Shown here: in pieces, positions 1-64,000 of the stretch
Numbering within the stretch: the first letter of the stretch is position 1
How the letters are laid out: every line of letters starts with the position of its first letter
NCBI RefSeq assembly: GCF_003330725.1
Contig: NZ_CP030844.1
Coordinates: 1-64,000, forward strand
Direction of reading: 5' to 3'
DNA: 64,000 bases
Source of the DNA: Acidisarcina polymorpha
Lineage (GTDB): Bacteria; Acidobacteriota; Terriglobia; Terriglobales; Acidobacteriaceae
Translations under genes and position numbers: made by a program
The notes under the pieces: generated by a model
The model's input: only the letters and a program-made list of their open reading frames with translations
Databases searched by the model: none
Told to the model about the DNA's origin: nothing

Positions 1-75
1 ATCGTCTGCTTCATGGCTCTTCAACACCTCTCCGTCCGTCCAAAGAATAACAAGTCGCCTTATTGCGACAGAACC
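1..75 (-). mobile_element. 5' end of an IS6-family-like element, cut by the window edge
   Basis: Read on the minus strand, positions 75-56 give a terminal-repeat-like sequence beginning GGTTCTGTCGCAATAAGGCG. After about 40 nt there is an ATG at 14-12 starting MKQT. The decayed IS6 transposase at 26744 has the same layout: a GTTTTGTCGCAGTAGGACGG-like end at 26804-26785, then about 40 nt, then ATGAAGCAG. The matching terminus, spacing and first three codons support a second IS6-type copy whose body lies left of the window. Only the first 14 nt of its transposase are visible, so intactness is unknown. Confidence 0.65.
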
Positions 76-287
76 TGGTGACGGGGGATAAGAACCTCTC
101 ATATCAGCAAAATCTGACGGGCCGCAAGCTGGCGCTAGTCGTACTGGAAGAAACCGATTGGAACATCCTTAAACACGAAGCCGCGCCGGTGAGTGCTGCG
201 CTCGATGCAGCCATGCCCGGAAGTTTTCAAGAGGTAACATTCCATCGCCGCCGCCCACGCGGCTCTGGTCGAAAACGCGATTGCTAG
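63..287 (+). pseudogene. 5'-truncated small hypothetical protein next to the IS6-like end
   Basis: The open frame begins inside the IS6-like terminal repeat, so its first residues are element-derived. The body from about residue 18 (LTGRKLALVVLEETDWNILK, then AALDAAMPGSFQEV) has the composition of a real small protein: an extended strand, then a helix ending in PGSF. It resembles short uncharacterised proteins with a GR(K/T)LAIVVL start, but I cannot name a function. The natural start was probably lost when the element inserted. It could still be chance coding. Confidence 0.3.
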
Positions 288-304
288 GGTCGGCGGTTGG
301 CTTC

Positions 305-385
305 GCGGACCCGGTGCTCCGGAAGCACTTGTCTCCGCTCGGCTGGGAGCACATCAACCTTACCGGTGACTACCAGTGGCGAAAC
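305..385 (+). pseudogene. Fragment of a Tn3-family transposase C-terminus
   Basis: The frame reads HLSPLGWEHINLTGDYQWR. This is the highly conserved C-terminal signature of Tn3-family transposases (PLGWEHINLTGDYxW). Only about 25 residues are recognisable. No start, no upstream catalytic domain and no terminal repeats are visible, and the frame then runs into unrelated sequence. It is a scrap of a former Tn3-type transposon, not a gene. Confidence 0.65.
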
Positions 386-534
386 ACTGCAAGACTCGGC
401 AAAGCAAACTCAGCCTTTGCGTCAGCCGTAACGTACGATGGTATCCGTGAGCGTGGTCGGGGTGCTAAGGTCGTGAAATCCAAAGGCTATGCGTTCAACA
501 TACCAATTTCCCACCCCGGAGAACTGAGAACGGC

Positions 535-1605
535 ATGGAAGATCACTCGCCAGGAGAAACGAAAGAGAATCCCATTGCACCCAGTACTTCCCAAGGCAAA
601 CTCCCACCCCTCATAGACGCACAAAAAGGCGGAGAACACGTAGGCTGCGGTGCAGACACAAGTTGCACCGAGGCTCCAGCGAGATCCAAATGGCGAAGGT
701 TTTGGGCTTGGGCGTGGCCGATGGATTTTTCGGATGCGGTAATGATCCTCCTCACAGTCTTCATTGCCCTTGGCACCATTGCGAGTGCCATCGCTGTTGG
801 ATTTCAGTGGTACGAGATGCATACTGGCGGAGCAGATACTAAGGCTATAGCTGAGGCTGCGCAAAAGCAGGCTTGTGCCGCCCATCAGATTGCCGAAGCT
901 TCCCAGAGAAACGCCACAGCTGCGGAAGAATTCGCAACCAGTGCCGGCCTGATCAATCGTGGAGTAGAGGACGCTGTCAAGAAATTGCAACTCCAGGCCG
1001 ATCAAGCGAGCCGATCTGCTGATGCCACCAAATCTGCCGCCGACACAGCCAGGGAAACACTCAGGAAAAGTCAGCGACCCTGGGTGAATGCCGAATCATT
1101 TGTCCCAACGACCTTTACACTTCCGCCTGACGGTAGATTTGCCGTTGATGGCGATTTGGTGATCAAGAATACAGGGGTATCTGTCGCCACTGACGGCTGG
1201 GTCATGATGGTTGCCGTACCCACTGCCACAAGTTGGCTAACCAAGAACTGGGACCAGGCATGTGAAATAGACGACCAGCAGATACTCGCATCTCACACAT
1301 CGGCAGCGAAGGGTCTTGGGGATACTTGGCCAATTGGATTTGTTCTCGCCCCCAGCCAAGAGACGCGAATGAGAATGGCGATGGGAGATGTCCATGGATT
1401 GATCGAAGCGCAGATTACAGGAGCATTGCCCCACGCCACTTCTGAGCAAGATCCTCGAAGTGGGCAATTCTATCTGCTTGGCTGCGCCCGTTACAAAGAC
1501 CAGTTTGGAACGGGCCACACGACACGATTCTGTTTCGCATACCTTAATGACAGACTGAGTCCATCTGGTTTCTATGTTTGCAATGGTTTGGAATCTGCTG
1601 ATTAA
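535..1605 (+). CDS. Hypothetical membrane-anchored protein with Ala-rich coiled coil
   Basis: This 356-residue protein has no recognised family. Residues 1-60 are polar and cytoplasmic-looking. One hydrophobic segment follows at about 62-90 (DAVMILLTVFIALGTIASAI). Next is a long Ala/Gln/Glu-rich helix (about 93-178) with heptad-like spacing, likely a coiled coil, and then a globular C-terminal half rich in beta strand. The single membrane span followed by an Ala-rich coil resembles small phage or plasmid membrane proteins of unknown role. The ATG at 535 is the first in frame. The gene stands alone on its strand beside transposon scraps, which suggests it arrived by transfer. The open frame is convincing; the function is not known. 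Confidence 0.6.
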   Translation: MEDHSPGETKENPIAPSTSQGKLPPLIDAQKGGEHVGCGADTSCTEAPARSKWRRFWAWAWPMDFSDAVMILLTVFIALGTIASAIAVGFQWYEMHTGGADTKAIAEAAQKQACAAHQIAEASQRNATAAEEFATSAGLINRGVEDAVKKLQLQADQASRSADATKSAADTARETLRKSQRPWVNAESFVPTTFTLPPDGRFAVDGDLVIKNTGVSVATDGWVMMVAVPTATSWLTKNWDQACEIDDQQILASHTSAAKGLGDTWPIGFVLAPSQETRMRMAMGDVHGLIEAQITGALPHATSEQDPRSGQFYLLGCARYKDQFGTGHTTRFCFAYLNDRLSPSGFYVCNGLESAD

Positions 1606-2049
1606 GAAATTTCGCCCCAACCAAGCACAATCCCTGATACCTAGCCACCACATTGGCGATCTCGCTGTACGTGACGTTCAGCTGGGCGATGTCTGTTGTT
1701 ATCTGCGCAGCTTCCACGTGATCACAAAATCGTGGAGGGACGAACTCGGCCCTTGAAACATGAGATCAGTATATAGCGAAGAAAAAGCGAACACGCTATG
1801 GAATTCGAGCCGAGCGTAGTCCGCGGTTGGGCGATACCTTCACAATCATCCGCTAGCTAGTCAGGAAATATGCAGTAGGTTACTAGTGATTACCTGAGTA
1901 ATAAAATCAGGGTAACTTCCACTAAAGTGGTATAGGCACGAACTCGCGCCTTGCGCTACGTTTGCGCTGTTGGATTTCGCTGCCTTCCATTGAGCTTCCC
2001 CAATCCTAAACAGCCTGACTACCGGGCCATCGCCTCTCCAGGAGGAATT
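1606..2049. other. Intergenic stretch, no gene seen
   Basis: No convincing coding frame on either strand. It is AT-richer near 1760-1930 and probably contains the promoter of the secreted-protein gene that starts at 2050, but no clear -35/-10 pair or operator could be assigned by eye. Confidence 0.4.
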
Positions 2050-2820
2050 GTGAACACATGCCTGTCTTGCACTCGAAGTGTGCTTGTTCTTTTCCTAGTC
2101 GCTTCGGTGTCTGGGCATCTAGCCGTTGGCGCCTCCGGCACAAGCGCAGCCAGTGCTCTTGCCGAGCTGAAGCAGGCCTTCTCCCAGGGTAAATCGGTCA
2201 CCAGCGTTGAACTCTCCGGAAACGCGAAGTGGTATGCGGGAAGCCTGGAGGACTCCGGTCCAGTGACCTTAACTGCTGCTTCCTCGGGGGCCGCTCAGAT
2301 GCAACTGTCGCTTTCTTCTCTAGGCAGCAGGACTGAGTCTCAGACCGGCTTGGGTTCTGCGATGGCCTGCTCGTGGTCTGGATCCAACGGAGATTTGCAC
2401 GATAGCAACCTGAACAACTGTTGGAAACCAGTGATTTGGTTCCTCCCGGCACTGTCGCTTCAATTAGGGCTGATGCCGTCAAGTCTGGGCATAGCGGACT
2501 TCGGTACGGGAATCGTCGGATCCGGTACCTTTCATCATCTTCAAAGCCAATTGGTCTTTGGTGACACGCCAATGAGCATCACGACCGAAGCAATGAAAGC
2601 CAGCACCACCGACATTGGTCTAGACTCCATCTCCTCTTTGCCTGCGGTCATCGCCTATAAAGTTCAGCCCGACACGGGTTCTCAAACCCCGATTGCTATC
2701 CAGGTTCATTACTCAAACTACAAGTTGGTGAATGGAGTTCAGATTCCTTACACGATCAAGCGATTCGTGAATGGGAAGCTGCAGCTTGAGATTTCTGTCA
2801 ATCGCACTCAGATCCAATAA
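2050..2820 (+). CDS. Secreted hypothetical protein upstream of the Rhs gene
   Basis: Start chosen at GTG 2050 because AGGAGG ends about 6 nt upstream. The longer open frame from 1951 has no such site and a poor N-terminus. The 256-residue product begins with a Sec signal peptide (about residues 1-30, hydrophobic core VLVLFLVASVSG). The mature part is Ser/Thr/Gly-rich and beta-rich, with a C-terminal half (VHYSNYKLVNGVQIPYTIKR, then FVNGKLQLEI) that resembles LolA-like or outer-membrane-lipoprotein-sorting-type folds often found in acidobacterial secreted proteins. It lies 25 nt before the Rhs start and probably shares its transcript. It may help export or anchor the Rhs protein, but this is only suggested by position. 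Confidence 0.7.
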   Translation: MNTCLSCTRSVLVLFLVASVSGHLAVGASGTSAASALAELKQAFSQGKSVTSVELSGNAKWYAGSLEDSGPVTLTAASSGAAQMQLSLSSLGSRTESQTGLGSAMACSWSGSNGDLHDSNLNNCWKPVIWFLPALSLQLGLMPSSLGIADFGTGIVGSGTFHHLQSQLVFGDTPMSITTEAMKASTTDIGLDSISSLPAVIAYKVQPDTGSQTPIAIQVHYSNYKLVNGVQIPYTIKRFVNGKLQLEISVNRTQIQ

Positions 2821-2845
2821 AGCCAAATTACTTCTGCACACTTGG

Positions 2846-5800
2846 ATGGTTTTAATGATTCGCAAGGCCTTGCTTCTGCTCGTGGTTGTTTTCAGCCTGA
2901 TCCCTGCCTGGTCGCAAGTGACGACTGGCCTCTATCCCTACGGCTCGTTCGATAATCTCGGGTTCGACTCCATCGACCGGGGCAGCTTAAATGTGCACTT
3001 CTTAATTCCCATCGTGAATAAATCCGGCCGTGGCGTGCCCTTTTATTACAACCTCTCTCATGAGGGTCTTGTTTGGACGCCAACGGTCGTCAACGATGTG
3101 AGCACTTGGTCGCCTGCTCAGTCGTTCGGGTGGCAGGCTGATACAGACGCGGCGGTTGGATATATAAGTTACTCTTACTTATCGGGTGCTATTGGCGATA
3201 CGTGTACGTTTTTCACTTATTCAAACGTGGTTTATCACGATCCGTTTGGCGCTAATCATGCATTTTCGGGTGCTATTCGGTCGGAAACCTGCCCCAGCGG
3301 AATAACGACTTCTGGAAACATCGGGGGAGCCATCGATGGGTCCGGCTATCGGCTCGCCAAGAATGCAAGTGGCTTGAGTATCCCCCAAGGACCTGTTCTC
3401 GATAGGAAGGGAAATACATTTGCAGTGCCGGTAGCGCCCTCAGGTCCCGCTTCAGTGAGCGATACGAACGGCAACCAAGTGACGGCCAGCAAGAGCGGTG
3501 CTTTCACTGATACCACCGGAGCACAAGTTCTTACTATTACCGGTAGCGGTACTGCCTCTTCCCCGAAGGTGTTCTCGTATCCTACCTATGGTACGAATCC
3601 AAACGGCACTAGCCCGCCTTCAGCAAGCGCGACCATCTATTACAAGACATATCAAGTGCAGACGGCATTTGGATGCAGTGGTCCGGGAGAGTACAACCTG
3701 TCAGCAGACCTTGTTGACCACATCACCCTTGGGGACGCCAGCACTTACAAGTTCACCTATGAACCGACGCCGGGCCATAGCGCGAACGTCACCGGACGCT
3801 TGGCATCGATTACCCTGCCGGCGGGTGGGATTATCTCCTACGCCTATACGGGCGCTAATAACGGAATTAACTGCGCGGACGGCACGCCGACCGGTATTAC
3901 CCGCACCACTAGTGACGGAAGTCGCGTCTACGTACGTAGCCTGATAACCAGCAACACCAGCCGAACCGATATCACCGACGGCTACGGGAATCATTCTGCC
4001 TTTAACTTCGTGACCTCTGGGTCGCCGACCTCCTTCTATGAGACCCATCAGACAGTCTATGACGGCGCAATCAACGGTTTACCACGAGAAGAGCTCTTGA
4101 ACTGCTACAACGGTGCTGCAACGCAACAATGCGCCACGGCCGCTCTGACCCTGCCAATTACGAAAATTGACACCTATGAGAACTTGGATGGGATCCAGCA
4201 CGGCTGGACTTCTACTTACAACCAGTTTGGCCTTCAGACGGAACTCGACAGCTATGATTTCGGCGGAGCCAGTCGGGGAGCGCTGTTGCGGAAGGAGGTG
4301 TGGACTTATCCCGCGTCTGGCATTGCGAGTCTGTTAGCGTCGGATACCGTCACCGATGGAAGCGGAAACCAACTCAGTCGGACCTCCTACCTGTACGATG
4401 AGACGACGGGAACAGGACATGCTGCTCTATCGCAAACTTCGGGACTTCCCCAACGTGGAGGCCTGATCGGTGCTCAGCGAGGAAATGTCACTACGATCAC
4501 TCAATCGAACAGCTCGACGCCGCTAACCACTGAGCTGTCCTATGAGGACACCGGGAACCCTTTGAGTGTGACTACGCAGAACGGAACATCGACCTTCAGC
4601 TACGATCCCCCCACACATGGCTTCTTGAATAGGGTCACCCCGCCAACCCCGACGAGCGGGGTGTCTCTTTATACTGGCTCAAGTTACGACGCAGCCACTG
4701 GAGTTCTGTTAACGACCACCGATCTTAGCTCACAGGTGACAACCTATAAGACATACGATGCGTTGCTGCGGCCGCTGGAGATCGACAATCCCGGCGACGG
4801 GGCAACGTATAACTTTTACTCGCCGGGCCACAGCAGCGTGTCAAAGACGCTGAGCGCCACGGAAACGGCTGAAACCGTGATCTTCTACGACGGCTATGGG
4901 CGTCCAAACCGGCGAGCCATTATGAATGGCCAGAGCGCTAATCCCTGGTATCTCCAGGATACTTGCTATGACGCAAATGGGAACGTAGGCTCCGTGTCCT
5001 ACCCATATCAGGGCTCCGAATTCCAGGCTCCGCCCAAGTGCGGCGGGGGTGGGGCGGACGATGTCTATGCGTACGACTCACTAGGAAGAGTCACGCAGAT
5101 TACCCACTGGGATAGTAACGACCTTATTCGGTACACTTATGCCGGACGAGCCACTCTGGCGACCGATGAAAATGGTGTCAGCCGCATCACCCAGGTCGAT
5201 GGATTGGGCCGGGTCACGTCGGCCTGCGAGGTCTCCTCTTCCACACTAGAGGGGGTTGCTCCGGTTGCCTGCGGCCAGGATATCCCCGCCACGGGCTTTC
5301 TGACCTCCTACTCCTACCCCACGGCTAGCGGGGGCAATCAAGTGACAATGGTCGCCCAAGGCTCGCAGACCCGCACATTCATTACCGATTCCCTGGGTCG
5401 CCCTGTGTCGGTCACCGAGCCGGAGCGAGGCGCGACAAATTATCAGTATGCCTACAACGCTACGGGACTCAAGGTAACCCGAACTCGACCAGAAGCGAAC
5501 CAAACCAACCCGGCCATCCTCACAACGACGACGACCCAGTATGATGCACTTGGACGGGTGGTTTCTGTTGGGTACGTGGACAACGGTGTTCCATCCGCAT
5601 CTACATCAAACAAGAGTTTCGTTTACGACACGATTTGCTGCACGACGAACAATCTGCAGTACGTTAGGGGCCGGCTGGCCGTCATGGGAGCCTTTGTCGG
5701 AACGGCAACTACGAATCATCCTGCCGCTTCAGAGTTCAGCTATAACGTGAGGGGCCAGATAGTGAATATGTGGAACTGTGCTCCGTCGACGTGTGGCACG

Positions 5801-7555
5801 GCGAAGCAGGAGTCGCGTCCGCTGGGCTTTACCTACGATTGGGCGGGTAACCTGACCTCCGAAGGAGACGCTGTCAGTGGACAAGTCGCCTACACTCGCT
5901 CCCCGGCCGGCGAGGTGACCTCGATCAACAACAACAGCTATAACCTGACCGGTGGAACCGGCGGATCGACACCCATCGCCTCAAACATCATCAATGGACC
6001 AAACGGCCCGGTCAGCTACACTTTAGGTAACGGCCTTAATCTCTACAAAGGCTACGACTTCATGGGGCGGCCAGACGGGCAGTGGCTGTGCAGAGGAGGC
6101 CCGGCGGCCGCATACTGTGCCAGCGGGGGGACACAAGCCTTCGGTCAGGGCGAGACCATCAAGGGCTCGCAGGTCTCCTACGTGGGCGATACCGTTCTGG
6201 GTCTCTCTACCAATTACTCCTATGACGAGTTCAACCGGCTCAGCGCCCGTACCGTGACGAATGGAGTCGCCAATCAGAACTACACCTACAGCTATGACCG
6301 GTATGGCAACCGATGGTCGCAAAACGGCGCACCTTCCTTCAGCGCCTCCTTCGACGCGACGAGTAACAAAATCAATAGCGGCGGCTATACTTACGACGCG
6401 GCCGGTAACATGACCAGAGACGGGTATCATAGCTACACTTACGACGCGGAGGGCAACATCGTGAGCGTCGATGGCGGCTCAACCGCGTCCTACACCTACG
6501 ACGCACTGAACCGAAGGGTGAGCGTGGCTACTCCCGCTGGAACCAGTGAATATTCTTACGACTATGCGGGAAGGCGCATCTCCACCTGGAATGCAGCCAC
6601 GAACAATGGTACCGATGGCCGCATGTATTGGGATGGGCAACAGATCGCCTTTCGTTCCTCTGACAACGCTACCTACTTCGAGAACCAGGATTATATCGGC
6701 ACCGAGCGCATCCGGACTGACCATAACGGCACGACGTCTGCAACCTACAAGTCTCTGCCCTGGGGTGATGGCTACGTGGCCAGTATCCTCAATAGCGAGG
6801 CCGATGTAGACAACTTTCACTTCGCTGACATGGAGCAGGACAGCAACGACGCCGGCGCACCTATGTCCGAACACGCTCAGTTCCGCAACTATTCCTTCTA
6901 CCAGGGACGTTGGCTCTCGCCTGACCCTTACGACGGGTCGTACGATATCCCCAATCCGCAGAGCCTTAACCGATATGCCTATGTGCTGAATAATCCGCTG
7001 AGCTTCTTCGATCCAGCCGGCCTGCAAGACGGCGATCCAAGTCACCCGAACTGTGATGATGATGACACGGTTTGCGTTAATGGGGGTGGTGGCTTCTATG
7101 GCGGTGGCGATGGCGGAGATGGTGGAGCTAGTGGCCACGGCGGCTCCGGAAGCGGTTCAGCCCCAAATAACGACTGCACAGATAACGCAGTTAACCAAGT
7201 TGGTGGAAATCTGCAGCAAAATATACAGGTTTCAAAAGTGCTTAATGCCATGTTCTGGACTGCTGCCCCAGTGGGAGCAGTGAATGCATTGGCAATATAT
7301 TTTGGTTTAGTGCACACCGGCGGACCATGGGACTTCAAGAATTCTTCTGGCCCTGGAACGCACGACCAACGCGTCGCCGCTGGGAACGTGAACTACGGTG
7401 CAACATGCTTTATTGGTGACGAAGCATGTCAATATGCCGCTGGTCTATACGGCAAACTCAGCGGCAACCCAGGAACGGCAGCTACACACTTTGATATTCC
7501 ATCGGACAATCAACAGATTCAACAAGGGCAAGCTATCAAAAAGAAAGGCTGCTGA
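2846..7555 (+). CDS. Rhs/YD-repeat protein with C-terminal toxin-44-like domain
   Basis: Start taken at ATG 2846 (or 2855), which removes overlap with the upstream gene and exposes a Sec signal peptide (MIRKALLLLVVVFSLIPAWS). The product is about 1569 residues. Residues about 30-480 form the N-terminal shell region. YD repeats follow from about 500 onward (many YDxxGN/YTYDAxGN motifs). The RHS-core signature (GRWLSPDP, then NRYAYVLNNPLSFFDPAG) ends near residue 1391. The polymorphic tip follows: an Asp-rich patch, a Gly-rich linker (nt 7081-7165), a hydrophobic helix, then GGPWDFKN and GNVNYGAT. These last motifs resemble the toxin-44 (Ntox44) family of polymorphic toxins, a predicted nuclease class. 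The protein would be exported, with the tip released from the Rhs cocoon to poison a rival. The next gene begins 2 nt later and is the natural immunity candidate. Rhs identity is near certain; the toxin family is inferred from motifs only. Confidence 0.93.
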   Translation: MVLMIRKALLLLVVVFSLIPAWSQVTTGLYPYGSFDNLGFDSIDRGSLNVHFLIPIVNKSGRGVPFYYNLSHEGLVWTPTVVNDVSTWSPAQSFGWQADTDAAVGYISYSYLSGAIGDTCTFFTYSNVVYHDPFGANHAFSGAIRSETCPSGITTSGNIGGAIDGSGYRLAKNASGLSIPQGPVLDRKGNTFAVPVAPSGPASVSDTNGNQVTASKSGAFTDTTGAQVLTITGSGTASSPKVFSYPTYGTNPNGTSPPSASATIYYKTYQVQTAFGCSGPGEYNLSADLVDHITLGDASTYKFTYEPTPGHSANVTGRLASITLPAGGIISYAYTGANNGINCADGTPTGITRTTSDGSRVYVRSLITSNTSRTDITDGYGNHSAFNFVTSGSPTSFYETHQTVYDGAINGLPREELLNCYNGAATQQCATAALTLPITKIDTYENLDGIQHGWTSTYNQFGLQTELDSYDFGGASRGALLRKEVWTYPASGIASLLASDTVTDGSGNQLSRTSYLYDETTGTGHAALSQTSGLPQRGGLIGAQRGNVTTITQSNSSTPLTTELSYEDTGNPLSVTTQNGTSTFSYDPPTHGFLNRVTPPTPTSGVSLYTGSSYDAATGVLLTTTDLSSQVTTYKTYDALLRPLEIDNPGDGATYNFYSPGHSSVSKTLSATETAETVIFYDGYGRPNRRAIMNGQSANPWYLQDTCYDANGNVGSVSYPYQGSEFQAPPKCGGGGADDVYAYDSLGRVTQITHWDSNDLIRYTYAGRATLATDENGVSRITQVDGLGRVTSACEVSSSTLEGVAPVACGQDIPATGFLTSYSYPTASGGNQVTMVAQGSQTRTFITDSLGRPVSVTEPERGATNYQYAYNATGLKVTRTRPEANQTNPAILTTTTTQYDALGRVVSVGYVDNGVPSASTSNKSFVYDTICCTTNNLQYVRGRLAVMGAFVGTATTNHPAASEFSYNVRGQIVNMWNCAPSTCGTAKQESRPLGFTYDWAGNLTSEGDAVSGQVAYTRSPAGEVTSINNNSYNLTGGTGGSTPIASNIINGPNGPVSYTLGNGLNLYKGYDFMGRPDGQWLCRGGPAAAYCASGGTQAFGQGETIKGSQVSYVGDTVLGLSTNYSYDEFNRLSARTVTNGVANQNYTYSYDRYGNRWSQNGAPSFSASFDATSNKINSGGYTYDAAGNMTRDGYHSYTYDAEGNIVSVDGGSTASYTYDALNRRVSVATPAGTSEYSYDYAGRRISTWNAATNNGTDGRMYWDGQQIAFRSSDNATYFENQDYIGTERIRTDHNGTTSATYKSLPWGDGYVASILNSEADVDNFHFADMEQDSNDAGAPMSEHAQFRNYSFYQGRWLSPDPYDGSYDIPNPQSLNRYAYVLNNPLSFFDPAGLQDGDPSHPNCDDDDTVCVNGGGGFYGGGDGGDGGASGHGGSGSGSAPNNDCTDNAVNQVGGNLQQNIQVSKVLNAMFWTAAPVGAVNALAIYFGLVHTGGPWDFKNSSGPGTHDQRVAAGNVNYGATCFIGDEACQYAAGLYGKLSGNPGTAATHFDIPSDNQQIQQGQAIKKKGC

Positions 7556-7557
7556 GC

Positions 7558-8013
7558 ATGAGCAACGCAATGACTGCGACTCGTCAAGCGAAGAGGCTAC
7601 TCTCCTTCGTACTGCTTCTTATCGCAATTCCCCTAAGCACGATCGCAGTTGGTGGCTGTGACTCTGCCGACTATACGGTCGTGAGGGAAGTCAAATCGCC
7701 TGATAGCGCAATCTCTGCACTACTTGTACAACGCCGCGGCCACGACTCTCTTTCCTCGGATGTGTTTTATGTTGTCTTGGTAGATCATCACCACGACCCA
7801 ACCGACCTACCTAAAGCAATACACGATAAGCCAATTCTCGTCGCTACACACGGCCATGACGTGGAACTTCAATGGATTAGCACCGGTCGCATTAACGTGG
7901 TATGTGCAAACTGCGGAATTCAGAAGATAGATGTGATTGAAAAGAGAGATAAATGGGATTCCATTGATGTGACATTTGTCGGACTCCCGCAAGGAACTGC
8001 GACGACGACCTAG
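7558..8013 (+). CDS. Small lipoprotein, candidate immunity protein for the Rhs tip
   Basis: The ATG lies 2 nt after the Rhs stop, so translation is probably coupled. The 151-residue product has a basic N-terminus, a hydrophobic core (LLSFVLLLIAIPLSTIAVGG) and a lipobox-like VGGC giving a lipidated Cys near residue 34. The mature domain is short, acidic and beta-rich (YTVVREVKSPDS, VFYVVLVDHH, INVVCANCG). It resembles small DUF5412-like proteins, but I cannot assign a family with confidence. Position straight after a polymorphic-toxin tip is the classical place of the immunity gene, and a lipoprotein would act at the membrane or in the periplasm. Immunity function is an inference. Confidence 0.7.
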   Translation: MSNAMTATRQAKRLLSFVLLLIAIPLSTIAVGGCDSADYTVVREVKSPDSAISALLVQRRGHDSLSSDVFYVVLVDHHHDPTDLPKAIHDKPILVATHGHDVELQWISTGRINVVCANCGIQKIDVIEKRDKWDSIDVTFVGLPQGTATTT

Positions 8014-8041
8014 AAGTAGTGCCCCAAGTAACTTCCAGCGA

Positions 8042-8430
8042 ATGCCTCTTCCCGTAAACCATCTGAATTGCACCACGAGCACTGGGGCTAGCTTCCCCGC
8101 TCCGCCAGGATTCAGCGTCAGCAATATAGCCGCAAACGGAGCGACCAATGGGCTGTCAGGGGCGGGAGCCGCTGTTGGGCAAGGTGGATACTATGACTTC
8201 CAGCGTTTCCAGGTAGGTTCCGTCACGCAATTCTTCTCTGGATACACACCGGTAGCCAATGTCGCAGTAGGAGCCTACGTTCAAGGGACGGGAGCGCCAC
8301 AATGGGTGGCCAGCTTAATCTCGAACACTTACGCCTTCTTCAAATCCTCAAACGGAGCCACTGCTCAGCAGGCGCAGTTTAGAAATTTGGGCTTCTCTCT
8401 GGCTGCTGGAAAGGGGACATATCATGTCAA
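8042..8430 (+). pseudogene. Orphan second Rhs toxin tip, no Rhs core attached
   Basis: The frame contains GGYYDFQRFQVGSV, then YTPVANVAVGAYVQGTG, then an Ala/Gln-rich helix. This is the same general layout as the toxin-44-like tip of the Rhs gene (GGPWDFK, then NVNYGAT). No RHS core, signal peptide or good ribosome site precedes it, so it looks like a displaced C-terminal module of the kind left when Rhs tips are exchanged by recombination. The start is not defined and the end is judged from where the next small gene begins (8424). It could be silent cassette material that recombines onto the Rhs gene. Confidence 0.5.
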
Positions 8431-8758
8431 CCATCAATACCCTAGATCGCTCATCAGGCAGTTCCGCGAGGCCCCTAGACATCGCGTTCATGGCCGCCAA
8501 CGTAGTCGGCATCGGGCTCTTTACCTTCGACTTGCATCTCGCGGCTGGCGAATACCGCAGGAGCATGGGATGGTTCCTATCGCCGGGGAGCCCTTCGTCT
8601 GGGCTCTAGCTCTGCCGGCGCTGGGAGTTTTTTTCGTGGCCGATCTTGTATGGGGAGGCTTGCTCTTACGCGGTGGAGGGTCCAAGAGAAGGCTCTGGTG
8701 GCTCGTCACTGCGGCGGTATGGCTACTTGCCATCGTTGTAGACTTCTCCCGTCACTGA
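8424..8758 (+). pseudogene. Frameshifted small membrane protein, candidate immunity of the orphan tip
   Basis: From ATG 8424 the frame reads into a helix (IAFMAANVVGIGLFTFDLHL) and stops early. Inserting one base at the GGGG run 8585-8588 joins it to the neighbouring frame, giving MGWFLSPGEPFVWALALPAL, more hydrophobic sequence, and an end at 8758. The corrected product is about 111 residues with three likely membrane segments (about 22-41, 61-80, 92-107). It follows the orphan tip directly, as immunity genes do. The break may be a real mutation, a homopolymer sequencing error, or, less likely, programmed slippage. Confidence 0.5.
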
Positions 8759-8790
8759 TCGTCAAGCCGCTCCCAAATGGTGTCTTCGCA

Positions 8791-8820
8791 GCAAGGCCGT
8801 CTCTTCGGGGGCGGCCTTGC
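8791..8820 (+). terminator. Hairpin after the orphan tip/immunity pair
   Basis: A 9-bp perfect inverted repeat, GCAAGGCCG (8791-8799) and CGGCCTTGC (8812-8820), with a 12-nt loop, lies 33 nt after the stop at 8758. There is no T-run, so intrinsic termination would be weak; it may simply stabilise the transcript end. Confidence 0.4.
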
Positions 8821-8834
8821 CCCAAATGTATTCG

Positions 8835-9075
8835 GCCACCCTGGCCGGCCGCCTGCTGAATGCTGACACCTGTCTTTACACCATGACCCCCCGATGAGCA
8901 CTTCATCCTCGATCAGCATCCGGCTCACCCGCAGGTGACTATTGCCGCAGGTTTTTCAGGGCACGGATTCAAGTTCTCGAGTGTCATCGGAGAGATACTT
9001 GCGGACATGGTCGCTGGGGTCGCGCCAGGTTTTGACCTGAGCCTGTTTTCTATCGGCCGATTTCAGGCGGTTTAA
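8835..9075 (+). pseudogene. 3' remnant of a sarcosine-oxidase/SolA-type FAD oxidase
   Basis: After removing one C from the C-run at 8887-8892, the plus strand reads NADTCLYTMTPDEHFILDQH, then HPQVTIAAGFSGHGFKFSSV, then IGEILADM, and ends FDLSLFSIGRFQAV and stop at 9075. CLYTxTPDxHF and GFSGHGFKFxxVIGE are signatures of the C-terminal half of monomeric sarcosine oxidase and N-methyltryptophan oxidase (DAO family). The FAD-binding N-terminus is absent, so this is about 75 codons left of a ~380-codon gene. The frame is too short and broken to appear as an ordinary ORF. Confidence 0.75.
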
Positions 9076-9605
9076 CTTTTCTGGTCCGTTAGCCGTATGC
9101 TCATTCGCATAGAGACAACATCAGGCCAGCTCCTTCCTCCTATGGACTCATTGACTGAGATCGTATAATGGTATCTGTTACAGCATGAGCCGCTTGGCCA
9201 GCTGTGTCTTCAGATAGTCCGAGGGGCCTGCCTCTGAATTCTCATTGGACGATTATGAGCAATGGGACTACATTCCGCAAACGGAGTGAATTTGGGCTAT
9301 CTGGCCCACTACCTGCCATGGCCCGAGGAAGCATGTGCGTATGATCCGTCGAGGGCATTGCCTCACCTGTAAGCCGCGCGTCAAAGAGAAGATCCGTTTC
9401 GTAAACAAGCTGTTCGACATCTTCGCTGTCGCTGCCTGATCGAGCGTCGCACCGAGTGAATGCGACCTGTGAAGTTAATGAACAGAGCCTTATCGCGACA
9501 GAACCTCCTAACGCACATGCCACATACAACGGCGTTTTATACAAGCTCGATGAGTGACAATGGCTCCTGGCCCAGACGTTCAAATTCGGCCCGATCAGTG
9601 GCCGC
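9076..9605. other. Gene-free stretch with an isolated IS6-like end
   Basis: No supportable gene on either strand. The only recognisable item is the IS6-like terminal sequence at 9487-9505. The frame just upstream of 9606 reads plausibly (YNGVLYKLDE, then a stop, then QWLLAQTFKFGP), which hints at another decayed gene I cannot name. Confidence 0.4.
9487..9505 (-). repeat. Solitary IS6-like terminal repeat
   Basis: Read on the minus strand this is GGTTCTGTCGCGATAAGGC, which matches the terminus at 75-56 at 18 of 19 positions. No transposase start codon follows it, so it appears to be the footprint of a deleted or rearranged element. Confidence 0.55.
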
Positions 9606-9929
9606 ATGAGGCATATGAAAGAAGGTACTGGTACACACTCTCCAAAGGAATTAGAGCTGCAGATAAAAATGGCAATCTGGAAGGGCTTAGATTCCTACAT
9701 TCAGCAGCAGAACCTTAAAGGATTCGAACTAGCGAAACTGCTCCAGACTTCTCCAGCTTCAATAAGCCATTTACTCGCTGGTAGACTGACACAGCTCAGT
9801 ATTTCCGCATTGATTAATTTTGCAGCGCACGTTGGACTGCTCATAGAGGTTAGCGTTTCGGCTCCGTCATTTCATCGGCCTGCTTCCAATTCCAAGCCCT
9901 CGGCCGAATCAAATATTCAGGAAGAATAG
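9606..9929 (+). CDS. XRE-type helix-turn-helix protein (HigA/antitoxin-like)
   Basis: A 107-residue protein. Residues about 12-80 form a lambda-repressor-like fold: an N-terminal helix (LQIKMAIWKGLDSYIQQQNL), then the HTH (ELAKLLQTSPASISHLLAGR) and a third helical part (ISALINFAAHVGL). The short length and spacing match single-domain XRE regulators of the kind that serve as antitoxins next to HigB-type toxins. No partner toxin is visible on either side, so it may be an orphan. A second ATG at 9615 is equally possible as start. Confidence 0.7.
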   Translation: MRHMKEGTGTHSPKELELQIKMAIWKGLDSYIQQQNLKGFELAKLLQTSPASISHLLAGRLTQLSISALINFAAHVGLLIEVSVSAPSFHRPASNSKPSAESNIQEE

Positions 9930-10055
9930 CGACGAGTCACGCTGGCGGTTAGAGATCGTCAAGCCGTGCCAACGGGCGTTCAAGATCATAGGCCTAACCT
10001 AGATCGTGGAGCGCAGCGTTGCTTCGAAGACGACGCGCACCGGGTGCTTCAGGCC

Positions 10056-10292
10056 ATGAAGAAAGTCAGACTCATCATTGAGTCGGAAGCGGCCGACAAA
10101 AGAAGCGGTCGCTCCATCGAAGGTAGAGGCCAAATTCTGGGCTTTATAGCTTTCTTGAGTGCAATCGGTCCTTGGGCTTTATATCTGGGTCAGATTGCCG
10201 TAGCGATCGCGTGTTTCACGACTTTTGTCCTTGGAGTCGTTGGCATGTTCATAACCGGCCGAGCGAAAAATACTGACAAAGAACAGGACTGA
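10056..10292 (+). CDS. Small two-span membrane protein, function unknown
   Basis: Start taken at ATG 10056, since the sequence before it (from 9966) lacks protein character. The product is about 78 residues: a basic, polar N-terminus, two adjacent hydrophobic segments (ILGFIAFLSAIGPWALYL and IAVAIACFTTFVLGVVGMFI), and a basic tail. It is about 125 nt downstream of the XRE gene on the same strand. No family recognised. Confidence 0.45.
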   Translation: MKKVRLIIESEAADKRSGRSIEGRGQILGFIAFLSAIGPWALYLGQIAVAIACFTTFVLGVVGMFITGRAKNTDKEQD

Positions 10293-10337
10293 ACAGGCAG
10301 ACTCAACGTTGCTTTCGATGAGGGAAAGTCTGCGATA

Positions 10338-10356
10338 GTCCCACCCAAAGTGGGAC
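10338..10356 (+). terminator. Small hairpin after the two-span protein
   Basis: Perfect 7-bp stem GTCCCAC/GTGGGAC with loop CCAAA, about 45 nt after the stop at 10292. No T-tract follows, so terminator function is uncertain. It lies just before the integrase remnant. Confidence 0.3.
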
Positions 10357-10360
10357 CTCC

Positions 10361-10495
10361 CTCTGCCGTAAGGCGGCAAGGGACATCGAGCAGATCAAGT
10401 TTTTGCTGGGACACTCCTCTATCCAGACGACGGAACGTCATCTGGGTTCTGAGCAGGAGATCGCGGTGGCGGTGAACGACAGTTTGGGCCTTTGA
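10361..10495 (+). pseudogene. 3'-end remnant of a tyrosine recombinase
   Basis: The plus strand reads LCRKAARDIEQIKFLLGHSS, then IQTTERHLGSEQEIAVAVND, then a stop at 10493-10495. This matches the last 42 residues of the intact recombinase at 24031-24951 (LCRKSGGDLEQIKFLLGHSS, IQTTERYLGSEQEIAVAVND), but the nucleotide sequence differs at many third positions, so it derives from a different relative of the same family. The catalytic Tyr (TERYL) is His here. Nothing of the upstream gene remains. Confidence 0.8.
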
Positions 10496-10552
10496 TTCCA
10501 AGCAAAACAATTTCGAAGGATCTCATGTTGAGGGAGCGGTTGATCCAACGGA

Positions 10553-11125
10553 GTGCGAGCCGGATCTCCTGCTGAGCGTGATTCTTTCGATCAAGCGTTT
10601 CCGCGGAGTCAGGTTTTTGTTGGATGTACTAAACAGCCAAAGGCATTCAACCTTTCATGTAACGGCTTCGCCCGGCGCTTAACGCTATGTCAAATAGTTA
10701 ACATAGCGGTGCAACTCTTCATTGACCCCACGCAACATATTTACTGCGTAAACGCTGCAGGTATAGACCCGAACGCGATCGTACGCTGCTCTCAACGCGG
10801 ATTGATTCTTTTTTTCGCAAAGAGAGCTTCATCACCGCCACACAGTGCAGCAGAAGCGGCTGTAGATCAATTGCGCACGGCGGGCTTTTCCCACGACTAC
10901 GTCTCTGTTCTCAAGGCCGATATACAGGGGGTGGAATGGGAATCCTTGAGTACGAAGCGAAGCGTTATGAGGGGCGTGGTTTCTGTTCATTGGGAACATT
11001 CTGAAGAAAATAAGCCGGGCCACGAAATCCTTAAACAAGCCGGCGAAGGATATTGTGTCGTCGGGCGAAAAAGCCGTCAGTACGCACACCGAGAACACGG
11101 CGGAACTGAACAATCACGGCGTTGA
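10553..11125 (+). pseudogene. Degenerate frame with a YflT/DUF1269-like stress-protein piece
   Basis: Most of this open frame has no protein-like pattern. Around nt 10840-10920 it reads AAEAAVDQLRTAGFSHDYVS followed by VL, which resembles the N-terminal strand-helix of the general-stress/DUF1269 family (AxxAVxxLxxAGFxxxDISVL). Downstream sequence does not continue that family clearly. I treat it as a decayed fragment; the rest of 10496-10840 and 11126-11339 shows no gene. Confidence 0.25.
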
Positions 11126-11339
11126 CGTTCCGACCAGAACCTACTAGCTCGCAGTTCGAGAATTCCGCGGGACGGAAACCAAACCGGGTCCGGGTCGACC
11201 GGCCTCTCCACGAAGGGAGGGCGTCGGTCTGGTAAAGAGAACTTGCACGCCGCTCCCAGTGCCGCCGCTGCCGATCTTGAGGCTGGAGTGCAACAATCCT
11301 TGATGAGAGAACATTTTCGCCTCCCTCCAGAAAGGCTTT

Positions 11340-12470
11340 ATGCTCGGTAAGCTTTGGGATCCAGCGACAGCCCGAATTCTTTGTACAATTGTCCTTTGCG
11401 CGGCTATGCTCGCCTTACTATACGGTGCCCGCGACACTCTTACCTTGTTCCTCTTTGCAATTCTGTTTGCCTACTTTATAGAGCCGCTTGTGGGACGCCT
11501 AGAACTGCGGCTTCAAGGTCGGATTAAGGCAATTGTCGTAGTGTACCTTTCGTTGATTGCCATCTTGACTTGTCTAGGGTTTGCCATCGGGCCACGAATC
11601 CTGGAGGAAGGAAGATCCCTTGCGATCAGCCTGCCCTCACTGTTCGATCGAATCAGCTCGGGTCAATTAGTGACGCAGGTAAGCGGAAAGCACGGCTGGA
11701 GCCAAGATCACCAGGCTCAGATTCAAAGGTTCTTCCTAGCGCATCGTTCCGAAATATTGGGATACGCAGGTGCTGTAGGAGCAAAGCTCGCCGAGCCGGT
11801 AAAGCATCTGTGGTGGCTCATCCTCATTCCGATCCTCAGTCTCTTCTTTCTGAAAGATGGAAAGATGTTTGCCAGAGAGATCGTCGATTTAGGAAGTGAT
11901 GCAGGAGACCGCAGTACGCTTCGCGGGATAATAGGCGACGTAAACGTCATGCTTGGCAGTTATATTCGTGCGCAGTTGATCCTCGCCTCACTTACTGTGG
12001 TCTCCTACACGGTATTCTTGAGCTTCATGAGGGTGCCGTATGCCTTCATACTCGGACCCATGGCGGGGATCTGCGAATTTATCCCAGTTGTAGGGCCGGC
12101 TGTGGCTGCCGTCACCATCTGTGCCATTGCCGTTCTCACCAGCTATCCCCATCTAATCTGGCTGATTATTTTTTTGGGAATTTGGCGAGTGGTCCAGGAT
12201 TACGTAAACGGGCCGAAGATTATGGGCGAATCGCTCGAAATATCACCGGTCGTTCAGATATTTGGAGTGCTCGCTGGCGGGGAAATCGCAGGAGTCGTTG
12301 GAGCGTTGATCTCCGTTCCGGTTCTCGCCACTCTGCGGATCCTGTGGCGAAGAATGAGTCGTGGTGTAAGACGCACGGACGCACCTCTGGTCCCCCAGCC
12401 TCCAATAAACGGTCGAGCTGTCCATGTCGTTTCAAATGTGAAGAGCTTCAGTAACGAGGAGAACGAATGA
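11340..12470 (+). CDS. AI-2E/PerM-family permease
   Basis: A 376-residue membrane protein of the AI-2E transporter (PerM/YdiK/TqsA) family. N-terminal spans at about 14-50 (ILCTIVLCAAMLALLYGARD, LFLFAILFAYFIEPLV) and 60-80 are followed by the characteristic extracytoplasmic region (about 85-155), then WWLILIPILSLFFLKDG (family hallmark) and further spans. The hallmark PxxGxxxFIPxxGP box appears as GPMAGICEFIPVVGPAVAAV at about 238-257. Family members export small molecules or act as Na+/H+ antiporters; the substrate cannot be told. The stop overlaps the next start by 4 nt (ATGA), so the two genes are coupled. Confidence 0.9.
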   Translation: MLGKLWDPATARILCTIVLCAAMLALLYGARDTLTLFLFAILFAYFIEPLVGRLELRLQGRIKAIVVVYLSLIAILTCLGFAIGPRILEEGRSLAISLPSLFDRISSGQLVTQVSGKHGWSQDHQAQIQRFFLAHRSEILGYAGAVGAKLAEPVKHLWWLILIPILSLFFLKDGKMFAREIVDLGSDAGDRSTLRGIIGDVNVMLGSYIRAQLILASLTVVSYTVFLSFMRVPYAFILGPMAGICEFIPVVGPAVAAVTICAIAVLTSYPHLIWLIIFLGIWRVVQDYVNGPKIMGESLEISPVVQIFGVLAGGEIAGVVGALISVPVLATLRILWRRMSRGVRRTDAPLVPQPPINGRAVHVVSNVKSFSNEENE

Positions 12471-12676
12471 TGGATTCAAAGCCTTATTTGAAGGTTCTGC
12501 AGTCGGCAGCTCCAGCATGCATTCTTGCCGTGGAACTCATTCTGTCAGTAACGCTTACTGGCTGCATGGTAGTGGGCGGATACAGCAGCGGAGGAGGGTG
12601 GTTTCTCTGGCCCGGCGGTTTGGGCGTTGTCTCTATGATCTTGCTAATTCTATTTGTCATGCGCCGGCGAAGATGA
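12467..12676 (+). CDS. Small membrane protein coupled to the permease
   Basis: A 69-residue product starting in the ATGA overlap with the permease gene. It has two hydrophobic segments (about 14-36 and 46-64), a Gly/Ser-rich turn, and a strongly basic end (MRRRR). The motif LTGC near residue 32 could be a lipobox, but the flanking hydrophobic stretch fits a simple two-span protein equally well. The 3' end runs close to a decayed nitroreductase on the opposite strand. Function unknown; possibly an accessory subunit of the permease. Confidence 0.55.
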   Translation: MMDSKPYLKVLQSAAPACILAVELILSVTLTGCMVVGGYSSGGGWFLWPGGLGVVSMILLILFVMRRRR

Positions 12677-13258
12677 TGCTGCCGTCCTTCAAAAACCAGT
12701 TGAGTGAGAGGCAGACGGTCGCTTGGTTTATCCCTCGTCTGTAAGGCTCCGTCCAGACGAGATGGATCTCCCCGTCCTATGGTAAACACCGCTTCCAATG
12801 CAAACGCGTCGGGAACATACAGCACCACACGAGCGCGCTCGTGATCGAAGCCGACCATACCGTGTGCTCACCAGTTTAGTTTTTGAGCCTGCAGCACCAT
12901 GCATGCGTACGTAGCTCCTGTGTCGAACGAGTGTGTCAGCGATGGATGTTCTTCGCCCGTCTTGGGGGAGCGGATGTTGTCTTCGATGCCGCGAATACCA
13001 GAGCCGATGCTTGCTTCGCCCATGCCTGATTGAACGGAATCAGAAGGCCCAGTAATGAGTTCCAGTGCGGCGTATCGCGCAGAGCGTAGATAAAGCGCCA
13101 GGCTGTGCGTTGAACGATGAGGCTGCCCGGCGTGCTGCCTCCAGCATCGTCAAAAGCATCTCTTCGGCGGTGGGCTCCGCGGTAAAAGCACGAGGGGACC
13201 AACGTTCAAGAAATACAGGATCGATGGGATAGTCGGCAATTCTTCCGTTCACGTTCAT
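12670..13258 (-). pseudogene. Nitroreductase-family protein, broken by frameshifts and a stop
   Basis: The minus strand from ATG 13258 reads IADYPIDPVFLERWSPRAFT and ends in SSFNAQP; one missing base then shifts to WRFIYALRDTPHWNSLL. A second shift near 12960 restores GEEHPSLTHSFDTGATYACM, and an in-frame TGA follows LNW before AHGMVGFDHERARVVL. The end reads SDRLPLTQLVFEG. FLxRWSPRAFT, SFNxQPWRF, HSxDTGA and HxMxGFD are signatures of FMN-dependent nitroreductases (~200 residues). At least three lesions make it non-functional. Confidence 0.85.
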
Positions 13259-13292
13259 AAGGTCTTCTCTGATCGATGTCGTCTGGAGTTCT

Positions 13293-13715
13293 TCATCGCA
13301 GCCACAATGCCAACCCCAACGCAACGATCAGGAGAAGGCACAGGATGTAGCCGAGCAGTTGCTGCGGGTCGAGTCCCACCGGGTGGGAGACCTCCGCGTC
13401 GAATTCGGGGTCGTGCCATGCTGTCCCCGGGAAAACTTGAGCAAAAGCCAATCCCACCCAATAGAGCGATGCGGCTGCTGTTCCGGCGAAAAACCAAGGC
13501 AAGGTAAGGGGACGTACTGCGAAGACACAGCAGAGCGACAGGGTGCCAGCAAAGACACCCATCAGCATTGTCTGGCCGTTATGGAACTTGGCGTGAGGCG
13601 GCCAGTGTGGATTCTTCATGTGCATGCGTGCAGTGGCAGGAACCACGAAATCAGCAAACACTCCACCAAAACCGTAAACAGCTACAAATGCCACAATCCA
13701 TTTCGCGATAGCCAT
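13293..13715 (-). CDS. Four-span membrane protein of DUF6640-like type
   Basis: A 140-residue integral membrane protein. Hydrophobic segments: about 5-23, 50-70 (TMLMGVFAGTLSLCCVFAVR), 72-92 and 117-138. Between the first two is a conserved-looking loop HMKNPHWPPHAKFHNGQ with several His/Pro residues. This pattern (WxxHAxFH) is typical of small DUF6640/DoxX-like uncharacterised proteins that sit next to redox genes. It lies 35 nt downstream of the start of the broken nitroreductase and convergently near the AraC gene, all on the minus strand. Function unknown. Confidence 0.7.
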   Translation of the reverse strand: MAIAKWIVAFVAVYGFGGVFADFVVPATARMHMKNPHWPPHAKFHNGQTMLMGVFAGTLSLCCVFAVRPLTLPWFFAGTAAASLYWVGLAFAQVFPGTAWHDPEFDAEVSHPVGLDPQQLLGYILCLLLIVALGLALWLR

Positions 13716-13795
13716 ATTCCGACTCCCGCAAGTTCAGATGAACTCTAACCTAAGAGAAATATCGAGAAATAGCGGCCAAACGATGGGCGAGATGT

Positions 13796-14638
13796 TTACT
13801 CCCGCGCCGCACTCCGCAGAGTGGCAGGCGTCACCCCAACCGCCCGGTGGAACGTGCTGACAAAATGCGATGAGGAAGCAAAGCCGACCAGCACCGCGAC
13901 TTCATCAACGCACGCCCTGCCATCAAGTAGCAGCTCTATCGCCCACTCGATCCGCTTTTGCATCAGCAGCGCGTGGGGAGTTAGTCCCTCACTCTGACGG
14001 CAGACTTTGATGAAGTGATGGAGGCTGAGACGAGCGGCATCTGCAAGCTCAGGAACGGAGATGCCGTCGCTGAGGTGTCTATTCAACAGATCGAGCATGG
14101 CTCGTCTTGCCTGAGGCGCAAGACCCCCGGCCGACCTCTGGGTCTGCTTGTGCCCTTGGGCAACGCTTTTCGCGAGGGCAACGACAGCTTTCTTCAGTTG
14201 GGCGTCCGACCCATGAACGGAAGAGGCTACCAAAGCTTGGGCAGCCGAGGCCTGCAGCTCACGATAGGTAAGCGGCGAAGCATCAGCAGGTCTTGCCCCG
14301 CATGTGGCTGCGAGTTCAGGGCTGAACAGCAGATGGAGAGTATCCGCAACCCCGAAAACGCGTATCCGCTCCGGCCGCTCTGTGAAAGACGTAATGACGG
14401 TTCCTGCCCGCACAACATGGCCGGATGAGTCCGCTTCTACTCCCTCACGGCTTACCTGACTTGACGAAAGTTGAAATACAAGGCGGAAAGTGCGGGATGC
14501 ACTGAGGTTTATGACAGCGCCACGATGTCGGAAGCGAACCACCGCTGCGGATCCTCCGTAAGGAGCGTCCACCCAACGGAGTAGGGACGGAGTTCCTAGT
14601 TGGATCGTGATTTCGTCCAGCGCCTGGATGCGTGACAT
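13796..14638 (-). CDS. AraC-family transcriptional regulator
   Basis: A 280-residue protein. Residues about 1-150 form a cupin-like sensing region with little recognisable sequence. The last ~100 residues hold two helix-turn-helix motifs: ISVPELADAARLSLHHFIKV at about 190-210 and the AraC signature around CVDEVAVLVGFASSSHFVST, then FHRAVGVTPATLR. The family binds direct repeats as a dimer or monomer and responds to small ligands. It probably governs the minus-strand membrane protein and former nitroreductase next to it. The ATG at 14638 gives a normal-length protein. Confidence 0.9.
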   Translation of the reverse strand: MSRIQALDEITIQLGTPSLLRWVDAPYGGSAAVVRFRHRGAVINLSASRTFRLVFQLSSSQVSREGVEADSSGHVVRAGTVITSFTERPERIRVFGVADTLHLLFSPELAATCGARPADASPLTYRELQASAAQALVASSVHGSDAQLKKAVVALAKSVAQGHKQTQRSAGGLAPQARRAMLDLLNRHLSDGISVPELADAARLSLHHFIKVCRQSEGLTPHALLMQKRIEWAIELLLDGRACVDEVAVLVGFASSSHFVSTFHRAVGVTPATLRSAARE

Positions 14639-14920
14639 AGAGCCCGTCCCGGTACAAGGGTATACCGCGCCCCGCTCTCGGTCGTAGATCTAGGAAAGCG
14701 GAAATGAGAACTGCTTCCACTTCCTAATCATCTCTGGGATGGCGCTAAATCTCTAGTGCCATATCGACAGCGCTCCACTTTGCAGCGGACGACGAAGTCG
14801 TGAATGCGGGATGTAGAGCCTTGGAACACAGTCGATGATAGCGGACAAAAGGAGAATATGTCACTGTGGATCAAACCACAAGGTGGACGAGCTACTTGCC
14901 CGTCCACCTCTAGCCGACGA

Positions 14921-15292
14921 CTACTCGTCGTCGGCCCCGTCCGTGGGGTCATCGGCTGCCTCTACTTTTGAAAGCCGCTTCATGCTGATGGCCTGGATCT
15001 CGGCGATCGTGTGCTTGAAGGGAGTGCCTTGAACGTCGCTTTCGACCTCGCGATATTTCAGTTTCCCCTCTACGCTGAGGAGCTGCCCTTTCTGGAGGTT
15101 CCTGGCAAACTTTGCGAGATTCTTCCAGGCATAGACGCGATGCCATTCGGTGCGGGTTTCGTACTCGCCTTTGTCGTTCTTCCAGCTCTCCTGGGTGGCG
15201 ATTGAGAGGATGACGTACTCGTTCTTGTTCTGGGCGGTTTTGGCTTCTGCGTTCTGTCCGAGTCGGCCGATGAGAATGACTTTGTTGTACAT
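14921..15292 (-). CDS. ssb: Single-stranded DNA-binding protein
   Basis: Start set at ATG 15292 (MYNKVILIGRLGQNAEAKTA), the typical SSB N-terminus; the longer frame to 15373 is not conserved-looking. The 123-residue product is one OB-fold: WHRVYAWKNLAKFARNLQKG and LLSVEGKLKYREVE are family signatures. The C-terminal tail is very short (DDPTDGADDE): acidic, but lacking the DDDIPF tip by which chromosomal SSB recruits partners. This fits an accessory or mobile-element SSB. A second degenerate copy lies divergently at 15567-15675 and a third broken one at 45055-45296. The coding sequence is clear. Confidence 0.92.
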   Translation of the reverse strand: MYNKVILIGRLGQNAEAKTAQNKNEYVILSIATQESWKNDKGEYETRTEWHRVYAWKNLAKFARNLQKGQLLSVEGKLKYREVESDVQGTPFKHTIAEIQAISMKRLSKVEAADDPTDGADDE

Positions 15293-15566
15293 GGTGTTTA
15301 GGCTCCGTTTCTTTTGGTTGTGTCCGCTGTCTGCGGTACACGCTTGCCCGGAGGGTGTGCCGTCGCGACCCACTCCCTCGGCGAGTGGAAAGAATCTGCG
15401 GAAGGGGCCCCAGACTTGCTATGGGGGAGGAGTCCGCACCTCGTGAGAGGCGCTTCAGCGGATTCTTGGAAGGAGAGCGTGCGTCCGAAGGGCGTGGGTG
15501 TACTGAGCGCGGCACGCTGAACGCAGACAGAGAGACAAACCGGAAGGGAGCTTTCCTGTTCAACAG
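15293..15566. other. Spacer between the two SSB copies, no gene seen
   Basis: Open frames here on the plus strand are short and low in protein character. The stretch presumably holds the ssb promoter reading leftward, but no clear motif was found. Confidence 0.3.
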
Positions 15567-15675
15567 ACTTCTCTCATGGCGCAAGTCGCAGAAGCTAAAA
15601 CCGCCCAGAAAACTTGAAGGGAGTCATCATACCCTCCCTTGCTGGTAAGAACGACAAAGGCGAGTACGAAATTCG
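15567..15675 (+). pseudogene. Degenerate second ssb copy in inverted orientation
   Basis: The plus strand carries GCAGAAGCTAAAACCGCCCA (15588-15607), the counterpart of the AEAKTAQ codons of ssb. Further on it has a 25-nt stretch at 15647-15671 that matches exactly, in reverse complement, ssb positions 15159-15183 (codons KNDKGEYE). Between these the sequence is scrambled and contains a stop. It is therefore an inverted partial duplicate of the neighbouring ssb gene. Confidence 0.7.
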
Positions 15676-15840
15676 ATCCTATCGCTCGATCCATCTTCTC
15701 GCCTTGTCCATGGTTCTCCGGATGTACGCGGCTCGTCTGGGGGGCTGGAATGGTAACAGCGGAGTGAAGCTGTTGCCGGCGCAGATCGCGAACGATGCTG
15801 TGGACGAAGCTTCTCCTAAGATTGAAGCAAGTCGGCTTCA

Positions 15841-16018
15841 GGTTCCATTCACGTGGAGTTTCCCGGTAAGGCATTGTTGACCGTCGATGGAGCTCCGCAC
15901 GCGGAGCCGCCGCGCATCATCCTGGAGCATCTTCTTCGGTGATTGAGCTTAGAACGGGGACGCGGGTGTGTGTCGTGGCCGGGGTGACTGACCTTCGGTG
16001 CGGCTTCACTTCCATATC
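15841..16018 (+). mobile_element. IS66-family remnant (TnpA end plus TnpB start)
   Basis: One frame reads GSIHVEFPGKALLTVDGAPH and ends ILEHLLR stop at 15940-15942, like the end of the IS66 accessory protein TnpA. A GTG at 15939 overlaps this stop and starts VIELRTGTRVCVVAGVTDLR followed by CGFTS, the N-terminus of IS66 TnpB (consensus GTRVWLaaGvTDMRrGF). The overlap arrangement is that of IS66 elements. TnpB is cut after about 25 codons exactly where an inverted glycosidase fragment begins, so the element is truncated at a rearrangement junction. No terminal repeats were seen. Confidence 0.7.
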
Positions 16019-16320
16019 GGCAGCATGAACTGGTTTGGGCCACCTGAGGGATAACCAATACCGGGTGCTGCGATATGACGCTCCGGCAGTGCTGCGGGAG
16101 GATAAGCGAGCCACACGTTGCAGTAGAACGGAATGTTGAACTCGCGCTTACCCGCTTCGGCTACTGCGTTTACGTAGCGAGCCTGATGCCCAGGCCTAAA
16201 ACGATTCATCCGCCACACCGGGAAATACCTCGCTCCACGTCCCGGACGCTTTCCGAGCGCTTTGACAAGCTCAGCCGGCACCTGTTCTCCAAACTCGCGA
16301 TTTGAGTCGGTCGAGTAGTC
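16009..16320 (-). pseudogene. Inverted middle part of a GH35-like (DUF5597) glycosidase
   Basis: The minus strand reads ARDYSTDSNREFGEQVPAEL, then FRPGHQARYVNAVAEAGKRE, FNIPFYCNVWLAYPPAALPE and YPSGGPNQFMLPIWK. These are the segment of the catalytic barrel that in DUF5597-containing beta-galactosidase-like enzymes lies just before the strand RLIGPDLYSSDPSFY. That next strand is found at 16332 on the plus strand. The segment has been flipped relative to the rest of the gene and abuts the IS66 remnant at about 16009-16020. Confidence 0.75.
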
Positions 16321-17348
16321 GCGAGCCGCGCCGCTTGATTGGCCCCGACCTGTATTCAAGTGATCCATCCTTTTATCTGGGGATTCTGGACACGTATGCG
16401 CGGCCCGACAATCCACTCTGGATCCCAGAGACCGGCCAGGGAAATGAATATGCGCCTTATTTCTTCGCGGCGCTGGGTCGGGGAGCCATAGGCTTTTCCC
16501 CTTTTGGAATCGATTGGGTAGGACGCTTGCCGGACGGAGTTGTGCCCAGGGTACATGCTGCAAACTATGCCCTTGCGGGCTCCATGGATCGTACGCTGGC
16601 GAAACTCAACTTCGCGGGCAAGATCAAGACGATGATCGAAGCTGCAGGAGGCGCTGACCAACAGGTAATCTTCTATCCAAACAGTACACCTCTAAATGCT
16701 AGAAATTCTTTCGGGGCAAGTTCGCCTCCAGCGGATGATGCGCTCATCGACATTTCCACTCTCGCCAACGCGATGGTTTCTCCCGGAGAGGCGGGCAATG
16801 TTGCTACCCGCACAGCGGATCAAAGCGGAGCCTGGGTTGCCGAAGTCCGATTCGGATTTCCGCAGCGCGACGGTGAGGCAGCTCCTGGCTCATCCGACAA
16901 GTCGGGTCGGATGCTGATTGCTCAGATGAACCCCAATGAGTACCTGGTAACCGGCATTGGCGGAGCTGTATTCTTCCACCGTCCCGGTTATCTACCCGGC
17001 ATTCGAATGCAGATCCTCAGCGCCGAAGAGGGTTACTTCACCCCATCTAGGGCGTCAGGTGCGCCAGAGGAGTGGCATCGGATTCGCATCCTCAATGGCG
17101 ACGAGACGGATCGCAGTATCCGTTTTCCCGACCCACATGCAGTCCCGGCTAGAAGCAACTCTGCACCGCATGCCGGAGGGGATACGGAAGGCCCCCTCCT
17201 TTTCAGGACCGTCCTGTTGCGGTTCGCATCCTTTTGGACCGATTCTAGTTCCGCCACAGGACTGCAACAGGGCGCCCGCACAAAGGCACTCACGTCGGTA
17301 TCCTGGATCGTACAATCTCGCTTTTTAGAGGCAAGAGTAAGCTCGTGA
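16321..17348 (+). pseudogene. C-terminal part of the same DUF5597/GH35-like glycosidase
   Basis: The plus strand reads LIGPDLYSSDPSFYLGILDT, then NPLWIPETGQGNEYAPYFFA (PETG with the candidate catalytic Glu), GRGAIGFSPFGID, then a second domain with LIAQMNPNEYLVTGIGGAVF and RIRILNGDETD, as in the DUF5597 domain. The ATG at 16302 is an accident; no N-terminal part or signal peptide precedes it. Residues after about 300 lose family character, so the 3' end also seems damaged. Together with the flipped piece upstream it shows that one secreted glycosidase gene was broken here. Confidence 0.8.
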
Positions 17349-17429
17349 GCGAACGCGGTGAGCCTCAGTCCCTTGAGAGGACTCATCCCAGTGTGCCTTC
17401 GTTATGCAAAACCATGCGTAAATAGACTA

Positions 17430-18371
17430 CTAGGACCCACGCCGCGCTTTTCGCCGGAGGGACTGTGGGGGCTCTCCATAAAGCCGCACAAAGGTGCGCC
17501 GCATGCGTTCGGGATCGTAAAATCCCACAGCGGAAGCGATACTTTCCACTGGCTCCGTGTCATTCTCAACCCGATTTCGTGCAACCTCCGCTCTTAGCCG
17601 TTCCACGGCCTTGGCCGGCGTCTCACCTGTTTCAGCCTTGAACAATCTGCCGAACTGGCGAGGGCTCAAGTGGGCAACTTCCGCGAGCCGCTCCAACGAG
17701 AGCGATTGCGTCAGGTGTTCCCTCGCATAGCTCAGGGCAATCCTGATGCGGTCTGTTTCGGGTGCAATTTCAGACATTGTGGAGAATTGTGATTGGCCGC
17801 CGGGCCTGCGGTAATAAACCACCAACTCCCTAGAGACCTCAAGAGCTATAGCGGCACCGTAGTCCTCCTCAATCATGGCGAGCGCCAGATCGATACCGGC
17901 GGTCACGCCTGCGGAAGTCCAGACGCGGCCATCTTTGATGAAGATTGCGTCGCTTTCTACGCGCACTGCTCCATGCTCACGCTGTAACTCGGCCGCTCTT
18001 CGCCAATGAGTCGTGACACGCAGTCCATCTAACAACCCACATTGCGCCAGAACAAAAGCTCCTGTGCAAACGCTCGCCGTACGCCTTGTCTTCGACGATG
18101 CAGATCGAATTGCAGCGCTGTCCGACGGCTTGAGCAGCCAACGCGCGCCTCCAACCACAATAAGAGTGTCAAAGCGCTTCCGATTCAGGGAAGAAGTTTC
18201 AACGGACAGTCCGAAGCTATTGCTGATTGGGCCGCCCGGCACCGACACCATGCGCATGCGATACGGCATTTGCTGGCTGTAACGCTCTGCCAGGGCGAAC
18301 GCACTCATGGGACCTGCCAAGTCGAGCAGCAGGTAACCGGGATAAAGTAGAAAGCCGATCTCTTTAGCCAT
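17430..18371 (-). CDS. GlxA-family regulator (DJ-1/PfpI plus AraC HTH)
   Basis: A 313-residue, two-domain protein. Residues 1-190 form a DJ-1/PfpI-like domain with the nucleophile-elbow region SVCTGAFVLAQCGLLDG at about 98-114 and VTAGIDLALAMIEEDYG. Residues about 210-310 form an AraC-type double HTH (LSLERLAEVAHLSPRQFGRL, then a second helix pair around VESIASAVGFYDPERMRRTF). GlxA proteins are transcription regulators, often adjacent to the enzymes they control. The gene is divergent from the DJ-1 protein at 18433 with only 61 nt between, so it probably controls the plus-strand run 18433-20754. Confidence 0.92.
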   Translation of the reverse strand: MAKEIGFLLYPGYLLLDLAGPMSAFALAERYSQQMPYRMRMVSVPGGPISNSFGLSVETSSLNRKRFDTLIVVGGARWLLKPSDSAAIRSASSKTRRTASVCTGAFVLAQCGLLDGLRVTTHWRRAAELQREHGAVRVESDAIFIKDGRVWTSAGVTAGIDLALAMIEEDYGAAIALEVSRELVVYYRRPGGQSQFSTMSEIAPETDRIRIALSYAREHLTQSLSLERLAEVAHLSPRQFGRLFKAETGETPAKAVERLRAEVARNRVENDTEPVESIASAVGFYDPERMRRTFVRLYGEPPQSLRRKARRGS

Positions 18372-18432
18372 GGCGCAATTAGAGGGAACAACGTCCTTTA
18401 CGCCATCCTAGCACGGGCGCAGACTCATACCT

Positions 18433-19209
18433 ATGAATAGGCGAACGTTGCTCCCACGCTCTGCGGCCTTCGGTCATGGCCCGGTTATCTCGTCACTCCC
18501 AACGGAGACAGTGTTAGCTGCGACGAGCACGGACCCTGGCAGCGGCGCACCCGAACATCAACTGAAAGACAGATCAAATCCGCTAACCCTACCGCAGTGC
18601 GGGGTTATACCGGTAGCCTTTCCTATCTCCCAGGGTGTAGTGATCATTGATTTCTGTGGACCGTGGGAGGTCTTCAACTCCGCCGATCTTCCCGGCCATC
18701 AAGGAAAGGTATTCGAAACCTATACCGTCGCTGAGACTCTTGAGCCGATTACTGCAAGCGGCGGGATGAAGATCATTCCCAACTACACCTTCGAAACCGC
18801 GCCGCCACCCAAGGTCGTCGTCATCCCCGCACAGGGCGGAGCGAACGAAGCCATGCTGGCGTGGATTCGATCCGTCACCAGGGCAACCGATGTCACCATG
18901 GCGGTCTGCGTCGGTGCTTTCGTTCTGGCCGATACAGGCTTGTTGGCCGGAAGATCCGCCACCACCTTCCATAACGCATATGCACGATTTGAGGCGCGGT
19001 ACCCCGATATCCACCTGAAGCGCGGAGCCAGGTTCGTGGAAGACGGCAATCTCGCCAGCGCAGGCGGGCTCTCGTCCGGCATCGATCTCGCGATTCGAGT
19101 CATAGAGCGCTACTACGGGCGGGAAGCAGCCGAGAAGACTGCATATCTGCTGGAGTATCAGGGCAAAGGTTGGCAGGACTCAAATTCGAACGAAATCTAC
19201 GCAAAGTAA
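18433..19209 (+). CDS. DJ-1/PfpI family protein, possibly exported
   Basis: A 258-residue single-domain relative of the GlxA sensing domain without the HTH. The N-terminus MNRRTLLPRSAAFGHGP has a twin-arginine start but lacks a long hydrophobic core, so Tat export is uncertain. The domain starts near residue 55 (VIPVAFPISQGVVIIDFCGP). The elbow TMAVCVGAFVLADTGLLAG places the reactive Cys near residue 158, followed by LASAGGLSSGIDLAIRVIER. Related proteins include isonitrile hydratases and glyoxalase-III-like hydrolases, so an enzyme acting on a small reactive molecule is likely. First gene of the run 18433-20754. Confidence 0.85.
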   Translation: MNRRTLLPRSAAFGHGPVISSLPTETVLAATSTDPGSGAPEHQLKDRSNPLTLPQCGVIPVAFPISQGVVIIDFCGPWEVFNSADLPGHQGKVFETYTVAETLEPITASGGMKIIPNYTFETAPPPKVVVIPAQGGANEAMLAWIRSVTRATDVTMAVCVGAFVLADTGLLAGRSATTFHNAYARFEARYPDIHLKRGARFVEDGNLASAGGLSSGIDLAIRVIERYYGREAAEKTAYLLEYQGKGWQDSNSNEIYAK

Positions 19210-19287
19210 GCGGCCGAGGTCGTGCATCGGAATGCGATCACCGCCAGGGCTTGTAAGTCATCCAACATCAACCCCAAGGAGGCACAC

Positions 19288-20157
19288 ATGTTTGCAGTGA
19301 TGGGAATCACCGGTAATGTAGGCGGAGCAGTCGCAGATACGCTTCTGCAGCACGGAGAACAGGTTCGTGGTATCGTCCGCGATCTTTCTAAAGCGCAGGC
19401 GTGGCAGGGTCGAGGCGTCGAAGTCGTCCCCTCGAACTACGACGATCTCCTAATCGAAGCCTTCCGCGGAGTCGAAGGCGTTTTCATCATGATCCCGCCA
19501 AACATGGTTCCTGAGCCCGGCTTTCCGGATAGCGTGGCCCGCATCGCGGCCATCAAGAAGGCGATCATCGCAGCCAAGCCGCCCAGGGCTGTCTTTCTTT
19601 CTTCCTGGGGTGCTGAGCAGCCCTCAGGTCTCGGTTTGATCACTCCAAATCGCATTCTCGAACAGGAGCTGGCAGACACAGGGGTTCCCGGTGCGTTTCT
19701 TCGCCCCGCCTGGTTTATGGAGAACCTTGTGTACAGCCTCTCCGGTGCTCGTTCCTCTGGCAATTATTTCTCCTTCTATCAGCCGCTCAAGCGTCCTTAC
19801 GCGATGGTTGCCACAAAGGATGTCGGCGTCATAGGTGCGCAAACACTGCTGCAGTCCTGGCATCGTAATCGATTTATTGAAATCTCCGGCCCCGCTTCTT
19901 ACTCGAGCGAGGACGCAGCTGCCGCGCTTGCAGCGGCGACGGGTCGGCCCGTCACTGCGGTCGCCGTGCCTCGGGAACAGTGGGTCGACACACTAGCCCA
20001 GAACGGCATGCCTGGCGATCGCTCCGGTGCCTATATAGAGATGGTCGACAGTCTGAACAGCGGTTGGATCCACTTCGGTGTTCCTGGGACGGAACAGGCC
20101 AAAGGCGGGATCGACCTAATTCCCACCGTAACTGCTCTCGCAGAAAAGTCCGAATAA
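19288..20157 (+). CDS. NmrA-like NAD(P)-binding reductase
   Basis: Start chosen at ATG 19288, which follows AAGGAGG by 5 nt; the longer frame from 19222 lacks a site. The 289-residue product opens with the Rossmann glycine motif (VMGITGNVGGAVADTLLQHG). It contains the NmrA/TMR family features VEGVFIMIPPN, VFLSSWGAEQPSG and FLRPAWFMEN. It is an atypical short-chain reductase, probably NADP-linked. Similar genes often sit beside DJ-1 and alkylhydroperoxidase-like genes in detoxification clusters. The next gene starts 42 nt downstream. Confidence 0.88.
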   Translation: MFAVMGITGNVGGAVADTLLQHGEQVRGIVRDLSKAQAWQGRGVEVVPSNYDDLLIEAFRGVEGVFIMIPPNMVPEPGFPDSVARIAAIKKAIIAAKPPRAVFLSSWGAEQPSGLGLITPNRILEQELADTGVPGAFLRPAWFMENLVYSLSGARSSGNYFSFYQPLKRPYAMVATKDVGVIGAQTLLQSWHRNRFIEISGPASYSSEDAAAALAAATGRPVTAVAVPREQWVDTLAQNGMPGDRSGAYIEMVDSLNSGWIHFGVPGTEQAKGGIDLIPTVTALAEKSE

Positions 20158-20199
20158 CCTGTTGATCCGGTCAGGATTTTGTCAACTCAAGGAGTATCC

Positions 20200-20754
20200 A
20201 TGCATACCTTTCCCATTCATACACCCAGCTCTGCCCCTGCAGCGTCGAAGCCTGCCCTGCAGCAGTTGCAGGACGGGTTCGGTTTTATCCCCAACGTCGC
20301 GGGCGCGATTGCGAACTCTCCTGTCTTGATGAAGGCCTTTGCTGCCGTTTTTGCAAATGTGCACAGTGGCAGTTTCGCCGAAGACGAGATACAGGTCGTC
20401 CTGCTTACGGACGCGGTTGCCAATGCCTCCGCCTGGGCTGTTGCCTTTCACAGCACCTTGGCCCTCCGGAATCACGTGTCGAACGAAGACGTTAAGGCCA
20501 TCCGGGAGCGTCGACTGCCAAGTCAACCAAGACACGCAGCTCTTTCCGTCCTCGCACGCCAGTTCATCGAGAAGCGTGGACACATCTCTGCTGCAGAGAT
20601 GCAAACCTTCCTGGATGCCGGCTTCAAGCAAGAACACATCCTGGAGATCTTGACAATCATTGCTGCTTCAACCATCACGAACTACGCCGCGACCGTCGCC
20701 AACCCACCGCTGGAACCACAGTTCCAGGAGCAATCCTGGAATCCGGAGGCGTAA
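20200..20754 (+). CDS. Carboxymuconolactone-decarboxylase-like protein lacking the CxxC
   Basis: Start set at ATG 20200, which has AAGGAG 7 nt upstream. The 184-residue helical protein follows the AhpD/CMD fold: FGFIPNVAGAIANSPVLMKA, then VVLLTDAVANASAWAVAFHS, where peroxidase members have NxCxYCxxAH. Both redox cysteines are replaced (Ser and Ala) while the final His-Ser is kept. The typical C-terminal helix ILEILTIIAASTITNYAATV is present. Without the CxxC it cannot act as a thiol peroxidase, so it may be a decarboxylase-like or structural relative. It closes the run that begins at 18433. Confidence 0.82.
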   Translation: MHTFPIHTPSSAPAASKPALQQLQDGFGFIPNVAGAIANSPVLMKAFAAVFANVHSGSFAEDEIQVVLLTDAVANASAWAVAFHSTLALRNHVSNEDVKAIRERRLPSQPRHAALSVLARQFIEKRGHISAAEMQTFLDAGFKQEHILEILTIIAASTITNYAATVANPPLEPQFQEQSWNPEA

Positions 20755-20831
20755 AGGAGATCGTCCCATCTGTTCGATGCTCGTTCAAAGAGCATCGCTG
20801 GAAAGACGCAATGGGCCTAAGCCGCCCACTC

Positions 20832-21140
20832 ATGAACTCCCAACCAATCATCGTACTTGTTCATGGTGCGATTACTGACGCTTCCCTGTGGAGTCTTGTT
20901 GCCCGGCAATTACAGCGCAAGGGTTACACCACGATTGCACCGCTTTGCCACTGCGCGGCCTCCAAGCTGGCGCGGAGTACCTGTCTTCAATCCTTGCAAC
21001 CCTCAACGGCCCCTTTGTGCTCGTGGGACATTCGTATGGAGGATCGGTGATCTCGCACCACATTCTCACCAGGCATTCCCTAAAATCGCTTGTGTTTGTT
21101 TCTTTGCCGTCCGTCATCCACGATGAGGATGCTCAAGGGT
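20832..21140 (+). pseudogene. Alpha/beta hydrolase, frameshifted and truncated
   Basis: From ATG 20832: IIVLVHGAITDASLWSLVAR, then a frameshift near 20940, then LRGLQAGAEYLSSILATLNG and VLVGHSYGGSVISHHIL with the nucleophile Ser (GHSYGG). The frame ends around SLPSVIHDED and joins unrelated sequence. Only the first half of a ~230-residue hydrolase is present. The gene at 62383-63078 is an intact relative of the same family in this window. Confidence 0.8.
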
Positions 21141-21336
21141 CGCCGAGGGACTTCTTCACCTCGTCGGTGCGCATTCCTGGCTTCACAGTCTTGCTTTGAG
21201 CTGCGGAGACGGTCGATGGATCGGCGACAACTTTGTCAATCGCTCTCTTCACGTCGTCCGCGGTCGCGGTGTCGAGGCCGGGGAATCTCACATTCAGTTC
21301 CGCCATCGAGGTCGAACTCCTCACTGTGGACACCAC
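21133..21336 (-). pseudogene. Fragment of unidentified protein with PGMRTDEVKKSLGDP end
   Basis: A 67-codon frame on the minus strand, abutting the broken hydrolase. It reads MAELNVRFPGLDTATADDVK and ends KPGMRTDEVKKSLGDP. The final motif recalls the G-M-T-x-x-E-V-x-x-x-LG-x-P box of SmpA/BamE-like lipoproteins, but it stops exactly there. It is probably a truncated insert rather than a gene. Confidence 0.3.
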
Positions 21337-21339
21337 AAC

Positions 21340-21526
21340 GCTTGGCGATGGCCAAGGAACCCGTGATCAGCCCGGCGATTGGAGCTTTCTACGCGGCCAC
21401 CCAGGAGCTAGGAGTGGCGAACCAAGTGACGACGTTCACCATGTCGGACTTCAACCGCGCCTTTCAACCCAATGGGAACAACGGGAAGCGATCACGCCTG
21501 GGGAAGCAATCTCTTCGTGCTTGGGG
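21340..21526 (+). pseudogene. DUF1501-family fragment, frameshifted
   Basis: The plus strand reads AIGAFYAATQELGVANQVTT and FTMSDFNRAFQPNGNNG. After a +1 shift near 21486 it continues SDHAWGSNLFVLGA. FYAAxxELGVxxQVTTFTxSDFxRxxxxNGxGSDHxWGxxxFVxG is the C-terminal signature of Tat-exported DUF1501 proteins (~400 residues). Only about 60 codons remain. Confidence 0.7.
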
Positions 21527-21590
21527 CGCGGCGAAAGGCGGAAGAGTCTCCGGAACCATGCCCACTCTCGCTCTCGGCGGGCCCCTGCAG

Positions 21591-21740
21591 ACCACTCGAG
21601 TGGCGTTGCTTAACAACGCCGGCTATGAGGTGGCAGCCGTTGATTCGGATAACGCCGCCTTGGCACTGCTTGAAACGGAGCACTTTGATCTCATCTTGAT
21701 AGGCGGAATTCTACCATCGAACAAAAAGGCCTTGACCAGA
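21591..21740 (+). pseudogene. Response-regulator receiver domain fragment
   Basis: TRVALLNNAGYEVAAVDSDN then ALALLETEHFDLILIGGILP resembles the first half of a CheY-like receiver (RxxLLxxAGYEVxxxxxxxxAL and FDLxLLgxxLP). It is fused in frame behind the DUF1501 scrap. The rest of a receiver domain is absent. Confidence 0.5.
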
Positions 21741-21840
21741 GGCTTCGGGAGAGGTATCCACATCTTCTGGTCCTTAAGATCGAGAACAGAATGGATACGG
21801 ATAACGTTTATCCATCGGAAATAATCGATTCCCAGCCGAA

Positions 21841-22268
21841 TCATTTGATCGGAGTACTAAGACGCTTGCTCGGGGATGCGTTGACACTCAGCCCAATCCA
21901 CGTTCCAAACCAGACCGGAACAGAAGGCCATCGTACCTGAGACTTTGGGGCATAGTGACCGGGTACAAAACCTAGGGTTATGGCTCTTGAGCGAGACTTT
22001 TTAACTTTAAAGCAGCTTAGTGGTTCGGTTGGTCAGTGCTATCTGTTCATGAATCAGTTTCAATCTACAGGCACAAGAAAACGGCTCCGGGAGGAGCCTT
22101 GTTTTCTTAGATTCACTTCGCCGAGGTGTTAAACAATCATTGGCCAGAAGATGGCGGGGGCTGAGCAATACTGCTCACGTGCCGTACTTAGCACCACCTC
22201 AAAACGAACTGAAAAGCTAGAAATGACAGTTTTAGTGATAGGGGCTGCACTGAGTTCGGAGCGCTTAC
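21841..22268. other. Gene-free stretch containing a terminator
   Basis: No supported coding sequence. The only clear structure is the hairpin at 22075-22108. Confidence 0.4.
22075..22108. terminator. Strong bidirectional-type intrinsic terminator
   Basis: Stem GGCTCC (22083-22088)/GGAGCC (22093-22098) with tetraloop GGGA, extended by AAGAAAAC (22075-22082) against GTTTTCTT (22101-22108) across a 2-nt bulge. A-tract before and T-tract after make it a terminator on both strands. No intact gene ends nearby, so it is probably left from a lost neighbour. Confidence 0.8.
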
Positions 22269-22580
22269 TCAATGTCGTTTTGCATGACTGAGCGCAGGTG
22301 TTTTGACGGGAACGAAAGTTCGGAATTCCTCCGCTCCGATCAATTCTTTGCGGACAGACTCCGCTAATCGCGGCTCGTCCATTTCCTTCATAACGCTTAG
22401 AAGGGTCGCCTTTTCCCTTGCCGTAGGTTCTTTCCTTATCTTTAGCATTCCATCATCTTGATGCAAGTCGAGGACGAAGTCTGTACTGAATGGCTCACCT
22501 GCCTGAAGTGTGGTGGACTCGTGACCCCTGTTCGGCGAATATGTTGTATGAGAGCCGGCCGGACTGGACAAGAGCGTCAC
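22269..22580 (-). CDS. Unidentified small frame downstream of the receptor duplicate
   Basis: About 104 codons from a GTG at 22580. The last 75 have protein-like composition (FVLDLHQDDGMLKIRKEPTA, then KATLLSVMKEMDEPRLAESV). They start just where the inverted TonB-receptor copy ends, so this is probably the tail of another gene joined to the duplicate. No family recognised. Confidence 0.3.
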   Translation of the reverse strand: MTLLSSPAGSHTTYSPNRGHESTTLQAGEPFSTDFVLDLHQDDGMLKIRKEPTAREKATLLSVMKEMDEPRLAESVRKELIGAEEFRTFVPVKTPALSHAKRH

Positions 22581-22590
22581 TGGCTTTGTC

Positions 22591-22907
22591 TTTTAATCCA
22601 AACTGGATGAGGCGGGGATTGTTATATTGCGAGGTGACTGTTCCGAATCCAGCACTCCCTAGAGTCGTATTCGGCCCCAAATACTGGTGTGTTGAAGAGA
22701 TTGAATGCCTCCGCTCGAAACTGGACATTCAAGCCGTCTTTCAAGAACTGAGTGTTCTTGAATAAAGAGGCATCGATCGTGTCAGTTCCATCAGTTCGCA
22801 AGTTGGATGTCGTTCTGCTGACATTGCCAAATGTGTAAGGTGCCGGCTGAACGAAGCAGGACGCATTGAACCAGCCGCTTACCACTCTTTGATACTTTGA
22901 ACCGGAG
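22591..22907 (-). repeat. Inverted near-identical copy of the TonB-receptor 3' end
   Basis: On the minus strand this ~317-nt stretch matches plus-strand 31762-32083, the 3' end of the TonB-receptor gene. The only differences I see are a 3-nt deletion (in GGCTTCTTGAATG) and a 2-nt deletion in the G-run after GTATTTGG. The second deletion shifts the frame, so the copy is not functional. The near identity implies a recent duplication. Confidence 0.9.
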
Positions 22908-22988
22908 CTGTAAAGAGCTTTGTTTCCTACCCGACATAGTCTAAGCTTGCGGGGTACACCGTGAGAGAGACGGTGTGGAAGAGGATTC

Positions 22989-23274
22989 ATGAAGAATCCG
23001 GCACAAACTGCATTTGACCCAGCAGCCTATCTCGCCACCGCCGGTCTCGGCCATGTGATTGTGCGCTTGATGGAAGGCGAAGTCTTCTTTTCGCAGGGAA
23101 GTCGCTGCGAATCGGTCTTTTACCTTCAAAAGGGCCGGGCCAGGCTCACGATTGTTTCCGCAGCCGGAAAAGAAGCCACGATCACCGTTTTCACGGCCGG
23201 CGACTTCATTGGAGAGGCATGCATTGCGGCGGCTGCCGGGCCGCATCTGGCGACAGCGACAGCTGTCACCGGGT
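22989..23274 (+). pseudogene. Crp/Fnr-type cyclic-nucleotide-binding domain, truncated
   Basis: From ATG 22989: VRLMEGEVFFSQGSRCESVF, then YLQKGRARLTIVSAAGKEAT and FTAGDFIGEACIAAAAG, the cNMP-binding roll of Crp/Fnr regulators. The family pattern stops after ATATAVTGC at about nt 23274. The dimer helix and C-terminal HTH are missing, replaced by unrelated sequence leading to the HNH gene. It was probably cut by integration of the recombinase element. Confidence 0.75.
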
Positions 23275-23518
23275 GTGCTCACAAGAGCCATTCTTCACTC
23301 TGCTTTTAGGCGCTCTCCTCGCCAGCGAGAGTGGTGCCCAAGAGCCATTCTTTGACCTTGTTTGCCCACGGCGGCTTGCTCCCGTACTTCCGCTCGCACC
23401 ACTTCGGCGCGGCCACGCGCCATATTCGAAATTTCGACACCTTCCGCAAAGCGTAAGCAAGTCCCTATTACCCAGCAACAATCTCAATTGTCATGGCCGA
23501 TATGCTTATACTGCTTTT

Positions 23519-24034
23519 ATGGCAGAATTCCAGCTTTTGCCTTCCGCCAGCTCGCTTTCGACCCTCCCACCGGGGTTCCCGCAGCCGGCTGGCAGGATCC
23601 TGACCTCAAACCCGCTCCCCGTGGTCTCTCGGGCGGCCCGCTTGGAGCCGGGAAGGGAAGTCAGGCGTTCCCGGCAGCGGGTGCTCTTCTGCCGCTGCGG
23701 GTCGGCCTCGATCTGGGCCCGCGGTCTCTGCCAGCGCTGTTACAGCCGGGTGCGGGCCGATGAAAGACACTTTGCCGGACTACGCGATCGGGTGCTCGCC
23801 CGGGACCGTCATACCTGCCAGGGCTGCCAGGCGACGTCGATCTCGACCGTCCTCGCCGTCCATCATCGCCAGCCGGGGGTCTCCTCACTTGAACTTCTGG
23901 TCACCCTCTGTCCGGCCTGCCATGCCTTAGTCGAACGCACTCAAGTGCTCTTTCGCGATGTGCCCGAACTTCTCCGGCGCCTCTGGCGGGAGCTCCATCC
24001 GGCGGCGAGCGAGCAGCTGCCGCTCTTCCTATGA
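23519..24034 (+). CDS. HNH endonuclease paired with a tyrosine recombinase
   Basis: Start placed at ATG 23519, giving 171 residues; the longer frame from 23219 begins inside older sequence. An N-terminal Pro/Ser-rich part is followed by a CxC...CxxC zinc cluster (FCRCGSASIWARGLCQRCYS, residues about 61-80). Then comes the HNH fold: RDRHTCQGC, HHRQPG and LCPACHALVERT with a treble-clef Cys pair. The stop overlaps the recombinase start by 4 nt (ATGA), so the two are co-translated. The pair looks like an integration module: HNH may nick DNA to assist or regulate recombination, but this is inference. Confidence 0.85.
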   Translation: MAEFQLLPSASSLSTLPPGFPQPAGRILTSNPLPVVSRAARLEPGREVRRSRQRVLFCRCGSASIWARGLCQRCYSRVRADERHFAGLRDRVLARDRHTCQGCQATSISTVLAVHHRQPGVSSLELLVTLCPACHALVERTQVLFRDVPELLRRLWRELHPAASEQLPLFL

Positions 24035-24951
24035 CCGGCCCCGCCCTGGTCCCGATCGCGCCGCCCGCTCCGGTAACTTTCGACTGGCTCCGGGCGATCG
24101 TGCTGGCCGGCGTTGCCTCTCCCTATTCGAAGCGCAATTACTCGCGGGCCTTCGACGAGCTGGGAAAGTTCCTGGATTCGATCGAAGAGCCGCTCTCCCG
24201 GGCGAGCCTGGTCGCCTACCGGGCCAAGCTCCTCGAGCGGAATCTTTCGGCTTCGACGATTAATGTCCAGCTCTCGGCGATCCGCCAGCTGGCCGCCGAA
24301 GCCCGGCGCAATGGGATCCTCGACTCCGAGACCGCGGCCTCGATCACCGATTTCCCCAATGTCCGCCAGCAGGGCACCCAGACGGGAAACTGGCTCAGCC
24401 GGGACCAGGCGAAAGAGCTGCTCGCCGTGCCCGACCAGGAGAAGCTGATCGGCAAGCGCGACCATGCTCTTCTGGCCCTCCTGCTCGGCTGTGGACTACG
24501 CCGTCAGGAGCTGGCCGTGCTCCAGTTTGAGGACATCGTCGAGCGCGAGGGCCGGGCGGTGATCGTCGACCTGGTGGGAACGGGAAGGCGCGTCCGGACG
24601 GTGGCCGTGCCTTTTTGGGTCAAGCAGAGCATCGACCGCTGGACTGCCGCTGCTGACATTCAAGATGGACCCCTGCTCCGGCCGGTTTCGAAGTCCGGCA
24701 AACCGGGCAAAGTGGCTCTCGGAGATTGGTCGGTCTGGTCGGTCGTCGAACGGTGCGCCAAGGAGATCGGCATCGCGAATTTCGGCACCCATGACCTGCG
24801 GCGGACCTGTGCGAAGCTGTGCCGGAAGTCGGGCGGCGACCTCGAGCAGATCAAGTTCCTACTTGGCCACTCGTCGATCCAGACCACCGAACGCTATCTC
24901 GGGTCTGAGCAAGAGATTGCCGTGGCCGTCAATGACACCTGGAGCTTTTAA
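24031..24951 (+). CDS. Tyrosine recombinase/phage-type integrase
   Basis: A 306-residue XerC/D-like integrase. A core-binding SAM-like domain covers residues about 14-105 (SPYSKRNYSRAFDELGKFLD, then LSASTINVQLSAIRQLAAEA). The catalytic domain covers about 125-300 with Arg in GCGLRRQELAVLQFEDI, HDLRRTCAKLCRK (H-x-x-R box), LLGHSSIQTTERYL (H and the Tyr nucleophile) and end AVAVNDTWSF. All catalytic residues appear present. It catalyses site-specific strand exchange without cofactors. The HNH gene overlaps upstream. Tail fragments of related recombinases occur at 10361-10495 and 25287-25379. Confidence 0.93.
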   Translation: MTGPALVPIAPPAPVTFDWLRAIVLAGVASPYSKRNYSRAFDELGKFLDSIEEPLSRASLVAYRAKLLERNLSASTINVQLSAIRQLAAEARRNGILDSETAASITDFPNVRQQGTQTGNWLSRDQAKELLAVPDQEKLIGKRDHALLALLLGCGLRRQELAVLQFEDIVEREGRAVIVDLVGTGRRVRTVAVPFWVKQSIDRWTAAADIQDGPLLRPVSKSGKPGKVALGDWSVWSVVERCAKEIGIANFGTHDLRRTCAKLCRKSGGDLEQIKFLLGHSSIQTTERYLGSEQEIAVAVNDTWSF

Positions 24952-25052
24952 CACGAATTGCTCGGAAATGACCGCAGGGCTGGTGACAGCGGAGCATCTC
25001 GGTTTAATGAATTTCAGTTTAATGATAAGAATGGTTCTTTGTTGGAGTGTTT

Positions 25053-25271
25053 ATGTCTCATGCGTCCCATGCGGCTCACGTCGCCACCCTGATTGATGAT
25101 CTGTCAGACGTCTCTCTTGCCCAACTAGCCGATCTGAGGGAATATGCCCAAGCGCTGCAATTAGAGGAGGGGACCGTTCATCTCGAACGATCGATTCGTG
25201 ACCGGGAAGCGCGCCGCGTCGAGTTGTTTTCTCTTTTGCAGCAGGCCGCCTTCGGGCCACCGTTGGAGTAA
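25053..25271 (+). CDS. Small helical protein downstream of the recombinase
   Basis: About 72 residues from ATG 25053 (MSHASHAAHVATLIDDLSDV). It is nearly all helical and acidic (LAQLADLREYAQALQLEEGT, then a basic-acidic RDREARRVELFSLLQQA). No family recognised; size and position fit an excisionase-like or accessory gene of the integrative element, but no HTH is evident. It ends 16 nt before the second integrase remnant. Confidence 0.5.
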   Translation: MSHASHAAHVATLIDDLSDVSLAQLADLREYAQALQLEEGTVHLERSIRDREARRVELFSLLQQAAFGPPLE

Positions 25272-25286
25272 AGTCCCATATGGTCC

Positions 25287-25379
25287 CTGCTCTGCCACTC
25301 ATCGATTCAGACGACCGAACGATATCTGGGCTTCGAACAGGAGATTGCCGCCGCCGTCAATGACACGTGGAGCTTATGA
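25287..25379 (+). pseudogene. Second recombinase tail remnant
   Basis: Reads LLCHSSIQTTERYLGFEQEI, then AAAVNDTWSL and stop at 25377-25379. It is colinear with the last 30 residues of the intact recombinase 340 bp upstream (GHSSIQTTERYLGSEQEI, AVAVNDTWSF). Only the tail is present, directly behind another gene. Confidence 0.8.
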
Positions 25380-25451
25380 AGGGGAAGTGCCAGCAGACGC
25401 GAAAAGGGTATAGGCTGTTGGTCGCATTCAACATTTTGCTGAATGGACTTT

Positions 25452-25745
25452 ATGACTACTCCGGAAAATGCACTGACAGAAGAGGAACGAAAGCTGCTCA
25501 AGGCAGCGGTCGCTCATGCCAACGCCAACCCCTCCGATTGCCATGTAAGGATTGACCGTATTTTATATGGTTTTCGAACCAACCTCACCGAATACGCCGA
25601 AGTCGTTACCGAACCCGCTGACAAAGAGAAATGGGAGACATCGTTAAAATGTCTCATCTCGCAGGATTTGTTGCGCCACGTCTCGGCAGGCAATCAGAGC
25701 TGGACTTATGCGGTCACCGACAAAGGATTTGCTGCGGCCGAGTAG
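25452..25745 (+). CDS. Hypothetical protein, possibly winged-helix
   Basis: About 97 residues from ATG 25452 (a second in-frame ATG lies at 25443). The order is helix (TEEERKLLKAAVAHANANPS), DCHVRIDRILYGFRTNLTEY, a further helix, then an ISQDLLRHVSAG strand and YAVTDKGFAAAE. The last part, with a TxKGxxAxE ending, resembles the wing and final helix of small winged-helix proteins. It could be a regulator of the mobile element. Identity not established. Confidence 0.55.
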   Translation: MTTPENALTEEERKLLKAAVAHANANPSDCHVRIDRILYGFRTNLTEYAEVVTEPADKEKWETSLKCLISQDLLRHVSAGNQSWTYAVTDKGFAAAE

Positions 25746-26047
25746 AGTGCTTTCCCGAGAGAGAATGCCTTCTCGCCAGATACCCGGTCACGGCTGCCGG
25801 CCAGGTGATAGAGATAAATTTTCCTTCGGCAGTTCGGCGCGCTGCCGGGCTGCCCGGGACTTTCTCATAACTTTCTAGCCTCACTGGTGGAATCGTGGGT
25901 AAAGCGACAACACATGGCCGTGGTTTTACCTGCCATCGTTCTTATCTTTTGAGCGTCTTGTTCGTCGAAAATGTATTCAAAGCGGTTCGACGCGACCTCG
26001 TATCCAAGAAAGTTAAGCTTCGGAGCGTTTCTATGACCCATTAGCAA
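25746..26047. other. Gap between element genes and the IS6 remnant
   Basis: A 60-codon minus-strand frame (25865-26047) has weak protein character and no recognised family. No terminal repeat of the adjacent IS6 remnant could be found here. Confidence 0.3.
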
Positions 26048-26804
26048 TTACGCTGAGAGCCTGCAGAAAATACATAAGGAGATCTTCTGCCTGCTGCTTT
26101 TCATCTGCCCTTTATTGATCATGTGCATGAGTTCGATGCCTGAGAGAAGGATGCGAGCATAGCGGAGTCTTTGAAGCCGAGCATCGGTCGGGTTCGACAT
26201 TTCATCGCTCGGTGATCCTGTTCGACGATGTTGTTCAGGTACTTGGCCCGGCGGATGACGATCGGCTTGCGCCGCCCGGCGTTGACGGACTCGAGAGCCG
26301 CCATATTCGAGCCACTCTATCGATTGTCACCTTCCCTGGTATGCCGCTCCATTCCATTGCCTGTTCGAAGAATCGGCGTGCTGCGGCTTTGTCGCGATGC
26401 GCCCGCAGCAGCTAATCGATGGTGTCACCTGCCTTGTCTACGGCACGATACAGATACTTCCACTCACCCTTCACCTTGATATAGGTCTCGTCCATCCGCC
26501 AACTTCGCCCAACTTTGCGCTTGGAGCGCCGAAACGCCTTCTCGAGCACCGGCAGCACTTTAATCGCCCAGCGGTGCACCGTCGAGTGATTGACAGAGAT
26601 CCCGCGCTCGGCCATCATCTCCTCCAGATTCCGAAGGCTCAGCGGATAGGCACCGTACCAGCGGACACAAAGCACAATCACATCCAACGGATAGTGCAAG
26701 CGTTTCAACACCCTGGCCAGCAATGGATTCAATGCCTGCTTCATCGTTCGCCAACTCCTCACAGTCAGTGCAAAGGTTAGCAAACCGTCCTACTGCGACA
26801 AAAC
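26048..26804 (-). mobile_element. Decayed IS6-family element with broken transposase
   Basis: Minus-strand transposase from ATG 26744: MKQALNPLLARVLKRLHYPL, VIVLCVRWYGAYPLSLRNLE, the zinc-ribbon-less IS6 N-terminus, then RSWRMDETYIKVKGEWKYLY (first catalytic Asp) and RAVDKAGDTID. An in-frame TAG (26414-26412) follows, then LLRAHRDKAAARRFFEQAME. A shift near 26310 leads to RRAKYLNNIVEQDHRAMKCR (catalytic Glu region), and another shift near 26160 to YARILLSGIELMHMI. The 5' terminal repeat is at 26804-26785; the other end is not found. One stop and two shifts make it inactive. Confidence 0.88.
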
Positions 26805-26928
26805 TACAAGCTGTACATAGGGACGAATCTGCTGATCCGGACTAGAATCCTGGCAGATGCATCGTTGGGTATGCCGCTATAACGTCGCCCCGACCGGGAC
26901 TCGCGGACTGCTGCAAAATATAGCTGTC

Positions 26929-28179
26929 TTATCGTGTAGCTCGGGCCTCCACGGAAGGCAGCTGTGGAAAAGGAGCGTGCGGCTCTTGCTGGTACCAGTA
27001 GGCAGTGGAAGCGAAGTCATCGTCCAGAGGTCGATACGTTCCATTAGGCCACCAGCCGAGGTCCTGAATAACGACCTTTAAGTCTTTGTGGAAGACTATC
27101 GGATCGAGCACGTGCCAGCGGTAGAGGCTCCATTCCATGCCGACATCATATTCTTTGCTTTTATGTTCGAGAACATTTCCCAGGTAAAGCGTCGAATATG
27201 TTGCAGGAAACCCCCAGTCCGCTCCGAAGTAGTCTTCTGTTCCAGTGCCGGCGAGGGTGGGGAAAGAGGTGTCGCCGTCGATGAAGAACTTAACCTCTCC
27301 TTCGCCTGCCCATCCTTTAGCAAGCTGCATCCAAGACAAAAATGTCCCGACATACTTTCCTTCACCCCGAACACCGTCAAGAATGGTAAACACCGGATTG
27401 CTGCGGTCGACCAGCGCATGCCGCCACTGCGCATGAAAGTATCCAGCGGACTCCGGGACGGGGCCTAGCTGGTAGTCAATCTGATAAGTCAATAACGGTA
27501 GTTCCTTATCGCCGTCGTTCGTGAATGTGATCCGCGTGTGTTTGCGAAAGGGCATTGGCCAGTAGCAGTTCATTGAGGCCATGGGGTTGTCGACAACCAT
27601 AGCCGAATTAACAGGGGCAAAAGTCTCGTGTCCGATAGCAAAGAAATCCGATAGTGGAACTTCGACTGATGGAGTCGGCTCATTGTCCCAATAGAATCGC
27701 AAGATGCTCGCGCGCCCGACACCGTGAAAATCCTGGCTACTGGCCATCCAAATGTGTTTTATTGTGCCAGGACCGGAAACGTCCATGATGGTGACCGTCG
27801 AGTGAGCCGGCACTTTGATGAAGGGACGCACCTTCCAACCGCGACCGAGCTCTGCAGCCGCCTTTGAAAAGGAGAGATCGGGATCGGATGGATCCGGGGT
27901 AGCCATGGCCCCCTTTCCCTTCTCGCCGGTGGGATTCTCCGGCGACACCATCCGGGAAACAACATTGGGACTCAGCAGATCGATAGCGGAGCCGGTTCCC
28001 GGGTCACTGGCTTGTGCAAAGGTAGCGCGGTCGCCAAATATAATCACGAGCGCACCCAGCAATGCTGGGCTGATTAGAAGTGCACGCTTTAAAGAAGTAA
28101 TTTTGCTCAATGAACGGGGAAAAAACAACCGATTTTGAGTAATCGTACTGCAATGCCAGACCCGTGATGCACAAGACAT
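26929..28179 (-). CDS. DUF2961 / GH172 family glycoside hydrolase, secreted
   Basis: Start placed at ATG 28179, where GGAGAG precedes by 5 nt; the frame extends to 28299 but without a site. 416 residues: a hydrophobic leader (about 30-52, ALLISPALLGALVIIFGDRA, then FAQA) and the DUF2961 fold: GTIKHIWMASS, ILRFYWDNEPTPSVEVPLSD, NCYWPMPFRKHTRITFTNDG and GTGTEDYFGADWGF. DUF2961 proteins form GH172, whose known members act on fructofuranosides and on D-arabinofuranosides. The enzyme would act in the periplasm or at the surface. It is divergent from the TonB-receptor gene and paired with a second GH172 at 37400-38398. Confidence 0.9.
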   Translation of the reverse strand: MSCASRVWHCSTITQNRLFFPRSLSKITSLKRALLISPALLGALVIIFGDRATFAQASDPGTGSAIDLLSPNVVSRMVSPENPTGEKGKGAMATPDPSDPDLSFSKAAAELGRGWKVRPFIKVPAHSTVTIMDVSGPGTIKHIWMASSQDFHGVGRASILRFYWDNEPTPSVEVPLSDFFAIGHETFAPVNSAMVVDNPMASMNCYWPMPFRKHTRITFTNDGDKELPLLTYQIDYQLGPVPESAGYFHAQWRHALVDRSNPVFTILDGVRGEGKYVGTFLSWMQLAKGWAGEGEVKFFIDGDTSFPTLAGTGTEDYFGADWGFPATYSTLYLGNVLEHKSKEYDVGMEWSLYRWHVLDPIVFHKDLKVVIQDLGWWPNGTYRPLDDDFASTAYWYQQEPHAPFPQLPSVEARATR

Positions 28180-28516
28180 GCGATTCTCTCCGTTAGGTGG
28201 TATGGGCTCCAGATCTAGCTCGCCGGGCAAAGAACAATAATTCGACGTTGCTGTCTTTGCGGTGGAAGGCTTCGTGATCTTGAAAGAGACCTGTATCACG
28301 AACCCCTGCTTACACGATCGAATGAGACGTAAAGCACCGCTTCGCCGTTATCGACAAATTGAAGTGGCCATTATGTTCCTCGAACTGAAAAGTTCTTAAA
28401 AATACTTGACAACCGTAGTAGCCACCAAATATATCCTTGAGCGGAAGATTAGACAACGTTAACTTTACCGAAAAAGTGAACGTTCGTGAATGCAATGAGT
28501 TTGAGGGAGGGTGGAA
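28180..28516. promoter_or_regulatory. Divergent control region of the GH172 and TonB-receptor genes
   Basis: No gene. An ACGTTAAC motif lies at 28456-28463, followed 25 nt later by AACGTTCG. CGTTAAC also occurs upstream of the alcohol dehydrogenase/UxaE pair (43263-43269), and the related CGTTGAT near the LacI gene (39611-39617). This suggests binding by the LacI-type regulator encoded at 39699. A TTGACA-like box at 28407 may be a -35 element for the receptor gene. Confidence 0.4.
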
Positions 28517-31500
28517 GTGGCAGAACATAACAGGACTTTCAGCGAGCCAGGCTCGGCTAAAAACAAGAGGGTTAGTTTGGCATGGAGTGATACGTGGACT
28601 GCGTTAGCTTGGGCCTGCTTGTTTCTCGTCGGTCTAGCGACCCCACCCTCAGACATCCTTGCGCAAGCATTCGTAAACGGTGCAATTACCGTCTCCGTGA
28701 TGGATTTGGCGGGGGCTTCACTGCCGGACGCTACGTTGACATTGACAAACATCAGCACGGCAGCCGTGATCGTCGAAAAATCTGATGCTTCTGGAATAGC
28801 CAGATTCGTTAACCTTCCTCCAGGTAACTACAGGTTGCAGGTTGACCACGCCGGCTTCGGGGCAATTTCTCAGTCGCCCATCGTTGTAGAGATCAACAAC
28901 ACAGTACGCCTCAGTATCACTATGCAGGTCGGATCCGTTGCGCAGCAGGTTCAGGTGACGGCAGAGACCCCGCTCTTGCAACCTGAGACTTCCTCGCTCG
29001 GCCAGGTTGTTCAAGAGCGCGCCACCAACGAACTACCGTTGAATGGCCGAAATCCGATCGCTCTCGTAGAGCTGGTTCCCGGCGTGATTCCCCAAGCAGG
29101 CGCCGGCCAGAACCCTGTGACAGGGAACTCGTTTGCGCCCGGGAACTTCCAAATCAACGGCGGAGCGGCAAACCAAAGCGCGGCCTATTGGGATGGCGTT
29201 CCAATGAATGCCGCTGGGTACAATAACGAATTGGCAATCGTTCCTACTCAGGACGCGCTAAGCGAGTTCAAGGTGCAAACCGCAAATCTTCCAGCCGAAT
29301 ATGACCGGTTCGCTGGCGGAATCGTGAGCTTCATTACTAAGTCTGGAAGCAACAAACTGCACGGCGAGGCGTACGAATACATCCGCAACAAGGTCCTGAA
29401 TGCCAACAACTTCTTCAACAACAGGGAAGGCATTGCCAACCCGCAGTTTACCCAGAATCAATTTGGCGGAAACTTGGGCGGCCCCATTCGTAAAGAAAAA
29501 TTGTTCTTTTTTGGAAGCTACGATGGATTTCGGATTAGGCAGGGAGTTCCCTATCTGTTAACTGTGCCCACAGCAGCGGAACGCACAGGAGACTTTTCTA
29601 ACCTCCGTGACGCAAGCGGGAATTTGATCCCTATCTACGATCCAACCACGACGACCCAGGTCAATGGAACGTATACCCGGCAGCAATTCCCCAACAACAT
29701 CATACCCGCGGGCAACCTGGACCCGACCGCTCTCATCCTCGAGAAGTATTGGCCCCTACCGAACACCACCGGAACCCCAAACACCCAGGCGAACAACTGG
29801 GCGGGCAATGAAAGCTCAGGCGGCAACATGAACGAATATATCGGCCGCATCGACTGGACGATCAGTGAAAAGCAAAGGTTCTTCGGCCGGTATGCCTATG
29901 AAGGTTGGAACAAGCTTGCGGATAATGTCTTTGGCACCGGCGTTGTGATTCAGCCAGATGGAGGCGGGCAGGGATTGAATACGAATACCAATCAACAAGT
30001 CGTACTCGATGACACCTATGTCTTTACGCCCAATTTAGTCGGGGATTTTGCGGTCGGATACCTGCGAGCGGCGCTTATCGTAACTCCACAGACCGCAGGT
30101 TTCGACTTATCGAGCCTCGGCACCGGATGGGCTGGACTAGCAGGGTCGGTGCCACTGCAGACGGTTCCCGGCATCAACCTCTCCCAAATTACCGGATGGA
30201 ACAGCGCGACCGGATTGTTGATTGAGGAATATACGAACGATTTCGACGTGCTTCCCAACATAAGCTGGGTAAGAGGGCACCACTCGATGAAGTTCGGTCT
30301 CGACTACCGGCTTAGTCAGGTGAACTACCTCCAGGGCAACGGAGTCAGCGGCAACTTTAACTTCAATTCCAACTTCACGTCTAGTAGTCCAAACAGTCCA
30401 GTCGGCGGATTTGACTTTGCCTCCTATCTATTAGGCGATATGGCCTCTGGAAATTTCGTGAGTCTCAACTTCCCCGCAGCACAGAAATATTACGAGGGGT
30501 TCTACGTGCAGGATAACTGGCAGGTCACTCCTAACCTCACGATAAATGCAGGTTTACGCTACTCGTACGATAGCGCTTTTACCGAGCGACATAACAGGAT
30601 CAGCGTCTTCCAGCCAGATGCCATCAACACAGATGCCTCTCAGTCCGGTCTGAATATCAAGGGGCAACTGGCACTCGTCGACACCCCGGAACGGCGAGGT
30701 CGAACAGGTTTCGACGCTTTTGCTGGAGCGCTCGCTCCCCGATTCGGCTTCGCCTACCAGGCAACTCCTCAGACAGTGGTTCGCGGTGCCTACGGGCTAT
30801 TCTGGCTGCCTAACATCCTCACCTATGGTGCAACGACCCCCGTCGCTGATCCGATTAATGAGTACACCACGAACGTCACATCCTCGTTAGATGGGGGCAT
30901 CACTCCCTACAATCATCTGAGTAATCCACTTCCGAACGGCTTGATCAAGGCTCCGGGCCGAGCTGCAGACATCAACGCCTACTTCAACGGTCTGGGGCCT
31001 GGAGTACAACTGGCTAACAACCCATATGCTTACGTTCAGCAATGGAATCTCGATATCCAACGCGAGTTGCCTGGGCGCGTCTTCCTGGATGCCGCGTATG
31101 CAGGTGCCAAGGGAACGCATTTGCCGATCGACTACCAGCAGATCGACCAGCTCCCGCCTCAGTACATGTCTCTGGGTTCCGCACTCATTAACCAGGTGCC
31201 GAATCCATTTTACAATTTGCCAACACCAATCAACGGGAACCTCTCCGGTCCGACAATCAGCGCCGGCCAGCTGCTCTTGCCCTATCCCCAGTACAACGGT
31301 CTAAGCGTCGGAAATAACAATATCGGATCTTCGAATTACAACTCATTTCAGTTGAAAGCACAGCGCAACTTCTCTTCCGGACAGACCATCCTGCTTGCAT
31401 ATACGCTGTCAAAAAACTTCAACAACGGAGCAGAAACGCAGACAACCTGGCTCGATGGAACCGCGGGAATTCAGAATAACTACAACCTGGCGGGGGAATA

Positions 31501-32095
31501 TTCTCTTTCAACCTTCGATGTCTCACAGAGGTTGATTGTGAGTTACGTGCTGGACCTTCCTGTAGGCAAAGGGAAAGCTCTCCTTAGCGGCGCTCACGGA
31601 GTCGTCGGCGGCATCGTATCGGGTTGGGGAACGGATGGGATCTGGACGGCCCAGAAGGGAACTCCGCTCGCGTTCGGCACAGCCAGCAATCTCACCGGCT
31701 CGTTCGGCGGAGGATCTCGACCGAACTACAATTTCGCTGCCTGCCCGAATGGAGACGGCACCTCCGGTTCAAAGTATCAAAGAGTGGTAAGCGGCTGGTT
31801 CAATGCGTCCTGCTTCGTTCAGCCGGCACCTTACACATTTGGCAATGTCAGCAGAACGACATCCAACTTGCGAACTGATGGAACTGACACGATCGATGCC
31901 TCTTTATTCAAGAACACTCAGTTCTTGAAAGACGGCTTCTTGAATGTCCAGTTTCGAGCGGAGGCATTCAATCTCTTCAACACACCAGTATTTGGGGGGC
32001 CGAATACGACTCTAGGGAGTGCTGGATTCGGAACAGTCACCTCGCAATATAACAATCCCCGCCTCATCCAGTTTGGATTAAAACTAATGTATTAG
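28517..32095 (+). CDS. TonB-dependent receptor with carboxypeptidase-regulatory-like domain
   Basis: GTG 28517 is preferred over GTG 28511 because GGGAGG then sits 7 nt upstream. The ~1192-residue product has a signal peptide (ALAWACLFLVGLATPPSDIL) ending near residue 50. A CarboxypepD_reg-like domain (about 53-135; VMDLAGASLPDATLTLTNIS, FVNLPPGNYRLQVDHAGFG) follows, then a plug (about 150-260; RATNELPLNGRNPIALVELV) and a long beta barrel ending FGLKLMY, with aromatic C-terminus for outer-membrane insertion. This is the Oar-like class dominant in Acidobacteria, importing oligosaccharides or other large ligands with TonB energy. It heads a run with the CRTAC1 and TPR genes. Its 3' 320 nt are duplicated inverted at 22591-22907. 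Confidence 0.95.
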   Translation: MAEHNRTFSEPGSAKNKRVSLAWSDTWTALAWACLFLVGLATPPSDILAQAFVNGAITVSVMDLAGASLPDATLTLTNISTAAVIVEKSDASGIARFVNLPPGNYRLQVDHAGFGAISQSPIVVEINNTVRLSITMQVGSVAQQVQVTAETPLLQPETSSLGQVVQERATNELPLNGRNPIALVELVPGVIPQAGAGQNPVTGNSFAPGNFQINGGAANQSAAYWDGVPMNAAGYNNELAIVPTQDALSEFKVQTANLPAEYDRFAGGIVSFITKSGSNKLHGEAYEYIRNKVLNANNFFNNREGIANPQFTQNQFGGNLGGPIRKEKLFFFGSYDGFRIRQGVPYLLTVPTAAERTGDFSNLRDASGNLIPIYDPTTTTQVNGTYTRQQFPNNIIPAGNLDPTALILEKYWPLPNTTGTPNTQANNWAGNESSGGNMNEYIGRIDWTISEKQRFFGRYAYEGWNKLADNVFGTGVVIQPDGGGQGLNTNTNQQVVLDDTYVFTPNLVGDFAVGYLRAALIVTPQTAGFDLSSLGTGWAGLAGSVPLQTVPGINLSQITGWNSATGLLIEEYTNDFDVLPNISWVRGHHSMKFGLDYRLSQVNYLQGNGVSGNFNFNSNFTSSSPNSPVGGFDFASYLLGDMASGNFVSLNFPAAQKYYEGFYVQDNWQVTPNLTINAGLRYSYDSAFTERHNRISVFQPDAINTDASQSGLNIKGQLALVDTPERRGRTGFDAFAGALAPRFGFAYQATPQTVVRGAYGLFWLPNILTYGATTPVADPINEYTTNVTSSLDGGITPYNHLSNPLPNGLIKAPGRAADINAYFNGLGPGVQLANNPYAYVQQWNLDIQRELPGRVFLDAAYAGAKGTHLPIDYQQIDQLPPQYMSLGSALINQVPNPFYNLPTPINGNLSGPTISAGQLLLPYPQYNGLSVGNNNIGSSNYNSFQLKAQRNFSSGQTILLAYTLSKNFNNGAETQTTWLDGTAGIQNNYNLAGEYSLSTFDVSQRLIVSYVLDLPVGKGKALLSGAHGVVGGIVSGWGTDGIWTAQKGTPLAFGTASNLTGSFGGGSRPNYNFAACPNGDGTSGSKYQRVVSGWFNASCFVQPAPYTFGNVSRTTSNLRTDGTDTIDASLFKNTQFLKDGFLNVQFRAEAFNLFNTPVFGGPNTTLGSAGFGTVTSQYNNPRLIQFGLKLMY

Positions 32096-32160
32096 AGGGT
32101 CGGCCGCATACCACCTTCATCGCGGTACCGCCGGACAAGAGTCTCTTGTAACTTTCTATC

Positions 32161-32194
32161 GGAGATTGCCCCTCAAAGGGCGGTCTCCACTTTT
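32161..32194 (+). terminator. Intrinsic terminator after the TonB receptor
   Basis: Stem GGAGATTGCCC/GGGCGGTCTCC (two G-T wobbles) with loop CTCAAA, followed by ACTTTTCTT, 66 nt after the stop at 32095. Likely reduces read-through into the CRTAC1 gene. Confidence 0.8.
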
Positions 32195-32307
32195 CTTGAA
32201 CTCGCCTGATACGTTGTGGGCGTAAACTTGTTTCTGAGTCAATTCTTGTTGTCCGGTTAATGTCGACCACCGATCCGAAGCGCACGCTCCTTCTTTAAAG
32301 AATTGCC

Positions 32308-34074
32308 ATGCCTCTGACACGACGTTCCTTTCTGACTGGACTTGTGACCACTACCGCCGTTCGTTTCACCGCACAACAAAGCGGTTCCGCATCTAGAGAT
32401 CTCAGATCTCAGCCTAGGGAGAAACTATCAGGCAAGCCCTTCTCCCGCTTTGTGGATGTAGCACATGCCTCGGGCTTAACTCAGATAGTGCCCTATGGCG
32501 GGGTGGACAAGAAGCAATACATTCTAGAAGCCAATGGCTGTGGCTGCGCTTTCATTGACTATGACAACGATGGCTGGATGGACGTGTTCCTTCTGAGCGG
32601 CACAAAGATCGAGGGTGCGCCGCCTGGTGCCACAAACCGCCTCTATCACAACAATCGAGATGGGACCTTTACAGATATCACAGTAAAGGCCAATCTCACT
32701 TCAGTCGGTTGGGCGTCCGGTGTCTGCGTCGGCGATTACAACAATGACGGATTCGATGACCTCTTTTGCACTGCTTACGGACGCAATTACCTCTTCAGGA
32801 ACAATGGGAACGGGACCTTCACCGATGTGACGAAAGAGGCCGCCCTTCTGAGTGCAGCAGTACGATGGGGCACAGGGTGTAGCTTTCTCGACTACAACCG
32901 GGACGGACATCTGGACCTGTTTGTAGCTAACTACGTGCAGTTCGATATCAAGACCGTTCCCCTTCCAGCCCAGAACCCATCGTGCAATTTTAAAGGGAAC
33001 CCAGTCTATTGCGGACCGCGAGGCCTTCAACCCGGTCATCACTCGCTCTACCGTAATAACGGGGACGGGACATTCACCGACGTTAGCGCCGAATCTGGAA
33101 TTTCAAAGTCAACGAAGTCCTACGGCTTGACGGTTGTGACGTCGGACGTAGACCAGGACGGCTGGCCCGATATTTTTGTGGCATGCGATTCGACGCCCAG
33201 CCTTCTGTTTATGAACAATCGCGACGGCACCTTCCGGGAGGAAGGAACGATGCGAGGTGTGGCATTGAGCGGAGATGGTTACGAGCAAGCAGGAATGGGC
33301 GTTGGGGTAGGTGACATCAATCTCGACGGTCATACCGATATCCTGAAAACTCACTTCTCCGGTGATGCGAGCGGCCTTTTTCACAACGATGGCAAAGGCT
33401 ATTTCGATGATGTCACCTACCCCAGCCACCTGGCCGTGGAGACACGCTATGTCTCGTGGGGAGCGGGAATCGTGGACTTAGACAACGATGGCTGGCCGGA
33501 TCTCTTCGTAGTCACCGGAAGCGTATATCCGGAAATGGAGGCCAGGATTCCAGAGTATGCGAATAAGGGACCTCGAATCATCTTTCGCAATCTGGGAAAC
33601 GGTATCTTCGAGGAACTCACGGGCGCTGCGTATCCGGTCTCCGGCCAGCTTCACAGCAGCCGAGGTTGTGCCTTCGGCGATTTCGACAACGATGGTGATC
33701 TTGATGTCCTCGTCATGAATATGAATGAGCCACCATCTCTTCTGCGGAACGATGTTCCATCGGGAAGCCATTGGCTCAAAATTAAGCTGCTCGGTACGAA
33801 ATCGAACCGAAGTGCCATCGGATCGAGAGTGCTTGTTCGTTTTGGGCGCAAACTACAGTGCCAGGAGCTCTTGAGTCAGTCGAGCTACTTATCGTGCAAC
33901 GACCCGCGGCTTCATTTTGGTCTCGGTCCCGAACGAATCGCAGACGTTGACATTCATTGGCCTGCGGGAGGACACGATAAGTTCTCAGCTATAAAAGCCG
34001 ACCAACTGATTACCATTCAGGAAGGAGCCGGAATAGTGCCAAACCATGGTTGGGCCAACGCTCATGCCAAGTAA
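32308..34074 (+). CDS. CRTAC1-family protein (FG-GAP/VCBS repeats plus ASPIC/UnbV)
   Basis: 588 residues. The N-terminus TRRSFLTGLVTTTAVRF is a twin-arginine signal. The mature part contains a beta-propeller of calcium-binding FG-GAP repeats with D-x-[DN]-x-DG loops: DYDNDGWMDVFLLSG, DYNNDGFDDLF, DYNRDGHLDLF, DVDQDGWPDIF, DLDNDGWPDLF and DFDNDGDLDVL. It ends with an ASPIC/UnbV domain (HWLKIKLLGTKSNRSAIGSR, LHFGLGPERIADVDIHWPAG). Such proteins are exported and bind glycans or partner proteins, and in Acidobacteria they recur directly behind Oar-like receptors. Its role here is probably glycan capture. Confidence 0.92.
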   Translation: MPLTRRSFLTGLVTTTAVRFTAQQSGSASRDLRSQPREKLSGKPFSRFVDVAHASGLTQIVPYGGVDKKQYILEANGCGCAFIDYDNDGWMDVFLLSGTKIEGAPPGATNRLYHNNRDGTFTDITVKANLTSVGWASGVCVGDYNNDGFDDLFCTAYGRNYLFRNNGNGTFTDVTKEAALLSAAVRWGTGCSFLDYNRDGHLDLFVANYVQFDIKTVPLPAQNPSCNFKGNPVYCGPRGLQPGHHSLYRNNGDGTFTDVSAESGISKSTKSYGLTVVTSDVDQDGWPDIFVACDSTPSLLFMNNRDGTFREEGTMRGVALSGDGYEQAGMGVGVGDINLDGHTDILKTHFSGDASGLFHNDGKGYFDDVTYPSHLAVETRYVSWGAGIVDLDNDGWPDLFVVTGSVYPEMEARIPEYANKGPRIIFRNLGNGIFEELTGAAYPVSGQLHSSRGCAFGDFDNDGDLDVLVMNMNEPPSLLRNDVPSGSHWLKIKLLGTKSNRSAIGSRVLVRFGRKLQCQELLSQSSYLSCNDPRLHFGLGPERIADVDIHWPAGGHDKFSAIKADQLITIQEGAGIVPNHGWANAHAK

Positions 34075-34157
34075 GCTGAGGTGGTTACCGCCGAGTCTTC
34101 GTAGTTACATTACCTTCTTCGTGGCACAACGAATGTCCCCGCAAGTCTCGTATCAGT

Positions 34158-36089
34158 ATGTCTATGACTGTCACTGAATATCTGGTCAACACTGTGAATC
34201 AGCTCGAAACGTATTTGTATGGTGCCATTCTGTGCGCCGGGCCGACCTCCTTCCTGGTTGTCTTGATTGTTATGGCAGGTGGCAATCTTCCATTGGCCCT
34301 TGCGCAAAACGTTAGCACGGAAGCCCTCGATCATTTTCGAGCGGCTCATGAAGCCCAACAAGCGGGCCGCTTAGATGAAGCCGCAAGGGAATATGAGACG
34401 GTAAACCATCTTCAACCAGGCATTGCAGAGGTATCTGCAAACCTGGGACTGGTGTATTACGCCCAGGCCAAATTCGCCGATTCTGCGCATGCATTTCAGA
34501 CTGCCGAGAGGCTGAAGCCAGATTTGCTCGTCGCCAATCTATGGCTTGGAGTGGACCTGGTTAATCTGAACCAGCCGTTGAAAGCGGTTCCCTACTTGAA
34601 GAGGGCAATCTCCATACAACCGGAAGATCAACAGGCGCAGCGATGGTTGGGAACGGCTCTATGGAATGCGGGAGACACTTACAAAGCATTGGATCAATTT
34701 CAGAAAGCCAATCAACTGTTCCCCACTGACCTTGACATCCTCTTTGTGCTCGGAGAAGCCTACAGGAAAGCGGCAGACAAGGAAATTGATGCGGTATTGT
34801 CTCAGGCCACTGGAAGCCCCTTGCTAAATGTTTCGTATGGAGACAAATATCGCGAGGAAGAGGACTGGACGAAAGCGATTGCGCACTACACTCTCGCACT
34901 CGATAAAGATCCACGCTGCGAAGAGGCTCGCCTCGGCTTAGGAGAGGTCTATCTCATGCAAAATTCCTTGACGGACGCTCAAAACGAATTTCATGCTGAC
35001 CTCGAAAACAACCCTCTCTCCGCTCGCGCTCACGCGGGTCTAGCCAGGATCGCATTGCTTACGGGCGACTATCAAAAAGCGCTGGATTTGTTAGACCATG
35101 CTCTTCGGATCTCTCCGGATGAGACCGCAGCCAGCCTGGGGTTGCCTCCATCTTCTGTGATCGTCGAGGACCCTGGAATCAAGTTGCCGCGCGAAGAACT
35201 CGAGCGCGCAAGTCAGGCGCTTCACCAGTTGCCAGAGAGCAATTCTCGCAGTCTCGCTAAAGCTGCTATCGATGCTGAGTTAGGCGTGCCGGATTGGGAG
35301 GCAGAGTGGAAGCAATTCCTCCAGGCTACCGCCCGACCTCAAGTAAATCAAAATCCTTACGCGAAAGCACGCGATAGTTTCTATCGAAGGGACTTCGATT
35401 CGGCGAAAACGGAAATTCGCGTGTGGCTAACATCCCATCCGGGCGATCTGCAGGCAAGATACCTGCTGGCGAAGACTCTAAGAAGTCTCTCAGTGGAGAC
35501 GTTAGATCGCCTTTTCAAGCAGGATGCCGATTCCTACCGCACCCATCAGTTGCTTGCACAGGTCTATGCCATGAGAGGAGAGAATGAAAAAGCGCTCGCG
35601 GAGTACGCCAGGGTAGTACAGATGAATCCCTCTCTCCCTGGCGTTCACTTCGAGATCGGGCATCTTCTCTGGGAAGGTGGTGATTCCGATCATGCGATCG
35701 AAGAGTTGAAAAAGGAACTTCAACTCGACTCTGCTAATCCAGAAGCGAACGGAGAAATGGGAAGTATCCTGGTCGAGCAACATCAACCGCAGAATGCGCT
35801 ACCCTTTCTGCTGGCAGCCGTCGCTGCATTACCTGACCGTACCTTTCTCTATCTGCAGCTCGGCAAAGCATACTACTTGCTGAAGCACTATCAACAATCA
35901 GAGGCTGCTCTCAGGAAAGCGGCTCTTCGGGATGATGACGGTAGCGCGCATTATCAGCTGGGAGTGCTCTATCGCGCGGAGAGTAAACCCGAAGATGCCA
36001 GGCGTGAATTCAGCAAATCCGATGCAATCAAAGCGGAGCGGCTTGCCGACGTAAAACTCGTCCCCCAACAAGCCGCACCCAATAACTAA
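34158..36089 (+). CDS. Tetratricopeptide-repeat protein
   Basis: 643 residues. A hydrophobic N-terminal segment (about 28-52, LVVLIVMAGGNLPLALAQ) acts as signal or anchor. About ten TPR units follow, e.g. ALDHFRAAHEAQQAGRLDEA, AEVSANLGLVYYAQAKFADS, PLKAVPYLKRAISIQPEDQQ, YKALDQFQKANQLFPTD and YLQLGKAYYLLKHYQQSEAA. TPR scaffolds hold protein complexes. This one follows the CRTAC1 gene by 83 nt and is the third member of a recurrent acidobacterial receptor/CRTAC1/TPR trio, presumably a periplasmic assembly partner. It converges with the DUF6786 gene, ending 16 nt from it. Confidence 0.92.
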   Translation: MSMTVTEYLVNTVNQLETYLYGAILCAGPTSFLVVLIVMAGGNLPLALAQNVSTEALDHFRAAHEAQQAGRLDEAAREYETVNHLQPGIAEVSANLGLVYYAQAKFADSAHAFQTAERLKPDLLVANLWLGVDLVNLNQPLKAVPYLKRAISIQPEDQQAQRWLGTALWNAGDTYKALDQFQKANQLFPTDLDILFVLGEAYRKAADKEIDAVLSQATGSPLLNVSYGDKYREEEDWTKAIAHYTLALDKDPRCEEARLGLGEVYLMQNSLTDAQNEFHADLENNPLSARAHAGLARIALLTGDYQKALDLLDHALRISPDETAASLGLPPSSVIVEDPGIKLPREELERASQALHQLPESNSRSLAKAAIDAELGVPDWEAEWKQFLQATARPQVNQNPYAKARDSFYRRDFDSAKTEIRVWLTSHPGDLQARYLLAKTLRSLSVETLDRLFKQDADSYRTHQLLAQVYAMRGENEKALAEYARVVQMNPSLPGVHFEIGHLLWEGGDSDHAIEELKKELQLDSANPEANGEMGSILVEQHQPQNALPFLLAAVAALPDRTFLYLQLGKAYYLLKHYQQSEAALRKAALRDDDGSAHYQLGVLYRAESKPEDARREFSKSDAIKAERLADVKLVPQQAAPNN

Positions 36090-36105
36090 GATCGGTAATG
36101 TGTCT

Positions 36106-37341
36106 CTACGGATGAAACGCCACAACCTCAGCGAGGCGAACGCCCAGGGTTGCTTGCGCAATATGGTCCAGTGTCGTCGAGTCCCCGACCAGATGAATCG
36201 TTCGCTGTGTATGCTCGACCGAAGCGTGCGGCGCCAGGGCCGCCGCTGGCGACGAGGATTCCATCTCAAAGAACTTGCCCAATTGCGGCTTGCCGGGCGC
36301 CGGGATGCCGTCGTTGTAGCAGTTTGCGACGTCTCCACTGTAGGGATCCTGCTGTATCTTCCATGCGGAATTCACGTATTCCGTCACGTTTGGCGGCTGC
36401 GTGAACTGCACGATGGTGAGCACATGATTCGTGGCGTCATAGCTGCCCATCAAGCCTTTGGACCGTCTAGGGCTAAGCCCTAGCTTGGCTCGATAGTTAC
36501 TATCGGCCTTAAAGAAAACGGAATCGCTTCGCACCGAAATTCGATCGGCAGGCACTGGCCCGAAATAGTCGGTCGTCACTGGAATCCCGAGCTCTGCTGT
36601 AGGTCCGCTTCGTATTGGAAGGATGATTGTGCTGTCCGGTGTCGACTGGAACTGGCCAAGCACCCATAGCGAGAGAACGCCGGTAGTCTTGCTCCAGCCT
36701 GTGGCCGCCATATTTGTAAGCTTGTTATTCGACTCGAAGCCGACCACCTTGACATTGTCTGCAGCCTCAATCCCTAAGTCCTTCCAGACCTCCGGGGTCG
36801 TGAGCAGCCGAACCTCCCGGTTGATCTCTACGTCGAAGTTAGTCCCTGAGTAGTTACTCAGGTGGAAGGTTTTGCGGAGAGTTATTGAGCTCTTTTCTTG
36901 TCGAACCACGTCAAAGGGTTCCGTGTCGATCGGCGCAGGGGTATACCAGTGGGCCAGATCAAAAGGCTGCCCGTGAGCGAAAAAAACGGAGAACTGGCCG
37001 CCCTCAGGGCCCAGCCAGAGACGATCTTCTCCGCCCACTGCATTGATGTGTTCCTGGACCTTCCCCGACTCGATCAAATCGCGATTGACCCATCCAAAAC
37101 CCCGCCCGTCAGGCCCTGTGGCGGAGCTGGTGAGCACTCTGCCCTGCATCGCCGGCCACACGGCGATAGAGGCCCCTCCTTCGGCGCCCGAGAGAACAAT
37201 CACGTGACCGTGTTGGTTCACAAGAGAGACCGCATCTCGGAAGGTATCGTTAGGAGATCCCTGGGCGAAGAGAAGTTGGCCGGCAAAAGAGGATGCAAAG
37301 TAAGCTGCGGCTGCGGCAACACAAATCATACTTCTGTTCAT
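36106..37341 (-). CDS. Secreted DUF6786-like protein
   Basis: Start at ATG 37341 (MNRSMICVAAAAAYFASSFA) gives a clean Sec signal peptide with cleavage near residue 27. The 411-residue mature protein is all-beta: GHVIVLSGAEGGASIAVWPA, GPDGRGFGWVNRDLIESGKV, NAVGGEDRLWLGPEGGQFSV and FFAHGQPFDLAHWYTPAPID. The GEDRxWLGPEGGQ motif with repeated acidic/aromatic residues resembles the galactose-mutarotase-like supersandwich of the uncharacterised DUF6786 family. It is often beside glycosidases, so a role in sugar binding, epimerisation or cleavage is likely. It shares strand and probably transcript with the GH172 gene 58 nt upstream. Confidence 0.8.
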   Translation of the reverse strand: MNRSMICVAAAAAYFASSFAGQLLFAQGSPNDTFRDAVSLVNQHGHVIVLSGAEGGASIAVWPAMQGRVLTSSATGPDGRGFGWVNRDLIESGKVQEHINAVGGEDRLWLGPEGGQFSVFFAHGQPFDLAHWYTPAPIDTEPFDVVRQEKSSITLRKTFHLSNYSGTNFDVEINREVRLLTTPEVWKDLGIEAADNVKVVGFESNNKLTNMAATGWSKTTGVLSLWVLGQFQSTPDSTIILPIRSGPTAELGIPVTTDYFGPVPADRISVRSDSVFFKADSNYRAKLGLSPRRSKGLMGSYDATNHVLTIVQFTQPPNVTEYVNSAWKIQQDPYSGDVANCYNDGIPAPGKPQLGKFFEMESSSPAAALAPHASVEHTQRTIHLVGDSTTLDHIAQATLGVRLAEVVAFHP

Positions 37342-37399
37342 TGATAGCTCCAAACGCCTGCATAAAGACCTGGTTCATAGCGACATGATAGTCCTCCGT

Positions 37400-38398
37400 T
37401 CACCATTCGTAGGTCCAGGTATAGGTGGTATAGGTTGTCTTGAAAGGTTTGCCATAGGGACCAAATACTTTGTCGCTGCGTTTCTCTCCGCAACGGCACG
37501 CAAGACGAAGTCCGCCTGAAAATAGAATGGGGTCGATCACATGAAATCGATATCCGGAAAAGGAACTGTCCTTTTCGTCCCGGTGCGTTAGCCCGGCCTG
37601 CGGCAGGTGGTAGAGACCACGGTTGAAGTAATAGGTTCCGAGAAAATAGTCCTCAAGGCCTGAGGAGAGGAATTGCGGCTCGCGCGCTCCACCGATATAG
37701 GCGCGCATCTGTCCCTCCATGAACTCGAGACTCGTGCTTCGCGCCGCCATCGTGACTTGGAAAACCATCCCCGCTTCTGGTACCCGGCAAAGATCGAATT
37801 CATCCAAAGGCTGCACCTCCTGATCTTCGATCTTGTGCAACCTCAATCTAGCCCTCTCCGGCAGAATGAATCCTCCAACCTCGACATGATGATTCTCAAG
37901 GCCGCGTATAATCCACCAGAAGACTGTGCTGCGAGGGACGCCAGCCGGGAGTTCCGCGGTGACACGGATGCTCTTCGAGAAGGGAATGCGATAGTTCAGA
38001 AATATGCCGCTCGGATTGCCCGTGATCCCGCTGTATTCTGTCCCCCACGGTGCTGCAGGATCGGCAAATCCAACTCCCACGCCAAGACCCAATTCCATGT
38101 CGATGGATGGAGCTTGTTCTCCGTCGACATAAATGCGAAGGCGCAACCTTGTGTAATTCGGGAAGTCACCCCCAAACCACATATGGTCAAGGTAGCCATT
38201 ACCCTTCTGATTCGCAAGCTCCGCTTCTGCATGTGGAAGAAAGGGTTGTTCTTCTTTTCCGACGTGTGTAAAAGTAGTGGCGCCAGTGAAATTCGTGCCT
38301 TCCTGGGTAGTCGCTAATGCTGCTGCGCGATAGGGACTAGCTGATACTCCTGTCAAAGATAAGCCGGCCAGGGATAAAGAGAATGCGCGCCGATCCAT
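37400..38398 (-). CDS. Second DUF2961 / GH172 glycoside hydrolase
   Basis: ATG 38398 has AGGAG 5 nt upstream and is preferred to GTG 38404. The 332-residue protein starts with a twin-arginine-like leader (MDRRAFSLSLAGLSLTG). The DUF2961 domain shows GYLDHMWFGGDFPNYTRLRL, RIYVDGEQAPSIDMELG, GIFLNYRIPFSKSIRVTAEL and SGLEDYFLGTYYFNRGLYHL. It is shorter than the copy at 26929 and more divergent, so the two probably cut different linkages. GH172 acts on furanosides (fructose or D-arabinose). Exported by Tat, it would fold before export. Confidence 0.9.
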   Translation of the reverse strand: MDRRAFSLSLAGLSLTGVSASPYRAAALATTQEGTNFTGATTFTHVGKEEQPFLPHAEAELANQKGNGYLDHMWFGGDFPNYTRLRLRIYVDGEQAPSIDMELGLGVGVGFADPAAPWGTEYSGITGNPSGIFLNYRIPFSKSIRVTAELPAGVPRSTVFWWIIRGLENHHVEVGGFILPERARLRLHKIEDQEVQPLDEFDLCRVPEAGMVFQVTMAARSTSLEFMEGQMRAYIGGAREPQFLSSGLEDYFLGTYYFNRGLYHLPQAGLTHRDEKDSSFSGYRFHVIDPILFSGGLRLACRCGEKRSDKVFGPYGKPFKTTYTTYTWTYEW

Positions 38399-38563
38399 AG
38401 TCACTCCTCAAATTGATGCGTAAGATTCAGCGATGTTGGCGTAGGCCGCCGGTTCTTTAAATCATGCAGCAAAAATGCTCCTTTGCAGGACACCCTCTCC
38501 AAAGATATTGACTTGTATTCTTGAAAAGTAGATTGCCAGAGGTGATGGTGCGCATTCCTCGTT

Positions 38564-39496
38564 CTATCCATAATTCTCTGGACGGCCAGAAGGCCAGACG
38601 TAGCCGTACACAGGCTCAATTAACTCCTGCAACTGCTGAATGAGAGAGGGGTCGTTCCTTGTCGCGAGAGACTGGATACTGGCCTGTACGTGTTTCCGGG
38701 TTGACATGCCAATCAGCGTGCTGGCTACGTGGGGATATTCAAGGCAGAAGCGTAGAGCAACCTCGGACGCATCGATGCCGCGTTCTTTGCAGAAGTCGAC
38801 AATCCGCTTTCCCGCTCCGCGCACTTCGTGCGGCGCTGGATGCCAATCCGGCGCACCTCTCTCAGTAAGTATCCCCATATGCAGGCTTGACGCGTTGATG
38901 ATACCGATGTTGTTCTTGGTTGCAAAAGGGATGAGCTCGGTATGCATATCTGAAATCATCAGGTTGTAACGGCAGTATGTCAGGATGCTGTCGACTGGCG
39001 CTTTCTCAGCGATCTCCATCAGGTTCTTCAAGGAGTATCCTGTGATTCCCACAAATCGTATTTTCCCCGCCTGCTGCAGCGCGCGCATTGCAGGGATGGT
39101 CTCTTCAATGATCTGCTGCGCATCGCCGAACTCCACATCGTGCGCCTGCAGAATATCGACATAGTCTGTACGCAGGCGTTGTAGCGATTCCTCGACACTC
39201 AGGATGGTACGCTTCGCAGAAAAGTCGAAGGTATCTTCCCCAAAGCGCCCGCACTTCGTGGCAAGCACAACTTTGTCGCGATGTCCTTCCAGAGCTTCGC
39301 CAAGCCGGGTCTCGGCCAGAGTCAAACCGTAGTAAGGGGAGACGTCGAAGAAGTTTATGCCTTCATCGATTGCGAGTCTCACAGCTGACATCCCTTCGAC
39401 GGGGTCGGTCTGCCGGAAAACATTCCCCAGGGGCGATGCCCCGAACCCGACTATCGATACACGCAGGTCGGTGCTGCCGAGCTGACGGTATTCCAT
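38564..39496 (-). CDS. Aldo/keto reductase, sugar-dehydrogenase-like
   Basis: Start at ATG 39496 (MEYRQLGSTDLRVSIVGFGA), the usual AKR N-terminus. 310 residues as a (beta/alpha)8 barrel: INFFDVSPYYGLTLAETRLG (Asp and Tyr of the catalytic tetrad), VVLATKCGRFG (Lys) and YVDILQAHDVEFG (His). This subgroup includes NAD(P)-linked L-galactose, L-fucose and D-arabinose/D-threo-aldose dehydrogenases that oxidise the anomeric carbon of aldoses. Divergent from the LacI gene with a shared control region, which supports sugar catabolism. Exact substrate not determinable here. Confidence 0.9.
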   Translation of the reverse strand: MEYRQLGSTDLRVSIVGFGASPLGNVFRQTDPVEGMSAVRLAIDEGINFFDVSPYYGLTLAETRLGEALEGHRDKVVLATKCGRFGEDTFDFSAKRTILSVEESLQRLRTDYVDILQAHDVEFGDAQQIIEETIPAMRALQQAGKIRFVGITGYSLKNLMEIAEKAPVDSILTYCRYNLMISDMHTELIPFATKNNIGIINASSLHMGILTERGAPDWHPAPHEVRGAGKRIVDFCKERGIDASEVALRFCLEYPHVASTLIGMSTRKHVQASIQSLATRNDPSLIQQLQELIEPVYGYVWPSGRPENYG

Positions 39497-39587
39497 CTGG
39501 TATGAGGACGATACCTTCAAAGTCGTCGCTGATTGGTGCAAATGAGACCTCCCACGGACGCTCGATAGAGAATAAAGCCTATAAATA

Positions 39588-39617
39588 ATCAACGTTACAG
39601 TAAACGATTTCGTTGAT
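39588..39617. promoter_or_regulatory. Candidate LacI-type operator between AKR and lacI genes
   Basis: Inverted repeat ATCAACG (39588-39594) and CGTTGAT (39611-39617), enclosing a second imperfect pair CGTTAC/TAAACG. It lies in the 200-nt divergent gap between the AKR and LacI starts. CGTTGAC/CGTTAAC half-sites recur at 43251-43269 and 28457-28463. Confidence 0.45.
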
Positions 39618-39698
39618 CGTCGTCAAACCCGAAATTCTGCAAATGCCGCTACACCCAGATTGCACCATCGGACAACGCCCGCATGTATAGTTCGTTCT

Positions 39699-40772
39699 AT
39701 GGCCGTGAACATGAAAGGAATCGCTCGGGACCTTGGGGTATCTACCGTTACTGTCTCGAAGGCGCTGCGAAATCACCCCGATATAAGCAAGACAACTCGC
39801 GCTCGCATTCTCGATCGGGTGAAGGAGCTAGGCTATCGCCCAAACCTGACGGCGCGCAGCCTTGTAACCGGCCACTCGTCTTTGATCGGCCTTATCGTTC
39901 CAGACCTGATTCATCCCTTCTTTGCGGACGTAGCCAAGGGACTGTCTTCGGCGGTCAGACAGCGCGGCTATTTCTTATTGATCTCGTCCTCAGAGGAAGA
40001 TCCTGAACTCGAGGCCCAAGAGATTGATCACATGCTCGCGCATCGACTGGACGCTCTCGTTATCGCTTCTTGCCAGACCGATCCAACTGCGTTACGAAAT
40101 GTTCAGCGAGGCGAGACTCCGTTAATTTTGGTGGACCGTAGTTTCAAGAGCTTCCCGAGCTACTTCGTCGGGTCAGATGATTACGCAGCTGGGAAACTCG
40201 CGACCGAACACCTGGTAAATGTCGGTTGCAGGCGAATTGCCCACATCCGGGGGCCTGAAAACAGCGTGGGGATACGACGCCTTAAAGGCTTTTTGGATAC
40301 GATCAGGCGGCACGGATTGGCAATTCCGGAAGAGAATATCATTCGCGCACCCAGAGTGGATGTGGACGGCAAGCTCAATGGAGCTGCGGCTCTGAGACAG
40401 ATGATGGCGCTTCCGGAAATGGCCGATGGCGTCTTCTGCTATAACGACGTTATTGCCATGGGCGTAATCAAAGAGGCATTAAGCCAGGGTATCAACGTGC
40501 CGGAGGATTTGGCTGTTATCGGCTGCGGCAATTTGCATTACGACGCCGAAATTCGAGTTCCTCTTTCAAGCATCGACCAGAGGAGTAACCAAATCGGCGG
40601 AAGAGCGGCTAAACTCATTCTGGAGATTTTGGGCAGCGAAACTCCCATGGAGTTTCAAGATGTCATTCTTCAGCCAAAGCTTGCCGCTCGCGCTTCTACC
40701 GAGAGGACAGCCAGGTCATCGTCCACTCCCGCCAAGACGGGGGCGCAGAGAAGATCCGCAGCGAACGTTTAG
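39699..40772 (+). CDS. LacI-family transcriptional regulator
   Basis: Start at ATG 39699 (357 residues). The N-terminal HTH MKGIARDLGVSTVTVSKALR with hinge helix DRVKELGYRPNLTARSL is classical LacI. A periplasmic-binding-protein-like sensor domain follows (SLIGLIVPDLIHPFFADVAK, VILVDRSFKSF-like strand, DGVFCYNDVIAMGVIKEALS, VPEDLAVIGCGNLHYDAEIR). LacI regulators repress sugar genes until the sugar or a metabolite binds. Its place between the GH172/AKR genes and the transporter/dehydrogenase genes makes it the likely local repressor. The C-terminal Arg/Ser-rich tail is slightly longer than usual. Confidence 0.93.
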   Translation: MAVNMKGIARDLGVSTVTVSKALRNHPDISKTTRARILDRVKELGYRPNLTARSLVTGHSSLIGLIVPDLIHPFFADVAKGLSSAVRQRGYFLLISSSEEDPELEAQEIDHMLAHRLDALVIASCQTDPTALRNVQRGETPLILVDRSFKSFPSYFVGSDDYAAGKLATEHLVNVGCRRIAHIRGPENSVGIRRLKGFLDTIRRHGLAIPEENIIRAPRVDVDGKLNGAAALRQMMALPEMADGVFCYNDVIAMGVIKEALSQGINVPEDLAVIGCGNLHYDAEIRVPLSSIDQRSNQIGGRAAKLILEILGSETPMEFQDVILQPKLAARASTERTARSSSTPAKTGAQRRSAANV

Positions 40773-40820
40773 CGCCCTTTGATTTTGATCCTCGTTTGCT
40801 CCGATTTTCGGCGTGTTGAG

Positions 40821-42164
40821 TCAAGAATTACCGGCACGCAATCCTCGACCGATGTACGGAGCAAGAAAAGCGTAGACGGCGACAACTATATATCCCGCCA
40901 AAGGGAGGATATAGCCCAAAGCAATGTCGCCAGTGGCACGCGCGATCGCTCCCGTAAGAGGAGGAAAGATTGCGCCTCCAATGATCGATATGACCAGGAA
41001 GCTACTTCCCAACTTGGTGTCTTCGCCAAGATCTCGTACGCCCAGAGCAAAAATCGTCGGATACATCACCGACATAAAGAAGCTGGTCATCAGAATCGTG
41101 CAGGATCCGGACATACCCGGTCGAGCGATCCCAAAAACGAGTAAAGCGACGTTAACGATCGCATAGATCCCCATCATTCTTTCCGGATTGATGAAGCGCA
41201 TTAGCGCTGTCGAAACGATCCTTCCGATTGCCAGAGCTACCAGAGTCCCAGTGAGGAAATAACCGGCAGTTTTGTCAGTGACCGCCGTGTAGGCTTTCAT
41301 GTATGGGATAAAGGTGCTCCATGTGCTCACTTGCGCGCCGACGTAGAAGAACTGGGCAATGACGGCCGACATTAGCCGGGGATTATGGATTAGTCTTTCA
41401 AAACTGTTGCGTCGCGGTGAGTAGGCAAGCCGGTCCGAGAATGTTCCAAGCTCGGTTGAGTCGAGGATTGCAGGAAAACGGGCGATGCCGATCAGAGCGG
41501 CGAGGAGAAGCACGCCAGCACCGAGAGCCACATAGGTTGGCACGACTCGGGATATTTCGCTGTGAAGATAGGAAGAATATACGCCCTGCGCCTTCATCGC
41601 AGCGATCTCCAACGGAGTCTTTTCTACTCCGGAGAATATAAACCACGTCCCAATCAGCACTCCCGTGATCGTACCTGGAGGATTGAACGCCTGAGCGAAA
41701 TTTAACCGCTGTTCGGAGGTAGCCGGGGCGCCGAATCGTGCTATGAGCGGATTGGCTGCCGTTTCCAGGATTGAGGAACCGCTTCCAACGACAAATAGCG
41801 CGATTAGAAAGGGCAAATATTGGCCCAATATTGCGGCTGGCCAAAACAGAAGAGTGCCTATCCCGAAAACGATAAGACCTACCAACAATCCCGCCTTGTA
41901 GCCAAACCGGCGCATAAGGACGGCGGCGGGGATCGCCATGGCGGCATATGCGAGAAAGACCGCAGTTTGCACTAGCTGCGCCTGCACCAGGTTCAACTCA
42001 AAAGACTTTCTGAATTGTTGCACCAGGATGTCGGTCAGGTTGTTTGACATGCCCCAGATGAAGAAAACTGCAGTCGTAAGGAGGAACGGCAACCTGCTCT
42101 CGGAGGGAAAGATCGAGGGCCGGGCGCCTGCGGGTTGAGATCCTGAAGAGGTCAAAATGTTCAT
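40821..42164 (-). CDS. FucP-family sugar:proton symporter (MFS)
   Basis: ATG 42164 gives 447 residues and a normal N-terminus (RLPFLLTTAVFFIWGMSNNL). Twelve membrane spans are visible. The FHS/FucP signatures FFIWGMSNNLTDILVQQF and SSILETAANPLIARFG are present (TAANP is the hallmark), plus RLNFAQAFNPPGTITGVLIG. FucP-type porters take up L-fucose, L-galactose and D-arabinose with protons; relatives take glucose/galactose. The gene follows the alcohol dehydrogenase by 50 nt on the same strand and likely shares its promoter. Confidence 0.92.
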   Translation of the reverse strand: MNILTSSGSQPAGARPSIFPSESRLPFLLTTAVFFIWGMSNNLTDILVQQFRKSFELNLVQAQLVQTAVFLAYAAMAIPAAVLMRRFGYKAGLLVGLIVFGIGTLLFWPAAILGQYLPFLIALFVVGSGSSILETAANPLIARFGAPATSEQRLNFAQAFNPPGTITGVLIGTWFIFSGVEKTPLEIAAMKAQGVYSSYLHSEISRVVPTYVALGAGVLLLAALIGIARFPAILDSTELGTFSDRLAYSPRRNSFERLIHNPRLMSAVIAQFFYVGAQVSTWSTFIPYMKAYTAVTDKTAGYFLTGTLVALAIGRIVSTALMRFINPERMMGIYAIVNVALLVFGIARPGMSGSCTILMTSFFMSVMYPTIFALGVRDLGEDTKLGSSFLVISIIGGAIFPPLTGAIARATGDIALGYILPLAGYIVVAVYAFLAPYIGRGLRAGNS

Positions 42165-42214
42165 GACTGGCGAGGGGCTTGATGCAGCGCATCTCCGGCT
42201 TTTCCAGGAAGCGC

Positions 42215-43222
42215 CTACTTGTCGAAGCGAACCATAATCTTCGTATAGCGTCCTGGATTCGTGCTCCAAGCCTCGAGCATGTGCGCTGCATTCTCGGGTG
42301 TCACAATGGCGCTGATAGCGTCTTCTACGGGGAAGTCGCCCGCTTCCAGCATGCGAATTACTTCGAGAAAATCTTCAGGTAAAGCATTTCTGCTACCGAG
42401 GATATCTAGTTCCTTTTGCACGAAGAGGCGGGTTTCATAGGAGACCGGCTCTTTGGCATATCCGATGTAGACCACGCGCCCAGTGAACGCAACCTCTTCC
42501 ACTGCCGCCCTGAAGGTTGACGAGAGACCAATGGCTTCGATGACGACGTCGGGACCGTCGCCGGTCATTTCAACAAGCCGCTCGTGCAAGTCTTGACTTC
42601 CAGTGTTGATGAGATGGCTTGCGCCCGCTTTCTGGGCTATGTCCAGTTTCCTATCGTCCATGTCGATCGCGATCGTTCTTGCTCCGCGGAAGGCGGAAGC
42701 AGCGATCGCGCCAAGGCCGATTCCGCCGCACCCGAGAACGGCCACCGTGTCGTTCTTTGTCACGCGCCCCCTAGCTACGGCATGCGCGCCTACTGTGAGC
42801 GGTTCAACCAGACAGAGCTCTTTCAGCGTCAGGTTTGCGGTGTGGATCCGGTCACGCGGGATCGCGATGTACTCCGTCATCGCACCATCGCGCTGCACCC
42901 CCAGGGTTTGATTGTGCTGACACGCGTTGAAGCGCCCACGGCGGCAGCTTGCGCAGGTACCGCAATGAGTGTAGGGAGAGACCGTCACTCGCGTCCCCGG
43001 GGTGAGGTCGGAGGCCCCCTCGACGACAGTTGCGGCCACCTCGTGGCCGGGAATACTGGGATAGGCGGCCATTGCGTTGGCGCCACGAAACGTGGAAAGA
43101 TCCGTGCCGCACATTCCGATCAGGGCAACCTTGAGCAGCACTTCGTCAGCTTTCAGGTTGGGTGGTTCCGGAACATCGACAAGCTGTGCTGCCCCTGGCG
43201 CGGTTATTTGAAGAGCTCTCAT
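42215..43222 (-). CDS. Zinc-dependent medium-chain alcohol/sugar dehydrogenase
   Basis: ATG 43222 (335 residues). MDR family: [12 protein letters not shown] (catalytic-zinc Cys near residue 36), [12 protein letters not shown] (His-Glu), structural-zinc cysteines in [21 protein letters not shown] site [19 protein letters not shown] and the acidic D in [12 protein letters not shown], which favours NAD. Relatives include L-threonine, sorbitol, galactitol-phosphate and L-gulonate/galactonate 5-dehydrogenases. Co-transcribed with the FucP-type porter and divergent from UxaE, so it probably oxidises a sugar acid or sugar alcohol in the same pathway. Confidence 0.92.
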
Positions 43223-43250
43223 CAATGTCTTTGCTCAGATCGAGATTAGT

Positions 43251-43269
43251 CGTTGACTGTATCGTTAAC
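43251..43269. promoter_or_regulatory. Tandem candidate operator half-sites upstream of ADH and uxaE
   Basis: CGTTGAC (43251-43257) and CGTTAAC (43263-43269), starts 12 nt apart, in the 83-nt divergent gap between the alcohol dehydrogenase and UxaE genes. The same heptamer class occurs at the LacI operator candidate (39611-39617) and before the TonB receptor (28457-28463). Confidence 0.4.
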
Positions 43270-43305
43270 TTAAGTACTTTCACAAATTAGTAGATGCGCT
43301 GAAGG

Positions 43306-44634
43306 ATGTCAACTGCGGTTCGGATCTTTACACCGCGAGTGCGAATACAACCAATCTTCCATGCAGAGGTTCCACGAGTGACAATTCCTTTACTCAGTCT
43401 TCCCAGATATTCGATTGGGGTGGGCGACCGGTTCGCCCATCAGGCGAAGGCGCAACTGGCCGCGTGCGTCAAAGCCGCGGATGCTAAATGCTACGTCGCG
43501 CCAGTGTGGAACAAAAGCAATCGGGAACACAACATCGTTCACTCGGAGCCCGAGCAGACTCGCCGCGCGGCGGATTCAGCGGTGTTGGCTCTGGGATGGG
43601 ACAAGGCTTACTTTTGCGACGCGGACCACATCAACGCCTCGACCGTGGATCGGTTCCTTTCACCGTGCGACTTCTTCACCCTGGACGTCGCCGATGAGAT
43701 CGGCAAACCCGCTTCGGTAGAGTCTGCGGAATCATTCACGTCGCGCCATCGGCATCTGATTGGGCAGGTAGAAATACCAGACGTTGGAATACTAGAGATT
43801 CCCGAAAGCTTTTTTCGAAGGACGGTGCACAAGTATCTCGGTTCAATCGACCACGCGTCCGAAATCTACACCAAAATCGAAACGGCTAAAGGGGCAGGGA
43901 CGTTCGTCACTGAAGTTTCGATGGACGAAACGGACACTCCGCAAAGTCCTCCAGAATTGTTGATCATTCTAGCGGCGATCGCGGACCGAAAAATACCCAT
44001 TCAAACAATTGCTCCGAAGTTCACTGGGCGCTTCAACAAAGGCGTCGACTACGCCGGGGATTTGGCACAGTTTTCGCGGGAATTTTTCAACGACGTTGCC
44101 GTGCTCGCCCACGCGGTAAATCACTTCGGGCTACCAGCGAACCTGAAATTGAGCGTGCATTCGGGCAGCGATAAGTTTTCGATCTACAAGCCTATTCGAG
44201 AGGCCCTTATCCACTTCGGAGCAGGAGTTCACCTCAAGACTGCCGGCACGACATGGCTGGAGGAGTTGATCGGCTTGGCCGAGGCGGGCGGAGACGGTCT
44301 GATTATGGCGAAAGAGATTTATCGCGAAGCTTATGCTCGCAAAGCGGAACTGTGCGCTCCTTATGCCGCGGTGATCGACATCGATCCTTCGCAGCTGCCG
44401 TCACCTTCAGAGGTTTCTTCCTGGACATCGGACCAATTCACCGGCGCTCTTCGGCATGAGCAAACCTCGCCAGCCTATAACCCAAGCTTCAGACAGCTAC
44501 TCCATGTCGGTTTCAAGGTGGCTGCTGCCAAAGGAACAGCTTACCTGCAACTGCTTGAGCGGAACGAGCCGGTGATTGCGGGAAACGTCACCACAAACCT
44601 CTTCGATCGACACATCTCACCGCTATTTCTTTAG
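43306..44634 (+). CDS. uxaE: Tagaturonate epimerase family protein (UxaE)
   Basis: 442 residues. Family features: YSIGVGDRFAHQAKAQLAAC, WNKSNREHNIVHSEPEQTRR, YFCDADHINASTVDRFLSPC (metal-ligand His and Asp) and CDFFTLDVAD. The central part has PIQTIAPKFTGRFNKGVDYA, then GLPANLKLSVHSGSDKFSIY and FGAGVHLKTAGTTWLEELIG. UxaE of Thermotoga-like bacteria converts D-tagaturonate to D-fructuronate in hexuronate breakdown; other members may act on other ketoses. Here no uronate isomerase or dehydratase is nearby, so the substrate may differ. A gluconokinase-like start follows after 12 nt, so they were one operon. Confidence 0.88.
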   Translation: MSTAVRIFTPRVRIQPIFHAEVPRVTIPLLSLPRYSIGVGDRFAHQAKAQLAACVKAADAKCYVAPVWNKSNREHNIVHSEPEQTRRAADSAVLALGWDKAYFCDADHINASTVDRFLSPCDFFTLDVADEIGKPASVESAESFTSRHRHLIGQVEIPDVGILEIPESFFRRTVHKYLGSIDHASEIYTKIETAKGAGTFVTEVSMDETDTPQSPPELLIILAAIADRKIPIQTIAPKFTGRFNKGVDYAGDLAQFSREFFNDVAVLAHAVNHFGLPANLKLSVHSGSDKFSIYKPIREALIHFGAGVHLKTAGTTWLEELIGLAEAGGDGLIMAKEIYREAYARKAELCAPYAAVIDIDPSQLPSPSEVSSWTSDQFTGALRHEQTSPAYNPSFRQLLHVGFKVAAAKGTAYLQLLERNEPVIAGNVTTNLFDRHISPLFL

Positions 44635-44646
44635 AAATGACTTTCC

Positions 44647-44980
44647 ATGATTTTGATTCTGATGGGTGTTTGCGGCACTGGAAAGACGACTGTGGGTAGA
44701 TTGCTGGCTCGAGAACTTGGTTGGCAATTCGCGGACGCTGCGATTACCATTCCGCCAGCCAATCGAGCGAAGATGCGTGATGGGATGCCCCTCAACGACT
44801 CGGATCGCCTCCCTTGGCTTCAGTCCCTTCATGACCTTATTGACGAGTGGCGACAATCCCATACCTCCGAGATCGCAGATGCAGAGGCGGGATGTGAGGA
44901 GCAACCCTGGAAGACGCTACTACCCAGCGCCGCTGTTCGAGGCTTAGAAGAGTCAATCGGCGGCAAGAAGGAGCAGGCTT
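44647..44980 (+). pseudogene. Gluconokinase, 3' truncated
   Basis: Begins [20 protein letters not shown] (P-loop GVCGTGKTT), then [40 protein letters not shown] and LHDLIDEWR. This is the first ~75 residues of a ~170-residue gluconokinase (PPANxxKMxxGxPLxDxDRxPWL). After residue ~78 the sequence is unrelated, and the frame runs on antiparallel to nothing known until it overlaps the broken SSB copy. Loss of the kinase's C-terminal half means the pathway must use another kinase or a non-phosphorylated route. Confidence 0.8.
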
Positions 44981-45054
44981 TGCTGTCAACTGGGATCTCA
45001 AAGGAATTGGGGCTGCATACCTTCCGAGATGAGCGCGACGCCGGTGGCTTTCAA

Positions 45055-45296
45055 GTCAAAGCTGGAAGAACGAGAAAGGAGACTACGAAACCCGCACCGA
45101 ATGGCTCCGCGTCTATGCCTGGAGCAATCTCTCCAACTTCGCGAAGACTCTCCAGAAGGGCTAGCCCGTCACCCTCGAAGGGACGCTGCGTTATCGCGAC
45201 GTCGAAGACGAAGTCCAGGGCACGACCGTCAAGCACCGGATCGCCGAAATCCACGCAACAAGCCTCAAGCGTCTCTCGAAGATTGAGGCGCGTCTA
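45055..45296 (+). pseudogene. Third, broken ssb copy
   Basis: Read in the frame starting near 45061: [33 protein letters not shown], then an in-frame TAG, then [20 protein letters not shown] and [20 protein letters not shown]. This is colinear with ssb at 14921-15292 (WKNDKGEYETRTEWHRVYAW, LSVEGKLKYREVESDVQGT). The N-terminal third is missing and a stop interrupts the rest. Confidence 0.82.
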
Positions 45297-46164
45297 ACGA
45301 TCCGCAGACGGAGCCGGCGACGAATAGTCGCTTGCCAAAACGCACATTGCAGAATTCAGCCTCGCTCGCCTAGGCAGTGCTACCCCCTCGGTACGGGTCC
45401 AATCTCGAGTGACGATATCAGGCCGAGGCACTCATCGAACCTCGCTCGGGGTGGTGTAGTGACCCATTTCGCTCCAAGACGGACGAAACCGTTGTCGCAC
45501 TCCTCACTATTCAGGCTCGGATGCTTAGGGCGCGAAGTGATCGACCTCATCGACCTTGTAGCGGCGCGGGATCAGTTTGCCTTCGACGATCACCGGATCG
45601 CCGTTCTTCAAACGGGGCTGAGCGCCATTCGGCGCATCCACCTCGGTAGAACCTTTCAACCAAACGGTGCGGCCTTTAACCCACTTCAACAGCCATTCCC
45701 CAAAGCCAGGCAACCTATGTTGACGCAGATTTCTATGCTGTCCGAGGCTGCTGTATCGAGATAGGCACTTTCAACTGGAACATGACCACCTTTTCCGTCC
45801 CGTTCCACTTGGCCATCATGGGGTGTAAGAACAGCTCACGCCGCTGCGCCACGGCGAAAAACTTTACGCTCGTTCTTCGAGCGAGCTCGACGGCCTCCTC
45901 TCCCGAGGCAATGTATGGTCCGCCGCCTAATTGCAAGCATAAAGCCCAGATGAGATGAAGTGGCCTGCGGCAATGTATTCGGCCTATAGGTGAAGCTTTC
46001 GCTTCTGGCCATGATGTACTCCGCGCCCCTCTCTACCTTACAAGCTCGCCGGCATTAAAATGCCTTGCCTTGGGACAGGTTACGAGCGGGCCGGTTTGAC
46101 CTGTTCTCTCATCAGTTCTTCTGCGCGCAATACCGAGGGGAAAATTAAATACAGTAGCAGCCGT
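45297..46164. other. Gene-poor stretch left of the IS110 element
   Basis: Two short minus-strand frames occur: 45525-45713 (LKNGDPVIVEGKLIPRRYKV, slightly OB-fold-like) and 45733-45936 (KWNGTEKVVMFQLKVPISI). Neither has a convincing start or family. They may be scraps of element genes. No other structure seen. Confidence 0.3.
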
Positions 46165-46213
46165 GTGGTGGGAATGTGTGAATCGCGCTAGCGATTTGCA
46201 TCATTTCCACCAC
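46165..46213. repeat. Long imperfect hairpin just behind the IS110 transposase
   Basis: GTGGTGGGAATG...GAATCGC pairs with GCGATTTGCATCATTTCCACCAC, giving about 18-20 paired bases around a GCTA loop. It begins 3 nt after the transposase stop (46216 on the minus strand). It may be the transcription terminator, a subterminal recombinase-binding repeat, or part of a structured element RNA. Confidence 0.65.
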
Positions 46214-46215
46214 TT

Positions 46216-47232
46216 CTACGCAGCGGGACGGTACTGCTGACCGGTTGTCAGAATGGCCCATGCGATACGAGCCAGCTTGTTGGCCAGTGCCACAACAGCC
46301 ACATTGGAATGCTTCCTTACTGCAAGCTCGTCCATCCAGGGACCGAAGCTATGCTGAGATCGGTTTAGTCGTGCGAATGCGGCTCGAGCGCCCTCAACCA
46401 GCATTTTCCGCAAGTACTGATTTCCCCGCTTGCTTATACCCAGCAACTTCGCCTTACCACCTGAGGAGTGCTGCCGCGGAACAAGCCCCAGCCAAGAGGC
46501 CATATCACGGCCTGTCCGGAAAGCTGCTGCATTGCCCACTGCTGCGACAAGAGCGGTGGAGATGATCGGGCCGATCCCGGGAATACCCGTCAAACGTTTG
46601 CACGATTCGTTCGATCGGGAGATACGGCCGATCTCCTCCGTCACATTGCCAATCTTTGCCTCTAGCTCTTCCCACTCTTCTCGGAGTGCTGACAGAATCG
46701 TGCGTGAACGGTCGCTCAGTCCATTCTCCGCATCCTCCAAGACCGCCGGCAAATTCTTTCGAAGATGTTCGGATCCAACCCGTATCGGAAGACCGCGTTC
46801 AAGCAGAAATCCACGGATCTGATTGGTGAGCGCCACCCTGCGTTGAATCCAACGCTCGCGCACGCGGTGAAGCGCCTGCAGATCGAGCTGCTCTTCCGTC
46901 TTCATTGGAACGAAGCGCATGGTAGGCCGCAACACCGCCTCAGCAATCGCCTCTGCATCGATGAAGTCGTTCTTGTTCGACTTCACATACGGGCGCACGT
47001 ACTCCGCCGGCATGAGCCTGACATCGTGGCCTTGGCTGGCAAGAATGCGAGCCAGATAGTGTGATCCGGAGCAAGCCTCCATCCCAATCACCTCCGCCCT
47101 CAGGTTCGCCGTGTACACCAGCAACTGAGGTCGCGAGAACTTCTTCTTCACTACCACGGAGCCCTTCTCATTAAGAGCGACGAGGTGAAAGACGGATTTT
47201 GCAACATCGATTCCAACGGTACGAATAGCCAT
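46216..47232 (-). CDS. IS110-family transposase/recombinase
   Basis: 338 residues with the DEDD RuvC-like N-terminal domain (VGIDVAKSVFHLVALNEKGS, VIGMEACSGSHYLARILASQ, NDFIDAEAIAEAV carrying the D-x-x-D acidic residues). A helical linker follows, then the C-terminal Transposase_20 domain (LTGIPGIGPIISTALVAAVG, GRDMASWLGLVPRQHSSGGK) with the catalytic Ser region. IS110 enzymes excise and insert circular elements guided by a bridge RNA transcribed from the element's non-coding end. The frame is complete and the motifs look intact. Confidence 0.94.
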   Translation of the reverse strand: MAIRTVGIDVAKSVFHLVALNEKGSVVVKKKFSRPQLLVYTANLRAEVIGMEACSGSHYLARILASQGHDVRLMPAEYVRPYVKSNKNDFIDAEAIAEAVLRPTMRFVPMKTEEQLDLQALHRVRERWIQRRVALTNQIRGFLLERGLPIRVGSEHLRKNLPAVLEDAENGLSDRSRTILSALREEWEELEAKIGNVTEEIGRISRSNESCKRLTGIPGIGPIISTALVAAVGNAAAFRTGRDMASWLGLVPRQHSSGGKAKLLGISKRGNQYLRKMLVEGARAAFARLNRSQHSFGPWMDELAVRKHSNVAVVALANKLARIAWAILTTGQQYRPAA

Positions 47233-47412
47233 AACGGTCTCCTCCTGAACGCAACTTCAGAGTGTAGCGAGCGGCGGACCATTACATAAGCTCGGGCCCC
47301 TCTACATCGATTTTCATAGCATCTCTTCTGCGGGGGAAAACCCCGCAGCCCCCCTTCAATCATGGCGCGTGACCGCGCCGTATTCGGTAGACAAACCCCT
47401 AATGGTGAGAGC
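47233..47412. ncRNA. Candidate bridge-RNA region of the IS110 element
   Basis: About 180 nt upstream of the transposase start contain no gene but several small foldable segments, including TGCGGGG-GAAAA-CCCCGCA (about 47317-47335). In IS110 elements of the IS621 type the bridge RNA is encoded in the non-coding end upstream of the recombinase. The exact element boundary and the guide loops cannot be set by eye. Confidence 0.3.
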
Positions 47413-48908
47413 ACCGGGAGATGGTTTACGTTTCGTACCGGGAAGAGAGTTTACAAGGCCCTTGCGGGGAAATTGGCTCTGGTTCTGGGTAAAGGCTGGC
47501 CGAGCCCGGTCTGTAATAAGAATATCTCCCGCCGTCGAAGCGTTGGGAATGTGGGAATCCCGAAGGGATTTCCAAGAGGAGTGGGACGGGTGGAAAACCG
47601 GCTTTATGGTTTTCCATGCTTTCCACTCCTCGTCATTTCCAACGCTTGTTTTAGGGACGAAGCGCCGGTAGAAACCGCATTTCGTTGACATCGAACGCAC
47701 CAACTTCCAAAGAGCAGAAGTAGACTCGATAGAAGGCGTCCTGGACTTTTTCGAGTGCTATATCCTGGCCGCGAAAGACTTGGCTGATGAATACCCGGCC
47801 CTTATGCCAGCTAATATCTCCTGAGTCGTTGACACGCCGCGTCTGGAAGTGAGCAGGATACTGATATGCCTTCGTGTACCGTGGCAGAAGCCGCGAGCTG
47901 GGCACATAGATGTTGCCGGGTGTTTCGTTCCCCAAGGCTTCGTGCGGACGCTCATGGTTATAGACCCGGCGAAACTCATCGAACCGTTTTTGCTGTGCCT
48001 GGAGCGTCTTCGCGGACGGGTTCGTTGTGTCCTGCTTGAGTGTGCGATGCATCCGTTCGTGTCGACCGTTCTGCTGCGGTTTACCCGGCTGAATGCGTTC
48101 ATGCACGATCCCGAGGCGCACCCAGTTAAGTGACAACTGGGACAGTCCCAGCAAGGCATGTCCAGAGAATGGGCATCCGTTGTCCGTACGAATCCTGTCA
48201 GGAACACCATACTCGCGCATCGCTGCCTCGCAGATCGCGAGTACATGCGCCGTATCCATCCGGGTTATGGCCTGACAGCGGATCAGATAGCGACTGTAGG
48301 CATCTGTAATGGTGAACGGATCGCATCGGTGCCCATCTCCTGTGCGGAACCAGCCCTTGAAGTCCATGCACCATAGCTGGTTCGGTGCGGTGACCTCAGC
48401 GAAGGGTTCTGAGTATGGAGTGGTTCTGCGTCTCTTGCGAACAGGGTTCGTGAGTCCGGCCCGGCGAAGAATCTGGCCAATGGTGCTAGCTGCTGGCCAT
48501 ACAACGTTCGGGTTCATCTTCTCCAAACGCGCCTTCAACTTCCGCGCTCCCCAGGAAGGAAAACGCTTCCGAAGAGCAAGTATCTCGTTTTCGATCTCCA
48601 TAGAGGTTGCATGAGAACAACCGTGGGGTCTGCGCGAAATATCCAGCAAGCCTTCCGGGCCAACTTCGTTATATCGCTTGATCCACTTATAGGCGGTTGG
48701 GCGTGAGATGCCGTACTCATGGCACAAGTCCGTCACAGACATCTCTGCCTTCTGATAACTCGATAAGAACTGCAAGCGTTGATCCACAATACGACTCTCT
48801 CTCCAAGGCATAAACGCATCTTCCTGCGTTACGTCCTTCGTTGAAGAGCCACTCCTCCCATATCTGTAAACCCTGTCTCCGGTCTTGCGTGTAAACCATG
48901 TCCCCGGT
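47413..48908 (-). mobile_element. IS481-family element with tandem terminal repeats
   Basis: Right end: two tandem ~19-nt units TGTAAACCCTGTCTCCGGT (48865-48883) and TGTAAACCATGTCCCCGGT (48890-48908). Left end, inverted: 47413-47455 contains ACCGGGAGATGGTTTACG and TACCGGGAAGAGAGTTTACA. The outer units form the terminal inverted repeats (ACCGGG...ATGGTTTAC). The element encloses the transposase at 47651-48811 and a 200-nt non-coding left flank in which open frames look spurious. Both ends and the transposase are intact, so it may still be active. Confidence 0.85.
47651..48811 (-). CDS. IS481-family transposase
   Basis: 386 residues. N-terminal HTH (SVTDLCHEYGISRPTAYKWI, KRYNEVGPEGLLDISRRPHG), then the rve integrase core: LWCMDFKGWFRTGDG (first Asp), IRTDNGCPF (second Asp) and GKPQQNGRHERMHRTLKQDT (catalytic Glu). 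The GKPQQNGRHERMH box and the C-terminal YNHERPHEALGNETPGNIY pattern are typical of IS481. The upstream start ATG 48811 lies about 50 nt inside the right-end repeats. Confidence 0.95.
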   Translation of the reverse strand: MPWRESRIVDQRLQFLSSYQKAEMSVTDLCHEYGISRPTAYKWIKRYNEVGPEGLLDISRRPHGCSHATSMEIENEILALRKRFPSWGARKLKARLEKMNPNVVWPAASTIGQILRRAGLTNPVRKRRRTTPYSEPFAEVTAPNQLWCMDFKGWFRTGDGHRCDPFTITDAYSRYLIRCQAITRMDTAHVLAICEAAMREYGVPDRIRTDNGCPFSGHALLGLSQLSLNWVRLGIVHERIQPGKPQQNGRHERMHRTLKQDTTNPSAKTLQAQQKRFDEFRRVYNHERPHEALGNETPGNIYVPSSRLLPRYTKAYQYPAHFQTRRVNDSGDISWHKGRVFISQVFRGQDIALEKVQDAFYRVYFCSLEVGAFDVNEMRFLPALRP

Positions 48909-49127
48909 ACCTACTATGGGCCAGCCCCTCGCGCTCTGCAAGGCCTTTCGCCCTCCGGGTTTTGGCTCCCCCACGCCTGCCAAAAACGCAGCCGCGGTCC
49001 CCCCAAAAAGCTGCGCTCGAAGACCTTTCCGTTTGCTACCCCCGCCTTCGCCAGGTGGCGTTCGGCATTTGCATGCCGCGTTTCCACGCGGAAAAGCAAA
49101 AGCAAAAAACCCACGGAGGCAGCATCC

Positions 49128-50042
49128 ATGAACCCCACCCTCAGCCCTACCCTACCGGCTTCCGCCAGTGAAAAGCGGAAGCCTGCATCGTCCAAAGAAC
49201 TCATCGCCGCCAACATCCAGAGCCTTATTGAGCAACTGGAGGCAGGACACTCCGAAGGTCTCACCGCCTACCTTGCCGCCATGGGCAAATTCCATAACTA
49301 TTCCTTCGGCAACATCCTCGAAATCGCACGGCAACGCCCTGACGCTCAAAAAGTAGCGGGACTTTATGCGTGGAACCAGTTAGGCCGTAAGGTCAGGAAG
49401 GGCGAACGCGGCATTCGCATTCTGGCGCCGATGATCGGCATCAAGCGCAAGAAGGATTCCGCAGCCGAGAAAGAAACACCCGAACAGAAGAAGCCTGCTT
49501 TGGTTGGCTTTCGCGCGGTGTACGTCTTCGATGTCTCCCAGACCGACGGCGCACCGCTTCCCGAGCTTTCAAGCAAGGTCAAAGGTTCCGTGGGCGAGTA
49601 CCGCGAAAGGCTTTTCGCGTTCGTTGCCGTGCAGGGCATCGAGCTTGAGTACGACAATTCCATCAGCCCTGCAATGGGCGTGAGCTATGGGGGACGCATC
49701 GTCCTCTTACCCGGTCAGGAGCCAGCCGAGGAGTTCAGCACCTTGGTTCACGAAGTCGCGCATGAGCTTCTCCACAAAGCCGAGCGCAGAACCGCAACTA
49801 CCAAGACTGTTCGCGAGACCGAAGCCGAGGCCATCGCCTTTGTTGTCTCGACCACCATCGGACTTGACGCTGGACACACCAGCGCCGATTACATCTCGCT
49901 CTATAACGGCAATGCCGCGCTCTTAGCCGAGAGCCTGGAGGTCATTCAGCGGGCCTCAGCCATCATCCTCTCCGCCATCGAATCCGCCCCGGTCGAAGAC
50001 GCCGAGGCACCCGCAGAAGCCGAACTCGCCCAGGCGAGCTAG
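49128..50042 (+). CDS. ArdC-like antirestriction protein with zincin domain
   Basis: ATG 49128 has GGAGG 9 nt upstream; 304 residues. The N-terminal domain (about 20-140) is DUF1738/ArdC-N-like, which binds single-stranded DNA: LIEQLEAGHSEGLTAYLAAM, FHNYSFGNILEIARQRPDAQ and GIRILAP. The C-terminal domain (about 155-285) is a zinc-metallopeptidase fold with TLVHEVAHELLHKAERR (HExxH) and a downstream ETEAEAIAFVVSTTIGL that supplies the third ligand. ArdC proteins protect incoming plasmid DNA from restriction. First gene of the plus-strand cluster, 219 nt after the IS481 right end. Confidence 0.9.
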   Translation: MNPTLSPTLPASASEKRKPASSKELIAANIQSLIEQLEAGHSEGLTAYLAAMGKFHNYSFGNILEIARQRPDAQKVAGLYAWNQLGRKVRKGERGIRILAPMIGIKRKKDSAAEKETPEQKKPALVGFRAVYVFDVSQTDGAPLPELSSKVKGSVGEYRERLFAFVAVQGIELEYDNSISPAMGVSYGGRIVLLPGQEPAEEFSTLVHEVAHELLHKAERRTATTKTVRETEAEAIAFVVSTTIGLDAGHTSADYISLYNGNAALLAESLEVIQRASAIILSAIESAPVEDAEAPAEAELAQAS

Positions 50043-50131
50043 ACCCCGAGTTTCCCCTTTCTATGGGCGGACGGCCCACCCGTCCGCGCCGCTTTGACCG
50101 CACGATCCAACCCGCCCAAAGGAGGGCCATC

Positions 50132-51838
50132 ATGCAGGATTCCAGCGCATTCCAGTTTCTCGCCATCAACACCATCCACGCGTCCAAGACCAACCCCCGC
50201 AAGACCTTCGACGAAGCCAAGCTTTATGAGCTTGCTGAGTCCATCAAGCACAACGGCATGATTCAGCCCATCACCGTCAGGCCGAACCATCAGGGCTTCG
50301 AGATCGTCGCCGGGGAGAGACGTTTCCGCGCCGCCCAGATCGCCGAGTTGTTTTCCGTTCCCGCCCGTATCGTCGACCTCGACGATGCCGCGAGTCTCGA
50401 ATGGGCTTTGGTCGAGAATTCGCAACGTTTGGACGTTCACCCTTACGAGGAGGCGCAGGGCTTCCAGCGCTTGCTCGACATGCCCGGCTACGATGTGGCC
50501 GCTTTGGTCGAGAAGTCCGGCAAGAGCGCAAGCCATATCTATGGCCGTCTCTCCCTCTTGCAACTGATTCCCGAAGTGGCCGAGGCGTTCGTGCAAGAGC
50601 GTATCACCGCCAGCCATGCCAACCTGATCGCTCGCCTGCCGCAGGAACACCAGGCCGAGGCTTTCGAGCAGTGCTGGCGCAAAGACTGGAGTGATACCGA
50701 AGCCCATCTCCTACCCGCGAAATTCCTTTCTTCGTGGATACAGAACAACCTTTATCTCCCCCTTGCCGACGCGCCCTTCGACCGCGAAGATGCAACCCTC
50801 AATCCCGCTGCCGGAGCTTGCACCACCTGCCCCCGCCGCAGCGGATACAACACCGCACTCTTTCCCGACGTGGCATCGGATGAGTGCCTAGACGGAAATT
50901 GCTACAGGTTGAAAATCTCAGCACATGTAGACCGTGAGATTGTCGCTCATCCCGAGTACATCCAGATCGAGACCTCGTGGCGCAGCCGCAGTGAACAGCG
51001 CCCTGGAGTCCTAGACCCTAGTGAGTACGAAATCCTCGACACCCCCGAGAACCCGGATGCCGAGCCACCCTGCCCGTTCACCCGCACCGCTCTGATCGTC
51101 TACGGCAAACACGTTGGCACCACCGTCAGCGTTTGCACCGAGGACGACGACTGCCCTGTCCACAACCCCGACGTGGCGCAGCGCCTCGCAGCGGCCCCGA
51201 CCGTTATATCTCTCGCCACGCCCGCTCCTCTAAGCAATACAGAAGAGGAGACCGAAGGTGAGGACGAGGCCGAAGAGCAAGCCGCCCAGCGCCAGCAGGA
51301 GGCCGAACGGCTCAGACAAGAGTTCAAGGAAAAGCAGGAGCACCAAGCCGAGGAGCGCCGCAGGGAGTCCCAAAGGCAGCATGAGGAGTACGAGGCCGAA
51401 CGCGCCCGGAAAGCGGCCTTACATCAAGAACGGCTGGCCACGCTCAACCGGATGATCGAGAATGCGCCCGCCATGTTCAGCGCGGCGCAATTGAGGCTCT
51501 TCCTTTCCGCGCTCATCGACCTCAACCTCTATTTCGATGAAGATGTGGCGGCAGCCATCGTTGGCGACGATGAAAACAACCAGCAGAGCGCGGAGGAGGT
51601 TCTAGCCAGCACCCTTGCCAAACTGCCCGACGACAAGCTTACAGGCTTCGCCCTCCGTCTCGGCTTCACCGCCCACACCGCTCTTCCCCGTCAAGGCGAA
51701 ACCGACTTCCTGGCCGCAGCTGCAGCCGCCTTCGCTCCACCGCAACCCCAGAAAGCCAGCAAGCCGAAGAAGGCGCAGACGCCCCGCGCCAAGGCTACGC
51801 CTAAAAAGACCGCCCCGAAAAAGAAAGTCGCAGCCTAG
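50132..51838 (+). CDS. Long ParB/RepB-like partition protein with Cys cluster and coiled coil
   Basis: ATG 50132 with AAAGGAGG 8 nt upstream; 568 residues, about twice a typical ParB. N-terminal ParB/Srx domain: NPRKTFDEAKLYELAESIKH, GMIQPITVRP, GERRFRAAQIAEL (CTP-binding box, residues 61-73) and ENSQRLDVHPYEEA. HTH at about 120-142 (DVAALVEKSGKSASHIYGRL). A cysteine cluster CTTCPRRSG and CLDGNCY (about 230-260) could bind zinc. Residues about 375-450 form a charged coiled coil (EEDEAEEQ-type), and the tail is Lys/Ala/Pro-rich, probably DNA-binding. Such long forms occur on plasmids and integrative elements. No ParA is seen, so partition may be atypical or the protein may be a regulator. Confidence 0.9.
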   Translation: MQDSSAFQFLAINTIHASKTNPRKTFDEAKLYELAESIKHNGMIQPITVRPNHQGFEIVAGERRFRAAQIAELFSVPARIVDLDDAASLEWALVENSQRLDVHPYEEAQGFQRLLDMPGYDVAALVEKSGKSASHIYGRLSLLQLIPEVAEAFVQERITASHANLIARLPQEHQAEAFEQCWRKDWSDTEAHLLPAKFLSSWIQNNLYLPLADAPFDREDATLNPAAGACTTCPRRSGYNTALFPDVASDECLDGNCYRLKISAHVDREIVAHPEYIQIETSWRSRSEQRPGVLDPSEYEILDTPENPDAEPPCPFTRTALIVYGKHVGTTVSVCTEDDDCPVHNPDVAQRLAAAPTVISLATPAPLSNTEEETEGEDEAEEQAAQRQQEAERLRQEFKEKQEHQAEERRRESQRQHEEYEAERARKAALHQERLATLNRMIENAPAMFSAAQLRLFLSALIDLNLYFDEDVAAAIVGDDENNQQSAEEVLASTLAKLPDDKLTGFALRLGFTAHTALPRQGETDFLAAAAAAFAPPQPQKASKPKKAQTPRAKATPKKTAPKKKVAA

Positions 51839-51845
51839 CCCGGAG

Positions 51846-51871
51846 GCGGGGAGTCCCTTCGGACTCCCCGC
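51846..51871 (+). repeat. Strong hairpin between parB-like and WGR-ligase genes
   Basis: GCGGGGAGTCC (51846-51856), loop CTTC, GGACTCCCCGC (51861-51871): an 11-bp perfect stem 8 nt after the parB-like stop and 38 nt before the next start. No T-run, so it more likely protects or partially attenuates the transcript than ends it. Confidence 0.6.
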
Positions 51872-51908
51872 GCACCACCCCACACCGATCCATAAGGAGA
51901 ACACTGTT

Positions 51909-53030
51909 ATGAGCACTCTAGCCGTATCCGCGTCCACCGCCGCCGTCTCGCTTTATTACCGCGAAGGCAGCTCCGATAAGGTCTACCACGCCCAGATCAC
52001 TCCCAAAGGGAGTGATCTCTACATCGTCGAGTTTCAATATGGACGGCGCGGTTCCACCCTCCAGACCGGTGTGAAAACCGACGCCCCGCTCCCGCTCGAC
52101 CAGGCCCGAAAAGTCTTCGAGAAACTCGTGCGCGAGAAAAAGGCCATGGGCTACACCGAGGGCGAGCAAGGAACCCCCTATGCCGGGGGCGAGCTCGCCA
52201 ACCGCCGCTTTGTCTATACGCCGCAATTGCTCAACTCCGTCGACGAATCCGTCTTGCCCGACTATCTCCGCAGTCCTGATTGGCTTATGCAGGAAAAGAT
52301 GGACGGCGTTCGCCTGATCGTCGAATCTTGCGGGAACGTTGTCACGGCGGGAAACCGCCGCGGTCTCGCGGTCGCAATCTCCACCGCCATCCCCGAGGCC
52401 GTCCTTGCGCTCGGCCACGATTGCGTCTTGGATGGAGAAGCTATCGGCGATGTCTACTGGCCCTTCGATCTGCTCAGCTTCGACGGCAGCGACATCACCC
52501 GCCGCTCCGCCACCTACCGCCTCCAGCTCCTTATGGCGATCCTCAAGGCAAGACCTTCGAAAGCGATTGGCCGTGTCGCGGTCGCGTTTGTGGAACGCGA
52601 CAAACGCGCCTTGCTCGAAACGATTCGAGCCGAACGCGGGGAGGGTGTCGTCTTCAAGAACGCCCACGCCCCTTACACCCCAGGACGGCCTGGCTCTGGC
52701 GGCGATGCCCTGAAGCATAAATTCAAGGCCAGCGCGACCTGCGCCGTGCTCTCGCACAATCCGGGCAAACGCAGCGTTCAGATCGCGGCCTCGCACGACG
52801 CCTCGCCCTCTTCAACCTTTCAACGTTTCGTCGAAATCGGCAACGTCACCATTCCCGGAAGCGCACCGCTGCCCCCGGTCGGCAGCCTCATCGAAGTCGA
52901 GTACTTGTATGCCTACGCGGCAGGAGCGCTCTTCCAGCCCGTCTACAAAGGCCCACGGTTCGACAAGCACTCACCCGATGTCTACGCCTCGCTGAAGTTC
53001 AAACCGGAATACAGCGGCGACGGCGAGTGA
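51909..53030 (+). CDS. WGR-domain / ATP-dependent DNA ligase fusion
   Basis: ATG 51909 with AAGGAGAA 9 nt upstream; 373 residues. Residues about 10-80 form a WGR domain (LYYREGSSDKVYHAQI, then EFQYGRRGSTLQTG; the core Trp-Gly-Arg is Tyr-Gly-Arg at 44-46). Residues about 100-285 form an ATP-dependent ligase core: motif I EKMDGVR with AMP-Lys at 130, VLDGEAIGDVYWPFDLLSFD (motifs III/IIIa), EGVVFK (IV, 245-250) and KHKFK (V, 269-273). Residues about 286-365 form an OB-like domain. All nucleotidyltransfer residues appear present. The WGR part is known from PARP and MolR proteins as a nucleic-acid-end-sensing fold, so this may be a nick/end-sensing repair ligase. It is third in the ArdC/ParB-like cluster. 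Confidence 0.92.
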   Translation: MSTLAVSASTAAVSLYYREGSSDKVYHAQITPKGSDLYIVEFQYGRRGSTLQTGVKTDAPLPLDQARKVFEKLVREKKAMGYTEGEQGTPYAGGELANRRFVYTPQLLNSVDESVLPDYLRSPDWLMQEKMDGVRLIVESCGNVVTAGNRRGLAVAISTAIPEAVLALGHDCVLDGEAIGDVYWPFDLLSFDGSDITRRSATYRLQLLMAILKARPSKAIGRVAVAFVERDKRALLETIRAERGEGVVFKNAHAPYTPGRPGSGGDALKHKFKASATCAVLSHNPGKRSVQIAASHDASPSSTFQRFVEIGNVTIPGSAPLPPVGSLIEVEYLYAYAAGALFQPVYKGPRFDKHSPDVYASLKFKPEYSGDGE

Positions 53031-53305
53031 CCTGCCTGCAGACTTCACCCATCAACCCTATGCGGCGCGGCACAGGGCCAAAAGCCCGTGCCGGGAACCG
53101 CCCGCTTTGCCGCCCTAACGTTTTCAACAACCCCGTTGCGGGGGGCACCCTTCGCGGAGCCGCCCCGCATCGTAAGCCCAAACAAAATTCAGAACTAACA
53201 GCCTGCTCCCGCAGTCCGGTAGCTACACAATGCTACCGGTTGCTATCGACCTATATCCAGGTTGAAAGTACATGTCGTTGTTGCCTCCCCCGTTCGTTCT
53301 GACGT

Positions 53306-53581
53306 GTGGGCCTGTCGGCATCGAAACGGGTCGCGCCGCTGCGGTCTTCAGGGCCTCTGCTTTCCCGGCTCCCCCAAAGAAATAACGGCCTCCCGGCCTT
53401 GCTTCGCACATTTCTTCGGTCCCCCCGAGAATGCCGCCCCTTGCCCTTGCTGGTCATCGTGGCGCTCTTCGGCACCAAGGACCAATTCGACAGCGCCAAG
53501 GAGATGCTTCCCATCCTCGTTGGTCTAATTACTCCGGTACTCACCGCTGCAATGGCCTTCTACTTCCCAGAAAAAGAGTGA
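53306..53581 (+). CDS. Possible small membrane protein closing the cluster
   Basis: The last ~46 codons look real: LPLLVIVALFGTKDQFDSAK, then EMLPILVGLITPVLTAAMAF and YFPEKE, i.e. two hydrophobic helices with a polar turn. The first half of the 91-codon frame is Arg/Pro/Ser-rich and probably non-coding, so the true start (perhaps a GTG or TTG near 53450) is uncertain. It is followed by a strong hairpin 7 nt after the stop, which supports a real 3' end. Confidence 0.35.
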   Translation: MGLSASKRVAPLRSSGPLLSRLPQRNNGLPALLRTFLRSPRECRPLPLLVIVALFGTKDQFDSAKEMLPILVGLITPVLTAAMAFYFPEKE

Positions 53582-53587
53582 ATCCCG

Positions 53588-53614
53588 CCGGCAGGGTGGG
53601 GCCCACCCTGCCGG
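53588..53614 (+). terminator. Strong GC-rich hairpin closing the ArdC/ParB/ligase cluster
   Basis: CCGGCAGGGTGG (53588-53599), loop GGC, CCACCCTGCCGG (53603-53614): a 12-bp perfect stem, followed by TTAACTC but no long T-run. Probably a terminator or a 3' stabiliser. Confidence 0.7.
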
Positions 53615-53994
53615 TTAACTCTCAAAACTTCTCCCCTATAGCACCTGCTGCTCCGTCAAGCGGAACGCCACCTTTCTAGAAGGAGTTCTCCTCCGCATGG
53701 GGTATCTTTTCAGGGGTTGCATCACGGAATGCTGAGATCCAACGAGCAGGCATCGGCTTGCGTAAACGTTCGTTTGCGCAACGCGCTCTGAGGGGGTCTG
53801 TGTGAGTGCGTCGGCGATTTATGAGGCGGTGAGAGATCGGCTACGATACGTGCGCCCGACTTGCCCGGAAAGCCGGTTATACGGCAACGTGCCTGTGCTT
53901 GGTCGATCCGATCGGCTCAATGAGCGCGCTGCCCTGGTGTCGTCAACACACGACGCACAGTTAGCTTTGCAACTAGGTAAGTTGTTTATTTTTT
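53615..53994. other. Gap without a supported gene
   Basis: An 82-codon plus-strand frame (53802-54050) is Arg-rich with no recognised pattern and overlaps a better minus-strand frame. Nothing else seen. Confidence 0.3.
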
Positions 53995-54168
53995 TTAACT
54001 ATCTGGGTTTTCCACTTTCGATCTCTGGCGATCAATCGCCTCCAGGTTGAAGCGCATGTTTTGATTCTTCTCTAAGAGTTGAGCTACCAAAATCTGTAAT
54101 ATCACGGCGCGGTGACGCCAGTAGGCTTCACCTGCTTCGGAGATCTCTTCGATCGGATCTGATTGCAT
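53995..54168 (-). CDS. Small hypothetical helical protein
   Basis: 57 residues from ATG 54168 (MQSDPIEEISEAGEAYWRHR). Predominantly helical and charged: AVILQILVAQLLEKNQNMRF then NLEAIDRQRSKVEN. It may be a small regulator or a scrap. It shares the strand of the redox cluster that begins at 54302. No family recognised. Confidence 0.4.
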   Translation of the reverse strand: MQSDPIEEISEAGEAYWRHRAVILQILVAQLLEKNQNMRFNLEAIDRQRSKVENPDS

Positions 54169-54301
54169 GGACGCCTCCGTCGTGATCATGAAATGGTCAA
54201 GATGAATCTACCGTAACTTGAGGACCCGAGATCAGCCAGACTCAAAGGAGTGAATCGGACCCAGTCCTTTTGGTTCTCTTCTTCATGATTTCAGACCCAC
54301 T

Positions 54302-54691
54302 TCAGCTCTCGATGGGGATGTTGTCGGGCAACTGAGTACTCTGAAAGTAAGAAAGCCGCAAAGCTGAGTCTACCTGCTCGTAAACTGCAACAAGCCGAAA
54401 CTTCGTGGATGTCGTGAACCCTCGTCGGACTGCGGTCGCATGACTCTCGCCTATTACCATCGCTGTCGTCTCAAAGACGCGGACATCCTCGATACACAGC
54501 ATGATCGAAGTGAAGGCCAGTCCACCCTCCCGAAGGTCACGGAGTACCTCTTCCTTGTTCAGCATAGAACCGTCGGAACGCACTAGTCTGTAGTCGTCAG
54601 AATAAAGCGCGGAGAGAGCATTAAGGTCGCCCGACAGAAGGGCACCGTAGAAGTGTTCGTGATGCACTTTCAAGACGTCCTGTGCGTTCAA
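54302..54691 (-). CDS. NTF2-like (SnoaL/DUF4440-type) protein
   Basis: 129 residues with the cone-shaped NTF2 fold: VLKVHHEHFYGALLSGDLNA then LSALYSDDYRLVRSDGSMLN (typical DUF4440 start), KEEVLRDLREGGLAFTSIML, VRVFETTAMVIGESHATAVR and FRLVAVYEQVDSALRLSYFQ. Family members bind or transform small hydrophobic molecules; many are accessory to oxidoreductases. It lies at the 3' end of the minus-strand cluster, 86 nt behind a broken lipocalin-like gene. Confidence 0.88.
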   Translation of the reverse strand: MNAQDVLKVHHEHFYGALLSGDLNALSALYSDDYRLVRSDGSMLNKEEVLRDLREGGLAFTSIMLCIEDVRVFETTAMVIGESHATAVRRGFTTSTKFRLVAVYEQVDSALRLSYFQSTQLPDNIPIES

Positions 54692-54777
54692 GTTGAACCT
54701 CCAGTTCGGTCAATCGAGGGAAGCGTTAGCTCGTTGTGCTAGCAAATCCTGATTCTCAGATCTTTCCAGTTCTTTCT

Positions 54778-55273
54778 TCAGCCGAGTGCGCACAGCGCTC
54801 CCAGCGTCATGGAGCTTAGCGATGCTGCTTCAACCAGCGGAGTCGACGTGACTGACCCCCCTCCAGCTTTCGAAGTCACGACCGTCAATGTCAGTCGATC
54901 GCCATCTAGTTTCACCTGACGCTTCAATCGCTGTCCTATCAGTGCAGGAACAAAGGAGACGCTGGGAATATGAGTTACGGTCGCTGTGACCTCATCGAAT
55001 TGATATTCACCGGAGTAGCCGATGAAGTTCTCTGATTCTTTCTCATCATCACTTTGGGGGTTTGAATTCCAATCACCGACAACATGCGACGAACGACGGA
55101 CACTCATCAGTAGATCGGACATGAGGCCACCAGGCGTGTAGGATTAACGCCAAGGGGAAGCACGGCTTCTGCCTCTTCAGCGGTATCCGTGTAGCTCTCA
55201 AGGCTCCATGAGCCTATGAGGTCTGCGCCGACAGCAGGCGCGCCGGGCCTTGCGGAATTGATGTAGCGAGCAT
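54778..55273 (-). pseudogene. Lipocalin-like protein, frameshifted
   Basis: Starting at ATG 55273 (AGGAGAA upstream), the frame breaks before LIGSWSLESYTDTAEEAEAV, continues to LPLGVNP, and shifts again to YTPGGLMSDLLMSVRRSSHV. The last part, ENFIGYSGEYQFDEVTATVT, then VTHIPSVSFVPALIGQRLKR and LDGDRLTLTV, is in one frame to 54778. GxWxLxSY, YTxxGxMS and NFIGYSGxYxxD are the Lipocalin-like signature. Two or more indels make it inactive unless they are sequencing errors. Confidence 0.75.
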
Positions 55274-55340
55274 TGTTTCTCCTAAGTGAGGAGGTGCTCC
55301 TCGCGGTCTTTTGGTTCTATCGAAGAACGACTAGCCGCAT

Positions 55341-56441
55341 TCATATGGCGACGGGATAGTCGGTGTAGCCGTGTTCCCCGCCTCCATAAAATGTAGATCG
55401 GTCGTATTTGTTCATTGGAAGTCCATCTCGTATGCGCTCCACGAGGTCAGGGTTGGCTATAAACAGTCGTCCGAAGGCGATGCCATCCGCTTCTCCCTTA
55501 GAGACTGTTTGGGTAGCTGATGACGGCGTGTAAGCTGCAGCCGAGATTAGGGGGCCTCGGAAATTGGACCGGAAGAGTTGCGCATTGTTGAGAGCCTCTT
55601 CATGCAATCCGTCTCCAAGTCCAATCTCGGAGCCCCGGCCCTCGATGAGGTGAAGATAGGCGATTTGTCGTTTGTCGAGGGCACTGATCGCGATTCCATA
55701 TAGATGCAATGGATTGCTATCGTGAATACCACCGTATTGTCCAAACGGAGACAGACGCACACCCAAACGGTTTATGCCGACAGCTGCGCTCACCTTGTCG
55801 ACCACTTCGAGAAGAAAGCGAACGCGGTTTTCGGCAATGCCACCATATTCATCTGTGCGTTTGTTCGTACCATCCTGCAGAAACTGATCGATGAGATGGC
55901 TATTGGCCGCCTGAACCTCGACACCGTCGAAGCCGGCCTCTATTGCATTCAGAGCGGCCTGAACAAAAGTATCAACGATCGTCGAAATCTCGTCCGTCTC
56001 AAGAGCTCGCGGAGTTTCGGTTGGAACCTGCTTGAATTCATTCGTAAACGCGGGCAGGTCCGGTGGGATAGCGGACGGAGCAACCGGAAGGCTGTTCTGG
56101 GGTAATAAGGAGGAATGCGAATTCCGACCGTTGTGAGCAATCTGCAGAAATATCCTTCCCCTTTTGGAGTGAACCGCGTCCGTTACCGAGCGCCATCCGT
56201 TGATTTGATCCTCCGTATAAATCCCCGGTGCGCCAGGATAGCCCTGTCCTTGATGACTTACAGCTGTGCCCTCGGCGATTATGAGACCAGCCGACGCACG
56301 CTGTGCATAGTATTTTGCATTGAGTGCCGTCGGAACGTTCCCGGTGCCTGCCCTCATTCTAGTCAAGGGTGCCATGATGATCCGATTTTGCACTTTGATG
56401 GTACCGAGTTGCAATGGAGCGAATAGAGCGTCGTGATTCAT
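55341..56441 (-). CDS. Old Yellow Enzyme family alkene reductase (copy 1)
   Basis: Start ATG 56441 (MNHDALFAPLQLGTIKVQNR), 366 residues. FMN-binding TIM barrel: RIIMAPLTRMRAGTGNVPTA, ASAGLIIAEGTAVSHQGQGY, GRIFLQIAHNGRNSH, GVEVQAANSHLIDQFLQDGT, NKRTDEYGG and EADGIAFGRLFIANPDLVER. In classical members the substrate-anion site is H-x-x-N followed by Tyr two positions on (LHAANGYL). Here it is Q-A-A-N-S-H, so the His is Gln and the Tyr is His. It may reduce different substrates or be slow. Third gene from the left end of the cluster and one of three OYE paralogues here. Confidence 0.93.
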   Translation of the reverse strand: MNHDALFAPLQLGTIKVQNRIIMAPLTRMRAGTGNVPTALNAKYYAQRASAGLIIAEGTAVSHQGQGYPGAPGIYTEDQINGWRSVTDAVHSKRGRIFLQIAHNGRNSHSSLLPQNSLPVAPSAIPPDLPAFTNEFKQVPTETPRALETDEISTIVDTFVQAALNAIEAGFDGVEVQAANSHLIDQFLQDGTNKRTDEYGGIAENRVRFLLEVVDKVSAAVGINRLGVRLSPFGQYGGIHDSNPLHLYGIAISALDKRQIAYLHLIEGRGSEIGLGDGLHEEALNNAQLFRSNFRGPLISAAAYTPSSATQTVSKGEADGIAFGRLFIANPDLVERIRDGLPMNKYDRSTFYGGGEHGYTDYPVAI

Positions 56442-56510
56442 CAGATTTTCCCGTCTGCGTTCCTTAAAGCCGTAATCAAGCAAGGGGTTGGAGTTGAAGC
56501 AATTAGGGGA

Positions 56511-57227
56511 CTACGAAACCTTGATTTCGCCCATATCAATCTTCACCAAAAGCGGATCCATTACGGGCTTGTAGTCACTCTCATATGCATAAATCCGTCG
56601 CTTCGTGGGAATGATAATGCCACCCACGTCTCGATATTCGGAGGCATAGTTGAGGCCGGTTGCTCCACCCAGAATGTCAACGGTGTAATCGTGCCGCCGA
56701 AGCAATCCGTCAGGGCCGAAGCAGGAGATCTGCTCTCGGGTGTGACTCTTTACATTGTCAGGAAAGGTGACCTTGAGCCTGCGCCATGTTTCTCCGTCCA
56801 CCTCAATCGATGCAATCTCCTCGCTGACGAAGCCTTCATGGGTGTACAGAAAAGGAGTGTTCAAGTAGGTCCACAGAGCCTCGCCCTGAAAATAGGCAAC
56901 ATGAAAGTCATCCCACGGTGTTTCATGTTGTTGGCCCACGAAAGACGCCTCGGGATCGTCTCGCACTTGAATGAGCGTTCCATTTGCTTTTTCCATGACG
57001 ATTCGGCTCGGTTCGAATTTGATTCGCTTATCCTGGCCCGGAAAGTCAGTGACCACTCGCTCCTTGCGAGTGTCGACCGACATGACGATGTCTTTCAGGT
57101 AGTCTCCCTGGCCCTTTACAAACCAGATTGCGCCTGTTATTTGAGCGGCCACCTGAATTGACTTGATCTCACTCCACCGCTCCAAGCCGCCGTGTGCGTT
57201 GACTGCCGTCGTTAATAGGTCATTCAT
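56511..57227 (-). CDS. Hypothetical beta-rich protein of the redox cluster
   Basis: 238 residues, no signal peptide (MNDLLTTAVNAHGGLERWSE). The start with NAHGGLERWxxIKSIxV recalls outer-membrane-lipoprotein-carrier-like folds (LolA/LppX type), as do the repeated strands: RVVTDFPGQDKRIKFEPSRI, EASFVGQQHETPWDDFHVAY, then RRHDYTVDILGGATGLNYAS and IIIPTKRRIYAYESD. The pattern YxxxV(D/E)xxGG...P(T/K)xRR is common in uncharacterised actinobacterial and acidobacterial proteins next to oxidoreductases. Its role is unknown; perhaps lipid or ligand carriage. About 90 nt from the SDR gene. Confidence 0.75.
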   Translation of the reverse strand: MNDLLTTAVNAHGGLERWSEIKSIQVAAQITGAIWFVKGQGDYLKDIVMSVDTRKERVVTDFPGQDKRIKFEPSRIVMEKANGTLIQVRDDPEASFVGQQHETPWDDFHVAYFQGEALWTYLNTPFLYTHEGFVSEEIASIEVDGETWRRLKVTFPDNVKSHTREQISCFGPDGLLRRHDYTVDILGGATGLNYASEYRDVGGIIIPTKRRIYAYESDYKPVMDPLLVKIDMGEIKVS

Positions 57228-57318
57228 GATTTCTCCCTGTTAATCGTTGACTAAGTTTGTACTTCCAGAGCGGGGTGCGATGCGCATCGAACGTAGAACA
57301 TCCTGAGGAGCGTTGCAT

Positions 57319-58077
57319 TCATGCGAGGACTGGAGGTTGCTCCAACTGTTCATTGAACGAATTTACGAAGGAGGCCTCTTGAGAGCCTTGCTGGTCGCGC
57401 AGGAACTTGGCGCGAGGAACCAGAATCTCGTCGGCATCCGTCGCTAGGGCGACGACTGTGTCTCGAATGAAGTCGTCGAGCGGCATGGCACGTGGCTCCT
57501 CGCTGCTGTTAAGCAGCTCAGTCCGGACCCAGGGAGGGATAACCTCAAGCACGCGCACCGAAGTGTGCCTGAGCTTGAAGCGCAGTGACTGGGAATAGGA
57601 ATGAAGCGCGGCCTTTGTAGAGGAATATACGGCGGTCATCGCCATCGGAGTGAATCCAAGAACCGAGGAGACGATCAGGATCGTGGCAGACTCCTGCTTC
57701 TTCATGTGCTCAACAAGCGCACCGGTAAGGCGGATCGGCCCCATCAGGTTCGTCGTAATCGTGCGGGAGATGAGATCGTCATCGATAAGCGTCGAAGCAT
57801 CATCGATCTCCATGATGCCGGCATTATTGATGAGGACATTGAGGGCCGGATACTTCACAACGAGCACTTCCGCGGCTCGGCGAATGCTCTCCGGGTATGA
57901 CACATCAAGCTCTATGGATTCCATCCCAGGATTAGCTTCGGTGGTCTCTGCGAGGTGTCCGGCGCGACGGCCCGAAATGATTACCTTGTTGCCGAGCTTG
58001 TGAAGCGCTTCCGCTAAAGCTCTGCCGATCCCGGAACCGCCGCCTGTGATGAAGATCGTGTTGCCGTTGAGATTCAT
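57319..58077 (-). CDS. SDR-family oxidoreductase (DltE-like)
   Basis: 252 residues. Rossmann signature ITGGGSGIGRALAEALHKLG (TGxxxGIG), ISGRR (Arg pair favours NADP), NVLINNAGIMEIDD (NNAG), ILIVSSVLGFTPMAMTAVYS (catalytic Ser) and the Tyr-x-x-x-Lys in YSSTKAALHSYSQSL. DltE-like SDRs reduce or oxidise small carbonyls with NAD(P). It begins 21 nt after the DinB gene and is co-transcribed. Confidence 0.93.
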   Translation of the reverse strand: MNLNGNTIFITGGGSGIGRALAEALHKLGNKVIISGRRAGHLAETTEANPGMESIELDVSYPESIRRAAEVLVVKYPALNVLINNAGIMEIDDASTLIDDDLISRTITTNLMGPIRLTGALVEHMKKQESATILIVSSVLGFTPMAMTAVYSSTKAALHSYSQSLRFKLRHTSVRVLEVIPPWVRTELLNSSEEPRAMPLDDFIRDTVVALATDADEILVPRAKFLRDQQGSQEASFVNSFNEQLEQPPVLA

Positions 58078-58098
58078 GTTGTGCTCCTGCTCTGCTAA

Positions 58099-58596
58099 CT
58101 ATGCGGTTGTATCTGCGGACGGACCGTAGATGGAAGGAACTGCAGCACCCATCGGCCTGAGGTAGGTGGATAGCTGTCCTCGGTGATGGATGCCATCGAA
58201 GAGAAACAACCAGAGGATCTGCCCAAGTGGTTGCGTGAGAATGACAATGCCGCTAGAGGTCACCTTTCGCTCTTTAAGCCAATCGGTTGGGTCTATCGCG
58301 ACAAGTTGCTGTTGGAGTCGCTCCGCAGAGTGATGGAACTCTGCCAGGAGCGCTACATGATCAGGATGATTTGTGCGCGGCACTTCTGTGCTGTCGGAGC
58401 TCGTGAGATGATTTGAAATCTCAAGGCAGCGAACGATCGTCCAAGCCGTTGTTCCTGCGGTTGGCGAATTAGGATGGGTACGGTAGGAAAGCATGTCAGC
58501 AGGAATCGCATGAAGAACCTTAGCCGTTGTCGCCGATTCCACCCGGTGGCGCTCCCGAAAGAACTCGATCGTTCCAACTGGATCAAAGTCGGGCAT
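58099..58596 (-). CDS. DinB-family four-helix protein
   Basis: ATG 58596 lies inside the end of the preceding OYE gene (14-nt overlap), so the two are coupled. 165 residues, four-helix DinB/YfiT fold: VGTIEFFRERHRVESATTAK and FDGIHHRGQLSTYLRPMGAA. The conserved H-H-R-G-Q with an upstream His gives the usual three-His metal site. DinB-like proteins are metal-dependent enzymes such as thiol transferases using bacillithiol/mycothiol-type cofactors. Function in this operon unknown, probably detoxification. Confidence 0.88.
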   Translation of the reverse strand: MPDFDPVGTIEFFRERHRVESATTAKVLHAIPADMLSYRTHPNSPTAGTTAWTIVRCLEISNHLTSSDSTEVPRTNHPDHVALLAEFHHSAERLQQQLVAIDPTDWLKERKVTSSGIVILTQPLGQILWLFLFDGIHHRGQLSTYLRPMGAAVPSIYGPSADTTA

Positions 58597-59767
58597 ACTG
58601 CACCTCCCCTTGAGTGGTCTCAATCTCGTCGATTGTGGGGTAGTCGGTATACCCAGCGGCCGTTGCTCCGTAGTACCCTTCCGGTCTCTGAGGATTCAAT
58701 TTAGAGCTTCTGCGTATCCGCTCGACCAGGTCTGGATTGGCGATGTATTCGCGGCCGAAAGCAATCATCTCTCCCAGTTTGTCGCGGAGAAGTTGCTCAC
58801 CGCGCTTGGGGCTGATGTCGACGTTGAGTATCAATGTGCCTGAGTACAATTTCCGAAAGTGGTGAAGCACGCCGTCCCTCTGCAGTGGTTCGATCGGAGT
58901 GTCGGAGAGGTCTGCAAGCTGGCGCATCAACATGACATGGGACAGGTCGTAGTCGTTCAGTCTGCGATACACGTATTCCGCCGTGGGCAGCGTCGATGAC
59001 GAGGAACGGAATCCTCCGCGCTCGGGCATCATGGTTCCGGCCTTTACTCCGACCCTGGAGCTTGGCCAGACCTCAAGAACCGCTTCCAATGCTTCGAAAA
59101 GAAGACGGGCCCGGTTCTCGATGGAACCACCGTAGTTGTCTGTTCGAAGATTCAGGTTCTCCTGCATGAATTGCTGAAACAGGTAAACAAATCCGCCCTG
59201 GATCTGGACACCGTCGAAGCCGGCGTCGCGGGCAACCTTTGATGCATGCCTGAAGTCCGCAATCGTCTGCCGAATGTCATCAAGAGTCATGGCAGTTGGG
59301 ACCTGCGTCATCTCCGTATTGCCATAGCCGGTGTGAACCAGTTGCTCCGGATTGACCGCGGACGGTCCTAGGGGGGAGTAACCGTGGCCGACGAGTGCGC
59401 GACTGGAGACTGACCCCTGATGCCAGAGCTGCACGATCATGTGGCCGCCCGCGCGGTGCACGGCGTCGGTAATCGTGAGCCATCCCTTGCGTTGTTCCTC
59501 GGTGTATATCCCTGGTGCTCCGAACCAGCCACGCGCTTGATCACTGACGAACGTCCCTTCGCTGATGATCAGACCAGCACTCGCTCGCTGTTCGTAATAC
59601 TCCCGCATCAGATCGTTGGGAACGGCGCCGGGTGTGGGCGTCCGCATTCTTGTTAGCGGGGCCATCACGACCCGATTTCGTAGCTCCAGATCACCGAACA
59701 GGATCGGTTGCAGAAGAAATCCCTTACTTCCTTCGTGCGAAGTTTCGTCTGTAGCGCTCTTTAACAT
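58583..59767 (-). CDS. Old Yellow Enzyme paralogue with rebuilt active site (copy 2)
   Basis: ATG 59767 (AGGAGAA upstream), 394 residues. OYE barrel: RNRVVMAPLTRMRTPTPGAV, ASAGLIISEGTFVSDQARGW, MIVQLWHQGSVSSRALVGHG, LNLRTDNYGGSIENRARLLF and GEMIAFGREYIANPDLVERI. The segment that normally carries the substrate-binding His and Asn (HAANGYLxxQF) reads IQGGFVYLFQQF: both His and Asn are lost while Tyr is kept. FMN binding should persist, but classical enone reduction is doubtful. A long Ser-rich insertion (FRSSSSTLPTAEYV) lies at about 268-281. Confidence 0.92.
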   Translation of the reverse strand: MLKSATDETSHEGSKGFLLQPILFGDLELRNRVVMAPLTRMRTPTPGAVPNDLMREYYEQRASAGLIISEGTFVSDQARGWFGAPGIYTEEQRKGWLTITDAVHRAGGHMIVQLWHQGSVSSRALVGHGYSPLGPSAVNPEQLVHTGYGNTEMTQVPTAMTLDDIRQTIADFRHASKVARDAGFDGVQIQGGFVYLFQQFMQENLNLRTDNYGGSIENRARLLFEALEAVLEVWPSSRVGVKAGTMMPERGGFRSSSSTLPTAEYVYRRLNDYDLSHVMLMRQLADLSDTPIEPLQRDGVLHHFRKLYSGTLILNVDISPKRGEQLLRDKLGEMIAFGREYIANPDLVERIRRSSKLNPQRPEGYYGATAAGYTDYPTIDEIETTQGEVQYARL

Positions 59768-59817
59768 CTGTTTCTCCTGTCTCATCCCCCGCGTTGCGCC
59801 GCTGCAATTGAGATCGG

Positions 59818-60222
59818 CTAAGCAACCGCGAACGATTCGCCAAACATTGGAAGACCGCTCTTCGATTCGGCCTCGGTGACTTCATCCTGGATGACATCCC
59901 AGTGTTCAACCAGAACTCCATCGCGCAATCGAACGATGTCAGCAACGATCCAATTCCGGGGAAGGCCATGACCGGAGAACCGGCCATGCAGAATCACGAA
60001 GTCGCCGTCCGCCACTGCCAAAGCGTTCTCGTAACGCGCCGATGAGGGCAGGCCCTTGGTGAGCTCAAAGAGCCCTTTTCGACCTTGTGCGATATAGGCA
60101 CTGTGCTGAACGTATCCTGGCGACCAAAACGTCTCAGCGGTGGAGTAGTCTCGTAGGTTGAAAAGCGTGTCAAACGCTTTGAGGACTGTCGCTTTGTTTT
60201 TGCTGCTCTGAGTTGAGTCCAT
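59818..60222 (-). CDS. SnoaL/NTF2-like protein
   Basis: 134 residues: VLKAFDTLFNLRDYSTAETF, then WSPGYVQHSAYIAQGRKGLF (the NPxYxQHsp/xxxG pattern of the SnoaL-like group), ADGDFVILHGRFSG, IVADIVRLRDGVLVEHWDVI and EHWDVIQ. This group includes polyketide-cyclase-like and dehydratase-like proteins, often partners of oxidoreductases. The stop-to-start gap to the upstream Gfo/Idh gene is 2 nt, so it is tightly co-transcribed. Confidence 0.9.
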   Translation of the reverse strand: MDSTQSSKNKATVLKAFDTLFNLRDYSTAETFWSPGYVQHSAYIAQGRKGLFELTKGLPSSARYENALAVADGDFVILHGRFSGHGLPRNWIVADIVRLRDGVLVEHWDVIQDEVTEAESKSGLPMFGESFAVA

Positions 60223-60224
60223 CG

Positions 60225-61388
60225 TTAGACCTCCGTGGATACTGTGCGGTGAAGTAAAGAGGCGCTATTGATCGCGTCTATGACACGATGCATGGCGACG
60301 GCATCAGAGAAGTTACGCGCATCGCTTGTTCCCGAAGCGCAGTCCTTTGCGAACGCCGCATAGAGCTGTGCAAGATCCTGCACACTCACGTCTAATGAAG
60401 AATCAGGAATTGTCTGGTAGCGCCGTGGAGTCGGGAGAACATGCCACTCGCCATCTTCGCCCTGGGAGCCTTCGAGCAGGTTGTCTTGTTTCGTCCCAAA
60501 CGATTTGGCATTTGTAACTCTTAAATCCCCACATGTGCCCGTGATGTCAATCTGCAATCCAGATGGATGAAGTTTGCCCCCTTCGATCTGGATCTCGAAC
60601 AGAGCTCCACCTTTCAAGGTGCCGATAGCCATGACACAATCGGGCGTCTCATTGTGGAATGTCTGTCCCGTCCTGCTCAATGTCAGGTCTGGAAACTGCG
60701 TCGCGACAATGGAACTCACGGTACTCGGTTGACCAACAACATGGAACAACATGTCCATGAAGTGGCCGCCATAGATGGAGAGAACATGAGAGAAGTTGCT
60801 CTTATCGACCGTCCATTCCAAGCCTGCTGATCGGGCCGGACCGAAGGAAGCCATGCTCACATGCATCCTGACTGACCTGAGGCGCCCCACGTATCCCTGA
60901 ACAAGAATGTCTCGAAGGTACTGAGTACTTGCACCGATAGTTCTCTGCAATCCAACGACATGGCGGCCGCCAGCGGCCTGGACCATCGACAGAAGTTCTT
61001 CAGAGTCGCGGGTGTTCGTGGTCAACGGCCACTCGCAATAAACATCTTTGCCTGCCGCGATTGCGGACTTTACCGCAAGCGCGTGCTCCGGGGCCGGCGG
61101 AAGTACGACGACAAGATCTACGTCTAATAGATGAGCCAGTTCTTCAACGCTACCGACGGCGTGTTCGATTCCAAACGCATCTGCTGTCTCTTGAGCCTTC
61201 GATTTGCTTCGGCTGGAGACCGCAACGATTTTGTACTCAGGGAGTAGTCGTAGCGCTGGAATGTGTCCGTACCTCCCCCAGTTCCCAACGCCTACCAGTC
61301 CGACTCCAATTGGTTTTTGGCTAAACACAGAATGCCTCGATTCGACACGTTGATTCGTAGACCGCCGCGCGGTGTTCTCAGAACTCAA
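60225..61388 (-). CDS. Gfo/Idh/MocA-family oxidoreductase
   Basis: 387 residues. N-terminal Rossmann domain (GVGLVGVGNWGRYGHIPALR, then VAVSSRSKSKAQETADAFGI). The EKP-like position reads YCEWPLTTN with Glu-Trp-Pro instead of Glu-Lys-Pro, so the usual catalytic Lys appears replaced by Trp. The C-terminal alpha/beta domain follows (SFGPARSAGLEWTVDKSNFS, YGGHFMDMLFHVVGQPSTVS with the His of the H-x-x-D box). The family oxidises or reduces sugars and inositols with NAD(P). Its start overlaps the stop of the NmrA-like gene by 4 nt. Confidence 0.9.
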   Translation of the reverse strand: MSSENTARRSTNQRVESRHSVFSQKPIGVGLVGVGNWGRYGHIPALRLLPEYKIVAVSSRSKSKAQETADAFGIEHAVGSVEELAHLLDVDLVVVLPPAPEHALAVKSAIAAGKDVYCEWPLTTNTRDSEELLSMVQAAGGRHVVGLQRTIGASTQYLRDILVQGYVGRLRSVRMHVSMASFGPARSAGLEWTVDKSNFSHVLSIYGGHFMDMLFHVVGQPSTVSSIVATQFPDLTLSRTGQTFHNETPDCVMAIGTLKGGALFEIQIEGGKLHPSGLQIDITGTCGDLRVTNAKSFGTKQDNLLEGSQGEDGEWHVLPTPRRYQTIPDSSLDVSVQDLAQLYAAFAKDCASGTSDARNFSDAVAMHRVIDAINSASLLHRTVSTEV

Positions 61389-62260
61389 TACTGAAAGCGA
61401 GCGGCGTGCTTGATCGCGAATTGCGCAATAGTTTTTGGTTGCCGTCCCGTTATGGCATGAAAGTTGTCGAAAGTCTCGTCCGCGCCAATGTCTTTACCGT
61501 TGGTCAAGTCGGTGTAGCTGTCGAAGACACACTTCATGTACGCGGGCTCCGCTCCAGCAGCCAGGACGTTACGCAGGAAGTCCGCGGGTGGTTGAGGCTC
61601 GTATGAGAATGGCTTACCCAGAGCCTCGGCAAAGGCTTCCGCAAGTTCGTAGTACGTTTTCGCCTCATATCCCAGGCGGTATGTGCGACCCGCCTGCGTG
61701 TCCGGATCGAGTAGGCAGGCTGCAGCGACCGCCGCTACATCCTCACAATCAACCCAGCTAAGCCGGGCTGCGCCGACGTAATGCTTGATAACTCCATTGT
61801 TGACGTAGCTCTCACCGCCGTAACCGAGCAGATTCTGCATGAAGATCTCTGGGCGTAGATGGGTGAACCGGATACCGGACCACTCGATGTAACGTTCGAT
61901 GAACTGATGCCAACCGTAGTGCGCAACCTGCGTATCATCGTCCCCGCATGCGCCGAGGTGAACGATATAAGTGACACCGGCTCGTTTCGCGGCATTGACG
62001 AGGTCCTTGCTCTGCCGCAGCATGTCCACCGTGTATCCGGTTGCCATGAAGATGCTGTCGACGCCTTGAAGCGCTGGCGCAAAGGTCTCGAATTTGTCGA
62101 GATCGAGGTAGACGACTGGAACTCCGAGGTGATCTGCTTTCTCCACCTTGCGCGCGGCGGCGACGACGTCGACTGTCGGCTGTCCTGCCAACTCGGAGAG
62201 TACGGCGCCGCCGACTTGACCGGTTGCCCCCATGACGAGAATGCGTGTCTTTTTGAGCAT
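61385..62260 (-). CDS. NmrA-like NAD(P)-binding protein
   Basis: ATG 62260 (GGAGATCTTC upstream), 291 residues. Rossmann motif ILVMGATGQVGGAVLSELAG, VVAAARKVEKADHLGVP, GVDSIFMATGYTVDML, VTYIVHLGACGDD and FTHLRPEIFMQNLLGYG. It belongs to the atypical SDR (NmrA/HSCARG) family, which senses NADP(H) or reduces quinones. It is paralogous to the plus-strand gene at 19288. First gene of the tight minus-strand operon that runs through Gfo/Idh, SnoaL, OYE, DinB and SDR. Confidence 0.9.
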   Translation of the reverse strand: MLKKTRILVMGATGQVGGAVLSELAGQPTVDVVAAARKVEKADHLGVPVVYLDLDKFETFAPALQGVDSIFMATGYTVDMLRQSKDLVNAAKRAGVTYIVHLGACGDDDTQVAHYGWHQFIERYIEWSGIRFTHLRPEIFMQNLLGYGGESYVNNGVIKHYVGAARLSWVDCEDVAAVAAACLLDPDTQAGRTYRLGYEAKTYYELAEAFAEALGKPFSYEPQPPADFLRNVLAAGAEPAYMKCVFDSYTDLTNGKDIGADETFDNFHAITGRQPKTIAQFAIKHAARFQY

Positions 62261-62382
62261 GAAGATCTCCAGGGTATGGCTGCTCATTGACGGGCATACC
62301 GAACTTTCTAGTCGATGTGGTTGGATTGAGCGGAGCGACCGCGGTGACGTTCCACAAGGTGTTGCCGCAGCCGATCGAGCCT

Positions 62383-63078
62383 TTATACCGTAATCGATTC
62401 AGCAGCGAGAGCTATGATGTCTGCGACTTCTTTTGGGTGCGACATGAACGGGCAATGGCTTGAAGCCACTGACCGAACAGTCGCGTTCATTCGCTTTGCC
62501 AGGAATTCCTGAGCGGGCGGAGGGATCATCTGATCCTCACTGCAGGTGAGATACCAGGAAGGGAGGGTCTTCCATGCAGGAGCGCTTTCCAGGCCGCCAA
62601 AAGCAGCGAAGCTGAGAGGCTTCTGGACAGCTGCCATAATCGAGGCCTCGTCATCTGTCGCGCCGCCGGCAAAGGCAGTGTGGAACTTGTCCCGGTTAAT
62701 CCAGAGAAAGCCCTTGTCGTCTGGCTCTATGGCTGCGGAGCCCGGCGAGGGCGGGCCCTGCTTGCTCAGGGATTCAAGGCTTTCCCCTTCATCGAGACCG
62801 AAGGCCGTTATATAGACGAGGGCCTTTACCTGTGGTGTGGCAGTCGCGGCCCCGGTAATCACTGCGCCGCCGTAGGAGTGGCCCACGAGAACAGTTGGGC
62901 CATTGTTCGCGGTTAGAAGCCGGCGGGTAACCTCGATGTCACCTGTGAGGGACTGTAACGGAATCTGCGCGGCTGTCACGTTGTAGCCCTTAGCCTCGAG
63001 TAAGAGGATGACCTTGCTCCAGCATGAGCCGTCAGCCCAAGCGCCATGTACCAGCATGATGTTCACATTTTTGCTCAT
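62383..63078 (-). CDS. Alpha/beta hydrolase
   Basis: 231 residues: IMLVHGAWADGSCWSKVILL (oxyanion region), PTVLVGHSYGGAVITGAATA (nucleophile Ser in GHSYGG), AFGLDEGESLESLSKQGPPS, SWYLTCSEDQMIPPPAQEFL (acid Asp) and SSHCPFMSHPKEVADII (His). This group is annotated as EstC/salicylate-esterase-like or haloalkane-dehalogenase-like hydrolases. The full triad is present. The pseudogene at 20832 was a close relative. It probably hydrolyses an ester or lactone in the redox cluster. Confidence 0.92.
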   Translation of the reverse strand: MSKNVNIMLVHGAWADGSCWSKVILLLEAKGYNVTAAQIPLQSLTGDIEVTRRLLTANNGPTVLVGHSYGGAVITGAATATPQVKALVYITAFGLDEGESLESLSKQGPPSPGSAAIEPDDKGFLWINRDKFHTAFAGGATDDEASIMAAVQKPLSFAAFGGLESAPAWKTLPSWYLTCSEDQMIPPPAQEFLAKRMNATVRSVASSHCPFMSHPKEVADIIALAAESITV

Positions 63079-63123
63079 TGCAATCTCCGATTCGTTGTGA
63101 TGGCGGTGTCCTGCCGTTGTTCG

Positions 63124-64000
63124 TTATGCCGAAAGGACGGCGCTATAGGCTAGATAGTCCGAGTACCCGTGTTCGTCAAAGGTGTAAAAGGTTCCGCGGT
63201 CGTATTCGGAGAGTGGCAAGCCTTCACGTATGCGGAGCGGAAGATCCGGATTAGATACGAAGTAACGCCCAAACGCCACCGCGTCTAACGTTCCGGAAGC
63301 GACGATCTGTTCTGCGGTATCTGGTTCGAATCCGCCGGCCGCGATCAGTTTCCCTCTGAAGATGCGGCGAAGTTTCTCGGAGGCCACGGCTCCCTGGCCT
63401 GCATGGATCAAATCACTGCCGCCAATGCGAGGCTCGATGATATGAAGGTAAGCAAGGTTATAGTCGTTGAGCTTCTCCGCGATATAGGAGAACAGCGCAT
63501 CGGGGTCGCTGTCGGACATTCCATTCCACGTACCGTTTGGACCGAGGCGCACGGCCACACGATCTGGGCCCCAAACGGAGATCAAGGCCGCGAGAATCTC
63601 AAAGAGGAAGCGGCTGCGATTCACAATCGAACCGCCGTAATCATCCGTTCGCTTGTTACTGCCATTCTGCAGGAACTGATCGACTAAGTATCCGTTGGCC
63701 GCGTGCAACTCTACACCTTCGAAATCAGCGTCCATTGCTCGCTGCGCAGCGTTTCTGTAGTCCTGCACAACGCAGTCAATCTCTGTGACCGTCAAAGCAC
63801 GATGTGGCGTGGACTGCGCCCATCCTCCAGGGATCGACACCAGGTGATTCGGATGTTCCCAATAGCTTGGGTCTACGGAGGCAGAGACCGGCATTGCTCC
63901 ACCAGTCATCGCGGTATGCGACGAGCGACCCGTATGCCAGAGTTGGGCAAACATATGGCCGCCCTTCGCGCGGACGTCGGCGACGATCTTGCTCCATCCC
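63124..64000 (-). CDS. Old Yellow Enzyme family alkene reductase (copy 3), 5' end outside window
   Basis: The frame is open to the window edge (upstream residues GWSKIVADVRAKGGHM before FAQLWHTGRSSHTAMTGGAM), so the true start lies beyond 64000; about 291 residues are visible. Canonical active site: GVELHAANGYLVDQFLQNGS (His and Asn present, Tyr present), NKRTDDYGG, VAVRLGPNGTWNGMSDSDPD and LDAVAFGRYFVSNPDLPLRI. Of the three OYE paralogues it is the only one with the classical H-x-x-N-x-Y set. Probably a NAD(P)H-dependent 2-enoate or N-ethylmaleimide-type reductase. Confidence 0.93.
   Translation of the reverse strand, partial: GWSKIVADVRAKGGHMFAQLWHTGRSSHTAMTGGAMPVSASVDPSYWEHPNHLVSIPGGWAQSTPHRALTVTEIDCVVQDYRNAAQRAMDADFEGVELHAANGYLVDQFLQNGSNKRTDDYGGSIVNRSRFLFEILAALISVWGPDRVAVRLGPNGTWNGMSDSDPDALFSYIAEKLNDYNLAYLHIIEPRIGGSDLIHAGQGAVASEKLRRIFRGKLIAAGGFEPDTAEQIVASGTLDAVAFGRYFVSNPDLPLRIREGLPLSEYDRGTFYTFDEHGYSDYLAYSAVLSA

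Follow-up and report, generated by a model that had tools for sequence, protein, structure and literature searches.

The window analyzed here covers positions 1–64,000 of a circular plasmid of Acidisarcina polymorpha, whose full length is 121,048 bp, a location which rules out a chromosomal island as carrier of the three genes described below. These genes are consecutive, are all encoded on the plus strand and code for an ArdC-like antirestriction protein (49128..50042), a long ParB/Noc-like protein with a cysteine cluster (50132..51838) and a WGR-domain ATP-dependent DNA ligase (51909..53030). That each gene has a strong ribosome-binding site had been stated in an earlier note made from the sequence, and GGAGG, AGGAGG, and AAGGAG can be read as such sites. 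Directly upstream of the ArdC gene lies a structured leader of the type I form (48910..49126, plus strand), which was recognized by DNA match, by a covariance model and by its covarying fold. Its 3′ end is the ribosome-binding site just ahead of the start codon. For the domain matches of the three proteins, chance is no issue.

The ArdC-like protein consists of 304 amino acids and matches the Pfam domain ArdcN (PF08401) at 2.9e-9 as well as the anti-restriction protein family PHROG 7245 at 5.4e-14. The zincin motif HExxH is retained in all six aligned ArdC proteins; together with the ArdcN match, it bears out the predicted assignment to the antirestriction (ArdC) type of zincins. The same layout of ArdcN and zincin domain is found in ArdC of R388, whose establishment function is described in PMC7213743 as required in the recipient and not in the donor. 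The protein of the window belongs to a divergent subfamily, since its ArdcN match reaches 37.6 bits vs. 135.8 bits for an ArdC_B copy (L137), to which it is 25% identical.

The ParB protein consists of 568 amino acids and contains the Pfam domains ParB_N (8.6e-28) and HTH_ParB (1.1e-13); its nearest solved relatives are Spo0J, ParB, and Noc. A GERRFRAA box is readable in its sequence, in line with the CTP-box ParB recognized earlier and, together with the two domains, with the ParB CTP-switch proteins. ParB_N with CTP box and HTH are shared with the ParB/Noc family, including the ParB of PRTRC systems (TIGR03734). The alignment to the latter spans residues 19–268, but with 142.8 bits it stays below the PRTRC cut-off of 278.6 bits. 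The protein differs from the ParB/Noc family by its long tail and by an operon without ParA: the list of open reading frames contains no ParA inside the ArdC-ParB operon, unlike a ParABS system, in which ParA is encoded with ParB.

Between the genes of ParB and the ligase, a GC-rich hairpin was found on the plus strand (51845..51871), the first 70 nt after the ParB stop codon folding with −28.9 kcal/mol. Judged by reading the fold output, 12 of 13 distinct ParB 3′ flanks form stems with 8 or more pairs. The earlier statement that each gene ends at such a hairpin holds directly after ParB, but the hairpin assigned there to the end of the ligase gene lies approximately 560 nt past the stop codon of the latter.

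The WGR-ligase (373 amino acids) combines a WGR domain (5.5e-8) with DNA_ligase_A_M (6.5e-14), and the motifs K-x-D-G-x-R, DGE, EGxxFK, and KxxF, comprising motif I (KxDG) and motifs III–V, are invariant in nine aligned ligases. These domains and motifs confirm the architecture predicted before. The same architecture of WGR and ligase is known from plasmid-borne proteins annotated as WGR domain-containing or RNA ligase family protein, eight of which could be aligned with 31–49% identity. Where their surroundings were read, these relatives lie beside DUF932, YqaJ, and recombination-directionality genes (L004) or beside PRTRC genes, and not beside ArdC-ParB. A literature search at the level of listings returned no characterization paper for the plasmid WGR-ligase family. 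The ligase, which had made the original finding striking, is a member of a separate family of plasmid genes.

ArdC, ParB, and the WGR-ligase had been proposed as the three components of one dedicated system for DNA maintenance. The genes are consecutive and codirectional here and complementary activities are plausible, but a neighborhood analysis of the trio revealed no recurrence: among 30 loci of the family, the ligase adjoins such a ParB in one, which is the window itself, and it is present in 3 of 200 family genomes including the own one. On these counts, the trio was rejected as a system. In addition, neither ArdC nor ParB was matched at E 1e-8 in 18 ligase loci outside the family (L002–L019, some of them only 4 kb long). 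The strong hairpin parts ParB from the ligase, and it is at this hairpin, at position 51869, that the homology to plasmid C2 of the same genome stops. A three-part system is therefore very improbable. The ArdC-long ParB pair, which stood within the same proposal, is conserved, as an ArdC homolog was found upstream of the ParB relative in 23 of the 30 loci. The conserved unit is leader–ArdC–(DUF6908)–ParB; ArdC, DUF6908, and ParB all lie within the 2.7 kb read in 38 of 105 leader copies. The suggestion that the region concerns incoming DNA appears plausible.

The other half of the plasmid carries genes for a relaxase, VirD4, VirB4/6/8/9/10/11, RepA, a primase, and ParA. The ParA/VirC1-like gene (C5:112383-113087) is located about 60 kb from the operon. 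Thus, the absence of ParA, replication and relaxase genes, as formerly noted, does not apply to the whole replicon, and the reading as a stand-alone module is wrong because relaxase, type IV secretion, RepA, and ParA-like genes are found on the same plasmid. Relaxase and type IV secretion genes on the carrier element are what is expected for an establishment operon. Both outcomes which the earlier note had named as speaking against its system, namely a rare co-occurrence of the three families elsewhere and a trio that is simply part of a known conjugative plasmid backbone, were largely encountered.

The relaxase of the plasmid matches DUF3363 at 1.8e-7 and PF03432 exactly at the cut-off, and its type differs from TrwC (MOBF). 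Since neither this relaxase nor VirD4 has homologs in 11 other genomes, TrwC was used for the orientation test. TrwC is present in all 20 genomes searched and VirB8 in 19, and 19 of the 20 genomes bear a leader. The list of 68 leader copies consists of covariance-model matches and four copies of genome G187 from the search with leader DNA; it excludes two weak matches, one in G486 (E 6.3e-8, 59 kb from the nearest TrwC) and one in G280 (E 8.8e-5, no TrwC on its contig). In 34 of the 68 copies the leader is located at most 50 kb from TrwC, whereas about 4.3 would be expected by random placement (calculated with rounded genome sizes). The remaining 34 are more than 50 kb away or on a contig without a TrwC gene. 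The leader is on the same strand as TrwC in 33 of the 34 nearby copies, which do not count as 34 independent trials because they share ancestry.

The leader DNA was matched in 38 of 200 family genomes (E ≤ 0.01, weak matches counted), and the covariance model of the leader core matched 40 genomes of the class out of 349, including 37 from the own family; as the copies were found by similarity to the leader of the window itself, the figures on leader conservation are biased upward. The own genome contains eight copies. In the 105 copies read, the first recognized gene after the leader is ArdC_A (80), ArdC_B (7), SSB (3), ParB (2), DUF3560 (1), or DUF6908 (1), while none was recognized in 11. 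In 94 of the 105 copies the leader is thus followed by ArdC, SSB, ParB, DUF3560, or DUF6908, in agreement with the first-entry functions, such as antirestriction and SSB, expected of an establishment operon.

Many copies are found on contigs the size of a chromosome, and truncated or broken versions of the ArdC or ParB gene occur, which would fit ArdC-ParB as a remnant of decayed elements without a function today. Such a remnant is quite improbable, as the ArdC match exceeds 240 residues in 66 leader copies, the active-site motif is retained in the six aligned proteins, and an intact copy is present in the window, whose plasmid also bears conjugation genes.

A known RNA family for the leader was rejected after an Rfam search, which gave no match in 48880–49200 and two sub-threshold matches in 45000–56000 (E 0.41 and 0.8), both outside the leader. 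A blastn search of PLSDB, from which the records of the own genome are possibly left out, gave no leader match, IMG/VR contained no exact match to one leader pattern of 28 positions, and a literature search retrieved no published description.

The fold was derived from 31 leaders, and 45 further leaders were aligned by a sequence-only profile as test set. On the plus strand, 97.1% of alignment cells are paired, compared to 36–55% when the structure is slid, with eight pairs showing two-sided change; for the complementary strand, the values are 98.3% and 46–52% with ten such pairs. In the 45 leaders outside the training set, 90.2% Watson-Crick and 5.4% G-T pairs were found vs. 28–40% Watson-Crick pairs when slid, with seven covarying pairs. 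For the 36 of them which are less than 90% identical to any training leader, the proportions are 89.3 and 5.7%, again with seven covarying pairs. The covarying fold on both strands is what is expected of a folded single strand of the Frpo/ssi type. In a MAFFT alignment of 83 type II leaders, hardly any consensus fold was obtained (3 pairs without G-U); misalignment of the variable 5′ half is the probable reason. Single sequences fold only mildly better than their shuffles and without strand preference (mean z −1.2 to −1.5; 16 of the 31 type II and all 16 type I leaders). The choice of a strand by folding energy was dropped, since the difference vanishes against shuffles.

Instead of acting as single-stranded DNA, the leader may function as RNA within the 5′ transcript of the operon, in the role of an attenuator, antiterminator, or protein-bound autoregulatory leader. 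It stops at the ribosome-binding site right before the start codon, the plus strand shows G-U at pairs 60-74 and 136-151, and the fold is as good there as on the complement, with 95.6 and 95.5% standard pairs in the new leaders when either strand is scored with its own structure. However, the complement reaches the lower consensus energy (−48.8 vs. −26.0 for A1 and −43.0 vs. −29.3 for A2), though it is also the strand favored by G-richness. At strand-neutral pairs of type II, A-C cells, which are G-T on the complement, outnumber G-T cells by 13–14 to 1–2, the excess being just 3–4 to 1–2 in type I. Furthermore, the pairs 32-161 and 51-81 never show G-T in the new leaders, and A-C occurs at each of them in 17 of about 46. 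An RNA element is hence a possible explanation, yet not the one that is favored.

As a further explanation, the leader could be a binding site, in which a palindrome with the arms GGCAT and ATGCC serves as a parS-like operator through which ParB autoregulates its operon. ParB-type proteins bind palindromes, ParB is encoded within the operon, and the arms are nearly invariant in 40 aligned cores. But the spacing of the arms varies by about 4 nt between copies, which fits a hairpin loop rather than a rigid dimer site, covarying helices occur elsewhere in the leader, and no ParB match occurs in the stretch read for the three leaders that precede ssb genes. An operator of this kind is unlikely.

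No sigma-70-like promoter was found in 48600–53700 of the window, where 1.1 would be expected, and 101 leaders match the −35 and −10 hexamers no better than coding DNA (7.22 vs. 7.52 of 12). These scans revealed no canonical promoter in the leader, in contrast to Frpo, which has recognizable −35 and −10 elements in its fold (PMC11541004). We read the leader as a structured control element without recognizable sigma-70 hexamers, analogous to Frpo or to EGeRS1 of the Bacillus plasmid pLS20. According to the excerpt of PMC8708921, EGeRS1 consists of structured non-coding repeats of 420–750 bp, present in five copies on one Gram-positive plasmid directly before the ribosome-binding sites of ardC and four other operons, and no sigma-A promoter is recognized there. 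The leader likewise recurs as a structured repeat ahead of ardC and further putative establishment operons; it measures about 200–250 nt and occurs on plasmids and chromosomes of Acidobacteriaceae, and it is likened to EGeRS1 by these features. Frpo/ssi of F and related plasmids, to which it is likened by description, is folded DNA before the ssb and antidefense genes of the leading region, which lie on the T-strand, with the transferred strand as template, as far as the excerpt of PMC11541004 describes it.

With a probability of roughly 75%, ArdC and ParB form an establishment operon of conjugative plasmids and ICEs of Acidobacteriaceae, next to which the WGR-ligase lies here as a plasmid gene in its own right. 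Such an operon seems to be widespread among conjugative elements of soil Acidobacteria, where it would help transferred DNA to settle. The reading as an establishment operon is based on the conserved operon, the conserved folded leader, the linkage to relaxases with shared strand, and the conjugation genes of the plasmid. The element would enter the recipient as single-stranded DNA, which would act as trigger of the leader before ArdC and permit early, transient expression. ArdC may then coat the incoming strand and counter restriction, the orphan ParB may load on the new DNA and protect or mark it, and co-induction would extend to the SSB and DUF3560 genes which follow the same leader at other places of these genomes. 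As soon as the DNA has become double-stranded, the leader would fall silent and may block read-through, like EGeRS1 on pLS20. The WGR-ligase could have some role in nick sealing.

Only tentatively, the leader may be regarded as a new single-strand-responsive regulatory class, unrelated to Frpo and without sigma-70 hexamers, which adopts its fold on the transferred (template) strand, activates an establishment regulon of ArdC, DUF6908, ParB, SSB, and DUF3560 across MOBF conjugative elements of Acidobacteriaceae, and is targeted by IS481 at its 5′ edge. The establishment operon offers a concrete and testable approach to the settling of acidobacterial conjugative elements in new cells. With the leader as marker of establishment genes, the regulon can be listed by sequence, comparable to pLS20, and the question arises whether single-strand-triggered control has arisen more than once with different promoter chemistry.

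Finally, two transposase genes on the minus strand, whose family names are those of the earlier note, precede the operon. An IS481-like one is located just upstream of the leader (47651..48811) and an IS110-type one at 46216..47232. The module had been thought to have arrived with this pair. However, an IS481-like element is found at the 5′ edge of the leader in 22 of 105 copies, in one orientation in 21 of the 22 and at near-constant distance. Because of this recurrent position and orientation, it is more likely that the insertion sequence landed beside an existing operon. A protein identical to the IS110-type transposase is encoded on the same plasmid at C5:71289-72305.

Three plus-strand genes encoding an ArdC-like protein (49128-50042), a long ParB/Noc-like protein (50132-51838) and a WGR-domain ATP-dependent DNA ligase (51909-53030) were confirmed, with intact active-site motifs in ArdC and the ligase. 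The earlier note had taken them for one DNA-maintenance system, an interpretation which is partly right, as the ArdC-ParB operon was supported and the three-gene unit was not. Among 30 loci with ParB matches in 200 Acidobacteriaceae genomes (window counted; flanks of about 1.5 kb, some ended early by contig ends), of which several align over the first 350 residues only, at 40-47%, an ArdC homologue is located upstream of ParB in 23, whereas the ligase adjoins ParB in one, the window itself. The ligase is present in 3 of the 200 family genomes, including its own; ArdC matches are absent from the two other loci, in one of which ParB is matched weakly at a distance of about 8 kb. Furthermore, 18 ligase loci from outside the family (L002-L019; 13 genome contigs and 5 plasmids, 3.8 to 25 kb each) contain no ArdC or ParB matches at E 1e-8.

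In the window, ParB is closed by a GC-rich hairpin, which separates it from the ligase. On the sister plasmid C2, a broken 3′ fragment of ParB (L052:13350-13939) is 93-96% identical to the window ParB at the DNA level, and this homology ends at the same hairpin. In L055, a locus on a 115-kb contig with a close ArdC-ParB pair, the place of the ligase is occupied by a 93-aa gene, a RepB-type primase and an SSB-like gene. The trio is an accident of neighbourhood, and the real object is the ArdC-ParB operon with its leader.

Ligase matches were found on 24 plasmid records (query coverage at least 80% in 17), and the neighbourhoods were inspected in five of these. Over all ligase loci inspected, the gene is accompanied by DUF932, YqaJ and recombination-directionality genes (L004), by PRTRC genes on a plasmid record, and by a Ku gene about 4 kb from a distant WGR-ligase gene (L065:11400-17356), hinting at an end-joining context. 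A relative is also encoded by the Tunturiibacter phage Tunturi_5, a jumbo phage of 309 kb with an Acidobacterium host (PP885688.1:53694-54713, 30.7% identity over 88%). A search for WGR, DNA ligase and plasmid or megaplasmid, mostly outside subscription journals, gave no paper whose title or abstract opening clearly concerns this type of ligase.

The genome of A. polymorpha SBC82 is reported as a circular chromosome of 7,112,011 bp and four circular plasmids of 62,450, 108,812, 196,405 and 121,048 bp (PMC6252331), and the window covers about half of the 121-kb plasmid C5. The absence of ParA, replication and relaxase genes had been used to argue for a stand-alone module. This argument falls, because the other half of C5 bears a relaxase gene on the strand of the leader (C5:85086-86516; DUF3363 at 1.8e-7, PF03432 exactly at the cut-off), VirD4, VirB4, VirB6, VirB8, VirB9, VirB10 and VirB11 genes, a RepA_C initiator, a RepB-type primase, a topoisomerase and a ParA/VirC1-like protein.

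The leader is a structured non-coding region directly upstream of the ArdC gene (48910-49126), of type I here, while copies elsewhere are of type I or type II. Its part 48955-49105 matches the region preceding an ssb gene on the sister plasmid C3 with 88.7%. Leader DNA was matched in 38 of the 200 family genomes (E ≤ 0.01, weak matches counted). A covariance model built on the 102-position core identified eight copies in the own genome and had matches in 40 of 349 Terriglobia genomes, 37 of them in the family (one marginal); the matches outside the family are marginal (E 1.4e-5 to 7.5e-4). In a sample of 297 Acidobacteriota genomes the core was found in 14, one outside the family (E 2.4e-4).

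For 105 leader copies, window counted and seven stretches originally chosen for their ParB, the downstream genes were searched with ten proteins. In 80 copies the first recognised gene is an ArdC of the window subfamily; in 7 it is a second type of ArdC, which has a MPTase-PolyVal zincin (PF18818), in 3 SSB, in 2 ParB and in one each DUF3560 and DUF6908, and 11 copies gave no recognised gene. Within 2.7 kb, truncated matches included, ArdC is accompanied by DUF6908 and ParB in 38 copies, by ParB without DUF6908 in 11 (like in the window) and by DUF6908 without ParB in 13, and occurs alone in 27. An ArdC-less variant, leader-DUF6908-SSB-ParB, is located on a 66-kb contig which also carries TrwC and VirB8 (L237). 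Across 66 loci picked by leader similarity, copies resemble each other more in the core (74.3%) than in the ArdC coding sequence (67.6%), and the core has the higher value in 1604 of the 2145 pairwise comparisons.

The type II consensus fold, based on 31 leaders, comprises 35 pairs with 97.1% of the cells paired and two-sided changes in 8 pairs; with partners slid, pairing drops to 36-55%. On the complementary strand, 41 pairs are 98.3% paired (slid 46-52%), 10 with two-sided changes. For type I (16 leaders), 34 pairs were found, four with two-sided changes. The folds were then applied to leaders from later-fetched regions outside the derivation set, aligned by a sequence-only profile. In 45 distinct rows, 4 of them at least 95% identical to some training leader, the plus-strand fold is 90.2% Watson-Crick plus 5.4% G-T with 7 covarying pairs (slid 28-40% Watson-Crick), and the 36 rows below 90% identity to training leaders give 89.3% plus 5.7%, again with 7 covarying pairs. 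In 46 rows, the complementary fold reaches 86.5% Watson-Crick, and a further 9.0% of cells are A-C, equivalent to G-T when read on the complement. Two results point against the fold. Single-sequence folding gains only modestly over shuffles, with z -2.30 (DNA) and -1.61 (RNA) for 48950-49127 and a mean z of -1.2 to -1.5 for a set of leaders, and nearly no common fold emerged when 83 type II leaders were aligned with MAFFT.

Regarding the strand, the consensus energy is lower on the complement, partly because of its G content, and after shuffle correction a preference is absent (complement lower in 8/16 and 6/16). In strand-neutral pairs, A-C cells outnumber G-T cells (type II, 13-14 vs 1-2; type I, 3-4 vs 1-2), and two variable pairs within covarying helices, 32-161 and 51-81, are each A-C in 17 of the new leaders and never G-T. 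The plus-strand pairs 60-74 and 136-151 use G-U. On balance this leans tentatively towards the template strand.

The link to conjugation was assessed in 20 picked family genomes, 19 of them leader-bearing. A TrwC-type (MOBF) relaxase was detected in all 20 (1 to 8 matches per genome, several genomes being single-contig) and VirB8 in 19; MOBF conjugative elements look common in the family. Of 68 leader copies, 60 lie on a contig that also has a TrwC match, two weak leader matches, both more than 50 kb from TrwC or without TrwC on the contig, being omitted. Half of the copies (34) lie less than 50 kb from TrwC, compared to about 4.3 expected by random placement. These come from 17 genomes of five genera and share ancestry, so that they are not 34 independent trials; 33 are on the strand of TrwC (19/20, 5/5, 6/6, 2/2 and 1/1 per genus) and 26 downstream of it. 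At distances above 50 kb, the strand is shared in 19 of 26. The relaxase of C5 differs in type from TrwC, yet likewise lies on the leader's strand.

By analogy, leader, ArdC and ParB look like an establishment operon. ArdC of R388 is reported to be needed by the recipient but not by the donor (PMC7213743). On pLS20, repeated structured sequences precede ardC as well as four further operons, and the copy that was assayed lacks a constitutive promoter and stops read-through (PMC8708921). Antidefence and SSB genes of leading regions are described on the transferred strand, some after folded Frpo promoters (PMC11541004). An F-like system sends ParB1, ParB2, SSB and PsiB, among others, into recipients, a precedent for ParB-type proteins at the establishment step (PMC8406263). 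A plain Frpo lacks support, because no sigma-70-like promoter was found in the leader-operon region of the window or in the leaders. As the best mechanism, the structured leader would tie ArdC and ParB expression to the entry of the element, with single-stranded DNA, at moderate confidence, as the trigger. In searches mostly outside subscription journals, only the pLS20 paper (PMC8708921) was found on leaders of establishment genes, and none on ArdC in conjugative elements of Acidobacteria.

In addition, IS481-like transposase genes lie immediately upstream of 22 of the 105 leaders, among them the window (47651-48910), L054, L063, L119, L132, L136, L139, L140, L153 and L157, with matched parts 58-100% identical to that of the window. 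Since 21 of the 22 have the same orientation, divergent from the leader, with the core 211-244 nt away, an insertion targeted to the 5′ edge of the leader is suggested. An IS110-type transposase occurs twice on C5 (window 46216-47232 and C5:71289-72305, i.e., L066:7289-8305), encoding identical 338-aa proteins. Finally, genes judged by eye to resemble Old Yellow Enzyme-type flavin oxidoreductases are located on the minus strand at 55341-56483, 58583-59785 and 63124-63954, and similar ones, also by eye, on the own chromosome (L053:2935-6385).
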